Assembly (NCBI GenBank): GCA_015179025.1
Contig: WHUX01000119.1
Location: forward strand, 102,280 to 166,279
Direction of reading: 5' to 3'
Source of the DNA: Terfezia claveryi
Taxonomy: Eukaryota; Ascomycota; Pezizomycetes; Pezizales; Pezizaceae
Length of the DNA stretch: 64,000 bases
The position numbers and the translations under genes were made by a program. Positions 1-64,000 of the stretch are shown in pieces; within the stretch, counting starts at the first letter, position 1, and every line of letters starts with the position of its first letter. The notes beneath the pieces were generated by a model. The model saw nothing but the letters and a program-made list of their open reading frames with translations. It searched no databases and was not told the DNA's origin.

Positions 1-1164
1 TCAATTGTATTCTAATTAAGATAAAAATATTGAGCTTGTAATCTCTATATAATATAAGAGTTTTCTATTATATTAGATTCTGAAATTAGTTTATTATATT
101 AGCTTTTAATAAAATATTAATAATTACTTTTATATAAGTCATTAAATTAGATTCTAATTATAGATATTTAGTAAGTGAATTTATTATAAGTTTTATTATA
201 AGTTTGTTACAAGATTTTATTATAGTTTTATTATAGAGTTTTATTATAAGTTATTATAAGTAAATTAATAGGAATTCAATTTTTTACTCACCTATAGAAA
301 TCTATATATAAGATTATACTAGTTATACCAGCCTATATTAATAGATCCTAGATTTATACTAAACTTTATGAATTATATATAAACAATTTTTTTAAGGAGT
401 TTAGAATACTTATAATATTATAGATAAACTCTTTTTATATAATCTCTAAGTAATACTTCTAAAGAACTTTTTTACTAATAGCCTTGAATATCTATAATAA
501 ACTAGTTATCTATAGAGAATCTAGTAGCTTTTAGACTTCTCTATATTATTAAATAATATACTCAAAAATATTATTATAGATAAAATAAACATTATATATT
601 ATAGTTTTCTTACTAATAGAAATCTTATTTATATAGTCAGCAAAGGGTTTCAGAAATATAATTGCTTAATTAACTTGTTACTATTCAGCCTCTATAAGTT
701 AGAAAAAGAAGAATTTATAATTTTAGCTAATCTATTATTTTATAATTAATTTAAGTCTATACACTTATATAAATATATTAAATATTAAATTTTAATATAT
801 TTTTATATCTTAGAGTAAGCTAATAGGCTATTATTAGCTAGTATCTTATAGTAATTTGAATTGTACTAGATAAGGAGAACTAGTAATAATAGCTTTAAAT
901 ATCTTTTAAATTTAGAATAATTAGTAAGTACTATTTTTATAGAAGTATATAGACTTACTTTAAAAATAATATAGTTAAATAAACTAGAGAGGGAATTAGT
1001 ATAAGATATTAACTAAAATATTTAGATTGTTTAGATTATAGTTAAAGGTCTTATTAGTAAGTAGGGACTTAAAGTTTTGTAAATACTTTACTAGCTAATA
1101 CTAATATATAAATTAAATATAGTAGATAGTATTAATTAGGCTACTATTTGGAACAAGAGCTATA
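1..1164. other. AT-rich tract, no gene seen
   Basis: This stretch is visibly very AT-rich, with long runs of TA-rich words and no open frame of useful length on either strand. The composition resembles the heavily RIP-mutated repeat copies elsewhere in the window, so it is probably ancient repeat DNA, but I could not align it to any other element here. Confidence 0.5.
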
Positions 1165-1870
1165 TGTCTTACAACTATATACTTAGTCCTATTATGAGAG
1201 TCAGACAGAATCCTATCTAACTCTTATTATAGACATTATTGTCTTTATTATTATTTGTAATTATAGGTGATAGGGGGTTATTATTATATTATCTGTATTA
1301 TTATCTATGATGATAGGTAATGAGTTATTATTATTGTTACCCTCAGTATCACCTACGATACAGGTAATAAGTTATTACTATTGTTGCCCTCAATATTACC
1401 TATAATATAGGTAATAAGTTATTACTATTATTGTCTTTATCATTACCTATAATCATAGGTAATAGGTTATTATTATCTTACTTGACTTCCAAGATAGGGA
1501 TCTTAGGAAGCTTATTTCTTCTATTGCCTTAATAGGATTATATATATATAGCTCCTGTCTCTCAAACTATTATTGAATCTCTATCTAATATCTTATATAC
1601 CTAATATAGGACCTTACTTCTCTTAGTACTTATATACTTCTCTTATATATCTCTTTATCTTATGAATAGCTCTATAGTATAGCTACCTCCCTTCAATACA
1701 TATGGCAACTACTTCCATATATTTCTTGTTCTTACCTCTTGCCTCTTACCCTTTCCTTATTCTAGCCTTCCCCTAGTTATATGTATAGCACTTCTATATA
1801 TGTCTTGCTCTTGCTCTACCTTGACCCTGGCATACCCTTTCATTACCTTATCTTCAAAGCTATTATTATA
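1165..1870 (+). repeat. Decayed 5' LTR of the outer gypsy element
   Basis: The segment aligns by eye with the LTRs of gypsy elements A and B: an altered TGTCACAACC start, the 'gagagtc.gac' block of the B LTR near 1195, several degenerate copies of the CACCTGCG..CAGGTG palindrome of the A LTR between about 1260 and 1460, the TATATATAG promoter-like box near 1540, and the end corresponding to CGTTACA at 1864-1870. Most differences are C-to-T or G-to-A. It is the left boundary of the oldest recognisable element of the stack. Confidence 0.7.
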
Positions 1871-1907
1871 CTATATTAAATCTCTTTAACTAACTACTAT
1901 AATATTC

Positions 1908-2864
1908 AAACCAACTCTATTACTTACTAATAGATTCTAAGCCTAGAGGGAAACCCCAATCCCCTCAGACCTAGCCCAGCTGTTGGAATACTACCAAATA
2001 GCTATTAATATCTTTATCACCATATATAAGATTAGTAAAAAACAAGGAGTAGAGCTTCAAAATACTAAATAAAAGTTGAAAAAAACTAAAGATAAAATCC
2101 TCTTTTTCTGAGAAGACCTTGTAGACAATTGAGTATCCATTCATAACTTCAACCATACTCTTACTACTATAACTATATAGGCATCTGTAACTACTATACC
2201 TATCAAAACTTAAGACCTCCTTACTCTACCTAAATTTAATAGTAAATGAGCCTACCTTAAGGTCTAGAAAAACTTCATTAATATTAAGTTCAACAGAAAT
2301 GCTACTAAGTTTCTAACCACCCAGTATAAACTTGCATACATTTATAGTCTACTGGAAGAGAAGACTCTAGACTAAGTCCAGCCCTATATATTGGAAATAG
2401 GTATCAAACTAGCAGATATTTCTACCCTATTCATAATCCTTACCTGAGTATTTGGAGACCCAAACCTAAAGAGAATAGCCACTCTAGCCTTCCAGGCCCT
2501 TTGACAAAGAAATACTAACCTAGCTACCTATATAGCTGAATTCTCTAGGCTGGCTACAAAAGTTGACTAAAGCAATAAGATTAAACTAGATTAAGTTCAG
2601 GAAGGCTTAAGTATGAAACTTAGATAGGTACTCATCAATTTCTCAGATATCCTTATTCTTGAAGAATTTATTAATCAAGCTAGCTAATTGAAGCAAAAGA
2701 TAGCTAGGTTCAGAAACAGTCTTAAGGCTTCCCCTATAATAGTACTTCTCTGACCAACCTTTTTAGTCTTTTACCTTCAGCTATAGGTCTCTGTAATCCC
2801 TTTAAATAAGCTAGCCTACCCTTTCCTTATAGCAAGTAGACTAGCTCTTATAGACTTATTTGTA
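1908..2864 (+). pseudogene. Decayed Ty3/gypsy gag, 5' part
   Basis: Reads as a heavily RIP-mutated copy of the gag of gypsy A and B, from the region equivalent to their RFRAWQALPIP block to the SSG/RP block just before the zinc knuckle. Stops occur throughout. The match ends abruptly at 2864, and the very next codons of the same gag resume at 26190, so this is the left half of a gag split by the 2865-26189 insertion. It cannot make protein. Confidence 0.75.
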
Positions 2865-3572
2865 TATCACTAAAAATATTATTTGTATTCTATGTATCCA
2901 AATATATGGGACACACAGGATGCTTAGGAGACAAACTCAAGATCAAGATGCCAAATACTTAGTGCGCAAGCATCTAGACATACTCAGATAGTACTCTTAT
3001 GTCTGATATACAATACTATTATTTGGCAGGAGACCCTGCACCTAGGACACGACTCTGGTTGGAAGCCTTATTCTAATGCAACTTATCAGTGAACTTATAC
3101 CTTTGATATCTATACACAGTCCTCCTCGATCCCTAATATCAATCTGAATTGTAGAACCATTTATGATACTATAGCAAATTGCAGATCCATCTTGATACCA
3201 TTGTATGCACAAACTTCATTACTAACTCTATAGGTCTATTAGGTACTTTTCCCTAATACTTGTATAAATGCCTATTTGTCTTCAACTCTAGTCTGCTCAG
3301 ATTTCACGCCACAAATACTGGGTCCCTGATATACTATATTGGGACTACCTACATACCAAGCGGGTAAATCCTAACTGTGCATCCACTATTGTACTTAGTT
3401 CTACTCTGATATTACCTTTATTTCATACTTAAGGTACCTAATCTATTCATAAAAAACGTATATTTATATATATATGTATAGCAAGAAAAAGAAAAATTAT
3501 ATAGCAAAAAAAAAAAAGAGGCCAGAATGCTACTATGTTATATGTATTGAGGTATGATATTTCCAGAGTTAT
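2865..3572. repeat. Left terminal and subterminal region of the Plavaka-like element
   Basis: Non-coding. Read on the minus strand, about 2890-2985 matches the subterminal region at the right end of the 5759-14273 element (the 'AAGTATTTGGCATC' block followed by the CATCCTGTGTG / CGTCCTGTGCATC block). This shows that the two elements belong to one family. The remainder to 3572 is unexplained; I see no open frame in it. Confidence 0.5.
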
Positions 3573-4860
3573 TCAGTTATCATCCATTTCCTCTTCAAGT
3601 TCATTATCGGTCTTATGTTCTGTGGCTTCTATATTGGTTTCTATATGTGAGTTAGAATTAGCCTTTTCTAAGTAGTTATAAGTATAGAAAGATGTAAACT
3701 TACAGGAGTGGTCTTCCTCCTCACCTTAGTTGCCCTGCTGGTGGAAGGTATCGGGAATCTATTGCTGTATAATGCAAGCTACTTGGGTCGCTTAGAGAAG
3801 TTCCTGCATAAGCTTGGCCTTAAAGGCCGAGGTATCACTAACTTCCAGGGGCTGGTCTGATTCCAGACACTCTTTTTATTGTGCAGTGGCTAAATGTGTG
3901 TATATATCAACCTTTATAGCTGCTAATAGAAGTATATGTACTCTCCTTAGGTGGGCATTCTAGGTGGCTAAAAACTATTAGTATATTACTATATGCATCA
4001 GAAAGTGAGCTGCCTATATCGGATTAGAAATACTTACTAACAGTTGAATTGTATTTAAATTTTTTCATACTTGGAGGTTCAACATATACTCTAGTCATCC
4101 ATGCTTTGAAGCAATATCACATAGCTGAGGTTACCAGGCAAATAAAGACTTCATTTATAGCATCAAAGAAGGATTTATTACAGTTCCCCTACTGCTTAAG
4201 AGTGGAGAAATATTTATGAAAAATGATTTCTGTTATTTCACTCTCTCGGAAATACTTTTGGTAGGTCTACATGAGTATTAGATAAGTTAGACATATCAGA
4301 CTTCTAACACAAGAAGGAAGCTTTACCTCTCATCTATCTTCCCGATAGATAAACCAATTCTAGAATAAGAGATAGCTCACACACTAAACTACCTTATGCT
4401 GGGGCAGCTTGTCCAACCCAAAGACGCCTACAATACTGGGTTTATATTTGTAAACAAGATGTAAGCGAGTTCGGTAGTGGATGCTATAGAGCTGTAATGG
4501 TTTAGATTACTATCCAATGTCATACATAGGGAATATTACATATATGAGTACTTACAATTTTCAGGCATAGTAGTATCTCGCCAGTTTCCTCCTATGCCTT
4601 GACCTAAGTTACAGATAATAATTGTTGGATTTCCTCTGCATTGAGTATTAGATTTCTGAAAAGGGTATAATGCTATACATGGGAGGTAGCTCAATAGACC
4701 AGTTCCTTGTATTCGTCAGAAACTGAGAAAAATGAGCAGGATCTGGGCCTGACATGAGGTGACTTTTGGATCATAAGTCCAAGCTCTTCTTTCTCCTGAG
4801 TATGGCCTTCTGAGTTTAAGCTGAATGTATCACGTGGCATATTACTAGTACTAGACTCAG
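3573..4860 (-). pseudogene. Decayed companion gene of the Plavaka-like element, function unknown
   Basis: On the minus strand a coding signal runs toward a TGA stop at 3573-3575. Near the C-terminus it reads through an acidic segment (NELEEEMDDN). Further upstream it contains blocks such as SVSDEYKELVY and NAEEIQQLLSV, then a plausible intron with a GTAAGT donor near 4552 and an ACAG acceptor near 4490, then LYSIHYRTRLHLVYKYKPS. In-frame stops sit where Gln or Trp codons would be expected, the RIP signature. I do not recognise a domain. The 5' end of the gene is not resolved. Confidence 0.45.
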
Positions 4861-5758
4861 TATGGTGGGTATGTGGCTACCCTTTACTAGTAGAGAGCAG
4901 TGGTGGTGAGAACTATGTACATCATAGTTAGCCAGACTTATCTTGATTTAGGTGTGGGGGTAGTACTCACTCACTGCTTTGAACTCAATAGATATGCTAT
5001 AGAACTCGATAGGTATGCTGCAGCACTTGATGGATATGCTACAGAATGTGGTAGCTTTAGTGCACTATAATCGATTCAAAGTTTTCTACCTGGACGTCCT
5101 CTATCTGACTCAGCAAGTCTTTTGGAAGACAGAGCAAGATAGAGAGGCTGTAATACAGTATCCTCATCATCCTCCCCTTTGGTGTCCTCCTAAAATGAAG
5201 AGAATATAACTGTTTGCTGTCAGTTGACTCCTTGGGAGTGTTAGGATATTATGCAAGTAAACTAGAGGGACAGGAATAGAAGACAAGGGTACAGGGAGAG
5301 CAAAGAGGGGATAGGTAGAGAGGAGATAGGGGTATATAGAGATGTTGAATGTGTGAAGTTGTAAATCTTAGATATTAGATGTAAAGGAAATGTAGGGGCA
5401 AGAGTGGAAGAGAAGTAGTCAATAGGTAAAATGCTCATCTATTCTCTTATCTTGAGAAATACCTGACTCAACTATACTAAAATCCGACTAACTACAAAAC
5501 AACTTGACTACCCAAAAAAAAAAAAACTAACTATAATCAACCTGACTAACTATAAAAGAACTTAACTACCCAAAAAAAAAAAAAAGAAATAAACCAACTG
5601 TAAAGAAATTCCACTGACTAGACTAACTCCCAATGTACAAAGTCACCTAGACTATATGTTGTAGGTTATCTCGCAATTTTAAGAGTTAGTAGGAGTGCAC
5701 TAACTATTTAACACTTCCCATGCATGTTGGGCTGTATTCAATCCAAGAACTTTACTCC
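4861..5758. other. Unexplained part of the Plavaka-like element
   Basis: No supported gene. A short plus-strand open frame at 5015-5209 has no recognisable features. From 5511 to about 5585 there are two A-rich runs in a roughly 60-bp direct repeat (words like 'aactacc-caaaaaaaaaaaaa'). The segment ends where the foldback element begins at 5759. Confidence 0.35.
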
Positions 5759-5824
5759 ATCAGCAAAAAGGAATTGGCATTAGGACACACTACTAAGCGT
5801 CCAGACTCGATTTTGTGTCCTGTG

Positions 5825-6449
5825 TGTTGAAAATAATCATTTCCTTTCGATATAGTTAAGTATTTCCATACAATACATCGTTCTGTCTTATGATTACTTC
5901 CACATCATGCTAATACCCAATATGGACACTTGCTACCTGATTAAGGACTTCTGTATTATTTCTTTCACATGTGTTCACATGTCGTTCACATGTTCTTACC
6001 ATCTTTACTTACTTTCCTAACTTAGTATCTATTATCGTTGCATGATGCTGCTTTACTACTTAAGGTTACTGCTTACTTGTCTCAGTTGTCATAACTCAAC
6101 GATCACCTCTTCTATAACTTTCTATTATACTCGTTGACTCATATTACTGTCTCAGTCGCACACCTTTTATGTATTTCTTCATTCACATGTGCACGATATA
6201 CTATTCTTAGGTTATGTAACTTAGACTTTCTTACTAGATCTTTACCCTCAACTCATACCATTATATATCAGTTTCCTACTCCTGTATCTAGTTCTACACA
6301 CTTCTCGATTAGACTCAATAGACTGTCTACTCTCGACATAGTTCAACCATCTACTCGCTCACACTCTCTGCCTAATAAGCACTACTGTCCACCGCTACTA
6401 CCTCTGTAATTACTACCGCGATACCTCTGCTCATAGAAACCTTTCAATA
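5825..6449 (+). repeat. Copia 5' LTR
   Basis: 625 bp, paired with the 3' LTR of identical length. It would hold the promoter and polyadenylation signals. The open frame at 6134-6409 inside it is a by-product of the LTR sequence and recurs in the 3' LTR. Confidence 0.95.
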
Positions 6450-6468
6450 GGTTATGAGCTTGGAATAG
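6450..6468 (+). promoter_or_regulatory. Candidate copia primer binding site
   Basis: GGTTATGAGCTTGG begins directly after the 5' LTR, the position of a minus-strand primer binding site. It loosely resembles the tRNA-iMet-derived half-molecule PBS of many copia elements (TGGTATCAGAGC), but I could not check it against a tRNA set. Confidence 0.4.
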
Positions 6469-6526
6469 CTCAGGACAACTCGATAACTTTCTCGCATTCA
6501 CCTTCCCTCCTACACATATCTATACA

Positions 6527-9500
6527 ATGGCATTCGGTTCAGGATCTGGTTCTGGCAGTAAAGGAAAGGCTATACCATCTATCTTCCAACCACCGAAAGA
6601 TTTCAAGCCTATTCCAGTTAAACTCGACAACATCGAGTCACTCATTGGCAAAGACAACTATGAAGACTGGGCTGACACTATCAAAATGATTATGAGAGGC
6701 ATGGGTTGTAAGGAACTTGTTATTGAAGGAGTTAAACCTGCGACAGATGCGACACAAGAAGAGAAAGAACTCTTCGCAGCAATGGAAAATCAAGCTATCC
6801 TCATACTAATACAGGTTATCAGTAAACTTATACTGAAGGTCGTCTCTAAGTTTGATTCACCACACGAAATCTGGACTCATCTCAAAGACCAGTATTACCG
6901 TAATACCCTATTCTCTTTCGTACATCAACTATACACACTCTTCACCCTAGCCTCAACCTACACTCCTACTACCTCCTTCGCCGACTTTATTGAGCAATAT
7001 GAGACTGAGTAGTCTCGACTTTACTCTCTCACTGGCTCTTTAGATGAATATCGCAAATCCCTCCGTACTTTCCTCGATAAAGATGAAGCCAAAAGGGACA
7101 TCCTCCTCTCCTTCCTCGTTGAATATCACTCTAATATAGTCGACAACCTTTCAACTAAGTCCGACCTTATATATGCCGATACAAAATTACGACTCCTCTC
7201 TGTTGGTTCCGAAATCGAAAAACGGGATACTGCTCTCTCTACCTCCTTCAAGAAGAAAGGCAAGCCTCAACAGCAGCAATCACAACAACAGAACAAGGAC
7301 TCCGATGTAGAATACACCTATTGCAAGAAGCATCAACTCGGTAAATACATAGGTCACACATGGCAGAAATGCCAGAAGTTGAAGAAGTCAAATGAGGATA
7401 AGAAGAAGGATAAAAAGAAGGAAGACAAGAAGGAACAGGCTCTTATCGTTAGCAGCTCTGGTAGCTCCAAGGACGAGGCTCTCAGCATCAGTAACCCATC
7501 CCGAAAAACCATCTGGAAATTCGATACAGCGTGTAGTGCTCACATGACCAACGATATAGGACACTTCGAGAACTTTTCAGAGGATAGTGGAACTGTAGAA
7601 GGAGCTGGCAATAATCTCCTTGAAGCTAAAGGAAAAGGGACGGTCCTTCTTAACTGTCTACTCCCTAATGGCTCTACCTCCACTGTTCGTCTTGTCAATG
7701 TTCGATATGTTCCTTCTCTTAGTCACTCACTGTTTTCTTAGAATGCTGTTCGATCTCGTCTTTCCACATTTTCCACGGACTCTGGGTTTTATATTACGAA
7801 GAAAGGCAATGATTCTGTATTATTTATGGTGGAATTTGTTGGAAGTCTCCCATTTATTATTGAGTCAAATGAAAAGGCATTGGTCTCTTCCTCTCAAAAA
7901 ACGATCGATCACTAGCATCAGTCATTCGGTCATCAAGCCATTACTGTCCTCAAGCATAAAGATCTCTACTCTGACAGTGATATTCTCCCAACACCCCCTG
8001 ATAACTATCATTGTGAGCCATGCATACTCGCCAAATCTACTCACTCTGTCCCTAAGTCTACAACATCTCGTGCCTCCAATATTCTTGAACTCATTCACTC
8101 AGATCTTAGTGGTAAACTCCCCACACCTTCTTTTGGTGGAGCAAGCTACTTCATCACACTTATTGATGACTACTCTCGTGCTTCTTGGGTCTACTTCCTT
8201 AAACAGAAATCCAACTCAACCAAATCAATCCAAGACTTTGTTATCTTGGTTGAAAAGCAAACATCACACCATATTAAACGGTTTCGTACTGATAATGGTG
8301 GAGAGTATATTAACAAAGATCTTGAACAGTTCTTTAAGTCAAAAGGCATCGTACATGAACTAACGCCCCCTTACTCTCATGAATCTAATGGTGTAGCTGA
8401 ACACTTCAACCGAACAATACAGAACATGATGAGGGCTATGTTGACGAATATGGACAAAAGATTCTGGGCGGAAGCATACTCAACTTTGACCTATCTTCGA
8501 AATCGGTTACCTCATAGTGCTGTCAAAGGGAAGACTCCCTACGAGGTCTTTCACGGCAATAAACCTACCATCTCTCACCTTCAACCCTTCGGTAAGGAAT
8601 GTTATATACACATACCTGAGGAACGACGACCTGTAGGCAGTAAACTCCTACCATGGGCTGAGAAAGGTATATTCATTGGTTACACTAATAGCACAGCTAT
8701 CTATGAGGTCCATGTACCTTCTAGAAAGCATACTTATACAGTTCGAGCACAAGATGTCTCTTTCGGACCGAGTACAACTCCAGAAGAGGTACCTCTACCT
8801 GCATCTAACTCGACTAATCCATTACGGTCACCAACTATAAATACTGCTTCTCCTCCTACTTCTCCACTTGAAGTAATCCATACACTAGCTTAGAATTCCC
8901 AAACGAATATCTCTGGCAACAATGGTGTATACGAAATCCAAAACAAGCAGAAGAATGGTATTTTAAGGGACATCCACTGGTTCACAAAGCATGGTTCCCT
9001 GGTATGACTTTTTCCCATCCGATTGAAACAACATCGGATACAACTACTTCCTCACCTCCTATTCCTCCAACATCAACTGCAACGTCATCTTCTCCTCCAC
9101 CAGCTCCTGGACCTATATCCAAACCAACTCTACAAGTTCACTTACCTCCTCCACCTCAAAATCGAGATGAATATTCACCACTCACTTCACTTCCTCAAGA
9201 CCTTCGACAATCTTTACCCGATGACTCTAATGATGGAAACTTCACCCGAATCATTAGCGGAAAAATAGTTAGACCTACAACCATTACTAAGGCAGGTCGA
9301 GCTGTTTTCAAGCCAATAAAATTCGGAACTGTACAAGCTCCTATCGTCCCTATAATCAGTACAAAGATACAGTTTGATGGTCGTTCTAGATTAATTGAAG
9401 ACCCACCCAAAGTCTTTGATGAGGATAACAAAGAAGATAAAGTGTTGATCACTTTAGTCTTACAACATGGTGATGAACCTCAAACCTTTAAACAGGCTGT

Positions 9501-10992
9501 TAATTCACCTGATGAAGAAAAATGGAGAAAGGCTATGAACGAGGAGTTGGAAGCTATGAAGGATCAAGATGTTTGGAAAGTGGTTCCAACACCACAGGAT
9601 AGGAATATTATTGGAAGCAAGTGGGTATTTAAGATTAAGTGAGATGCTAATAGGAATATCGATCGGTACGAGGCACGTCTAGTTGCTCAAGGTTTCTCTC
9701 AATAACCCGGCACAGACTTCGATAAAATCTTCTCTCCTGTTGTTCGATACGACTCTCTCCACCTCCTTATCGCTTTGTCTGCTCACTTCCAATGTGAACC
9801 TCAACAAATGGATATCAAAGCAGCCTTCCTTTATGGCTCTTTGAATGAAATTATCTACATGCAACTTCCGGAAGGCACCTGGATTGACGGCATGTGTGCA
9901 AAACTTAACCGATCCATTTATGGATTAAAGCAGTCTCCTCGTCAGTAGTATGGATGATTAACATCTTTCCTCCTGACAATAGGTTTCTCTACTTGTGCCT
10001 TTGACCCCTGCGTCTTCATCCATAAGTCTGGCACAATCATACTCGCCCTTTATGTTGACGACATTACTTTATTCGGATATAAAGACTCAGCCATTATGAA
10101 GTCTACCAAACAGTCACTCAAACGAGAGTTTAAGTTAACTGATATGGATAACTTACATTGGCTTCTAGGAATTCGAATTGAGTACTCCAAGCATAGTATC
10201 ACACTATCCCAATCCTCCTACATTGACAAGATCCTCGAATGTTTCGGTATGATAGACTGCAACCCCGTCACTCTTCCTCTTGACTCGAACCATATTCTTC
10301 GACAATGCACAGATGAAGATGAGGTTACTGACATCTCCCTCTATCAACAAATCGTTGGATCACTTATGTATACAGTTATTAGTACACGTCCTGACCTGGC
10401 TTACTCTGTAACTCTTCTCTCACAATTCTCTCACAAACCATTGAAAGATCACCTTGGAGCAGTTAAACGAGTCCTACACTACCTTAAGGGTACTCGCAAT
10501 CTTGCCTTGACCTACAAACTTGGACAACCTCTTTCACTCGAAGGATTTACTAATTCAGATTTTGCTGGATGTCGTGACACTCGACGGTTGACCTCAGGAT
10601 ATATCTTTAAGCTCGCCTCTTGTACCATCTGCTGGAGATAACAAAAACAAAAATGCGTGACAACCTCCACTACCGAAGCAGAATACATTGCTGGTTCTAC
10701 TGCTACTAAACAACAAGTTTGGCTTCAGAATACACTAAGTAAGCTCTCTATCAAAGATATTCCCTCTGCCCTCTCTTGTGACAATAACGGCTCTATCGAC
10801 CTGTCTCATAATCCTCGAATCTCCGATAAGTCAAAGCACATTGACGTTGCTTACCACTTTGTCCATGAACTCGTTAACTCAGGTACTATCACGCTGTTGC
10901 ACATTCCTGGTGAACACAATCCAGTGGACATATGCACAAAGGCCTTTCCTAGTCCACGGTTCTCCTATCTCAAAGGATTAATTATGGGATAA
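6527..10992 (+). pseudogene. Copia Gag-Pol polyprotein, inactivated
   Basis: The ATG at 6527 opens a polyprotein read in one frame to about 8890 and in the next frame from there to 10992. Gag: the KDNYEDWADTIKMIMRGMG block near 6650. Protease: DTACSAHM near 7522. Integrase: HQSFGHQA and C..C from 7916, catalytic Asp in DDYSRASW, then DNGGEY and the HESNGVAEHFNRT glutamate region to about 8420. Reverse transcriptase: WKVVPTPQDRNIIGSKWVFKIK (9577-9639) and YVDD at 10051-10062. RNase H: TTSTTEAEYIA at 10660. Stops at 7010, 7739, 7912, 8891, 9640, 9703, 9946 and 10639 sit mainly at expected Gln or Trp codons, consistent with RIP. The frame change near 8890 is a small indel. Confidence 0.9.
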
Positions 10993-10994
10993 CA

Positions 10995-11006
10995 AGTGAG
11001 AAGGGG
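10995..11006 (+). promoter_or_regulatory. Copia polypurine tract
   Basis: AGTGAGAAGGGG directly precedes the 3' LTR, the position and composition expected of the plus-strand primer. Confidence 0.7.
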
Positions 11007-11631
11007 TGTTGAAAATAATCATTTCCTTTCGATATAGTTAAGTATTTCCATACAATATATCGTTCTGTCTTACGATTACTTCCACATCATGCTAATACCT
11101 AATATGGACACTTGCTACCTGATTAAGGACTTCTGTATTATTTCTTTCACATGTGTTCACATATCGTTCACATGTTCTTACTATCTTTGCTTACTTTCCT
11201 AACTTAGTATCTATTATCGTTGCATGATGCTGCTTTACTACTTAAGGTTACTGCTTACTTGTCTTAGTTGTCATGACTCAATAATCACTTCTTCTATGAC
11301 TTTCTATTATACTCGTTGACTTATATTACTGTCTCAGTCGCACACCTTTTATGTATTTCTTCATTCATATGTGCACGATATACTATTCTTAGGTTATGTA
11401 ACTTAGACTTTCTTACTAGATCTTTACCCTCAACTCGTACCATTATATATGAGTTTTCTACTCCTGTATCTAGTTCTACACACTTCTCGATTAGACTCAA
11501 TAGACTGTCTACTCTCGACATAGTTCAACCATCTGCTCACTCACACTCTCTGCCTAATAAGCACTACTGTCCACCGCTACTACCTCCATAATTACTACCG
11601 CGATACCTCCGCTCATAGAAACCTTTCAATA
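11007..11631 (+). repeat. Copia 3' LTR
   Basis: 625 bp, collinear with the 5' LTR. Differences such as CAATACATCG versus CAATATATCG and CAACGATCACC versus CAATAATCACT are transitions, as expected from RIP acting after insertion. Confidence 0.95.
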
Positions 11632-11825
11632 CTGTGCATCCCATATGTCTGGACGCTCCGGGGTGTTGCATTACAATCCAGATGCAACTAGGGCCTTGTG
11701 CTGCATTGCAATACCTTCCTGATGCCATTGGGGTCCCGAAAGCCATCTGGATGGTGGTTGACATAAGCTCAATATCTGGATATTAGAGTTTATTGCTATC
11801 GCATCATCAACTCAATTGAGGTTGT

Positions 11826-12600
11826 TAACACTATAGGTTTCATGTCTGGCACTTCTGAACCAGGGCCCCAAATCGCTCTCTTCTACGATGCACACCTGCT
11901 ACTAGCTTGCATCTATAATGCTCTATCAGTAGCCAGCTATATAGCCGCTATTGCAGCCATTGAATATGCATGCGGTAGAAATATCCATTGTATTTGTAAA
12001 TAATTATATACACAGAAGTATTGAGCAATAGATATATATATAGAACATTCAATCACTATGATACTCACTCTAATACTCGCTCCAATACTTGCTCCAATAC
12101 TCGCTCCAATACTTGCTCCAATACTCACTCCAATACTCACTCTAATACTCACTCCAATACTCACTCTAATACTCATTCCAATACTCACTCTAATACTCAC
12201 CCTAATACTCGCTCTATTATTCACTCTAATGCTCACCATAATGTGCTGGGATATAGAGCAAAGGGAAAATGCACGGGGAAGGGAGAGATAAATACAGGAA
12301 ATCCATAGTTGCTAAGGCCGACTGCTAAGCCCGACAATTTAGACTTTCCAAAAACTATGAGATAACGGATAACTAAAGAAGTGGCATGACAGTAATCAAT
12401 GGCGCTCAGCCCCTTTTTGTCCGCGGGTGCCGTACTCTTCAATACCTAGCCTGATAATAGTCATATTGGGAAATTGTAGTTATTATATCAAGATATATAC
12501 ATAGTTCACACTTTATGATATGTTTCATAGGAATTCATGCATTTGTGGGTATATATATATATATATATGTATGAGATTCTCATACCTTTGGAGACATATA
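11826..12600. repeat. Left arm of the long foldback
   Basis: This arm is matched, in reverse complement, by 13268-13985. Shared blocks include ACTATAGGTT..GAACCAGGGCCCC at the outer edge, ATTATATACACAGAAGTATTGAG, the 12-bp tandem repeats, CATAATGTGCTGGGATATAGA, TAGACTTTCC and GTGCCGTACTCTTCAAT nearest the centre. Corresponding open frames appear in both arms, on opposite strands, only because the arms are inverted copies; I do not regard them as genes. Confidence 0.85.
12060..12237 (+). repeat. 12-bp tandem repeat in the left foldback arm
   Basis: About fifteen units of a 12-bp repeat of the form ACTCGCTCCAAT / ACTCACTCTAAT. The unit length is a multiple of three, so every frame looks open and gives false periodic proteins (SNTH or PILT). 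The right arm has its own, shorter version. Confidence 0.9.
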
Positions 12601-13325
12601 TATATATATATATGAGAAATCTATGTATTACTGAGCTTATGTTTATATTTGCAAGGAATCCATACATTTATGGGCTTATATATATATGTTTCTAAAAGTA
12701 CGAGTTTCTTGCACATATATATATATGTATGCCTGCGAATGTATGCATGTCTCCAGATGTCTCTAAAAGTATGAGTTTCTCATACATATATATATATATA
12801 TACCCGCAAATGTATGTATATCTCTATATGTCTCCAAAAGCATGAGTTTCTTGTACATATATATATATATATGCTCACGAATGCATGCATTTCTCTATAT
12901 ATCTCCAAAAGCACGAGTTTCTCATATATATATATATATATATGCCCATGAATGTATGCATGTCTCTATATGTCTCCAAAAGTATGAGTTTCTCGTATAT
13001 ATATACATATATATGCTTGCGAATGCATGTATTTTTCTATATGTCTCTAAAAGCATGAGTTTCTGGTACATATATATATATATATGCCTGCCAATATATG
13101 CATTTCTCTATATGTCTCCAAAAGTATGAGTTTCATATATATATATATATATGTTTCCAAAAGCACAAGTTTCTTGTACATATATATATATATATGCCTA
13201 TGAATATATACATTTCTCTATATATTTCCAAAAGTATGAGTTTCACACATATATATATATATGTCTCCAAAAGGATGAGTTTCTCGTATATATATATATA
13301 TATATATGCCCGCAAATGCATGAAT
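12545..13325 (+). repeat. ~72-bp minisatellite in the foldback loop
   Basis: About ten copies of a unit made of an alternating TA run, a 'cccgcgaatgcatgcatttctctatatg' type stretch and 'tctccaaaagtatgagtttct'. The GAGTTTC landmark recurs at about 12703, 12769, 12841, 12913, 12985, 13056 and 13126 with spacing near 72 bp, with a few half-length units later on. At the left edge (12545-12600) units run in reverse orientation, so the array includes the turn of the foldback near 12.65 kb. Confidence 0.9.
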
Positions 13326-13985
13326 TCCTACGAAACATATCACAAAGCATGAACTATGCATATATCTCGATATAATGACTACAATTTCCCAATATGACTA
13401 TTACCAGGCTAGGCATTGAAGAGTACGGCACCCGTGGGCGAAAGGGGGCTGAGTGCTCTTGATCACTGTTATGCCACTTCTCTAGTTATCCGTTATCTTA
13501 TAGTCTTCGGAAAGTCTAAATTTTCGGGCTTAGCAGTCAGCCTTAGTAACTATGGTTTTCCTGTATATATACTTCCCTTCCCCGTACATTTTCCCTTTAT
13601 TCTATATCCTAGCACATTATGGTGAGCATTAGAGCAAGTAATAGAGCGAGTATGAGAGCAAGTATTAGAGCCAGTCTTAGGGCGAGTATTAGAGCGAGTA
13701 TTAGGGCGTGTATTAGAGTGAGTATTAGGGTGAGTATTAGACCAAGTATTACAGCAATTGCATGTTCTATATATATATCTATTTCTCAATACTTCTGTGT
13801 ATATAATTATTAGTGAATATAATGGATATTTCTGCCACATGCATATTTAATAGCTACAATAGTAGCTATGTAGCTGGCTGGTGATAGAGTGTCGTAGATG
13901 CAAGCTAGTAGCGGGTGTATATTGTAGAAGAAAGTGATTTGGGGCCCTGGTTCAGCAACGCCAGATGTAGAACCTATAGCGTTGG
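13268..13985. repeat. Right arm of the long foldback
   Basis: The reverse complement of 11826-12600, including its own 12-bp array at about 13620-13755 (units like AGAGCGAGTATT, roughly eleven copies). The arms differ by scattered substitutions and by repeat number, so the foldback is old or tolerated rather than freshly made. Confidence 0.85.
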
Positions 13986-14273
13986 GGATGAGCAACCCAT
14001 CTCATATTGCATCTAAGAAGTAGTAGTAGTTTTCTGTTGTGTCCCAGGTATAGGAGCACACTTGTGTTGCATTCTGGGCGCTGGTGCTCACGAGTATTGC
14101 ATCCTGATACTAGTATACATGAGTGTTGTGTCTCGATGCTAGTGCGTACGAGTATTGCGTCCCGATGCTGGTGCACCAAGTATTTGGCATCCTGATTGTA
14201 AGTTCCTGTCCCATGCGTCCTGTGCATCAAATGCACAGGAAGACACATAATGTGAATATTTTTTTTGCTGATG
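13986..14273. repeat. Right subterminal region of the foldback element with ~30-bp tandem repeats
   Basis: From about 14071 to 14195 there are four imperfect units of about 30 bp, each combining CTGGTGC/CTAGTGC, ACGAGTATTGC and TCCTGATG/TCCCGATG. They are followed by the block shared with the left end of the larger element and by the terminal inverted repeat ending GCTGATG at 14273. Non-coding. Confidence 0.65.
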
Positions 14274-14391
14274 TCACAAATCGTCGAACTCCAAGATATT
14301 AGTTTAACTGAATAGCTTGACGCCCTGTATATACAACTTGATATGCCTTGATGAGTTGTAGACCAGTAGTACATTTGGGCTGTTTGAGGCA

Positions 14392-14690
14392 CTAAATGTA
14401 GTAGTAATCCTCATCATTGGAGTCGATGATGCCAGCGTTGGGGAAGAGGCACTTATACTCCCTCTTCACTTCCCTTCGAGTTTCTTCCTAGCGGGCCACT
14501 TTTATATATAGTTCATGCTTTTGTTGTTTAAATATGTGGTCTCTTATTGGTATGTGGCACCAATGGACTTTAGCAATATTATATATATTGGTATTAGAAT
14601 CCTTAGCAAAATCATTATATTTATTCAGTGAGTTAAATCTGTCCAGATCGAAGTATGGTTTGGCTCCAGTGGAAGGGGAGGGTGTTGGCC
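14392..14690 (-). pseudogene. C-terminal exon of a second companion gene of the Plavaka-like element
   Basis: On the minus strand the sequence reads through a coherent coding segment (blocks GAKPYFDLDRFNSLNKYNDF and FKQQKHELYIKVAR) and ends in an acidic, tyrosine-rich tail (DSNDEDYYYI) at a TAG at 14392-14394. One in-frame stop, after KVAR, is a likely RIP change. A splice acceptor (TTACAAG/GG) lies near 14690, so more exons probably lie upstream. I do not recognise the product. Confidence 0.4.
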
Positions 14691-16100
14691 CTTGTAAGTA
14701 TGGAATGCAGTAGAATGAATATATGCACTGGTTTTGTTTGTATTATTTATAAGAAAGCCTTCATTTATGTGTCAGAATTCAGACTCGTATAATCTGCTAG
14801 AAAGGTTAGGATGGGAGCTACAGGGTCCTCAAGTGCTCTCAAAATTTGGTGCACTTTTCTATCCGTATAAATATCAACTTTCACTATATTCTATATACCA
14901 TCTGGAATCTTATTCTCAATAACCCCCATATTTCTTCTATTCCTTACATTCCAAATCTACCCGTTGATATCCCTATATCCTCCTATCTCAGGGTTACCTA
15001 CTTAGAAAGCCATAGCAGTCCCTAGGGCTTTGCTGCCGTTAGATACTTCATCCTCTGCATTAAAGTTCTTATTAAGCTATACCCTCTTACAAGCTCACTT
15101 GATTGCCAAATCTTTCGCGGTCTCAGAGTGCTTTTTGAGGCAATCCTGAAGTAGTACTTCTAGTACCTTTTTGTAGTGTTCAGAACCTATAGCTAGTTAA
15201 TTTCTCATAGTACTCCTCATTCTAGTAAAGTTTCGAGCTGTAATAACTAGAGTATCCTTCTCATTATGGCTAGCCGAGGTCTAACTGTAGATTGATTGTT
15301 ATGCACAATAGTCCTTCACAGCATTGCGCCATGATGTGTAATTGGTATCTCAGGTATCCCACCCTAAGTTTATATTTACATTTTAAATTAAGTTTTTCAA
15401 GGTAACTATTCTTGCTGACTTATTCCTAAGTATATATCATATTAGCCTACATACATCGGGTAAGAGTTAAAGATTACCGTATAGGGAAATAAGTTCTTCT
15501 TAGTGTTTGTGGTCAATATAAAGGTCTGTAGTGATAGCTGAAGTAGTTTTGTTAAGCTGAAGTGGATACTAAGTACATAGAAATGATAGGACTACAAGAT
15601 GGGGTCCACTGGATCTCTTATACTACATTTTTAATGGCTACATTAGAGAATATGACCATTAGTGGTCAAACTTCAATACCAGGTTATATTCAAACCCAAT
15701 TGCACTAGACTATCCCCAGATATACTTGGCCTATAAATATATACTCTAGTATATACCATATATGATAATATACATAACACAAATAACTTTGCTTTGAATA
15801 CAATAAATATCCAAATTAATGGAGCAGCATTCTATATGAAATACATTATAACAACTTTTACATATTATAAGTTATAGTGCAGTAGTTTAGGTTTCATTAT
15901 GTGTTTAAATTTTTTTTGGGTAGGTATCTAATATATAGGTTTGGTTCCTTACTCAGTCTTTGACTTTTTATTTTTATATTTGCCAACTAATATATAGCTT
16001 ATTTATATTTAAACGTGACAGCTCTAGGCAAACTTCTGACGAGCTTGATATAAACTTTACTTCAATACTACTCACCAATGATACCACTCACCAAAGACAA
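14691..16100. other. Internal region of the Plavaka-like element without a resolved gene
   Basis: Moderately AT-rich. Upstream exons of the 14392-14690 minus-strand gene and the promoter of the plus-strand transposase are expected here, but I could not assemble a reliable reading. Confidence 0.3.
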
Positions 16101-16416
16101 TGTGAAATTACATAACCTTCAAAATCAACACTACTAAAACCTACTGTCCCTGATGTAATAGTAAGTATGCTTCTTGGAGTATATATTCTAATCATCTAGA
16201 GTACAAATATCATAACAAAGTCGGACAGATATTCACCTCTTCTGTACATCAGCCAACCTATAGTCTACAGCAAACCTAGTCCTCTCTTAAAAAATCAGGT
16301 AAACAACCAAACAGAGGATTGACCTATGAAGGTGAGGCTTCTTACTGAAGTATTGCTGATATCTAACTGTTAAAGCTGAAGGGTTTTATGGAGGCATTCC
16401 TAAATTTGATGAATTT

Positions 16417-17013
16417 TGTCACAACCGTGTTCTTAGTCTTGATTTGACACTCCAACAGGCTTGTTCGGGTGTCGTTGATGGGTTGTTGTTATTGTTGCCC
16501 TCGGTATCACCTGCGACGCAGGTGATGGGTTATTGTTATTGTTGCCCTCGGCATCACCTGCGACGCAGGTGATGGGTTATTGACATTGTTGCCTTTATCA
16601 TCACCTGCGATCGCAGGTGATGGGTTATCGTTACCTTGCTTGGCTTCCGAGATAAGGGATCTTGGGAAGCTTATTCCTTCCGTTGCCCTGGCCCGGAATT
16701 ATGTATATATAGCCCCTGCCCCTCGTACTGTCATTGGATCCCTATCCAACGTCTTGTATACCTATTACAGGACCTTGCTTCTCTCTGGTGTACCTCCCTT
16801 GTACACCCCCTCGTCTTGCCGTGACCCATCGAACAGCTCTACAGCCCTGCTGTCTCCTACTACTCCCATGTGCCTCTCTTGCCCTCGCTCTTGCCCCCGT
16901 CCTAAGCCTTTCCCCTAGTCACACACGTAGCGTTCCTACGTGTGTGTTACCCTAAGCCTTGCCCTAGCCCCGGCGTACCCCTTGGTCGCCTTGTCCCCAG
17001 AGCCCACGTTACA
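16417..17013 (+). repeat. Gypsy A 5' LTR
   Basis: 597 bp. Contains three 47-bp-spaced palindromes (16507-16620), a TATATATA box at 16704-16711, and a hairpin of the form CACACGTAG..CTACGTGTG near 16922-16943. It differs from the 3' LTR at roughly fifteen positions, mostly transitions. Confidence 0.95.
16507..16620 (+). promoter_or_regulatory. Triplicated CACCTGCG/CGCAGGTG palindrome in the LTR
   Basis: Palindromic cores at 16507-16525, 16554-16572 and 16601-16620, spaced exactly 47 bp. The third, TCACCTGCGATCGCAGGTGA, is a perfect 20-bp palindrome. Each half contains an E-box-like CACCTG/CAGGTG. The position upstream of the TATA box fits transcription-factor sites or an RNA-hairpin element, but that is inference. 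Confidence 0.6.
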
Positions 17014-17019
17014 CTACGT

Positions 17020-17037
17020 TGGATCACTCTAATCAAC
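17020..17037 (+). promoter_or_regulatory. Candidate gypsy primer binding site
   Basis: TGGATCACTCTAATCAACC-type sequence begins six bases after the LTR in both A and B (28373 in B). A TGG start fits complementarity to a tRNA 3' CCA end. The tRNA species was not identified. Confidence 0.35.
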
Positions 17038-17048
17038 CAGTACGCTCA

Positions 17049-18284
17049 ATGGCTACCCAAGACTCCACTCTCACTGCCAGGTTTCGAGCCTGGCAAGCCC
17101 TGCCTATTCCTATGAACCAGGCCGACTTCGGTAGTTATCGCCAGACCATTATCGACATATACCTTGCCGCGGATGCCTTGGGCCAACGACTGGAATTAGC
17201 CATACATGAAAGCCAACAAAAACAGACCAGGACCAATGACGAGGTCACGATACTCACCGAAGACCTCCTCTCATGCCAGGCCGACCTCGCCTCCTGCCAA
17301 AGCAACCTTGTGACCGCCCAGAACGACTTAATCAACGAAAGAAGAACCATCCAGACTCTGAATAGGGCCCTGGACACGATTGGAAGCCAAGCAGCTCCAG
17401 CACTCCAAGCATCCCAGGCACCCAAAACCCAAGATCTCCCCACCCCACCAAAGTTTAATAGTGACAGGACTCGCCTAAAAGCCTGGAAAAATTCCATCAA
17501 GATCAAACTGAATGGGGATGCTGCAAAGTTCCCTACCGTTCAGCACCGATTAGCCTATGTATATGGCCTACTGGAGGGCATAGCTTTGGACCAGGTCCAA
17601 CCCTATGTGCTCGATGACTGCTTCAACCTCCCTGACGTTGCTGCTTTATTCACAATCCTCGACCGCGCTTTTGGAGACCCGGATCCCATAGGTACAGCCA
17701 CTCGTGCTCTCCGAGAATTAAAACAGAAAGGTCATGACCTCTCAGCGTATGTGGCCGAATTCTCAAGGTTGGCAGCAGAGGTGGAATGGAACAATCGGGT
17801 AAAGCGGGAACAATTCGAGGAGGGCCTCAACATTGAGCTCAAAAGGGCCCTCCTGCAAGCTCCAGATGTCAAAACTCTCGACGAATACATTGATCAGGCG
17901 TCGAAGATGGAGCAAAAATTGGCTAGGTTGAGAGCCCAGACCAGCGCCTCCAGTACCTATCGGCCTGCGAGAGTACAGCACCCCCAGAGCCAAACGCAGC
18001 AACTGCGACCCCAGAACCCAAGCCCTCAGATCCAAGCTACGGCCAATAAGCCAGCCCACCCGTCCCTTGTGGCTGGCGGCACCACCCCCATGGATTTATC
18101 ATCAGGAAGGCCCCGCCTGACACAAGAAGAAAGGGAACGTCGCCGCAACAATGGGTTGTGCATTGCCTGTGGAAAAGGGGATCACTTTATTGCAGCCTGT
18201 CCTTTGAGAAAGAATCGCTCCCTGGCCGTACATGCGGTGTCCGAGACCCCAGAGGAGTCAGGAAAAGCGGAGTCCCTTGCCTAG
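17049..18284 (+). CDS. Gypsy A Gag
   Basis: 411 codons from the ATG at 17049; an upstream in-frame extension lacks ATG. The N-terminal half has a heptad-rich segment (residues about 40-120), followed by the capsid-like retrotransposon gag region (LKAWKNSIKIKL, near residue 145), then the single zinc knuckle CIACGKGDHFIAAC (C-x2-C-x4-H-x4-C, near residue 375). It packages the element RNA. The TAG at 18282-18284 is conserved in copy B, so it is the natural gag stop, and pol follows in the -1 frame. The frame is intact in this copy. Confidence 0.9.
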   Translation: MATQDSTLTARFRAWQALPIPMNQADFGSYRQTIIDIYLAADALGQRLELAIHESQQKQTRTNDEVTILTEDLLSCQADLASCQSNLVTAQNDLINERRTIQTLNRALDTIGSQAAPALQASQAPKTQDLPTPPKFNSDRTRLKAWKNSIKIKLNGDAAKFPTVQHRLAYVYGLLEGIALDQVQPYVLDDCFNLPDVAALFTILDRAFGDPDPIGTATRALRELKQKGHDLSAYVAEFSRLAAEVEWNNRVKREQFEEGLNIELKRALLQAPDVKTLDEYIDQASKMEQKLARLRAQTSASSTYRPARVQHPQSQTQQLRPQNPSPQIQATANKPAHPSLVAGGTTPMDLSSGRPRLTQEERERRRNNGLCIACGKGDHFIAACPLRKNRSLAVHAVSETPEESGKAESLA

Positions 18285-21200
18285 TTGCTGACACTAGCAA
18301 GGGACCTATTTTGGGTCATTTATCTTTGTCTGCGTTTTCTTTGCCTACATCTATGTCTGTTGATGAGTCTCGCCTGTTTGGCGAGCACTTCGTTGTACCT
18401 ATAACTGTCAAGTTCAATAATAAAACAGTGGTTACATCAGCTCTCATAGATTGTGGGGCTTCAGGAATAGCATTCATTGACCAGACCTTCGTCAGTTGAA
18501 ACTCTATACCAACCTCCAAGCTAAAAACCCCCCGCCTTCTTGATGTCATTGACGGCCGCCCTATCTCTTCTGGGGCGATTACCGACCTCGCATGCCTGCC
18601 CAGCGCCATGGGTGATCACTCGGAAGATCTCTCAATGTTCATAACCAAGCTAAAGTATCCAATTGTCCTTGGGATCCCCTGGCTCAGGATGCACGATGTA
18701 TCAGTCAGTTTCGGCTCTTACACCCTGCGATTCAATAGCCCTTATTGCAAAAAACACTGTGGAGATCCAAAAACCACTGTCACTGGGCTGTGCGCATTGC
18801 CACCCCCAATAATCCACCCGACTCAGGTGGTACTCCCGCCTGCACACATCAATGCCACCATTCCCCCTGTTTCCCCGGTTACCCCTGTTCCCCCAGTTTC
18901 CTCGATATCCCCCACCCCCGCAAAACCCCTGAATATTAACTTTATTGGAGCAGGGGCCTTCGTTCATCTCACCAGGAGGCATAAGCTCAAGGCGCATACC
19001 CTCTTAATTTATGAGATCAATCTGGAAATTAACAAGACCAGGTCCAAGGAGGAGTGGAAATCCTTGGTTCCAGATGAGTACCATGAGTTTATTGATTTGT
19101 TCTCAGAGAAGGCCGCGGAAAAGCTTGCCCCCCATCGACCATACGACCACACAATCCCGCTGATTGAAGAAAAAACTCCCCCTTATAGCCCCCTCTATGG
19201 AATGTCCCGAGTGGAATTGGAGGCCCTGAAGAAGTACCTGGAGGAGAACTTAAATAAGAGCTTCATTCGGCACAGCTCTTCCCCGGCGGGTGCTCCTGTA
19301 CTGTTCGTGAAGAAATCAGACGGCTCTCTTCAGTTGTGTGTTGATTATCGTGGCCTGAACGAGATAACGGTCAAAAACAGGTACCCCCTACCTCTAATCC
19401 AGGAGACATTAGCCAGGCTTTCTAAGGCAAAATGGTTCACCAAATTGGACTTGAGAGGGGCGTACAACCTGGTACAGATCGCTAAGGGAGAGGAGTGGAA
19501 AACTGCCTTCCAGACACGTTATGGCCACTTCGAGTACAACGTCATGCCCTTCGGCTTAACCAATGCCCCGGCCTCTTTCCAACACTTTATTAATGACACT
19601 CTGCGAGACTTCCTGGACGTGTTCTGCACGGCTTACCTCGATGATATCTTGATCTATTCAGGTACTCTGGCAGAGCACAAAATCCATGTCAGGCAAGTCT
19701 TGGAGAAGCTGGAGCAGGCTGGGCTGTACCTTAAGCCTGAAAAATGCGAATTCCATGTCCAAGAAGTGAAGTACCTGGGCTTGATCATAACCATGGAAGG
19801 TATTAGGATGGACCCCGCCAAAGTTGCTGCAATCCAAGAGTGGGAAACCCCAGCCAATTTGAAGGATGTGCAAGCCTTCCTAGGATTTGCCAACTTCTAC
19901 CGCCGATTTATCCTAGGATACTCAAGGATCGCGGCACCCCTGACGGCCCTGACGAAGACAAAGGTAGAAGCTGGCTCACACCTGACGAAAAGGGCCTTCT
20001 ACTGGAATCCAGAAGCCCAATCTGCCTTTCAGAACCTCAAGGAAGCTTTCTGCTCAGCACCGATCCTGGCCCATTTCAACCCCAAACAGGAGTGTGTCGT
20101 CGAAACCGATGCCTCCGACTATGTCTCTGCAGGAATTCTGTCCCAGAACGACGATAACGGCATCCTCCACCCAGTGGCATACTTCTCAAAAAAGCACTCT
20201 CCGGCGGAGTGTAATTATGAAATCTATGATAAGGAGTTAATGGCTATTGTGCGAGCATTCGAGGAGTGGAGGCCACACCTGGAGTCAGTCAAGGGGATCA
20301 TCGAGGTGCTATCCGATCATAAGAATCTTGAGTACTTCACCACCACTAAGCTGCTGAACCGACGGCAGGCTAGGTGGTCAGAGTTCTTATCTTGATTCAA
20401 CTTCAAGATCAAGTATCGGCCTGGAAAGGCTGGTGGGAAACCAGACGCACTGACCAGGAGATCAGGAGATCTCCCTAAGGGGGGAGATGAAAGGCTAAAA
20501 TACCAGAACCAGGTGGTACTGAAGTCGGAAAATCTTGACCTGGCCGCCAACGTTCTGGCTGAGGCTGAGGCTGAGGCTGAAGCTGAGATCGTAGATGTCG
20601 AGGCTGATGCAGATGCTAGAAGTGATCTCCGACAACAGGTAAAAAGGGCATACACAGAGGACCCACCGGCCAAAGACATTATCGCTGCAGTGGATTTTGG
20701 CCAGTGCCGCCACACCAAGATTTCCCTGGCCGAGTGTACAACTCAGGACGGCCTCCTCTACCACCTGGACCGCTTCTACGTGCCTGCAGACGATGAGCTA
20801 CGCCTGCGATTGATCAAGGAATACCACGACACACTGGCAGCGGGTCACCCTGGAGTGGCTAAGACGTTAGAGTTGCTGTCCAGGCAATATACGTGGATTG
20901 ACCAATGGAAGGAAGTGGAGCGGTACATACGGAATTGCCATGTCTACAAGCGTGCCAAACTCACCCGCCACGCTCCTTATAGTACCCTGAAGCCCCTGGA
21001 AGTCCCAGAACAACCCTGGCAACACCTCACTATGGACTTCGTCACCGGATTGCCGGAAGACTCGGGATTCAACGCCATCTTGATGGTAGTGGATCGGTTA
21101 ACAAAAATGAGGCATGTGATACCCTGTCGAGATACCTGCTCGGCCCCCGAATTGGCATCCCTCTACCTGGATAATGTCTTCCGTTACCATGGCCTCCCAG

Positions 21201-22090
21201 CGTCGATTGTCTCAGACCATGGCCTTCAGTTCGTCGCCGACTTCTGGAAAACATTCTGTGAGCTGTTGGGTATCGAAGTACACCTGTCTACGGCATACCA
21301 CCCTCAGACTGATGGCCAGTCAGAACATATGAACGCCATCATGGAGCAATATCTGAGGGCGTACATCAATTACCAGCAGAATAACTGGGTTTCATTGCTG
21401 GCCACCTGCGAATTCTCTGCCAACAACCACTTCTCGGAGACCCTAAAGACCTCCCCATTCCTGGCCAATTATGGCTGGCACCCTCGGTTCGTAGACTCCC
21501 TGGCACCTCTGCGCAAGGCCATGGAGAATGCCCTAGCTAAGGAGTTCGCCACGCAGATTTCTGAACTTCACTCTACCTTGAAAGCCGAGCTGGGATATGC
21601 GCAAGCCAGGCAAGCCGAATATGCCAATGGATCACGGTTGCCAGCCCCCAAGTATCAGCCAGGAGATAAGGTGTGGCTCTCTAGCAGGGACTTCCGGACG
21701 GAACGGCCATCTTGCAAGCTCGACTATAAGTTCCTGGGTCCATTCGAGATGGTGGCCGCTGTGGGCACTTATGCCTATCGACTGAGGTTCCCCAAGGACA
21801 TCAAACGCCACTCGGTTGTACACGTATCGGAAATTGAGCCAGGGGCTGACGATCCCCTCCCAGGGCAGAAACACCCCCTACCCCCTCCAGTGGTTATCGA
21901 AGGTGAAGAGGAATGGGAGGTGGAGGAAGTGCTGGACTCACGAAAGAGGTATGGGCATCTGCAGTACAAGGTTAAATGGGTAGGGGATGAGGAGGCTACC
22001 TAGCAACCCGCTGAGGACTTGGAAAATGCTCAGGATCTGGTCTCCCTGTTCCATCAGCGATACTCGAGGAAGCCCCGTCCAGTTGAGTGA
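18267..22090 (+). pseudogene. Gypsy A Pol with chromodomain, three internal stops
   Basis: Read in the -1 frame relative to gag. Protease DCGASG near 18449; reverse transcriptase with YLDD at 19634-19645; RNase H ETDASDY near 20101; integrase zinc-binding region near 20830-20960, catalytic-core Asp in MDFVTGLPED near 21033, SDHGLQF near 21210, and DGQSEHMN near 21310; C-terminal chromodomain (WEVEEVLDSRKRYG..YKVKW) near 21916-21980. Stops at 18497, 20393 and 22001; copy B has AAA, CGA and TGG there, so the last two are simple RIP changes. The second Cys of the integrase CHVCKR motif is Tyr here, so the finger is also damaged. Confidence 0.92.
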
Positions 22091-22292
22091 TCTCCCCATG
22101 TCTGAGTTGGGGTTCTTGTCCTTGTTGTTGTTGTCGCTGTTATCACCTGCGACGTAGGTGATAGGTCTTTGTTGTTGTTTGGAGTTGGAGTCCTTGTCGT
22201 TGCCTTTGTTGTTGTTGTTTCCTGTGTTGATTTTGCCGGTTGTTGTGCCCAAGCCTACTAGTCGCTGGAGCTCCAGCCTAAAGGGGGAATAG
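22091..22292 (+). other. Gypsy A 3' untranslated region and polypurine tract
   Basis: Non-coding spacer with GTTGTTGTTG-rich sequence and a further copy of the LTR-type palindrome (TCACCTGCGACGTAGGTGA, 22143-22161). It ends in the purine tract AAAGGGGGAATAG just before the LTR. Confidence 0.75.
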
Positions 22293-22889
22293 TGTCACAA
22301 CCGTGTTCTTAGTCTTGATTTGACACTCGAAAAGGCTTGTTCGGGTGTCGTTGATGGGTTGTTGTTATTGTTGCCCTCGGCATTACCTGCGACGCAGGTG
22401 ATGGGTTATTGTTATTGTTGCCCTCGGCATCACCTGCGACGCAGGTGATGGGTTATTGACATTGTTGCCTTTATCATCATCTGCGATCTCAGGTGATGGG
22501 TTATCGTTACCTTGCTTGGCTTCCGAGATAAAGGATCTTGGGAAGCTTATTCCTTCCGTTGCCTTGGCCCGGAATTATGTATATATAGCCCCTGCCCCTC
22601 GTACTGTCGTTGGATCTCTATCCAACGTCTTGTATACCTAATACAGGACCTTGCTTCTCTCTGGTGTACCTCCCTTGTACACCCCCTCGTCTTGCCGTGA
22701 CCCATCGAACAGCTCTGCAGCCCTGCTGTCTCCTACTACTCCCGTGTGCCTCTCTCGCCCTCGCTCTTGCCCCCGTCCTAAGCCTTTCCCCTAGTCACAC
22801 ACGTAGCGTTCCTACGTGTGTGTTACCCTAAGCCTTGCTCTAGCCCCGGCGTACCCCTTGGTCGCCTTGTCCCCAGAGCCCACGTTACA
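22293..22889 (+). repeat. Gypsy A 3' LTR
   Basis: 597 bp, the same length as the 5' LTR. The palindromes here are degraded at single positions (CATTACC, TCATCTGCGATCTCAGG), mostly transitions. Confidence 0.95.
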
Positions 22890-25090
22890 AATTTAAATAG
22901 GAACTTGACAAACATTTTTTGCCAGTTGAGGAGGATAATATTGATAGTCCTGGCCTTGAGGAGGTGGAGCAGGATGAGGTTGAAGACTCTGGGAATGAGT
23001 CTGATATAGAACCCATTCCCAGAACTGCTGACCCCGCTGCCAACTCCCCTACCGATAGATGTCTATATACTATTGACATCACTAAGTGGCCTTCTGCCAG
23101 ATATCAAGCTGAACAGCTTGTATGTGAGTATCTATTTGTAAATCAGTGCTTAGCCAAGTACAATCATCTCCATCTATTTCTCAATGTATGGGATTATAAG
23201 TTTGCCCACTTTTTCACCCTTAAAAAGGTTCTAAAGTATAGAATTGATGGTTTCTTCCATAATAACTTATTGCTATGCATGCTCAGTGTCAGTCTAATAT
23301 CAAAGGTCTCATTCAAATCAGGGTACATATTATAGAAGCAAATGGACAAAATGGTTGTAGATCTTGTGTAAACTACAGGATCCATACAATATGCATTATG
23401 TCTAAACTCTAATTTCTACTATTGGAATATAATAGATTGTATTAAATATTTCTTGTAGTAGAGAACATTTGTGACCCATATGGTCTAGGAACCAGTGAGG
23501 TTATTTAACAAGGATAACAACTGAATATATTTTAAGATAAATACTATAACCTAGTAGTAGGAGTAACAGGTATATTCTCTAATTATCCTACTATGGCTAT
23601 TTGCTTACATTTTATACAAGCTCATTCCCGTCAGGTCTACACTGGTCCCCATCCTTTTGGTATTGAACTAGACCTATCTTACAAACGTTTCTGGAGACAA
23701 GAAATTGTAGCCCCTATATATAAGTATAGGGAACATCAAGTCCACTATATACAATAAACCAACTATGAATGCTTAGATCCCAATTGCACTATTACCTATT
23801 TCTCCTAAGCATCTCAACAAGATTCTTGGCAACCTAGTCGAAACATAGGAATTGGATACTCTTCAGGTTATGCATGAAATTCTGAGTTCTATTCTCAGCC
23901 TTCTAGCCAATGCAGGATGTCAGGAAGGGATAAAAATGGTCTACTATAATGAGAAAGTATATAAATATGTACCTAGACTCTCTGTCTAGTTGGCTAATTA
24001 TATGGAGAATGTTATGATTCATAGCATTCTTACTAATTGATACTCAGTTTGCATTGCCCTCCGAAATGAATTTGGAGACCTCTCGAATATGCCACACAAC
24101 CTCCAGCAATACTCCCGGTATACCACCACATACTATAAGTCCAACCAGGCCGTACTACAAACCAATAAAGTTAAGTAGATCAACAATACCTTTTGGCATA
24201 TCCCTAACCTCAAACCCCATACACTTGTTTGTAGAGATATATTGTATACACTGTATTTGAGGATACTAAAATACTTAATGAATTGGATCTAGGAATTCCT
24301 AGATCATGTCAGATACCTTATAGTTTTCGATTACATTTGGTTCCGATTGCCACTATTCCCAAGGTTTATGAGACTAAACAAAGTATACTAATCTGTCTCC
24401 TAATGGCAAGGAAAAGAAATGTGGAACCTACTATGGGTACTGTTAGCAGTATTTGCTGCTGCAATCAGTTGGACCTCCAATGCTCCTGCTCTTGCAACTT
24501 AACATAAAACATTGTAACATAAGGCAATATTATGTGTTATGTATATCACCAACTTTATCTTAATTATATAGTATAAGGTCTATACCCTAGAAACAATCTA
24601 ATCAATAAAGGATTATCTTGAGGACTTCCACAAATACAAGGAACTATTTCTTCAGTTTTGAGCATCCAAATCCTCTAAAGTCATAGCAATATTGGTATCG
24701 AAAGACCTCTGTACAGAACATCTCTGACTGCTTGTATCAGATGAATCATGTCCAGCAACCCAAACAAAACAGTGGAAGCTACAGCAAGAGCTACAGGAAG
24801 AGGTAGAGGAATTGGTCCATAATATATTGACCAGTAGGGTGTACTACAATTTTCCAAAAATGTATTTAATTTCATATTTTGCAGATCAAATTGCAGAATA
24901 TGGATCTCTACTACAATTTTCAACAGATATCTATAAGGCTTTACATAAGCCTCTCAAGGATAAATACCAGCAGAGCAATCATATCAATGTGGTACCTCAA
25001 GTGATTCAGACCTACATATGAGTACACAATTTCACTATGTGTGAGAAGAATATTGCCCAATAGGTCACAAAACTTCCCCATATACCCAAC

Positions 25091-26189
25091 GAAATATAAA
25101 CTATCCTTTATTCGATGACATAGGGTATACATCGGCCAAAAGATGCTGCCTCTAACTAGACCAGACATAAGTTACAAGGGTTGATAAATACAAAAGATAT
25201 ATATAATCTGCAAATATTACAGATACTATACTAGCTACCCAACCTACTCAATCTTACAAGCACCTTTCTTATATGCAATTACCCCTAGTCCTTCGACCTA
25301 GAATCTAATGTTACACATCTACAACATAATCCGGTGGAGGTATTTAACACCCTCTAAGTTGCAGTTCCCATATTCAATGATAATGAGTACATATTATACC
25401 ATCTGTAGTATACTAGAGGTAAGTTCTAAAACCATGATGAAAGATATAACTGGGTATTCATTTGACAGTGCAAGTCTACATCAGGGAAAGTCCCTGGTGG
25501 ACTTGACGGCAGGGTTTCTGCCCAACTAAATTCTGTGTTCAAACTGTAAGTAGAAAACAATAATATATACTGCCTTGCATATATTTCACTAATGACAGTA
25601 GTCAGGTCATTAATGCCAGATGGCTCAGAGGGCATGATACATATCAGCTTGCTGAAGAAGAATCAGGTATTAAGAATTGCGGACATAGAGAGCATGGCCC
25701 ATCTCATCCCCATTCATAATCATGAGTTTTATATTATTAATAACCGTATTGATCTCCATATATAGAATAATATTCTAATAGAAACTAGAAACCTGGTAGC
25801 TTATAGAAGAATAATCAAGATATAGCTGGAAGAACAATACAAGAACTTAAATAGAATATATATAGAGTATTGTACAGTTAAATATATGTCATAAATCAAA
25901 TACGTGATATCTAATGAGTAACACAGACAAAGACAGATTGCCTGACAAAATGCTTACAAGTAATTAGCATCTAATGCAAATGCTATAATGAATGGTGTTA
26001 GGATCATATTCTAATGTAGTGGGGGCTGTAGTGTTGTCCGGACAGTTATCGCAATGCAGCTATAGTGGTGGTATCATCTGGATAGAGTTGTAATGTAGAA
26101 GGGCGTCCAGACGCACAAGATACACAAGATGCAAAATCATGTCTAGATGCTTGATGTTGTGTCTAGACACCAAATTTTTTTTCCTGATG
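25091..26189. repeat. Right subterminal region of the Plavaka-like element
   Basis: No supported gene. The last 150 bp (26040-26189) contain GCGTCCAGACGC and GTCTAGACACC blocks that match, in reverse complement, the left end of the 5759-14273 element. The end is CCTGATG followed by the duplicated TA. Confidence 0.55.
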
Positions 26190-27789
26190 TAGATAGACTC
26201 CGCTTAACCTAAGAAGAAAAAGAATGCTACCAGAATAATAGGCAATATATAGCATATAGAAAAAAAGACCATTTTATCATAGCATTTTTTTTCAAAAAAA
26301 CTATTTGATAGCCACCTACACTATCTTCAAATTCAGAATTAAAAAGATAGATAAGTTAGGAAAAGTTCTGTCTCTTACTTAGTCACTAATACTAGCAAGG
26401 AACTTATATTAGGTTATCTATTTTTATTGTCTTTTTCTATTCCTTCTATGTTTATTGTTGAGTTTCATCTATTTAGTAAGCTCTATCACAATATCCTTTA
26501 ATAGTAAAATACTTGTCATATCAGCTCTTGTAGACTATAGACCCTCAGAAATTGCCTTTATTAATTAGGCCTTTATTAGTAAGTATATTATACTTAACTC
26601 TAAACTCAAAACCTCCCACCTTCTTAATGTTATTAATGGCCAACCTCTTGCTTCTGAAGCTATCACTGATATTGTATATACTTCTATCCAGATTGGAGAC
26701 CACTCCAAAAGCCTCTTTATATTTATTACTAAGCTAAAATATCCTATTATCCTCAACATCCTATAGCTTAAAATATAAAATATATTGGTTAGCTTCAACT
26801 CTTATATTCTACAGTTCAATAGTCCTTACTACAAAAAATACTATGGAAATCTGAAAGCTACCATTACTGAGCTATATGTATTGCCACTTCTAATAATTTA
26901 TCTAACTCAGGTAGTACTTCTATCTATATATATTAATACTACTATTCCTCTTGTTCTCCCTATTTTACCACCTCTAAAAACTCTTAATATTAGCTTTATT
27001 GAAGCCAGGGTATTCACTTACCTTATTAGGAGGTATAAGCTAAATGTATATGCCCTCTCTATATATAAACTAAATATACAAATTAACAAGATAAGGCTTA
27101 AGGAGGAGTAGAAAGCTATGGTACTAGATAAATATTATAAGTTTATTGACCTGTTCTTAGAAAAAGCTACAGAGAAGTTAATACTTTACTAACTATATGA
27201 CTATATAATTCTATTAATAGAAGGTAAAACCCTTCTTTATAGGCCTCTCTATGGAATATCTTAGATAGAGCTAGAAGCGTGAAAAAAGTATTGAAGAAAA
27301 ACCTGAATAAGAGCTTTATCTATGATAGCTCCTCTCTCGTGGGTACTCCAGTACTATTCATAAAGAAGTCAGACAGCTTACTTCAATTATGTATAGATTA
27401 TTATAGCCTAAGTAAGATAATAGTTAAGAATAGGTATTTCTTGCCTCTAATTTAGGAAATATTAGCTATGCTTTTTAAAGCAAAGTAGTTTACTAAATTA
27501 GATCTGAAAGGAGTGTATAACTTGGTATGAATTACTAAAAGAGAGAAGTAGAAAATAGCTTTCTAAATATGATATGGTTATTTTAAATATAATATTATAC
27601 TATTCGGGTTGACTAATACTTTAGTATCTTTCCAGCACTTTATTAATAATACCCTACAAAACTTCTTAGATATATTCTATACTATATACCTAAATAATAT
27701 CCTTATCTACTTAAATTCCCTGGCAGAACATAGGATCCATATCAGGCAGGTCTTAGAAAAGCTAGAAGAGGCTAAGTTATACTTAAAGC
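26190..27789 (+). pseudogene. Outer gypsy element: gag end to reverse transcriptase, heavily decayed
   Basis: Begins with codons equivalent to GRPRLTQEERERRRNN of the gag zinc-knuckle region, continuing the gag that stopped at 2864. It then follows the pol of copies A and B through protease and reverse transcriptase up to the segment just after the YLDD region. It is saturated with C-to-T and G-to-A changes and stops. It is interrupted at 27789 by gypsy B. Confidence 0.85.
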
Positions 27790-28366
27790 TGTCACAACCG
27801 TCCTTTCCTAGCCAGGTTTGAGAGTCGGACGGGATTCCGTCTGACTCTCATTATTGTTGATTGATATCGTTGTTATCTCTGTTCCCGAGATAAGGGGTCT
27901 CGGGAACCTTATTCCTTCCGGTGGCCTTGGCCAGGAAGGAAGCCTGTATATATAGCTTGCTCTCTCCGCCCTCTTGTTGGATCCCCATCCAACGTCTTGT
28001 ATACCCAATACAGGACCTTGCTTCCCCCAGCGCTTGTGCACCTCCCTTGTGCACATCCTTGTCTCGAACAAACAACTCTGCAGTACAGCTGCCTCCCTTG
28101 ACACACGCGGCAACTGCCTCCGCGTGTCTCATGTCTCTTGCCTCTTGCCTCTTGCCTCTTGCCTCTTGCCTCTTGCCTCTTGCCTCTTGCCTCTTGCCCT
28201 TGCCCCCGTCTCAGTCTTCCCCTGGTCACACACGTAGCGTTCCTATGTGTGTCTTACCCTAGCCTTTCCCCCGATCACACACGTAGCGCTCCTACGTGTG
28301 TGATTGCCCCTTGCCACTTCCCCGGCGTACCCCTTGGTCGCCTTGTCCCCCAGAGCCCTCGTTACA
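27790..28366 (+). repeat. Gypsy B 5' LTR
   Basis: 577 bp with a TATATATA box at 27948-27955, a 7-bp TTGCCTC tandem array (about 28136-28197), and two CACACGTAG..CTACGTGTG hairpins downstream. The long open frames here are caused by the repeat array and recur in the 3' LTR. Confidence 0.95.
28136..28197 (+). repeat. TTGCCTC heptanucleotide array in the B LTR
   Basis: About nine head-to-tail 7-bp units, matched by an array of the same size at about 33960-34021 in the 3' LTR. Equal copy number fits two LTRs made from one template. Confidence 0.9.
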
Positions 28367-28401
28367 CTACGTTGGATCACTCTGATCAACCGGTACGCTC
28401 A

Positions 28402-29622
28402 ATGGCTGCCCAAGACACCACCCCCACGCTCGCAGCCAGATTTCGAGCCTGGCAAGCTCTACCCATTCCCATGAACCAGGACGATTTCGGCAGCTATCGT
28501 CAGACCATTATCGATATATACCTGGCGGCGGATGCCTTAGGCCAACGACTGGAATTAGCCATACATGAAGGCCAACAAAAACAGACCAGAACCAATGACG
28601 AGGTCACGATACTCACCGAAGACCTCCTCTCCTGCCAGGCTGACCTCGCAACCGCCCAGAACGACTTGATCAATGAAAGAAGGACCATTCAGAGCCTGAA
28701 TAGAGCCCTGGACACAATCCAAGCAGCCCCAGCACCCCAAGTACTACAGGCACCCAAGACCCAGGATCTCCCTACCCCGGCAAAGTTCAATGGCGATAGG
28801 ACTCGCCTGAAAGCCTGGAAAAATTCCATCAAAATCAAACTAACTGTGGATGCTGCAAAATTCCCTACCGTTCAGCACCGATTAGCTTATGTATACGGCC
28901 TATTGGAGGGCAGAGCTTTGGACCAGGTCCAACCCTATGTGCTCGATGACCGCTTCAACCTCCCTGATGTTGCTGCTCTGCTCACAATCCTCGACCGTGC
29001 CTTCGAAGACCCATACCCCGTAGGTACAGCAACTCGCGCTCTCCGAGCACTAAAACAGAAGGGCCATGACCTCTCAACATACGTGGCAGAATTCTCAAGG
29101 TTGGCAGCAGAGGTGGAGTGGAACGATCGGGTGAAGCTGGAACAGTTCAAGGAAGGCCTCAATATTGAGCTCAAACAGGCCCTCCTCCAATCTCCAGATG
29201 TCAAAACGCTGGATGAATTCATTGATCAGGCATCCAAGATGAAGCAAAAGATGGCTAGGTTGAGAGTCCAGGTCAGCGTCCCCAGTACCTATCGGCCTCC
29301 TGTTAAAGCCCAGCACCTCCTGCAACAAACTCGACCCCCGAACCCTAGCCCTCAGACCCAAGCTACAGCCAATAAGCCAGCCCACCCATCCCTGGTAGCG
29401 GGCGGCACCACCCCCATGGATTTATCATCAGGAAGGCCCCGCCTGACACAAGAAGAGAGGGAACGTCGCCGCAACAATGGGTTGTGCATTGCCTGTGGGA
29501 AAGGGGACCACTTCATCGCGGCATGTCCCCTCCGCAAGAACCGATCCCTGGCCGCCCACGCCATATCCGAATCAAGGATTGAAGAAGTTGAAGAATCGGG
29601 AAAAGGGGAGTCCCTTGCCTAG
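28402..29622 (+). CDS. Gypsy B Gag
   Basis: 406 codons from the ATG at 28402 to the TAG at 29620, collinear with copy A, including the coiled N-terminal half, the LKAWKNSIKIKL capsid region and the CIACGKGDHFIAAC zinc knuckle. The frame is intact. Eighteen nucleotides before the stop codon lies GGGAAAA (29598-29604), positioned as G-GGA-AAA in the gag frame, a good -1 slippery site feeding pol. Confidence 0.92.
   Translation: MAAQDTTPTLAARFRAWQALPIPMNQDDFGSYRQTIIDIYLAADALGQRLELAIHEGQQKQTRTNDEVTILTEDLLSCQADLATAQNDLINERRTIQSLNRALDTIQAAPAPQVLQAPKTQDLPTPAKFNGDRTRLKAWKNSIKIKLTVDAAKFPTVQHRLAYVYGLLEGRALDQVQPYVLDDRFNLPDVAALLTILDRAFEDPYPVGTATRALRALKQKGHDLSTYVAEFSRLAAEVEWNDRVKLEQFKEGLNIELKQALLQSPDVKTLDEFIDQASKMKQKMARLRVQVSVPSTYRPPVKAQHLLQQTRPPNPSPQTQATANKPAHPSLVAGGTTPMDLSSGRPRLTQEERERRRNNGLCIACGKGDHFIAACPLRKNRSLAAHAISESRIEEVEESGKGESLA
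29598..29604 (+). promoter_or_regulatory. Candidate -1 ribosomal frameshift heptamer
   Basis: G-GGA-AAA fits the X-XXY-YYZ pattern in the gag reading frame, and slipping back one base enters the pol frame without a stop. Copy A has A-GGA-AAA at 18260-18266, a single G-to-A change that would weaken it. No downstream pseudoknot was verified. Confidence 0.5.
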
Positions 29623-32600
29623 TTACTGACACTAGCAAGGGACCTGCCCAGGGCCATTTATCTTTGTCTGCGTTTTCTTTGCCTGCATCTATGTCTGTTG
29701 ACGAATCTCGCTTGTTTGGCGAGCATTTTGTAGTACCAATAACTGTTAAATTCAATGGTAAAACAGTGGTAAATCAGCTCTCATAGATTGTGGTGCTTTA
29801 GGAATAGCCTTCATTGATCAGACCTTTGTCAGTAAAAATTCGATACCAACAGCCAAGCTAAAGACCCCCCGCCTTCTTGATGTTATTGATGGCCGACCTA
29901 TCTCTTCCGGGGCTATTACCGACCTCGCGTGTCTGCCCAGTGCCATTGGAGACCATTCGGAGGACCTCCCAATGTTCGTGACCAAACTAAAATATCCAAT
30001 TGTCCTTGGGATCCCCTGGCTCAGAATGCACGATGTGTCAGTCAGCTTCGGCTCTTACACCTTGCAATTCAATAGCCATTATTGCAGAACAAACTGTGGA
30101 GGTCCAAAAATCACCGTCACGGGGCTATGTGCATTACCACCCCCAATAATCCACCCAACCCAGGTGGTACACTAGCCCGCGCACATCAATGCTGCTCACT
30201 GCTCTGCTCCCCCTGTTCCCCCCGTTCCCCCCGTTCCTCCCGTTCCTCCCGTACCCCCCGTTCCCCCTACTCCCCCTGTTCAACCTCCCCCAAAGCCCCT
30301 GAATATTAGCTTTATTGGGGCAGGGGCTTTCGCTTATCTTACGAGGAGACACAAGCTGAGGGCACATGCCCTTTCCATATATGAGGTGAACCTGGAAATC
30401 AACAAGATGCGACCTAAGGAGGAGTGGAAGGCCATGGTCCCGGATGAATACCACGAGTTTATTGATCTGTTCTCGGAAAAAGCCGCGGAGAAGCTGGCGC
30501 CCCACCGACCATATGACCATACAATTCCGCTGGTAGAGGGTAAGACCCCCCCCTATGGGCCCCTCTACGGAATGTCCCGGGTGGAGCTGGAGGCCCTGAA
30601 GAAATACTTGGAGGAAAACCTCAACAAGAGCTTTATTTGCCATAGCTCTTCACCAGCGGGTGCCCTAGTGCTTTTCGTGAAGAAATCGGACGGCTCTCTC
30701 CGGTTGTGTGTCGATTACTGGGGCCTAAACGAGATAACGGTCAAAAACAGGTACCCCCTACCCCTAATCCAGGAGACATTAGCCAGGCTCTCCAAGGCCA
30801 AATGGTTCACCAAACTGGATTTAAGAGGGGCTTACAACCTGGTACGGATCGCCGAGGGGGAGGAGTGGAAAACTGCCTTCCGAACACGATATGGCCATTT
30901 TGAGTATAATGTGATGCCCTTTGGCCTAACCAATGCCCCTGCCTCCTTCCAGCACTTCATCAATGACACCTTGCGGGATTTCCTCGATGTGTTCTGCACA
31001 GCTTACCTGGACGATATCCTCATATACTCGGACTCCCTAGCGGAACACAAAATCTATGTGAGGCAGGTGTTAGAGAAGCTGGAGAAGGCCGGATTATACC
31101 TGAAACCGGAGAAATGCGAGTTTCATGTGCAGGAGGTCAAGTATCTGGGGTTAATCATCACTACAGAAGGTATCAGGATGGACCCCACCAAGGTTACCGC
31201 TGTCCAGGAATGGCAAATCCCAGCAAATCTTAAGGATGTCCAGGCCTTCCTGGGATTCGCCAACTTTTACCGACGGTTCATTCTAGGATATTCCAAGATC
31301 GTGGCCCCCCTCACAGCCCTGACCAAAAAAGACCGGCGATTCCACTGGAGTCCAGAAGCCCAATCCGCCTTCCAGAACCTCAAGGAAGCCTTCTGCTCAG
31401 CTCCCATACTAGCTCACTTTGATCCCGATAGCGAGTGTATCGTGGAAACGGATGCCTCCGACTATGTCTCCGCCGGAATCCTGTCCCAGTATGTCAATGG
31501 AGTCCTCCACCCGGTGGCCTATTTCTCCAAAAAGTACTCCCCGGCGGAGTGTAATTACGAGATCTATGATAAGGAGTTAATGGCCATTGTGCGAGCATTC
31601 GAGGAGTGGAGGCCACACCTAGAGTCAGCCAAGGGGATCATCGAGGTGCTATCCGATCATAAGAATCTTGAGTACTTCACCACCACTAAGCTGCTGAACC
31701 AACGGCAGGCTAGGTGGTCGGAGTTCTTATCTCGATTCAACTTCAAGATCAAGTATCGGCCTGGAAAGGCTGGTGGGAAACCAGACGCACTGACCAGGAG
31801 ATCAGGAGATCTCCCTAAAGGGGGGGATGAAAGCTGAAGTACCAAAATCAGGTGGTACTGAAACCTGAAAATCTCGACCTGGCGGCCACTAGCCATGCCG
31901 ATGCTGATGCTGATGCTGATGCTGATGCTGATGCTGATGCTAATACTAAAGCTGAAGCGAACCCAGGAGCAGATCTCCTTCTGCGGATACAATGGGCATA
32001 TGCGGAGGACGACCTGGTTAAGGATATAATCGCTGCAGTGGAGTCTGGACAGCGCCGTCACACCAAGATTTCCCTAGCCGAGTGCACCACTTAGGACGGC
32101 CTCCTATACCACCTAGATCGGCTCTATATACCTGAAGGAGAGCTACGGATGCAGCTGATCAAGGAACACCATGATACCCTGGCTGCGGGTCATCCTGGGG
32201 TAGCTAAAACGTTAGAGCTGCTAGCTAGGCAATATACGTGGATTGACCAACGGAAGGAGGTGGAGCGGTACATACGGAATTGCCATGTCTGCAAGCGTGC
32301 CAAACCCACCCGCCACGCTCCTTATGGTATCCTGAAGCCCCTGGAAGTCCCAGAACAACCCTGGCAACACCTGACTATGGACTTCGTCACCGGATTGCCG
32401 GAAGACTCGGGATTCAACGCCATCTTGATGGTAGTGGATCGGTTAACGAAAATGAGGCATGTGATACCCTGTCGAGACACCTGCTCGGCCCCCGAATTGG
32501 CATCCCTCTACCTGGATAATGTCTTCCATTACCATGGCCTCCCAGCGCCGATTGTCTCAGACCGTGGCCCTCAGTTCGTCGCCGACTTCTGGAAAACATT

Positions 32601-33435
32601 CTGTGAGCTGTTGGGTATTGAAGTACACCTGTCTACGGCATACCACCCTCAGACTGATGGCCAGTCAGAACGTATGAACGCCATCATTGAGTAATATCTG
32701 AGGGCGTACATCAATTACCAGCAGAATAACTGGGTTTCATTGCTGGCCACCTGCGAATTCTCTGCCAACAACCACTTCTCTGAGACCCTGAAGACCTCCC
32801 CATTCCTGGCCAATTATGGCTGGCACCCTTGGTTCGTAGACTCCCTGGCACCTCTGCGCAAGGCCAGGGAGAACGCCCCAGCTAAGGAGTTCGCCACGCA
32901 GATTTCTGAACTTCACTCTACCCTGAAAGCCGAGCTGGGATATGCGCAAGCCAGGCAAGCTGAATATGCCAATGGATCACGGTTGCCAGCCCCCAAGTAT
33001 CAGCCAGGAGATAAGGTGTGGCTCTCCAGCCGGCACTTCCGGACAGAACGGCCATCTCGCAAGCTCGACCACAAGTTCCTGGGTCCATTCGAGGTGTTGG
33101 CTGCTGTGGGCACTCATGCCTATCGATTGAGGTTCCCCAAGGACATCAAATGCCACCCGGTTGTACACGTATCGGAAATTGAGCCAGCGGCTGACGATCC
33201 CCTCCCAGGGCAGAAACACCCCCCTCCCCCTCCTATGGTGATCGAAGGTGAGGAGGAATGGGAGGTAGAGGAAGTGCTGGACTCCCGAAGAAGGTATGGG
33301 CACCTGCAATATAAGGTCAAACGGCTGGGAGATGAGGAGACGACCTGGCAACCAGCGGAGGACCTGGAAAACGCCCCTGACCTGGTCACCCTATTCCACC
33401 AGCGTTACCCTCTCAAGCCTCGCCCCACTAAATGA
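29605..33435 (+). pseudogene. Gypsy B Pol with chromodomain, two frameshifts and three stops
   Basis: The same domain series as copy A. A one-base deletion near 29772 disrupts the protease start. The stop at 30173 precedes a proline-rich linker (repeated VPP units, 30210-30290) between protease and reverse transcriptase. The RT core is intact with YLDD near 31006. A one-base deletion near 31832 shifts frame between RNase H and integrase. Stops at 32092 and 32692 are CAG-to-TAG and CAA-to-TAA. The integrase keeps CHVCKR, SDRGPQF and SERMN, residues altered in copy A. The chromodomain at about 33258-33330 is intact. A DADADAD-type GATGCT repeat lies at 31896-31941. Confidence 0.92.
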
Positions 33436-33613
33436 TATTTTTGTCTTGTCTTCGTTGATTTGGAGTTGGAATTATGATTGTTGTTTCTGTTGTTGTCAGG
33501 TTGTTCGGAGTTGGGGTCTTTGTCCTTGTTGTTGTTGTTTCCTGTGTTGATTTTGCCGGTTATCGTGCCCAGGCCTCCTAGTCGCTGGAGCTCCGAGCCT
33601 AAAGGGGGGATAG

Positions 33614-34190
33614 TGTCACAACCGTCCTTTCCTAGCCAGGTTTGAGAGTCGGACGGGATTCCGTCTGACTCTCATTATTGTTGATTAATATTGTTGTTAT
33701 CTCTGTTCCCGAGATAAGGGGTCTCGGGAACCTTATTCCTTCCGGTGGCCTTGGCCAGGAAGGAAGCCTGTATATATAGCTTGCTCTCTCCGCCCTCTTG
33801 TTGGATCCCCATCCAACGTCTTGTATACCCAATACAGGACCTTGCTTCCCCCAGCGCTTGTGCACCTCCCTTGTGCACATCCTTATCTCGAACAAACAAC
33901 TCTGCAGTACAGCTGCCTCCCTTAACACACGCGGCAACTGCCTCCGCGTGTCTCGTGTCTCTTGCCTCTTGCCTCTTGCCTCTTGCCTCTTGCCTCTTGC
34001 CTCTTGCCTCTTGCCTCTTGCCCTTGCCCCCGTCTCAGTCTTCCCCTGGTCATACACGTAGCGTTCCTATGTGTGTCTTACCCTAGCCTTTCCCTCGATC
34101 ACACACGTAGCACTCCTACGTGTGCGATTGCCCCTTGCCACTTCCCCGGCGTACCCCTTGGTCGCCTTGTCCCCCAGAGCCCTCGTTACA
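33614..34190 (+). repeat. Gypsy B 3' LTR
   Basis: 577 bp; differences from the 5' LTR are transitions such as GATATCG to AATATTG and GTAGCGCTCC to GTAGCACTCC. It is preceded by the purine tract AAAGGGGGGATAG at 33601-33613. Confidence 0.95.
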
Positions 34191-36340
34191 AAAGCTAGAA
34201 AAATATGAGTTCTATATATAGAAAGTCAAGTTTTTGGGGTTGATTATTACTACTAAGAGTATTAGAATGGACTCTACTAAAGTTACAGCAGTCTAGGAAT
34301 GGGAAAGCTCTACCAACTTTAAGGATATGCAGGCCTTCCTAGGTTTTACTAACTTCTATTACTAGTTTATCCTAAATTATTTAAAGATCATGACTCTTTT
34401 AATAGTATTGATAAAAACAAAGGGTCTAGAGAAAATTTAGCAATTCTATTGGAATTTTATAGCCCAATTAGCCTTTGAAAACCTAAAGAAAGATAGAGTC
34501 CTCTACTTAGTAGCCTATTTCTTTAAAAAGCACTTTCTAGGGAAGTATAATTACAAGATCTATGATAAGAAATTAATGGCTATTATCTGAGCTTTTAAGG
34601 AATAGAGGCTTTACCTGAAGTTAGCCAAAGAGATTATCAAGGTGTTGTCTGATCATAAGAATCTTGAGTATTTTATTACTACTAAACTACTGAACTAATA
34701 GCAGGCTAGGTGGTTAAAATTCTTATTTCAGTTCAACTTTAAGATTAGGTATTGGCCTAGAAAGACTGGAAGTAAGCTAGATACATTAGGAAGGAACAGA
34801 ATATCTTTTGAGGGCGCCCAAGGGCGCCCAGTGGTGTCCAGTGGCATCAGGATGCCACTTTTAAGACTATTTCTTCCTGATGTATACTGACTAGAAGATC
34901 AGAAGATCTCCCTAAAGGGGGAGATAAAAAGCTAAAATACTAAAATCAGGTGGTACTGAAACTAGAAAATCTCAACCTACTAGTGGCTAATACCTTTACT
35001 AATACTAACGCTGGAGATAACCTTCTTCTATAGATATGACAGGTATATATAAAGAATCCCCTAATTAAGGAAATAGTCACTATAATAGAGGATGGATAGC
35101 ACCACTATACTAAGATTTCCCTGGCTAAGTATACTATTTAGGATAGCCTTCTATACTATTTGGACTGACTTTATATACTAGAAAGGGACTTGTATTTAAG
35201 CTTCATTAGAGAATACTATGATACTTTAGCTACTAGCTACCCTGAAGTAGTTAAGACCTTAGAGCTACTAGCTAGGTAGTATACCTAAATTGATTAGTAG
35301 AAAGATATAGCAAAGTATATATAGAACTACTATACCTATAGAAGGTCGAAGCATACTTGCTATACCCCTTATAGAACTTTCAAGCCCCTGGAGATCTCAG
35401 ATCGGCCTTGACAATACCTGACTATAGACTTCATAACTAGACTACTAGAAGATTCAGGATTTAATACCATTGTCATAGTAGTAGACCAGTTGACTAAAAT
35501 AAAACATGTTATACCTTACTAAGATACTTGCTCTACTCCAGAGTTAGCTAGCCTCTATTTTAATAATATATTCCATTTACTTAGTCTCTTTGAATCAGTT
35601 GTCTCTAACTATAGTTCTCAATTTATTTCTGATTTCTGAAAGGCCTTCTGCGAACTACTAGAGATTAAGGTACATTTGTCTATAGCATATTACCCCTAAA
35701 TTAATAGCTAATTAGAACATATAAATACTATTATACAATAATACTTAAGGGCTTATACCAACTACCAATAAAACAACTAGGTATTATTACTGATAATCTA
35801 TGAATTCTCACTAATAACCAATTCTCTGAGACCCTAAAGACCTTCCTATTCCTAGCCAATTATAGTTAGCACTCTTATTTCGTAGACCCTCTAGCACCTC
35901 TATACAAGGTTAAGTAGAACACCCCAGCTAGAGAGTTCACTATAAAGATTACTAAGATGTACTCTATCTTAAGAGCTAAATTAGAATACACTTAAGCTAG
36001 GCAAGTAGAGTATACTAATAGATTCTAATTGTCAGTCCCCAAATACTAGCCCGAAAATAAGGTATAACTTTCTAGCTAGTATTTCTAAATAGAACAGCTA
36101 TCCTGCAAGCTTAACTACAAGTTCTTAGGCCTGTTTAAGGTAGTAGTAGCTGTAGATACCTATACTTATAGATTGAGGTTCTTTAAAGATATCAAATACC
36201 ACTCAATTATTTATATCTTAGAGAGCAAACCTGCTACCCGTAATCCTCTTTTAGGGTAAAAACATTCTCTCCCTCCTTTCATAGTAATTGTAAGTAAAGA
36301 GAAGTGAGAGATTGAAAAAGTATTAGACTTTAGGAAGTAC
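34191..36340 (+). pseudogene. Outer gypsy element: RT end, RNase H, integrase, start of chromodomain
   Basis: Continues the reverse transcriptase interrupted at 27789 without loss of sequence, then RNase H, the integrase core (equivalents of MDFVTGLPED near 35426 and SDRGPQF near 35610), and stops inside the chromodomain (equivalent of WEVEEVLDSRK). Stops and AT enrichment throughout. A 99-bp MITE interrupts it at 34784. Its 3' LTR is missing; the homology ends at 36340, where a CATCAGCAAAG sequence begins. Confidence 0.85.
34784..34882. mobile_element. 99-bp MITE with TA target duplication
   Basis: Comparison with the equivalent site in gypsy E (near 49240) shows a clean 99-bp insertion flanked by TA (34782-34783 and 34883-34884). 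Its ends CATTAGGAAG and CTTCCTGATG are inverted repeats, and their CATCAGGAA type matches the termini of the Plavaka-like element. The interior contains a GGCGCCC direct repeat and a TGGCATCAGGATGCCA palindrome. Confidence 0.7.
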
Positions 36341-36917
36341 CATCAGCAAAGAAAATAGTTTGTCTTTCATGCCGCTGATGCCATAGGTGCCCAAAAGACA
36401 AACTGACAAGCTGGTGGGCCACCGTCTGGACACCTATCCTCCTGATGCTGTACTGCCCAAGTTCTTGCACCCTGACGCCTTCACTGCCTCTAGGCACCAG
36501 GTGTTCAGCTCCTCTGTGTCAGGACGCCCGGCACCTGCTACCTTGCCTCTGGAGGCCAGCTGCCCACCTTCCCTGCTTAGAGGCACCAGGTGTCTAACTT
36601 CCTTGCCTTCGGGCGCCAGGCGTCCACCTTCTCTGCCTCTGTTGGCAAGGCCAAATATGCTCTATGGGCCAAACCCAGCTCAGGAATACCCGCTGCAGTG
36701 GGCAGGTTCAATCCTACCTATTATGAGTTCCCTGGGTCCCCAACTATGCCTTAGTTATTGTTTCTAGAATGGGTTGGTCTTTAGCTTCCCTAAAATACAG
36801 GCTAGCCCTGTACTATCAAGTGTACATATAACTGAGGGCGCACCTGCAAACAAGGATAATAAATGTCAATTGTATTTGGAAATCTTTATATACATAAGTA
36901 CACAGCGTACTTATGTA
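36341..36917. repeat. Truncated repeat segment with GC-rich minisatellite
   Basis: Starts with CATCAGCAAAGAAAATAG, like the left end of the 5759-14273 element, so it may be a truncated family member. From about 36450 to 36650 there are three or four imperfect units of about 60 bp built on 'gcaccaggtgtcc..cttccttgcct'. The 127-codon-scale open frame at 36387-36767 follows the repeats and looks incidental. It ends in a perfect 11-bp-arm hairpin, TACATAAGTAC and GTACTTATGTA (36891-36917), abutting the hAT terminus. Confidence 0.45.
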
Positions 36918-37139
36918 TAGTGTGCGCCCCGAGGCGAGTCGAGGCGAGTTTTACAACTATTTTTCCGACTTAGTACCGACTCGCACCGGCCACATTTCTA
37001 GTAAAGCCATTTGCTGAGTACTCAGTGATTAACCGAGTCCTCGCCAAGAATTACGGACCGATATTTCACTGTGTACTTCGTTTCTGTCGTCACTAAATTA
37101 TTCTCTTGGCAGAGAAATTTGCTCGAGTTAGCTTTAAAC

Positions 37140-37438
37140 AATTCCGTGACAAGTTGAATTCCATGACAACTTGAGAGAATTCCGTGACAAGGAGCAATCC
37201 GTGACACCTAAGGAATCCGTGACAACTTGAGTTGATTCCGTGACAACTTTAGACAATTCCGTGACAACTACGGGACCGTGAGAAATGGCAACAATTCCAT
37301 GACAGTGCAAGCAATCTATAACAGTGGAGGCAATCCGTAACATGCAAGAAATCCGTGACGTGCAAGAAATCTGTGACAGTGACGGTGTGCTAAGTTAAAT
37401 TTGACCCGAATTATATACAGTATGTATGAGAACTCGTC
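37140..37438 (+). repeat. Left copy of the ~300-bp subterminal direct repeat
   Basis: Near-identical to 48652-48965 in the same orientation. It consists of a series of (aat)TCCGTGACA(a/g) words separated by short spacers, followed by GTGCTAAGTTAAATTTGACCC and ending in AACTCGTC. It lies downstream of the transposase gene. It may be a transposase-binding region, by analogy with hAT subterminal repeats. Confidence 0.85.
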
Positions 37439-37814
37439 CGCTGGCAGCATATAGCCGAGTTGGAGTATTGTAAAATAACCCCGCAAAAATTCAATCCTGA
37501 TATATTCCACATAAAACAAAGCAAACCTAACTCAAAAGACAATCTCAAGATACAAAAGAAACATTTTTTATCATAGCAAAATATGCCTGAACGCCAATTC
37601 GCTAACAAAACACGAAATCAAACCTAACACCACCTAAAAAAAAAAAACCCTAAATCTAAAAATATTCCCAACACACAAGAGAAACATTCTCTATCAAACA
37701 CCAATACTTAAACTGCAACATCCCTAGATACTCCTGATTACTGAGCCGGCAGTAATAATTACCATCCCACACGCCCTACATATCATCAAACCTCACATAA
37801 CATATACTACTTAC

Positions 37815-40784
37815 TCAGACTTTGTAGTTCCTATGGTGAGCAGGTCGTAGTTTCTTCTGAAACCTGGTTGCCATTAATAGCGTCAGGCTCACGGATGGTG
37901 ATGCGCGGCGCTTCACACTCTGACGTGGAGTTGAGGGGGATGGTGTTGCTTCTTGCTTGCGCAATACAGTTTGACGGAATGAGTTCGACAAGCCTGGCAT
38001 AGAATATTTCGTCAGACTATGTAATAGGCTTGTATTATCCAATGCTGAGTCTGCCAGGTCATTTTCCAGGTAATCCTCCATTAGACCACTCGCACCTGCA
38101 TCTATATCACAATCCATATCTGAATCCAAGTCCGTCGTTCCCTCTGCGGGATCTAGGGATTGTGGTACTATGTGGCGGAGGAAGTCTGCATCATAACTGA
38201 GAGCCTCGTTCTCCAGTATTACCTCACCTTCATCCAGATCGGCTATCCCTTCTTCCACATGTGCTGGTGTAATTTGTCCCTCTGGGGCTCCGTATTTCGC
38301 GTGTACGGTTGCCCACGATTTGGTTAGCATCAGCGCAGTTATCATCTCATGACCCATTCTGTTCCGGCTGTAAGGCAAAATATCTCTAGCACTACTGAAT
38401 ATTCGCTCCACTGGTACAGATGTCAGTGGAATACTCAATATGTCCCTTGCCATTCATGCCAGCACCGGAAATTCACTAGCATGGACTTTCCACCAGGAGA
38501 GGGGGCATTTCCCATTCAGTGTTGTTACAGGAATCGAAAGGTATCTTTTGATCTTGGGTACATCCTCCGAATGCACTGTTGTACGCTCTTGCAGTCGACG
38601 CATGATATAGGATTGTTCTCCATCATCGACTTGTGTATTAGGAACCGGAGGTTCTGGCGCGTACTTGGCGTAATTATGATCAAAATAATCTTCGAACTGA
38701 ACTCTGAGTACAGAATTTTTTAAGAATTGTCTTTCTGTATATTACGGAGGGTCTCGTGTTACAGAAAATCTCATGTTACGGAAAATTTCATGTCACAGAA
38801 AATCTGGTATTACGGAAAACATATTGGGCAACATAGGGAGGGGTAGAGTGAATTCAAACGTACTTGTAATACTCCACGTATGCAATAGAGTCACTGTTCT
38901 CCTGTGTCCCACTTGGATTTTGGATGGTGAGATTTCCCCAGTCCATGTACAAGGATAATTTCTTGGATAGATCAAGGATGGTGGCAAGGTTGTAGATGAG
39001 AGATTGTTTTTCAGTCCTAGAATAATACTTCTGGAACATCTGCTGACACACTTTCGTCACGGAGAGAAACTCTGGAGCCCAGGTAGGATTACCGGGAAGT
39101 TTGCGTATACGTTTCCACTATTTTTCTATGTGGTCGAAGATGTCATTGTAGATGAAGAACGCATTGTGTATGGTCACATACTGTCCTGTAGAGATAGCGT
39201 GAGTGTAATCCGACAAAGGTTTGAGGAAAATAGTAGCCTCCTGAACTTGGGTTCACTCCTCCTGACTCAACCACAACTCGGAGTACTTGTTCTCTGTCGT
39301 AGCTAGAGCAATCCATTGCTCAATATAGCACTGGAGCCTCAATGCTCGTGTAAGCATTTCAAATGTTGAGTTCCAGCGCGTTTTGACATCCTGGATGAGG
39401 CCCATGGGTGCTCGGGTGTCAGTTTGGAGTTCCTTGAATTGTGCCAGGCATTGTGGGCTGGCAACTATAGCCTTACAGAGCTCTCGAACCTGCATAAATT
39501 TTAGCAATAGGTTCCGTGACTCGTATTGGCCTTCCGTGACATGTCTGCCATTCCGTGACATGTTTGCCTTTCATGATTCACCTTTGTTTATTGAGCAGCA
39601 TGGAAAATGACTTACTTTGCAAACAGATCGCGCGAAAGTACCTACTGCATAGTTCTGTAGCGCTCTTATTGACGACTCGATTGGAGGTGTGGACCAGCTA
39701 GGATCTTCATTATCTGGGTTGGACTTGAGTGCTTTCATGAACTCGTTGCTGACCAAAGCAATCACATGTGCTAGGCAGGGAAGTCGGTATTGCAGTGGGT
39801 CCCATTTAGCACCGAAAACATTGGCTTGTAAATGCTTAGCCAACGCCGTGTTAACACTTACGTTATCTGAAACAACAGCCAAAACTCGGTTCGTGATGCC
39901 ATATTCCCATATTAATTTACTTAGATTGTTACCCAAGTGAATAGCGCTATGAGCTTCCCCACCTAGGTACTAGAATCCGATTGTATGTTGGCGCAGCTGC
40001 CAGTCCTGGTCAATATAATGAATTGTTGTCCCCATGAATGCTAACTTATTTGGAGAAGTTCAACAGTCTGTAGCCAGGTATAGGAATGTATCTCTCAGGA
40101 GACTTTTTTCAACTTTCACTTGAACTTCAGCTGCATAATTATGTACACCCCTGCGAAATGTAGTGGGAGAGGGGATATCAATTCCAGATCTAAGCAATTT
40201 CAGGAGATTCTGGAACTGCGGATGTTGGATAGTTCGGAAAGATAAGTTGGCGGCTATTACAGTTTTCATGAGTTCATGTTTGAAGGCATCATTACTAAAT
40301 TGCACTTGCGGGGATTGTGCGGCGAGAGATGTTGCCTAGGTGTAATGTAAGCTTGTCTCCTCAATTATTGTAGGGTAGGTATGGATTATATAATTACCTT
40401 CCCAAACAGGGTTGAAATGTCTTGATCCTTTCACCCACTAGCTGACCGACATCTCCCTGAGGTGAGGTGACCTCTCATGTGTGTGGTGCCTACATTGAAC
40501 GCACTAGGGTGTTGCAAGGTACCCTTGCAAGATAAACAAAATATGAAAGGCTCCTCGCTCTGGATCTTTGCACCTTGTCCAAAATGGGCCCAGTGTGCTG
40601 CCGTTCGAAGTTTAGAATCCCATCGGGGTGGATTCATATTGTTACTTTGCATCTCTTTGGCCAGATTTTCATGGAGCTTGCCTGCCCAGTCAGTAGTTTC
40701 CCACCATTCATCAAAAGGCGCAGATTGTTCTGCTTCCCACTGGAAAGCAGTTCCGCCTAATATTCTGGTGAGAGTGGAAACCAT
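37815..40784 (-). pseudogene. hAT transposase, four exons, RIP-type stops
   Basis: ATG at 40784. Exon 1 carries a BED-type finger (CLSC then HMRGH). Introns: 40336-40397, 39490-39615 and 38704-38863, all with GT..AG. Conserved blocks: IDIPSPTTFRRGV, LAVVSDNVSVNTALAKH, CLAHVIAL, DVKTRWNSTFEML, LATILDLSKKLSLYMDWG, and the C-terminal dimerisation block ARDILSIPLTSVPVERIFSSARDILPYSRNRM near 38455-38360. In-frame TGA or TAG codons at about 40431, 40060, 39964, 39253, 39118 and 38454 fall where Trp or Gln is expected (DC-TSPN, EE-TQV, LA-MARD), fitting RIP. The tail after the dimerisation block is acidic and ends at 37815. Confidence 0.88.
38704..38863 (-). other. Transposase intron built of 17-bp repeats
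   Basis: On the minus strand this intron (GTACGT donor, CAG acceptor) contains about four near-tandem 17-bp units of the type TTTTCTGTGACATGA / TTTTCCGTAACATGA, degenerate versions of the element's GTCACGGA motif. The next intron upstream (39490-39615) has three better copies of the motif. Confidence 0.6.
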
Positions 40785-41051
40785 TGAGCTAGAATAAGGT
40801 ACCTATGTGTACACTTGCAGATCGAGATACGTTCGAGTATGGGGCAAGATCGTCTGGCTATTGTATTCCTGGAAGTTGGCAATAGGTTGGGAAAGGCATT
40901 AGGGAAGAGATGATTATTTATTCACATTCTGCGACCAGTTGGCGCATGTCACGGATAACGCAAGCTTGTCACGGATTCTATGGAAGACATTCCATTGGTA
41001 CCTGAGATGCGTTCCATGATAACGCAAATTTATATACTTCAATAAGCATGG

Positions 41052-43338
41052 TCAATCATGCTGTAGCGCATCTACAGCACGCCAAACCCAAACCCAATCC
41101 AACCGCGCAACTGTCCAATCATTCCAAAAAGGGTCCCTGATGTCTTTGTGGTCATCATGTGAGTCGTCATCATTGTCATCACCTGAATCCTCTGAGCTGT
41201 GGGATGACCACAAGAGCTCAGTTATACAGTCAGAGCTTTCGCTGCAGGAAGACGATGAATCACTATAACCAGAATCGCAGTCCACATTGTCCTCCATCAT
41301 GTCGTCTTCAGAGTCATTCTCGAGTTCGGACTCAGTCGGGCTAGCGTTATCAATTGGTCTGGGGCTGTCACTGACATCACTTTCTGGTAGCTCTGATATA
41401 TCATCGGGGATATTGATCAAATCCAGTTGGAGTATGCTGCATCTCAATGGCCAATCGGGACTGGCTGTAAGTTCCATAATCTCTCGAGGTCTAGACATAG
41501 TTAGCCCGACGCTCTGTCTATATGCAAGGATTAGAAATACACCTACTTGAAGACTGAAGCCAGAACTCTTGCCCACAACATAATACTGTTATTCTAGGTG
41601 GGGGATGCCATTGCGGTGATATATACACTGGACACCGAATGATTGGCCCATCAGGGATCCGGTGGGTCTGGGAGAGTATCTAGCATGTGGTGAGTCGAGA
41701 CCTCAATGTTTTAGCACAGAGTTAACTTACCGATGGGAATCGACAATCTTGGCATAAACCCCATGATTGTTGGCTGCCACTCAGGTAATGGTGGAAAAGG
41801 GTAACCCATAACAAATCATAGAGAGTATAGTCATCCAGGTAAAAGATTTATGCACTACTATGCAAGCTCATGGGGAATACTAGATCACACCCATCAAACC
41901 AAATCCTCTCTAGAAGCTCCATGGCTACCGCTCGGGAGGTAATCCTGTTGGGGTCGAATCGGTCCATAACCAACTGGGTGGACTGGGACGTTACCAATTC
42001 CGTAACCTGTAGACTAAGGATGTGTCGTAGTCCTGCAGTATCTCTCCATAGCTGCCGGAACTCTTCGAAAGTGAATTCATCTTCTAGATTGTAGTATTCG
42101 GGCATATTGTGAGGTAGGGTTCTTGGCATAACGCTCATTGTAATATGGTCGGTGAGAATTACAGCCCTGATGAACTATATATAAGCAAAACTCCAGTTAA
42201 CAGTTCTAGAAAGAATCCCTAAATGGCAATGTCCTCTTTTGGTAGATTGTCTACCTCTAATTCTGACGTAGAATAGGAGGACAAAAGTAGACTAGTCCGC
42301 AGCTAATAATAATTGTATCCAAAGGACCTGGCTAGCATTAGTCGTGGGAAAGACCTGCATGGCCCATCTGGGACAAGGCATAAGATTCGTGACAACACAT
42401 CCGTGACAAGACATCTGTGACAAGACATCCGTGACAAGACATCCGTGACAAAATAACCCGTCCGTGACAAAGAAAATATCCGTGACAAGAAAAAATATCT
42501 ATGACTACATAAGTAAAGCACAAGATACCACCAAATGGAAGTACCATCCTGATCCACTCCAACCTGGTGTAGAACTGCCACAATGGTTCACAATAGTACC
42601 TCATCTACGAAAGTGATGAGTCGATGGCGATGAGTCGATGGCATAATCTATACCATAAGAGTTAGTTTAGCCGGTGGGAGGTAGGCTGGCAGGTAAAGCG
42701 TTCTCTGTCTCATGTAGTAACGGTCAATGCATCTTCTGAATAGTACGGTTAATCCTGATATAGCTAGTTGTTCACAACACATCGACTGATCAATTGCTGT
42801 ACAGGCAATAATGTGGTTCATCACTTGCCGAGGTATAGTTCCAGGCAACGCAGGCAAGTTATTGTGCCAGTTCCGAAACAGGTAGTACATGCCTAGGTCT
42901 GAAGGAAATGACCAGAGACATTGCTTGGGCCAGCATCTGCTGGTGCCAGATAAATTCGTCGTGTCCCCACTTTACCACTCTATTCACTTCCTGTCCTCCA
43001 TTATCTGCATCTCCCTACCCTTTTGTCATTCCGCACTAAGCCACCTCCGATCCATTATTACTTCACCACAACAAAATATATCGTCAAGGTATGACTTCCA
43101 TACTTTTTTGCTTGCCCCATATGAGGTTGAGTACATATCCCGTATTATTTGAGTAAGTGCAATAGTCATGTGAGCTTGTCCCATTTTGTGCGGTTCCACT
43201 GAACAGATGATGATGATCGTATTTTCCTGTTATCTTGAGCGGGTAATGTTTGAAGCACCTGGCAACCACACGTACTGCAAGGTTGAGTGGTTTGTGGTGC
43301 TGGAAACTGATCTGCGGTGAGGAACAGGAAAAGGGCAT
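41052..43338 (-). CDS. Unrecognised multi-exon gene in the hAT element, acidic C-terminus
   Basis: Minus-strand coding segments that look like exons: about 43338-43084 (AVRVVARCFKHYPLKITGKY), 42890-42648 (MYYLFRNWHNNLPALPGTIP..), 42138-41848 (EDEFTFEEFRQLWRDTAGLRHIL..), a short one near 41840-41733 ending before GTAAGTTA, and 41576-41052. The last ends in an Asp/Ser/Glu-rich tail followed by FWNDWTVARLDWVWVW. Short introns with GTAAG-type donors fit, but I did not resolve every junction. The 42.37-42.50 kb gap, probably an intron, holds six TCCGTGAC-type motifs. No domain recognised; it could be an accessory transposition or nuclear protein. The start is uncertain. Confidence 0.4.
42371..42505 (+). 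repeat. TCCGTGACAA motif cluster
   Basis: Seven or eight copies of (C)ATCCGTGACAAGA-type words at about 13-bp spacing. Other clusters of the same motif in the element are at 39523-39562, 40947-41025, 44247-44300, 44412-44436 and 46201-46252, besides the two terminal direct repeats. Confidence 0.85.
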
Positions 43339-43419
43339 ATAGCGGTATTGTGTGGTAACTCACTTGATTTGACACAACCTTATTTTCGGCTTGCAGCTAA
43401 TCTTTAACCCCAAACTTCC

Positions 43420-43983
43420 AGTGATTATCAAACCCGATACCGTGTGCGAAATCAGTCACGATGTCCAATACTAGAAGTACCTGCCACACCTAGCAAAGCC
43501 GACACTGACAGTGATCATGTTAGAGATGGTAGAAGAGTTTTGCAGGAAATAGAGGTGGAGATGCAGGAGGGCAATGCTGACTCAAGAGTTGATAAAGAGA
43601 ATGAGGAGCCACTCGATGAAACTCCAAGGCAACCCCCATACACCCAATATGAACATTCCCAACCTGTACAACTTTCCCTGTCATTTGCCACCCCCCCTGT
43701 TATTGATGTCTCACGTGCTCCTCGTCAGCAGCAGAATTCCATAAATCAGCCCCTAAATCTTTCTTTGCCTGCAGTTGGGACTATTAACCCAAGAAGGATA
43801 AGGTGGTCCAAAGACCGGTCAACCCGGCGACGCCAGGTTCGCAAACAAAAGCGATAGCAAAGACAGCAGGAAGCACAAGTCATCGAGGAGGCCACTGTGG
43901 GGGGAAGTCTTAGTATTGAGATTGGGCCGGGCTCTTCTGATTTTCATTTTGGCCCGATATCCTTCCATGTCAACCAAAATTAA
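43420..43983 (+). CDS. Unrecognised basic/proline-glutamine-rich protein
   Basis: An open frame follows a splice acceptor-like AG at 43418-43420 and runs to a TAG at 43855, beyond which the same frame continues (QRQQEAQVIEEATVGG) to a TAA near 43983; the TAG is a possible CAG-to-TAG change. Composition: an acidic middle (EIEVEMQEGN..DKENEEPLDE), a PxQ-rich stretch, and an arginine-rich tail (SKDRSTRRRQVRKQKR) that looks like a nuclear-localisation or nucleic-acid-binding segment. No ATG was found in this exon, so an upstream exon is needed. Function unknown. Confidence 0.4.
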
Positions 43984-44246
43984 ACATGGACCTATTTATT
44001 TATATATAGACTTGAGTGTAAGCAGTTATGTGCACGCCTCGTGGTGACGCTAGTTGCATGGCCGTGTTCGGTTAATGGCATCCAGGTTTGCTTGTAAACA
44101 AAGAATTCATTTATTTGCACGAAAAAAGGGTTTTAGTGGTTATCTTCCATTTATCTACCAGGTCCAAGGAATTGTCAGCACTTGTACGGTGATTTGTATC
44201 TATATAATCTGCTGTGAAGATAACGAAGGGGTATGTGCAAAGCCAT

Positions 44247-44436
44247 GTCACGGATGCTGTCACGGAGGATGTCACAGAGGCTGTGACGGAGGTCGTGTCA
44301 GGAAATCTGAAGTTAGCTTATTCACTAACTATTAGTTATCTCAATCACAAATATTCCCATCTGAATAACTAGCAGCTGTGAAGATAACGAAGGGGTATGT
44401 ATTGCAAAGTCGTGTCACGGAGGCTGTCACGGAGGT
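44247..44436 (+). repeat. Two GTCACGGA motif clusters upstream of the charged-protein gene
   Basis: Here the motif appears in the opposite strand sense (GTCACGGATGCTGTCACGGAGG) from the clusters at 37-43 kb. The two clusters sit in a roughly 150-bp direct repeat containing GCTGTGAAGATAACGAAGGGGTATGT (44209 and 44377). Confidence 0.8.
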
Positions 44437-44503
44437 CGTGTGAAGTGGAATGACGTTGAGTCCAAAGTAGAAAGACTGACGAAGTTTGTGTTTAAGATCT
44501 GCA

Positions 44504-46158
44504 ATGCCAGACCATCCTCAGAAGAAAAGTAAGACAACTGGTAAAGCGCCAGCCAGCCCGGCACCAGAGTCTGCCATGCAGAAAAAAAAGTCAACTCGAG
44601 AAGGACCAGCTAGTTCAGCGGGGAAGAGGCTGGAGCTTATTCAGAAAGAAGGCATGACAACTCGCAAAGCGCCAGCAGCACAGACAACAGAGCATGTTCC
44701 GAAAAAAAGGAAGACAAGAGCAGAATTATGACCCTCAATTGAGGATGTTACAAGAAGAAGGAGGACAAGAGCCGAACTAGCCCTAGTCCCCCCCCAGTTG
44801 AAGATGTTCCAACAAGAAGAAGGACAAGAGCCGAACTAGCCTTCTACCCACCCCCAATTGCGGATGTTCCAAGAACAAGGACAGCCGAACTAACTGAGGA
44901 TGTTCCTAAAAAAAGAAACACAAGTGCGGGATTAGCCATCCCATCCCCAAGGAATCTTTACGCCAAATATGCCAACTTCCCATGGGGCTCGCGGGAGTTC
45001 AATCCAGATACCGAATTTAGTGGGGGAGGAATGCATGGGCACTTCCACCAATCCCCACACGAAAAAAATTCGAGAGACCACAAGAAACTGCTTGGCCCCC
45101 CTTTATCGTGGGAGCGTGCCAAGGACTGGAAAAGACAAAAAGTCAACAGGGTACTCAAAGCAGGATTAAGGAGGCGGAACACGCTACGATAACTGGAAGG
45201 GCAATCGGCACTCGGAGAAACCAGTTAAACGATGTTGAACTAGGAAACTTCGAAAGAGTTGTCCAAAGGACATGGACCTATGTTCATCCGCAAAAGGGCA
45301 TATATTCTCTACCAGTGGTATCAACTCTCGGATGACCAGAAGAGATTATACTTGGAATTGGAGGAGCAACAAGAGCTCCCCGATTTCCAAATTCCAAATG
45401 GGGAATTGGAAGCAATAGGGGTCAAGCCAGTACAGCAGTTCACAGTCATCATTAACGTTGTACCGATAAACCGCCTAGCCAATGCCTGATTCCAAGAGCC
45501 AACTCCACTAGTCACGACACCCGACCCTGGAGCTACACGTAACACAGGGGCCAATATAACTAGTGACACAGGTGCCAACAAAACTAGTGATAAAGGCCCT
45601 AATGTACCCGAGGGTCAGATGCTGACCATTCAAGAGGAATTAGCCGAGGGGGGTGCCGACGATTGCTTAAGTGATGAGGACATTGGAACGGATATTGAAG
45701 AGGTAGGTGCATCCTCACGCTTGATGTAAAGAACTTTACTCACCAGTGGATAGGATTGCGATGACAAACGCAACAAGCAAGATGATGACGAAGATACAGG
45801 ACTATGGGGCAGATGGGAAGCTTCGGAGGGTTCTACCAAAGAAGAAGAAGCTCAACTAACTGAATCTGACTCCAGCAAACGGGGAAAGGGGTTGTTGGTA
45901 CCTGGCAGAGATAGGCCCACCGAATTTCTTCCAAGCGGTACAGAAGATGAGGATTATAGTGACTCCACTGAGGAGGACGATACCGAAGTCAATAAACGAG
46001 TATATAGGCGGATTTTGCGTCGAGGTACTGCAATGACAACTACCAAGAACAATCAAGAGGACAAAGGCGAGAAGCAAGTCGCAGGCGATAATGGGGGGAA
46101 AGATGAGCGAGAAGATGCAGATGAGGAAGAGGGTGAGGATGAGGACAAAGCTGACTAG
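44504..46158 (+). CDS. Highly charged nuclear-type protein with RRRTRAEL repeats, HMG-box-like segment and acidic tail
   Basis: Begins at ATG 44504 with a Lys/Pro-rich segment (HPQKKSKTTGKAPASP). From 44700 to 44920 imperfect ~65-bp repeats encode DVP..RRRTRAELA-type units, with frame breaks between units. At 45300-45400 a segment reading YQWYQLSDDQKRLYLELEEQQ resembles the third helix of an HMG box (W..LSDEEK..Y). A putative intron (donor GTAGGT near 45701, acceptor CACCAG near 45757) leads to a long Asp/Glu-rich C-terminus ending DEDKAD at 46158. Several in-frame breaks (for example the TGA at 44729) suggest damage or unresolved introns. The chromatin-related role is inferred from composition only. 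Confidence 0.45.
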
Positions 46159-46871
46159 GGAGCAAGGAGCAAAATGGGAAATATTTTGGATTTGTTTTTA
46201 CTGTCACAGATGAAGGACTTGTCACGGATGGGAAACTTGTCACGGATGCCGTAAATAGTCGTTATCAACTTTCTGAGGTGTAATTGTACTACTATTTTTG
46301 TGTCTTTGATTGTATATTTTATTGTGTCTTTCATTGCGTATGTGTTGGATGTCTATGGGCTGATGCAAGTTTTTTTTTTGGGTGTTTACGGGGTGGGGTG
46401 ATGCAATAGTTTTTATCTTTGTATATTTTTTTGATGTCTACTCCGGACTGATGGTATTTTCTTTGTATGTTTTTTTGATGTCTACAGGCTTTGTTTTGGG
46501 CTCATGCTAGAGGTATTTTGTTTCTGTTTTTGTTTTGTCCAATACTAGTGTTTGTTCTATCTGAAATATTAGAAGGTACGTTTTTTTATTCCTCCCTTTG
46601 TTACTAGTGAGCTAACTGATGACGGCCAACACAAATTAGTGAGGATAGAGAGAAACAATGAATTATATTTTGTTCTAGAGCTCATTGGTCTATTTGTGGT
46701 CCACTGCGTACCCTCGGGAACATACATATACAAGCAAACTTACTATCCCAAATCTCAGATTCTTCGAACCTCCGACTTCTGCAACCTTCAGGTTTGGAAT
46801 AACACTTACCCCCAGATACAGATAACACTACCCCCAGATACAGATAACACTTACCCCCAGATACAGATATA
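46159..46871. other. Intergenic spacer with motif cluster and GAYCC tandem repeat
   Basis: Holds three GTCAC(G/A)GATG motifs (46201-46252), T-rich sequence, and three copies of an 18-22-bp unit CAGATACAGATAACAC(T)TACCCC just before the histone-like gene (46812-46868). No gene seen. Confidence 0.5.
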
Positions 46872-47549
46872 ATGGCGAGAACAAAACAGAAACCCAGAAA
46901 TATCAAGACCATAGTGCCCCCAGCGACGGTCCACCCCCCAGGTGCCCCCGCCCCCAAGTGGCCGCACCCCTAAGTGGCCGCACCCGAAATGGCCCCGGCG
47001 ATAGTCCCCCCTCCCCAAGTGGCCCCGCCATAGGCTCACAGGCTAGAGCAGTTCCCAGAAGAAGAAGGGTCAATCGAGGACGTAAGAACTCCTAAGCTCA
47101 ATGCCAGTTCAATTTGACCTTGGAATGCTAAGTGTGCTGTCAGTGGCCATTGTCAGACAGATACGGAGACAACAGGGCAGCGCAAAGCTGATAATACCGA
47201 AGACTGCGTTCCGACGGTTGTGCAGAGAAATTGTACAAGACGTGAACAATGAATACAACGCTATGCCGAGGATTCTCGGGGACGGACCGATGTTGAAAGA
47301 ATTGAATTCTCGCGACAAATGCTCTCCAAGAGTCTACGGAGGCATATATGCATGAATTTTTTACAGGTAATAAGGCATAGATGGTGAGTAGAAAATTGTC
47401 AGAATAATACTAACATGGCTGATGCAATAGCGATCAACCTTTTGGCAACCCAGAGTGGGGAGCGAAACCCACCACGCCAAACAATTCTTCGCAGGGATGT
47501 GAGGTTGTGGCGTCAAGTGGAAGAGAATCGGCTATCCGGGGTAATGTGA
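46872..47549 (+). CDS. Histone H3-like gene carried by the hAT element
   Basis: ATG at 46872 opens with MARTKQ, the exact H3 N-terminus. Proposed introns: 46942-47033, 47082-47143, and 47367-47430 (with branch point TACTAAC at 47408-47414). Splicing gives a 39-residue tail ending PRRRRVNRG (H3: 44 residues ending YRPG). It then continues, ungapped against H3, as LAIVRQIRRQQGSAKL / IIPKTAFRRLCREIVQD; about half the residues match H3 alphaN-alpha1. Alpha2 follows as ALQESTEAYMHEFF. After the last intron comes NLLA, then TILRRDVRLWRQV, which matches the alpha3 block TIMPKDIQLARRI. Lys4 is kept but the K9/K14 region is not. Alpha1 and alpha2 are in different frames, so loop 1 (47242-47320) hides an intron or a small indel. 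It could be CENP-A-like or simply divergent H3. Confidence 0.75.
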
Positions 47550-47821
47550 CCCACATACACGCACCGTTTTCCACCCACACCAGCAACACCAGAACAGCAG
47601 ACGCACAAGAACAAGCACCAGCACCAGCACCAGAACCAGCACCGGCACTAGCACAAGCACAAGCACCAGAACCAGCACCAGAACCAGCACCAGAACCAGC
47701 ACCAGCACTAGCACAAGCACCAGACCAGCACCAGAACCAGCAGATGCACAAGACAAGCACTAGCACCAGCACCAGAACCAGCACCAGAACCAGCACCAGC
47801 ACCAGAACCAGCACCAGCACC

Positions 47822-47856
<35 letters not shown>

Positions 47857-48136
47857 CTGCACAAGCACGAGCACGAGCTCGAGCACACCAGCGCCAGCAC
47901 CAGAACCAGGACCAGCAGCTCCTATTGGGGCGGATACTTCTTCGTCATCGTCTAGAAGAAGTATTAGAACAAGAACCTTGTCATCGTCTTCTTCCTCATC
48001 TTCTGACAAGGAAGGAGAACAATCGGAGGAACGGGGACGACAAGGAGAAGAACAACAGGTAATTGAAGGATCACCTCGAACACAAGATTCCATATTACAG
48101 CCCCAGGAAGATCATCGAAGATGTTTTATTAATTGA
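47550..48136 (+). CDS. Low-complexity Ala-Pro / Ser-Thr-rich open frame
   Basis: An open frame of about 209 codons (in-frame from 47507, overlapping the end of the H3-like gene in another frame; no ATG at the start) encodes AP/EPAP repeats, then alternating Thr-Ser, then a serine block and a charged tail (SDKEGEQSEERGRQGEEQQ). The first two parts come from a GCACCA/GCACGA tandem array (47600-47890). It could be a separate protein, a spliced C-terminal extension of the H3-like gene (a GTAATG donor lies at 47541), or merely a repeat array. The end near 48136 has non-repetitive sequence, which slightly favours real coding. Confidence 0.35.
47600..47890 (+). repeat. GCACCA/GCACGA hexanucleotide array
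   Basis: Imperfect 6-bp and 12-bp tandem units (agcaccagcaccagaaccag, agcacgagcacg). Open on both strands because of the period. Confidence 0.9.
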
Positions 48137-48651
48137 GCTTTGCATGTTTTTTGTGCCCCGGGTTGATTGGGGGTAATGAATGATCTGATAAGGGCAGGAA
48201 CAAGGTTACAGAAACTAATTCGTTTGTATATAGGCTTGAGAATAGCTCATGTTATTCGGATCGATATGGGACTGAACATTGGACACGCAAGGAAGAGGAA
48301 GGAGGTAGAAAGGGAAGAGTGAAAAGGGTAGGGTTATCGGTGGTATTATTTTTTGGCTTGTATTATATTTTAGGGAAAAGAGTGTAGGCTTGTTGGTAGC
48401 ATTTTTTTTTTAGTTGTGTTTTCTGTTATTTTTTAATTGTGTTATCAATTGGGGAAGAAGGAAGTTGGAATGAAGGAAGTTGGAATCGGATTCATTTGTA
48501 TTTTTAATGTAGTTGTTTTATGAGTTGTAATTGGGTCATGGGATTTTCAGAAGCAAAGGAGTTCGTGAATGAGGTTATGATTAGGAATGGCGGATGGCAT
48601 GAAGGAACTATTACAATTTTGAGTTAGTAGGGTTGTGTTACAAAATGGGAG
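48137..48651. other. Spacer in the hAT element
   Basis: T-rich and G-rich intergenic sequence with no gene seen; it contains a short direct repeat (GAAGGAAGTTGGAAT). Confidence 0.4.
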
Positions 48652-48965
48652 AATTCCGTGACAAGTTGAATTCCGTGACAACTTGAGAGAATTCCGTGAC
48701 AAGGAGCAATCCGTGACACCTAAGGAATCCGTGACAACTTGAGTTGATTCTACTTGAGTTGATTCCGTGACAACTTTAGACAATTCCGTGACAACTACGG
48801 GACCGTGAGAAATGGCGACAATTCCATGACAGTGCAAGCAATCCATAACAGTGGAGGCAATCCGTGACGTGCAAGAAATCCGTGACGTGCAAGAAATCCG
48901 TGACAGTGACGGTGTGCTAAGTTAAATTTGACCCGAATTATATACAGTATGTATGAGAACTCGTC
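48652..48965 (+). repeat. Right copy of the ~300-bp subterminal direct repeat
   Basis: Matches 37140-37438 in direct orientation, with a 15-bp internal tandem duplication (CTACTTGAGTTGATT near 48750) and slightly better preserved TCCGTGAC motifs (for example ATTCCGTGACAAC where the left copy has ATTCCATGACAAC). Confidence 0.85.
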
Positions 48966-49160
48966 TAGAGTCAGGCACCAGCACAAGTACTAGATCAATA
49001 ACACTAAGGCTTGGTGAGTACTCGTCGGCTACTCGGTGCTGGCCGAGTAATCCAGAGCAGCGAATAACCGACTCGCCGGTTAGAAGAGTAGAGAAAAACC
49101 GACTCGCCGGTGCGAGTCTTGGTGAGGCGGTTCGAGAAAAATCGCCTGCGGCGCACACTA

Positions 49161-51011
49161 AAACTGATGGCAGGCTAAATTATCAGAGTTTTATATCGAT
49201 TCAACTTCAAGATCAAGTATTGGCCTAGAAAAGCTAGGGGTAAGCTAGATACACTGACTAGAAGATCAGGAGATCTTCCTAAAGGGGAGGATAAAAGGCT
49301 AAAGCACCAAAATGAGGTGGTACTAAAACCTGAAAATCTCGACCTAGCAGCCAATAGCTATACTGATACTGATGTTAATACTGATGCTAAAGCTAAAATG
49401 AACCCTGAAGCAGATCTCCTTCTGTGGATATGATGGGCATATGTAGAGGACGACCTGGTTAAGGATATAATTGCTGCAGTGGAGTCTAGATAGCGCTGTC
49501 ATACCAAGATTTCTCTAGCCAAGTACACCACTTAGGATGGCCTTTTATACTACCTAGATTAACTTTATATACCTGAAGGAGAGCTGCAGATGCAGCTGAT
49601 TAAGGAACACCATTATACCTAGCTGTGGGTCATTCCTGAGGTAGCTAAAATGTTAGAGCTGCTAGCTAGGCAATATATATAGATTGACCAACAGAAGGAA
49701 GTGGAGTAGTACATATGGAACTGCCATGTTTGTAAGCATGCTAAGCTTACCTGTCATGCTCCTTATGGGACCCTGAAGCCCCTAGAGATCTCAGACTAAC
49801 CTTGGCAACACCTAACCATAGACTTTGTAACCTGGTTGCCGAGGATTCAGGGTTTAATACTATTCTTATGGTAGTAGACCGATTGACCAAAATGAGGTAT
49901 GGTTATACCTTGCCATAATACCTGTTTGGCCTGGGACCTCACCGGCCTCTACCTCAACCATGTATTCCACTACCATGGTCTCCCAAGTTAGTCGTCTCGG
50001 ACCGCGGCCCTCAATTCATCTTGGACTTCTAAAAAGTATTTTGCAAGCTTCTAGGAATCAACATACACCTCTCCACAGTATATCACCCCAAACAGATGGT
50101 CAGTCCAAGCAAATGAATGCAATTATAGATCAGTACCTGAGAGCATATGTCAATTATCAGTAAAACAACTAGGTTTCGCTGCTGGCAATCTATGAGTTCG
50201 CTACTAACAACCATTTCTCAGAGACTCTAAAAACCTTCCCGTTCCTAGTCAATTATGGCTAGCACCCTCATTTTGTGGACTCCCTAGCACCCCTACACAA
50301 GGCTAGGGAGAACACTCCAGCTAAGGAGTTTACTACACAGATTGCTGAGTTGTACTCTATCCTAAGAGCCGAACTGGTATATGTTAAGCAAGGCAAGTGG
50401 AGTATACTAATGGATTACAGTTGCCAGCCCCCAGGTATCAGCCAGGAGATAAGGTGTGGCTCTCAAGCATGCACTTCCAAATAGAACAGCCATCTCACAA
50501 GTTCGACTATAAGTTCCTAGGTCTATTTTGAGGTGGTGGCTGCTATAGGCACTCATGCCTATCGATGAGGTTCCCTAAGGACATCAAATGCCACCCTATT
50601 GTCTAAATCTTAGAGATCGAGCCAGCCGTAGATGATCTCTTCCCTAAGTAAAAGCACTCCTTACCCCCTCCCATGGTGATCACAGATGAAGAGGAGTGGG
50701 AAGTTGAGGAGGTATTGGACTCTAGAAAGCTTTATAGGTGAGTTCAGTATAAGGTCAAATGGTTAGGGGATAAGGAAACTACCTAGCAACTTGTAGAAGA
50801 CTTGGAAAACACACAGGACTTAGTCACCCTATTCCACCAATGATACTTAAGGAAGCCTCGCCTAGTTGAATGATGTTAAACCCTTGGCGTTCTTATTGTT
50901 GTTTGTAGTTGGGGTTCTTGTTTTTACTCTTGTTGTGGTTTTCTATATTGATTTTGCCGGTTGTTGTACCTAGGCCTCCTAGTCACTGGAGCTTCAGCCT
51001 AAAGGGGATAG
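49161..51011 (+). pseudogene. Gypsy element E: end of RNase H, integrase, chromodomain
   Basis: Directly abutting the hAT end, the sequence GATGGCAGGCTAAATTATCAGAG aligns with RNase H codons of A and B (CGACGGCAGGCTAGGTGGTCAGAG). Collinear homology continues through integrase (MDFVTGLPED equivalent near 49820, SDRGPQF near 49990) and chromodomain (near 50695-50760) to the end of pol near 50874. It has many RIP stops and a few frameshifts. The 5' half of this element is absent from the window. Confidence 0.85.
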
Positions 51012-51626
51012 TATCATAACCGTATACTCAATTGTTCTCGCTATCACTTGTGATTGCAGGTAATGGGTTATCATTATTGTTGCCCTTGGCATCACCTACA
51101 ATACAAGTGATGGGTTATTACTATTGTTGTCTGTGTCATCACCTACAATCGCAGATAATGGGTTATTGTTATCGTTACCTACTTGGCTTCCGAGATAGGG
51201 ATCTTGGAAGCTTATTTCCCCCTTGCCCTGACAGAGTTATGTATATATAGATCCTATCCCTTATACTGTCATTGGATCCCCATCTAATGTCTTGTATACC
51301 TAATACAGGACCTTACTTCTCTTAGTCCTTGTGCACCTCCCTTGTGCACATCCTTGTCTTATATAAACAACTCTGTAACACAACTGCCTTCCTCTGACAT
51401 ATACAGCACCCACTTCTGCATATCTCTTACCTCTTGTTCTTGCCCCCTATCCCAGCCTTCCCCTAGTTATATACGTAGTGTTCCTACATATGTATCTTGC
51501 CCTAGTCCTGCCCCTACCCTATCCTGGTCTTCCTCGATCATATATGTGGTATTCTTATGTATGCGATCCCCTTGCCCACTACTTAGGTGTACCTCTTGGT
51601 CACCTTGTTCTAAGAGCCGTCGTTAC
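51012..51626 (+). repeat. Gypsy E 3' LTR
   Basis: Starts TATCATAACC (from TGTCACAACC) after an AAAGGGGATAG purine tract and ends TTACA at 51626. Has degenerate CACCTGCG..CAGGTG palindromes as in copy A, a TATATATAG box near 51242, and the hairpin region near 51470. About 615 bp. Confidence 0.8.
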
Positions 51627-52501
51627 ATTACTCTTATTAAGTCTACAATATACTTAAGTTATATCTATATTATACTTCCCTTTGCTATTATTTATCTATT
51701 CTCTGAAGTATTTCTATAGTTACCACTCACCTATAATTTTTTCTTAGTTTTTAGTTACTTTAAAGAGAAGATTATAGAGTTCTTTTTACTAATTACTTTT
51801 TATTTTTTTTTTTTTTTAGTTTAGTTATTATCTTTATTAATATACTTTATTTTTCTACTTATAATATAGTTTATGTAAGTTTTAGAAATTAAAAGATTAA
51901 GACTTAGTTTAGTCTTTAAGTTATAGAATAATTTATTAATAATAGTATAAGATCTTATTTTAGAATTTATATTTAGAAGTTTTTATATAATTTTAATAAT
52001 TCAACTTACTTTAATTTTAAATCTACTTAGACTTTTTATAACTCTTCTAATAAGACTATATAGAAGTTATAAATATTTTTAAAAAAAAAAAAAACTATAT
52101 AAAATTACTTATTATATAATATAAGCTTAGTTTATTATATAATATAGACTTAGCTTATTATATTAAATATATTTACTACTTAAAATATACTTATTATATA
52201 ATAAATATTTAGTTTACTATATATATCTAAATTTATTTAATATAATCTAGCTTTATTCTATTATAGAATATATATTATAATAGGTTATATTCAAATCTAA
52301 ACTATATATATTAGGCTTATTAAGATTATAATAAATAAAGTAACTTTTAGTATTGAAAGTAGTAATAAAATTATACTTCTAAAAATAGTATATTAGTTAA
52401 ATAGTTAACTAGACTTTAGATACTTATCAGATAGTTCTACTAGTAATAATAGCTTCTTATTATTATTAAAAAAATTACTATATTTATTAAAGAGTAGTTA
52501 A
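51627..52501. other. AT-rich tract, no gene seen
   Basis: Strongly AT-rich with homopolymer A and T runs. It looks like RIP-saturated DNA, and I could not assign an origin. It is the insertion target of the short LTR element. Confidence 0.5.
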
Positions 52502-52791
52502 TGTTAGGGGCGAGCTAGTGATCACGGTGATATCTGTCGGTATATCGGTATATAGAGTCACGAAGGCATAATCACTAGGCTCGAGCCTAACTGGGCTAAC
52601 ATAGAGCGAAGAATATAGACTGATTCATTCGATAAAGTAAAAGTAACCCAGCGATACAAGACTTCCGCTCGAGTCTTAGAGAGCAATAACTAGATACAAG
52701 ACGTGGCATATATATAGGAAAGCGGGGTTGACACCCTGGCCACCCACCATCGGGTGGCGCCGGCCCGGTCTGCATAATCTCAGCCGTAACA
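52502..52791 (+). repeat. 5' LTR of the short element
   Basis: 290 bp with TG..CA ends, a TATATATAGG box near 52710, and a CACCATCGGGTGG hairpin near 52745. Confidence 0.85.
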
Positions 52792-53389
52792 TTACTCCCC
52801 CTCTGCTAGAGGTCGTCCCGACCGACCAACGTCACTCACCCTACAATGATTGTATCTTGGCATCTTGGGACATCCCCTTGGCTCTCGGCGACTTGGGACT
52901 CCCGCAGCCCTCACCAATCTTGCGCGTGGTGCTCACGTATCTGGCCTCTGCCTATTCCACGGTGGACCTCCACGCCGGACATAGACGCCTCCACGGTGTT
53001 GCATAGTCTTGTAGGGTAGTTCGGAAGGAAGGAGTATTCTCTCAAACTCAGTGGCGTCATGCCAGTGCTCAAACATCAGACCGGGTGGCTTCACTTCTCT
53101 GGCGACTTGCCATCGATCCGCTTTCCGTGATATGGATCAACTGATCCGGGGGTATCTCAAACATGAGGTGTATCATATATATATAGATCGTAGATCCGGA
53201 ACATCAGAAGGATCATAGATCCGGGGTAATCTCATTGGGGGGGGTATTCCCACATGCCATTGCCATTAAAAACCTCTGCGCGGCAAAACCCTGTGGGAAA
53301 AAGCCAACGTCACAGGAAAAGGTTCAATGCATGCTTTCCCAGCTATCCAACCCGACTTGCCAGTGCAAGGGGGGGGTCTTGTTCATTTG

Positions 53390-53710
53390 CACGCTCGGGG
53401 TGCTCGTTCGGGTCTTTAGCGCTCGCAGCGCTCGTTTGGGTCTTTAGCACTCAGAGTGCTAGCTTGAGTCTTCGCCCAAGGCGGGGGTCTTTGAGCTTAT
53501 GAGCTCGAACGGTGCTTTTGAGCTTATGAGCTCAATCGGAGTTTTTGAGCTTTGAGCTCGGACGGGGATTTTGAGCTTTGAGCTCGTTCGGGAGCGTGTA
53601 AGCTCGCTCGGCGGGGCCTTATAGGCTCGTTCGGGGCCGTAGAGGCTCGTTCGGGGCCGCAGAGGCTCGTTCGGGGCCGCAGAGGCTCGTTCGGGCCCTT
53701 ATAAGCCTGG
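53390..53710 (+). repeat. GC-rich minisatellite with GAGCTC palindromes
   Basis: A graded array. First, 'gctcg.tcgggtctttagc' units; then 'ttgagctt(at)gagctcga.cgg' units of about 25 bp; then 20-bp GGCTCGTTCGGGGCCGCAGA units near 53635-53695. Each unit keeps the GCTCGTTCGGG core. Non-coding in this element. Confidence 0.85.
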
Positions 53711-53976
53711 CGAGGGGGTGTTTGAGCATGTCGCTCGATATCTAAGACTTAGTAGATCCGGAGATCTCAATATAGGATTAGTAGGTCATTTAGAACAAGC
53801 TAATAAGCATATAGGAGGGGGAAATAATTATTTCCGACGTCGCTCATATAGCCAAATAATCCAGCGACATTCCTTAAGCCATGTCCCGCCCTTAAGGGGA
53901 TCATCCGACAGTGTAGGTAGCGAGGGAGGGGTGATTAGACCCAGAATCACCGGTCCCTTTTGTCAAAGCGAAGTAA

Positions 53977-54264
53977 TGTTAGGGGCGAGCCAGTGATCAC
54001 GGTGATATCTGTCGGTATATCGGTATATAGAGTGCACGAAGGCATAATCACTAGGCTCGAGCCTAACTGGGCTAACATAGAGCGAAGAATATAGACTGAT
54101 TCATTCGATAAAGTAAAGTAACCCAGCGATACAAGACTTCGCTCGAGTCTTAGAGAGCAATAACTAGATACAAGACGTGGGCATATATATAGGAAAGCGG
54201 GTTGACACCTGGCCACCCACCATCGGGTGGCGCCGGCCCGGTCTGCATAATCTCAGCCGTAACA
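53977..54264 (+). repeat. 3' LTR of the short element
   Basis: 288 bp, matching the 5' LTR except for a handful of single-base differences and indels (for example AGAGTGCACGAAGG versus AGAGTCACGAAGG). Confidence 0.85.
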
Positions 54265-54590
54265 TTTAAGTCTAAAAAATACATGCAAAAATATTTAGAG
54301 GAGTTAGAAATAAATATAAAAGTATCCTAAAAAAATAGAAAAAAGTTAAAAGTAAATACAGAAAAGTCAAATGTAGATGTAAAAGAGTTGAAGATAGATG
54401 TAAAAGAGTTAGAGGTAGATGCAAAAGAGTTTAGAGAAGATATAGTAGGTATAGAGGAGTCAGAAGTATATATTCTACATATAGATACTATATATTTAAT
54501 ATATTAAAAGTATAATAGTAATAAGATAATATATACTAGATTTCTGTATAATATTAGCTAGAGTTCAGGCTAATACTATGAAAACTCATA
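54265..54590 (+). other. AT-rich tract with a 21-bp coding-like repeat
   Basis: Around 54365-54430 three units encode a heptad-like (K/N)VDVKELK/IDVKELE/VDAKEF series, which would be a coiled coil if translated. No start or full frame; probably part of a decayed gene. Confidence 0.3.
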
Positions 54591-54599
54591 CTTAGATAA

Positions 54600-55030
54600 G
54601 TATAAAATACAGCAAATCTCAACAAATTGTGCAATTTAATATTAGTGATCTGGTATCACTTTATATTCTAGAATTGACCGACATGCAACCAATACACCTA
54701 GCCTATTCTGCAAAATCACCCTTAAACCTTATCCAGATCGATATCAGTTGCTCACTCTACATGGTATACTGAACTGTTATTATCTCACTCATGAGCTATA
54801 GAAACTTCCGCCGAATTTTACTCATCCTGATTTAGATCGATTGCATACATTATCTATATATAATGCAAACCACGTATCATTACGAGAGGTTGCTTCCTTA
54901 AGTACATTGACTGAGCCTGAAACTACATGTAAATGTAAAGGCAAATGTCAAACCCGCCGCTGTTCCTGTTCGCATTTAAGCCAAGAATGTACACCCGATG
55001 TCAGTCTGAAAATGTTATATGTACCAACAA
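54600..55030 (+). pseudogene. C-terminal tail of an integrase-type transposase with a cysteine cluster
   Basis: A plus-strand reading gives a DRYQLLTLHGILNCYYLTHEL block, then NHVSLREVASL, then CKCKGKCQTRRCSCSHLSQEC, a CXC-like cluster. From memory, this succession is seen at the C-terminus of integrase-like transposases in fungi and animals. Upstream catalytic domains are not present. One in-frame stop follows THEL (a likely Gln codon). Confidence 0.4.
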
Positions 55031-55199
55031 ATCGCTTTCTAGTTCGTCCTCATCCGAATTCTCTAAAGAGGACACAATACATGTTGCTGGCCCTTCTGCT
55101 TAATGTCCAATCTCATTTCTTACTTTACTCCCACTTTGTATTCCTTTGCGTGCTTTATTCCACCTTGTATCTACTATTATATTTATCAAATTTTACTTA

Positions 55200-55600
55200 T
55201 TTGGGTAATTATGTGCTCCCGTGTTCTCCCGCGGGGCCCGAGCCCCCGCGAGACAACAAACTGTTCTCGCCGCTGGCCCGCAACAGTTACACGACATAAA
55301 GAAAACACTATCCCAAACCTGCCCACGATATCACGAACCCACGGAGAACGGCAACCACATTACATTACATTGTCTTCTCGTGCCCGCATATGCAACAGAG
55401 CGAGTTTACCTGGCAAGATATAGAGCTGGGGAGATCTCGACAAGACATTCTGGATTTCAGGAAGAAGCGAAGGGAGACAGCTGGGAAGCCACGGAGGCCC
55501 ATCTCTTTGCCCGTCTGGAGGGCAGAACGGATAAATTACGTATTCCACCTCGATTTTCTTTATTGTCATCACGCTAGCTTTTCACGGTCCACAGAGATCC
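55200..55600 (+). pseudogene. Possible LINE C-terminal fragment with GC-rich palindromic leader
   Basis: A frame at 55221-55577 contains CPRYHEPTENGNHITLHC, resembling the Cys/His knuckle found at the end of Tad-like LINE pol proteins (compare CGHPSETGVHIVFDC nearby). It is preceded by a GC-rich inverted-repeat segment (55213-55290). Fragmentary. Confidence 0.35.
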
Positions 55601-56130
55601 ATCCTTTTGCTGCAAGTTCGAGTACTTCAGGGCACCGTAGCAAAACCTCCACCATCCCCGTATCGAAACCCCTACAAACAGCAAAGTGGAGAGTCAGTTG
55701 CGTATGCTAATTCTGTCAATATTCATTGAGATCAACTCTATGATTTTGTAGGAGCAACCGCAATACGCCCGTGCGCCTGCAGCGGAGGGCGATATCGAAC
55801 GAAGTCTTGCCATTCTTCTGTCGACATTCGGAGTCAATGCGAGGGTGTGGCATCAAGAGCTGGACAAGATGCTCCAGTCCCTACTAACAGCAGTGAAGCA
55901 GTGCTTTCTTTCTTTTTTTTTATACCTATTTCAATACTTCAGTGAAGCAGTGTCTTTCCCCGGTAGTATTGGTGTTCCAATTAACCTTCTTTCCTGCACA
56001 AGGACTCAAGGAGCCCAAGAGTTTCTTCTTCCTCTGCCTCAGATTCAGCATCGGGTCGTCTATCACGAAAGGGCTCGCTTTACTTGGGTAAGGTTGGGGT
56101 TCTTATTTTATTTTTACAAGCCATTTTCAT
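55601..56130. other. Unassigned segment
   Basis: Mixed composition; short frames only. T-runs near 55905 and 56100 resemble reversed poly-A tails of the neighbouring minus-strand LINE copies. No gene supported. Confidence 0.3.
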
Positions 56131-56135
56131 TAGCG

Positions 56136-56435
56136 GTCCCGTTAGGGGACCATGATGAGTCATGCAGAAGCCCGGGTGGTAAGGGGATTCACGTAGTAGA
56201 AGCTGGGCCTGGAATGGAACATTGGACTCGGGACCATTGGACCCCTTATTTTTTTAATTTTTTTATTTTAAAAACATACTACTTGTCCCGTTAGAGGGAC
56301 CATGTGGAGCCACCCGGAAACCCGGGTGAATTCAGGGGGAGGCAAATCTGCCAGACCCGCACTAAATACAAATAACAACAACTAAGAGGGGCGAGGCCCC
56401 ATGCTGTCAGAGCCTGACTGTTTTTTTTTTTTTTC
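56136..56435 (-). repeat. Stacked minus-strand LINE 3' ends
   Basis: Two related 3'-UTR pieces, each preceded on the plus strand by a T-rich run (56100-56115; 56246-56272) and followed by a longer T-run at 56421-56434. Each contains the words CCGT(T/A)(A)GGG.CCATG(A/T)(T/G)GAG and GCCCGGGTGG that also occur (reverse complement) before the poly-A of the plus-strand LINE at 61350-61400. Confidence 0.6.
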
Positions 56436-57470
56436 TTTTTATATACTTGTTACTCCTATGCGGCCCCGTAGGGGGCCATGAGGAGCCACCCAGAAACCCG
56501 GGTGGATTCAAGGTTAAGGCAAGTTAATCTGCCAGAACCGCGCAAAAATAAACACAAATATCGGTACAAATATGGAGGATATGAGGCCCCATGCTGTCAC
56601 ACACGGACGAGCGATGACCCGCAGGCCTGACTGGGCCCTTCCCTCAGACTTAAAGAACTGTAAAAATAGCGGAGAAGAGCTGAAATAAATGACCTAGGAT
56701 GTAATAACAAAGGGACTCGTAAACGTAACTCTCACTCTCAGTAGCTGGAATACTAGGACAGCTCGTGATATAAGAACTTGAAAAAGGCTTCCGTAGCCTC
56801 GTACGTATGTCTCCTCTCCCTCCTTTCTCCAATCCGGCTTGTCCAGCTCCTCCCAACAGCGTCCTTTTCCCCCTAAAAGGTCTCTCCGGGGTCGGTCGAA
56901 GCGTGGACAGTCGAAGACGATGTGTACTCCTGTCTCCGATGGATGACCGCAAACGCACTCCGCTGACTCTGCTTTGCCGATGTGATGCAGCCAGCTCTTC
57001 TGTGGACCTCTGTTTGTGCGTAGCCATGTATAGGCTGATAGGGCGTGCCGGTCCCATTCCACTCTCCTGATCCCGTATACTCCTGGGCACGAGCCGGCTC
57101 GGCTCGTGCCCAGGCCTAATCCCGTATCCCGCCTCAGAGCCTGACTGAGCCTCAACCTGAAGAGGAACTCGTGAAAAAATCAGTCGAGAAACTGATGAGA
57201 GCTGATGGAGAAATTCGTGAAAATTGAATGGAAAATAACCTGAAACTGAACTCGTAAAGAAACTCGTGGAGTCTGGCGATGGCTGCCAGACCTGTGTGCG
57301 CAAAATACCACTGGATACCTAAAAGAGCAGGACGATGCCCCGTGCTGTCATTAACGGATGGACCGATGACCCTGGGGACCTGACTGGGCATCGACCTGGA
57401 ACTGAACTCGTGAGAGGTGAGAAATGCCGACGAATGAAACTGTGAGAATGAAACTGTGGGACTAGTGGAA
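56436..57470 (-). pseudogene. Minus-strand LINE fragment (Tad-like C-terminus and 3' UTR)
   Basis: A minus-strand frame, 57155 down to 56694, encodes LRTNRGPQKSWLHHIGKAES, then CVCGHPSETGVHIVFDC, the same block as in the plus-strand LINE at 60858-60960 but better preserved. It is followed by a 3' UTR that matches the plus-strand copy. At 57280-57470 another 3'-UTR-like piece (GCCCCGTGCTGTCA) suggests a further nested end. The coding part is preceded by a perfect 15-bp-arm hairpin at 57082-57114. Confidence 0.6.
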
Positions 57471-57479
57471 TTAGGTGAG

Positions 57480-57983
57480 CTCATGATATATTTGTTCCGG
57501 GCCCCCCGCGAGAAAATTAAACTCGCGAGAGGCCCGGGCCTCCCAGGAGACCACCCATCTCCTGGCTGGCCCGGGCTCCGCGGGAGAATACGGAATGGCC
57601 GGGCCAGCCGCGAGTATGAGAAAAATAGTTCTTTACGATATCTTGATAATTTAGATAATGTGGCTATCGGGTGAGCTCATTACCCTCAGCTAGACATATG
57701 ACCGTCAACCGGGTCAATATGCAAGTGCACCAGAGGTCTCAGACGAGTCAGACTTGCTTACCACTGGCCGTACCCTCTGCGAGGGGTAGTACTATCAGAC
57801 TAGGCCATACCAATACTAGTAATAGGCCTGGGCTCGAGACGTCTCGAGACTTTGGGTGAAAATTTTTCAGTGGCTGCAAAAATTCATCGGTTGGGGAAAT
57901 CCAAGTTCAAGCACTATTTTATAGTCTGGTTGGACTATTTTAGTGTTATTCTCGCTACTAGAGGCAGGCAACTTAAAGTTCTC
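57480..57983. other. GC-rich inverted-repeat segment and leader of the second hAT
   Basis: 57495-57625 holds several CCCGGGC and CTCGCGAG palindromes and a segment inversely related to 55213-55290. A perfect 16-bp palindrome, CTCGAGACGTCTCGAG, lies at 57833-57848, just after TAGGCCTGGG, which could be a hAT terminus. The rest appears to be the 5' leader that resumes at 61445 after the LINE insertion. Confidence 0.4.
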
Positions 57984-57985
57984 AT

Positions 57986-60900
57986 ATGGTCCAAGAATGG
58001 ATGGAGTCCAATCACCTCACTCAAATGGTCCACTACCAAGCACACTCCTACCAGCGGGGCAGCGGAAAAAGCCTTTTAGATTTGGTTTTTAAAGGAACAG
58101 AAATTTCATGGAAAGAATCGCCATTGCACCTCTCATGGATCGGTTCAGACCACGCAGTTATTTCAGGATACATCAATGCCACCTTACCAGAAAAAGGCAA
58201 TACAACAACTATCGATTGGAATTGGTGGCAGAAGTACATAGGAAGAAGAAGGTAAAACAAGCGAACACCCTACCCCAAGAAGCACTACAAGAGAAAAGCC
58301 CTTTTGCAGCAACCTACTTCGGGGAGCCTACTAACACCTCAAGAGTTAGTCAAGAACACCTGATCCTAAAATCAGCATCCAGCATAGCAAAAGTGGTAGG
58401 ACGCAGAAGTACAGATACAGATGGAAAGAACAAAGAAGCAGGCAAGGAAGGAGGGGTAGGGTATCAAGAGGAAAGACGCAAGTTCCGAAAGCTAATCAAG
58501 AGGAAAAAACAAGCGTGCTGGAAGAAATTCCTGGAGAGCAAGGTCAAAGACACCTATGGAACGTTGCAAGAGCAGCAAGAGATCCATTTAAGTTCACCCC
58601 AATAATGGGAGATCTAATCAATAAAGACAAAAGATCCTTTCGACAGACCAGGAAAAGTTACAAGCCATCCAGAAACACCATCTTGTGATAAAAGACCACT
58701 CCACCATACCTCCCTCTACACTAGTAATTGCTGAGTCCCTGATACATTACTAAATGGCAGATCAACGAACAGTCCTTAAAGTACTACAAGCTCTAAGCAA
58801 GATATCCAACTCTTCAGCTGCAGGACCAGACCATTTCTTACTGCCTTATCAAGATGATCAAGGACATACTCCTAGGTATAGCTCTAATTAATGACATAGC
58901 CAGAGTGTAGAAGGCAAAGTGTCCCCCCACTATCATGGAGAAATCTCCTTAATTATGATCCCAAAGCCAGGAAAGAACCATCAGAGGTAAAGGAATGGAG
59001 GCAATAGTCCTTTCTAACACTATAGACAAGATCCCGGAGAAGCTGATAGCTAACGAGCTCCAACTTATAATAAACCTCTTCCATCTCTACAATATGGCTT
59101 ACGTAAAGGCAGATCAGCCATCAACACAATAATACACACTATGTCAACAGCAAAAAAGCCATACAAGATAAAAGAAAGCCATGCTACTAGGAAAGGACAT
59201 AATCTTAGCATTCAATAATATAAGAACCAACAAACTTCTAGACTCCTGGTCAAAAACAATACCCCACGGATAGTAAGTTCATCAACAGGTTCCTACAACT
59301 TCGATCCTTTCCAGTCCTCTGGGATGGCCATATTAGAGGAGAAGGCCAGATAGACTAAGGAGCCCTCCAGGAAAGTCACTTTCACCAGTCCTCTGGCTCA
59401 TATATATAGGCAACACCTCAACAGAGCCATAATCGCACACTCAATCTTCACAGGGCCACCCCAGAAAATACAAGAACAAACATAACATTGGCAAGGATCC
59501 CAAGTGGATACCTTATAGCATCCAGCTATTCTCATACGTTGACGATATAAACCCCTGATCATAAGCAGCCTCAACACTAGAGCATACACAAGCTAGTCGA
59601 ACAAGTTACCAACATACTAGACTCAGTAGCAAAAGAGGATAAACTCCTATGGGATCCAAACAAGGAATCCAGGCTCAACTTCCACAATAAAGGCAAGATC
59701 AGTTATTGCAAGACACTAGGAATCACAGTAGCTAGCAACTTTTCATGGAAAAGCCATATCAAACAAGGACACACAAGGCGACTAGCATGTTAAAGGTACT
59801 AACTAGTTTAGCACCAGAATGGAGAGTTAAGCCCAACAAGCCTCAGATCCTTTACACAGGATGTATACAAAGTATCTTCACATAGGGAGTGGAGCTCTGG
59901 AATTCACAACATCAAGAACTCTACAACTATACAACGCCTCGAGTACCAAGCCCTATGGAAGATCACAGGAGGTTACCATGGCTCAAGCTACAAACGCTAG
60001 GCTGGATAGCAATGTTGAACCCTTCAAGACAAGATAGAGAACATGAAATGCTGTGGGTAGCGAGAGCAGTTAGAACAGGTGACCAGCAGATAAAAACCTA
60101 TATCGAAGACGATACTTCATGGCTGGCCAGCAAGAACCTATATTGGACGAGGATCCAATTTCAGAAGCTTTTCAGCTAGCGGAAGTAGACCTCACGAACT
60201 ATCTTGTGGTAACAGGGAGGACACCACATTTTCCTGATCAGAGGGTGATCATAGACCCCAAATCAGAGCTCTACAAGTACCTAGGTCATTGGGCAGCAGG
60301 TATAGGCTCGATCCAGGAAGAGGGTTGGAGAGTGTGCTATTCGGATGGCATAGGAAGAAAAGGTTTGGTAGCAAGTGGAGTCACAGCGAGGACCAGCAGA
60401 AGGCTCCCCAATGATTACGGAGACTACCTAGGAGACCGAGCCATGGTAGCAGATGGTGAACTTTCACAATGTAACTAGTCTCATAAGGAAGATACGGATA
60501 TGCTAGCAATTTTGTCAGATTTCTAAGCGGCAATCCAGGCAGTCCACAATATGAGTTTAGGCTCTCCCCTCAGATCAGGTATTGAAGCGTCCCTCTTAAC
60601 AAGCAACCATACGGGACACGTAGATATCTTGGGTTAGGGGCTACTAGGCATTCAGGTAATAAGAAGGCAGACTGGACCGCAAGCCTTCAGTCACATCTGA
60701 GGGAATTCATAGGCCATGAGTGGATAGTTACAGAAAGGGGTCTAGGAGCGCTCTAAAGCCACGTGGAAAGAAGCGAGAACCAGAGCAGGGCATGGTATGA
60801 AAAGGATGGAATAGAACTACCATGCCCTTTCAGCCTACACCTAGTTACGATTGAACGAGGCCCACAGAAAAGTTGGCTCCACCATATCGGCAAAGCAAAC

Positions 60901-61035
60901 TCAGCAGAATGCGCATATGGACACCCCACAGAGATAGGTGAGCATATCGTCTTCAAGTGCCTACATTTCGATTGTTACTGGAGAGCATTATTGAGGGAAA
61001 AAAGCAACTGGGAGAATCTCGACAAACCAGAGTAG
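57986..61035 (+). pseudogene. LINE Pol remnant
   Basis: Endonuclease C-terminal segment with WIGSDHAVISG (58130-58165), a Lys-rich linker (58440-58600), then a reverse-transcriptase region from about 58690 to 59800 recognisable mainly by order and residual blocks such as SSAAGPDHF (58810), then RNase H (CYSDGIGRKGLVASGV near 60338-60385), and the C-terminal knuckle block RGPQKSWLHHIGKANSAECAYGHP near 60858. Stops and small deletions throughout; inactive. Confidence 0.75.
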
Positions 61036-61425
61036 AGAAAGGAGGGGGAGGAAACGTATGAGGCCATGGAGGCTTTTTTCTGGCTTTTATTCTAAGAGCT
61101 CACATAGTACAGTCATTTTATCACGAGTCCCCTTTGTACATATACAGTCACAGTTTCATAGTCTTTATAAGTCCCCTTTGTCTACAGTTCTTATTCGAGA
61201 TATTCACAGTCATAGTTTCACAGTTGGTTCAGGAAGCGAGCTCAGTCAGGCTCTCGAGTCATCGCTAAGCCCGTTAGTGACAGCACAGGGCGGTGTCTCT
61301 TTTTCCTGTTTATTCTATTTAGTTTGTGTGGTCTGGCAGATTAACTTGCCTTACTCTTGAATCTACGGGCTTCTGCATGGCTCCTCATAGTCCCCCCTAC
61401 TAGGCTGTATAGGAGTACTGATATT
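61036..61425 (+). other. LINE 3' UTR
   Basis: Matches, in reverse complement, 56440-56690. Ends with AGTACTGATATTT before the poly-A. No gene. Confidence 0.7.
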
Positions 61426-61492
61426 TAAAAAAAAAAAAAAAAAAACTTAAAGTTCTCCATTTCCACTCTATCTGTACATTTCTTTACTAATG

Positions 61493-63667
61493 TCCACCAT
61501 GAGCCAAATTTCCATATCGGCTGCTCGTACACCAGATGAATATATCGCGGCTTTAGCAGGGCGCTATGCTACCTTACAAGACTCACGTACTATTAGCGGA
61601 ACTGCGGCCTCACGGAAATTCAGCAGTTATGTTTATACCCGAAAGATACTAATACGGAAGACATTGGAACATGATGAAAGTAAGCATATTATCTTTTGTA
61701 CACACTGCACATGAGGAGGGTGGACTGTGGGAGCCAAATCTACTACTTCCAGTTTACAGCTGCGACATCTCCGACAGCGACATCCTTTGATTCCAACCAG
61801 TCAAGAAGAAGAAATACAATGATTGGAACAGCTAGCAAGATCTTCAGGTACAACAACAAAAGAGCAGACTCCATTCAGTATAATGGCGCAAGGAAAAACA
61901 GCAAGTGCAAGAAAACAAGCGGACCGATTTGATAATAAGGTGTTACGCGAGCATATATCTTCTTTTTTAATTAATACTAATGCTTCTTTATCTGTTGTTG
62001 AGAATTCTAGTTTTCGGGAGTTACTTCAATATTGTAATCCCTCTGCTATTATGATATCCAGACGTACTGCATCTCGTGATATTATGAGTTTATATTCTAA
62101 GTTGTTACCTCGAATTCAGAATATGCTACGTGAGTTTACAGTTATTTATGGAGGTAGAGTTAGTATTACTCTAGATGCATGGAGTTCATCTACTCAGATA
62201 CCATTTTTGGGAATTACTGCACATTTTATTGAACCTGTAACTTGGAAGTTTCGATCATTGTTATTGGGATTTGAACGTTTGGAGGGCAGTCATTCTGCAC
62301 AAGCTTTAGGCCAAGTTCTGGTTGCATGTTTACAAAAATTTCATGTTGCAGGAGCTATTCGTGCTGTTACTGCTGACTCTGCTTCAGTTAATACTGCTAT
62401 GTTTTGAAGACTTGAAAGAGAAGGCAATTTGTCTGGATTTAAACAAGATGATGCACATGTACGATGCATGGGTCATGTTATTAACCTAGCAGTGCAGACC
62501 TTATTGAAAAACCTCCACACAATTCCCATACAAAATGAAGCCAACCTAGCCGATGATGAAGATGGTGAAGAAAACTTTGAGGTTGAAGGAACTCAACTAG
62601 CACATGCATCTTATAAAGCACGCAAAATCATTGCAAAAATCCGATCATCACATCGTCTCTGGGAATCTCTAAAAGCTCAGGCTCAAGCAGCACGCATACC
62701 ATCCAAATCCAATCCTCGATATGCCTGTACGCTGGAATTCTACACATGCTATGCTTGAACGCATATTGGAATTACGTCCTGCAATTGATGCTGTATGCAA
62801 GTATGTATGATTTTAACTTCAAGATTTTTAAAAATTATACTGACTACTTTAGGTTGGAAGAACGTCTCCGGAATTTACAAATTCATGCTGAAGAATGGTC
62901 ACTTCTCCAAAAACTCAAAGATATTCTTGATATCTTCATTAAAGCTACTGAACATTTGAGTGGAAGTAGCTATCCTACCTTATCTGCACAGCTTCCATAC
63001 TTCTCAGTATTATCAACTCGTTTGGAGACTATAGTGGAGCGCGAGTCTACTCCAAGATCAATTTTCTTTGAGGCTTGCACCGCTAGCAGAAGCTTGATGA
63101 ATATCATAGCAAAACTTGTTCTGCACAAGCAATTGCAACTATGTTGGATCCACGATACAAAGTTCAAACATTCCGGAACCTTGGATGGCGAACTGAGTGG
63201 ATTTTAGAGGCGGAAGAAGCTATCCAAAGAATTTATCAGAACCAGTATGCTCCAGCTGCTATATCCTCACGCCCTTCTACTCCACCTCCTCCAGCAAGCT
63301 CTCAATATCTCGAAGACGACTTTATGACAGCTGTATTTGGTTCTTCACAAGCTAGTACAATTCCAGAGATGTCGGAGGTAGATATATTTCTAGAGGAAAA
63401 GGTTGAACTTCCGCAGGTTGATCCGATTGAATGGTGGCGTACTTATGAGTCTCGTTTCCTAACCTTAGCCGTATGGCTCGAGATTATCTTGCTATTCCTG
63501 CTACCAGTGTACCTTCCGAGTGTTGTTTTTCTATTGCAGGGAATGTATTAACTAAGCGGAGAAGTGCTATGACGGAGGGAATGGCTAATGCAATCATGTG
63601 TTGCAAGTATTGGTTGGGGTTTGATGAGTTTACTGTAATGGAGAATGTTATTTCATTGCTTATATAA
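61493..63667 (+). pseudogene. Second hAT transposase, inactivated
   Basis: ATG near 61493. BED finger: CTHC at about 61703, then HLRQRH at 61762-61779. Catalytic-domain blocks: ITLDAWSSSTQIPFLGITAHFI (62165), AVTADSASVNTA (62363), CMGHVINLAVQTLL (62466), VRWNSTHAMLERI in a shifted frame (62729), then an intron 62804-62852 (GTATGA..TTTAG), MLDPRYK (63141), and the dimerisation block MARDYLAIPATSVPSECCFSIAG (63473). TGA replaces Trp at about 61712, 61808 and 62405. Frame changes near 62715, 63115 and 63465 are small indels. The protein differs clearly from the transposase at 37.8-40.8 kb, so it is another hAT lineage. Confidence 0.88.
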
Positions 63668-64000
63668 TTGATTATATACTTTTGTATTTCCTATATTACT
63701 ACTATATTATGTAACTAAGCCTCTCGTTGAAGGACTAGTCTTCTACCACTCCCTATTGCTTTATAAGCGTTCATAGCACGTGGAATCTGCCATAGGAAGT
63801 TCCATGGCACTTGCCATATGAAGACACCTCATTATGGCCGCGTGACTTTGTTTAAGGCGTGTGACTTATTACTATGGCCACATGACCATCGTTTATGGCG
63901 TGTGACTCATTACTATGGCCACATGACCCCTTTTATACAGCGCACCACCTTCTGGTATGCACCCTTTATTGTATTTATTTCCTTAGTCATCAGATCTCAG
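63668..64000 (+). repeat. 3' flank with ~50-bp tandem repeat
   Basis: From 63833 to 63932 about two units of CATTA(C)TATGGCC.C(A/G)TGAC..TTTA(A/T)GGCGTGTGAC. May belong to the right subterminal region of the second hAT; its terminus is not visible before the window ends. Confidence 0.5.

Follow-up and report, generated by a model that had tools for sequence, protein, structure and literature searches.

The sequence comparisons strongly indicate that a hAT transposon family of Terfezia claveryi carries a divergent histone of the H3 family (H3L) as a long-standing resident gene. What is new here is that H3L appears as an old, selected gene of the element, the occurrence of an H3 gene on a hAT transposon being already published. 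The window, i.e. the whole stretch of 64,000 nucleotides that was analysed, is located on contig C23 of the 72.6-Mb T. claveryi assembly (794 contigs), which was searched for further copies. In the window, H3L lies within an element comprising the following features:

36918..49160, no strand assigned: whole hAT element of subfamily A2, 12,243 bp, with homologues at C355:1412-12970 and C773:772295-784890
36918..36928, forward strand: left terminal inverted repeat, exact core of 11 bp, TAGTGTGCGCC
37815..40802, reverse strand: hAT transposase, broken into several open stretches in the window copy, conserved with C355 and C773
41052..42174, reverse strand: gene 2, its protein being conserved across the subfamilies of the element, as seen by tblastx against C355 and C773
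43408..43857, forward strand: conserved open stretch that may be either a gene of its own or an exon of gene 3 lying upstream
44743..46158, forward strand: gene 3, with a basic N-terminus and an acidic C-terminus, conserved with C355 and C773
49150..49160, reverse strand: right terminal inverted repeat, exact core of 11 bp, TAGTGTGCGCC

The transposase region matched the Pfam dimerisation domain Dimer_Tnp_hAT (PF05699) at window positions 37815-38453 with 4.5e-11, which is over the cut-off, and showed a weak match to DUF659, below the cut-off, at 39571-39969. The same layout, with transposase and gene 2 on one strand and gene 3 and H3L on the other, is common to the window and the elements on contigs C355 (11.6 kb) and C773 (12.6 kb), and the H3L elements of this genome span 11.6-12.8 kb. 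The inverted repeats of the two ends are identical over 11 bp in the window and C355, are longer in C773 and contain mismatches in C54 and C21. Besides the window and C355, the far ends were sought in five elements (C773, C54, C21, C62 and C419). An exact 8-bp target-site duplication was determined for C773 (TGAGTATT) and C54 (TTCTCAAC) and one with seven of eight identical positions for C21; the search found one end only for C62 and C419, and no matching 8-bp duplication was present for the window and C355 copies. Since H3L lies inside three full elements with target-site duplications (C773, C54 and C21), it moves with them. With the dimerisation domain, the short inverted repeats and the 8-bp duplications all found, the element belongs to the hAT superfamily. 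The hAT context claimed in an earlier, sequence-only reading of this DNA was thus correct, and the matching terminal inverted repeats place H3L in the same element as the transposase.

Two direct repeats with an identity of 93% (window 37140-37438 and 48652-48965) are located near both element ends and are rich in TCCGTGACA motifs; these are perhaps transposase-binding subterminal repeats. On contig C165 (15300-24349, locus L052), an A element is directly followed, at its right end, by B-element sequence that starts in the middle of gene 3. Two H3L elements from different subfamilies abut here, in what appears to be a nested insertion.

Genes 2 and 3 gave no Pfam match above the cut-off, no Pfam family was found for the stretch at 43408..43857, and the Pfam search yielded no chaperone homology for gene 3. 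The middle part of gene 3 and its relatives is conserved (WGTSTNPHTRKIRE, ERAKDWKRQK), and the longer models comprise an acidic C-terminus. A stretch of gene 3 with the pattern YILYxWYxLSxEQxRFYLEL resembles an HMG-box helix, for which neither Pfam nor the predicted model of low confidence (pLDDT 45) gave confirmation.

The gene structure of H3L in the window, based on the alignment with its relatives, is as follows:

46872..47081, forward strand: H3L exon 1, tail MARTKQKPRNIKTIV..., with a stop and a frame disruption in the window copy
47082..47143, forward strand: H3L intron 1 (GTAAGA...CTGTCAG), aligned in the four relatives compared, with the donor AT instead of GT in L007
47144..47366, forward strand: H3L exon 2 with alphaN, alpha1, the long loop 1 and alpha2, two single bases missing compared to the relatives
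47367..47430, forward strand: H3L intron 2 with a TACTAAC branch point
47431..47549, forward strand: H3L exon 3 with loop 2 and alpha3, QTILRRDVRLWRQVEE

The single pieces named in the sequence-only reading were all recovered, namely the MARTKQ start at 46872, the alphaN-alpha1 piece VAIVRQIRRQQGSAKLIIPKTAFRRLCREIVQDVN at 47143-47247, alpha2 (ALQESTEAYMHEFF) and alpha3 (TILRRDVRLWRQV) as well as TACTAAC in the last intron. The intron positions are common to the window copy and the four relatives aligned, and a donor-like GTAATG site near the end of exon 3, which is similar in most of the aligned relatives, might connect to a further, putative exon. The joining of these pieces into one spliced product, as proposed in that reading, did not hold for the window. 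Alpha1 and alpha2 sit in different frames, while the relatives comprise a single uninterrupted exon there; exon 1 reaches an in-frame stop, and by eye no canonical splice acceptor was found at the needed place. Since the frames cannot be joined by canonical splicing, the proposed product cannot come from this copy. An intact spliced gene in the window is therefore ruled out, and the window H3L is one decayed member of a family.

The spliced H3L of C355 encodes a continuous protein from the tail through alpha3. This intact copy matched the Pfam family Histone (PF00125) over residues 34-156 with 8.4e-12, over the cut-off, whereas the 53-aa alphaN-alpha1 reading of the window reached an E-value of 8.4e-4 and 20 bits, which is under the 26.4-bit cut-off; the expected histone profile match was accordingly obtained for the relative and not for the window itself. 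Compared to the PDB, 59 of the best 60 of 158 matches of the C355 protein were named H3 and one 'histone domain-containing protein', the best with 6.6e-11. Judged by the profile match over the whole fold in the intact C355 copy, H3L is a member of the histone H3 family. For the H3L protein P0003 of a second lineage (D, described below), the predicted model showed a histone fold (pLDDT 73).

With a 76-aa exon-2 query of a relative, 106 matches were obtained in the genome, a number that cannot be due to chance. After collapsing and removal of host H3, these correspond to about 98 H3L loci, in agreement with the expectation that other copies of the element carry the gene. For the transposase 142 matches were found genome-wide, for gene 2 99 and for gene 3 137; since the search reads exon by exon and scores the best candidates only (140 of 234 for the transposase, 130 of 183 for gene 3), all counts are lower bounds. 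At 35 of the 98 loci a transposase was located on the opposite strand, 4-14 kb upstream of H3L, compared to 3 of 98 on the other side and 0 of 98 on the same strand in mirror controls. Gene 3 was found just upstream of H3L at 62 loci and together with the transposase at 33. Neither partner was within range at 34 loci, and short contigs miss partners.

A second lineage, D, keeps the gene order of the element and comprises its own H3L. Its H3L was found at seven places (C27, C90, C245, C746, C667, C572 and C143, the last being just 42% identical). A D-type gene 3 adjoins six of them and a D-type transposase five, by eye in the usual order, and the D transposases share 34-41% of their residues with the A query. 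The T. claveryi protein BGX38DRAFT_1145583 (P0003) is the lineage D H3L encoded on contig C27. Further relatives of H3L were present on public contigs (P0001, P0002, P0004-P0006, P0008, P0009 and P0012). Among the 59 relatives of gene 3, those named by organism originate from T. claveryi (including P0143), T. boudieri and Tirmania nivea only. P0127 (gene 3) and P0006 (H3L) each lie on a contig of 17,257 bases, which suggests that they are neighbours.

Exon 2 could be aligned gap-free in 49 distinct sequences, of which 28 contain no stop. Five between-subfamily pairs of A1, A2 and A3 representatives showed a dN/dS of 0.08-0.20, in accordance with the purifying selection predicted beforehand. 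For A compared to B, values of 0.16-0.17 were determined in two pairs and were undefined in two others, the synonymous sites being saturated, while the pair A2a-A2b comprised five differences only, too few to inform dN/dS. For each of six pairs, all of 1000 codon bootstraps gave a pN smaller than pS. The differences between the A1 and A2 representatives were distributed 11/8/32 over codon positions 1, 2 and 3, whereas the summed changes of recent A1 copies compared to C355 amounted to 77/63/64. Recent B copies showed 51/29/62 and thus no even spread. The low dN/dS between subfamilies combined with the even decay of recent A1 copies can be explained by a gene that is kept functional in the lineages founding the subfamilies and decays after insertion. 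These data are strong evidence, at the level of sequence, that H3L is held under purifying selection in the lineages giving rise to the subfamilies.

The decay itself is dominated by C-to-T changes, which make up 2226 of 2789 substitutions in 19 A1-type loci when C355 is taken as the starting state. Per site, C-to-T decreased from CpG (3.5) via CpA (1.9) and CpC (0.7) to CpT (0.3), a pattern that fits RIP plus methylation-linked deamination. Given this strong decay of the copies, H3L does not shield resting copies from mutation. A strict test for intactness, which required a start, GT and AG at both introns and exons open as far as alpha3, was passed by 4 of 49 distinct copies (A1 on C355 and C253, B on C773 and C246); it works with one fixed splice phase and intron length and may miss functional variants, e.g. 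those with longer tails. Counted separately, exon 2 was open in 28 copies, exon 1 was open with a GT donor in 11 and exon 3 was open in 21. Many decayed beside few intact copies are usual for transposons under such decay.

The 45 of 49 distinct copies failing this test, with their C-to-T changes, are also what a passive transduplication would leave, in which the coding sequence of a host H3 is captured and copied as mere cargo. This is how the case of Pseudocercospora fijiensis is read (PMC6710886), which gives a precedent, and the function of H3L is so far inferred only. Mere cargo is nonetheless disfavoured and in our view improbable. It disagrees with the low dN/dS between A1-A3 as opposed to the even decay of recent A1 copies, and with a gene order kept across element lineages whose transposases have diverged as far as those of A and D.

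The origin of H3L points in the same direction. By eye, the introns of H3L are placed differently from those of host H3. In a tree of 23 rows, H3L and its metagenome relatives were located on one side of a branch with a support of 95/93, apart from CENP-A (98/98); the H3 rows were weakly grouped (42/73), and the node joining D to the remaining H3L rows came with a long-branch warning. In an AU test of 13 rows, which left out D, P0004, P0005, P0008, P0009 and others, a grouping of H3L with host H3 was weakly rejected (p 0.02), while a grouping with CENP-A was not rejected (p 0.23). The separate clade, the AU result for H3 and the differing intron places count against a recent capture of host H3, and with it against cargo. 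A captured and diverged histone of the H3 or CENP-A type, as originally suggested, is hence right in so far as such a gene resides in the hAT element, whereas 'captured' suggests a recent event, which an old gene with a clade of its own does not fit. The phylogeny against host H3 and CENP-A proposed at the time recovered that clade and left the grouping with CENP-A standing in the AU test.

Host H3 was represented by a single gene of the canonical type among those found (L002:1247-1600, contig C153). Its tail is unusual, with KQIKQQFQQAAHKVARKVAHTSNSG replacing the common sequence KQLASKAARKSAPSTGG, so that the context of K27 reads ARKV; this may be an assembly error. In Orbilia oligospora, the protein P0045 (TWF788_006562) is H3-like, starts with MARTK, shares DVTLWKQI with alpha3 of H3L and is encoded on a 6.5-kb contig. 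It may be a candidate for another element-borne histone. Despite the common DVTLWKQI, it was not accepted as a member of the H3L clade, being placed outside the transposon rows on a long branch. The motif RLCRE is not specific to H3L and was dropped as a marker, being present in further H3-like proteins, e.g. P0037 and P0063.

Compared to canonical H3, alphaN, alpha1, alpha2 and alpha3 of H3L align end to end, and many H3L copies share the ARTKQ start, whereas the loops are lengthened and the intron places differ. The A1 protein showed an identity of 36% to the H3 row and of 31% to host CENP-A. Between REI and LQ, H3 comprises 17 residues, host CENP-A 25, D 28, P0001 29 and A1, B and P0002 31, so that loop 1 of H3L exceeds that of H3 by 11-14 residues. 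In A and B, 4-5 residues are inserted in loop 2. At the position of R63, a DNA contact in H3, A, B and D all show Pro. Based on this Pro and the longer loop 1, nucleosome formation by H3L is not assured.

The tails were compared in 40 rows, i.e. 39 of the 49 distinct exon-2 sequences plus the window. Of these, 18 started with MARTKQ and 10 with MAGTKQ, the start pattern used favouring starts of the M..TK type. The ARK of H3 is replaced by ARN or PRN in the tails of A1-A3, which places Asn at K9. With PKKN at tail positions 7-10 in B and GRK in D, the absence of K9 is not universal. The claim that K4 is kept and the K9 context changed, in a genome with C-to-T decay of repeats, was borne out. 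In shuffling, scores as high were reached by 3 of 2000 shuffles for the tail of B compared to H3, and by 12 of 2000 for P0001 and 27 of 2000 for D compared to host CENP-A, while the tails of A1 and A2 showed no likeness to host CENP-A or H3 beyond chance. The sequence TGRKTIVG is common to D and host CENP-A; the database model P0003 omits that part.

The likeness to CENP-A/Cnp1 in histone fold, long loop 1 and TGRKTIVG could be explained by a CENP-A-derived H3L that steers the chromatin or the insertion of the element to centromere-like regions. In favour of this are the length of loop 1 (28-31 residues in H3L compared to 25 in host CENP-A and 17 in H3), the tails of P0001 and D, the AU result for CENP-A, and a Foldseek search with the P0003 model, in which the top three matches were Cnp1, the best being S. 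pombe Cnp1, followed by H3. H3L differs from CENP-A in lying outside its clade, in the ARTKQ start of many copies, in a still longer loop 1 and in the loop-2 insertion of A and B. On a clear descent from CENP-A the tree and the tail evidence disagree, and a centromere or target-site mimic is considered unlikely.

Instead of forming a stable nucleosome component, H3L might act as a decoy that ties up H4, chaperones or the enzymes modifying tails and relaxes silencing in trans. The H3-like tail start combined with the long loop 1 and the Pro at R63 would fit such a role, as would the linked gene 3 with its acidic C-terminus. Since the whole of exon 2, including alpha2, is constrained, a decoy appears quite unlikely. 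Histone H3 also occurs outside nucleosomes, namely in UAF, and a chain of the UAF-TBP-promoter complex (7z0o) was among the top structure matches. Together with the co-residence of H3L and transposase, this could point to a histone fold recruited as a DNA-binding subunit into the transposition complex. An architectural factor of this kind would leave the H3-like tail start unexplained and is regarded as very improbable indeed.

hAT-borne H3 genes were already in print, and in this respect the sequence-only reading was overstated. Both published systems with which the family can be compared refer to them as transduplication (PMC3538342, PMC6710886). For Pyrenophora tritici-repentis, Manning et al. 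2013 (PMC3538342) describe an H3L element with a 5.6-kb long and a 2.3-kb short form and 26 very similar H3L genes as a recent expansion, with ESTs for the H3-like gene, which was nearest overall to bona fide Candida H3 genes with a tail close to ordinary H3. Compared by this description, the Terfezia elements are set apart by their size of 11.6-12.8 kb, several old subfamilies, the long loop 1 and selection. In Pseudocercospora fijiensis and five relatives, Dhillon et al. 2019 (PMC6710886) report a hAT element of about 9.5 kb with an 8-bp target-site duplication, C-to-T decay and hundreds of H3-like copies, the genera in Mycosphaerellaceae being Pseudocercospora, Cercospora and Sphaerulina. 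Ten copies were 51-55% identical to the host H3 coding sequence; the copies are intron-free, all inactive and interpreted as transcript capture (PMC6710886). The Terfezia family is similar in the hAT type, the 8-bp duplication and the C-to-T decay, whereas, again by description, it differs in its introns, in few intact and many partly open copies and in purifying selection. A 16-residue insertion in one of two H3 copies in PMC6710886 resembles the Terfezia loop-1 insertion in size. In the open-licence literature, searched without selection on such genes as a term, no other papers on hAT-borne H3 and none on the Terfezia family were found.

Altogether, a selected H3L that serves variant nucleosomes of the element's own is the best explanation overall, to which we give an even chance. 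The H3L protein would pair with host H4 and enter nucleosomes, with a preference for the DNA of the element or for sites of insertion; the acidic gene-3 protein might assist in the manner of a histone chaperone. Its tail, keeping the K4 end with ARTKQ in many copies, could take activating K4 marks. Since the tail of A1-A3 has no K9, nucleosomes of this kind would escape the K9 methylation leading to silencing, so that transcription and mobility of the element would be preserved. Both the nucleosome step and the anti-silencing step are hypothetical, and every step past a selected histone-fold protein is one that we infer. More tentatively, a lineage of eukaryotic DNA transposons may have adopted a histone of the H3 family as an essential gene, with K4-competent nucleosomes of its own that lack K9 in A1-A3 and comprise an enlarged loop 1, and possibly with its own acidic chaperone.

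Histones belong to the proteins under the strongest constraint, and it is through histone marks that mobile elements are normally silenced. The long preservation of H3L by selection suggests that the transposon uses it and does not carry it as accidental cargo. A transposon with an H3 variant of its own, maintained by selection, would counter silencing directly at the molecular level. It would also make it possible to test whether the nucleosomes on an element's DNA can be determined by the element itself. If this is true, the two published 'accidental' H3 captures would be recast as possibly functional, and other fungal hAT-H3 cases would represent the same or a convergent counter-silencing strategy and not accidental transduplication.
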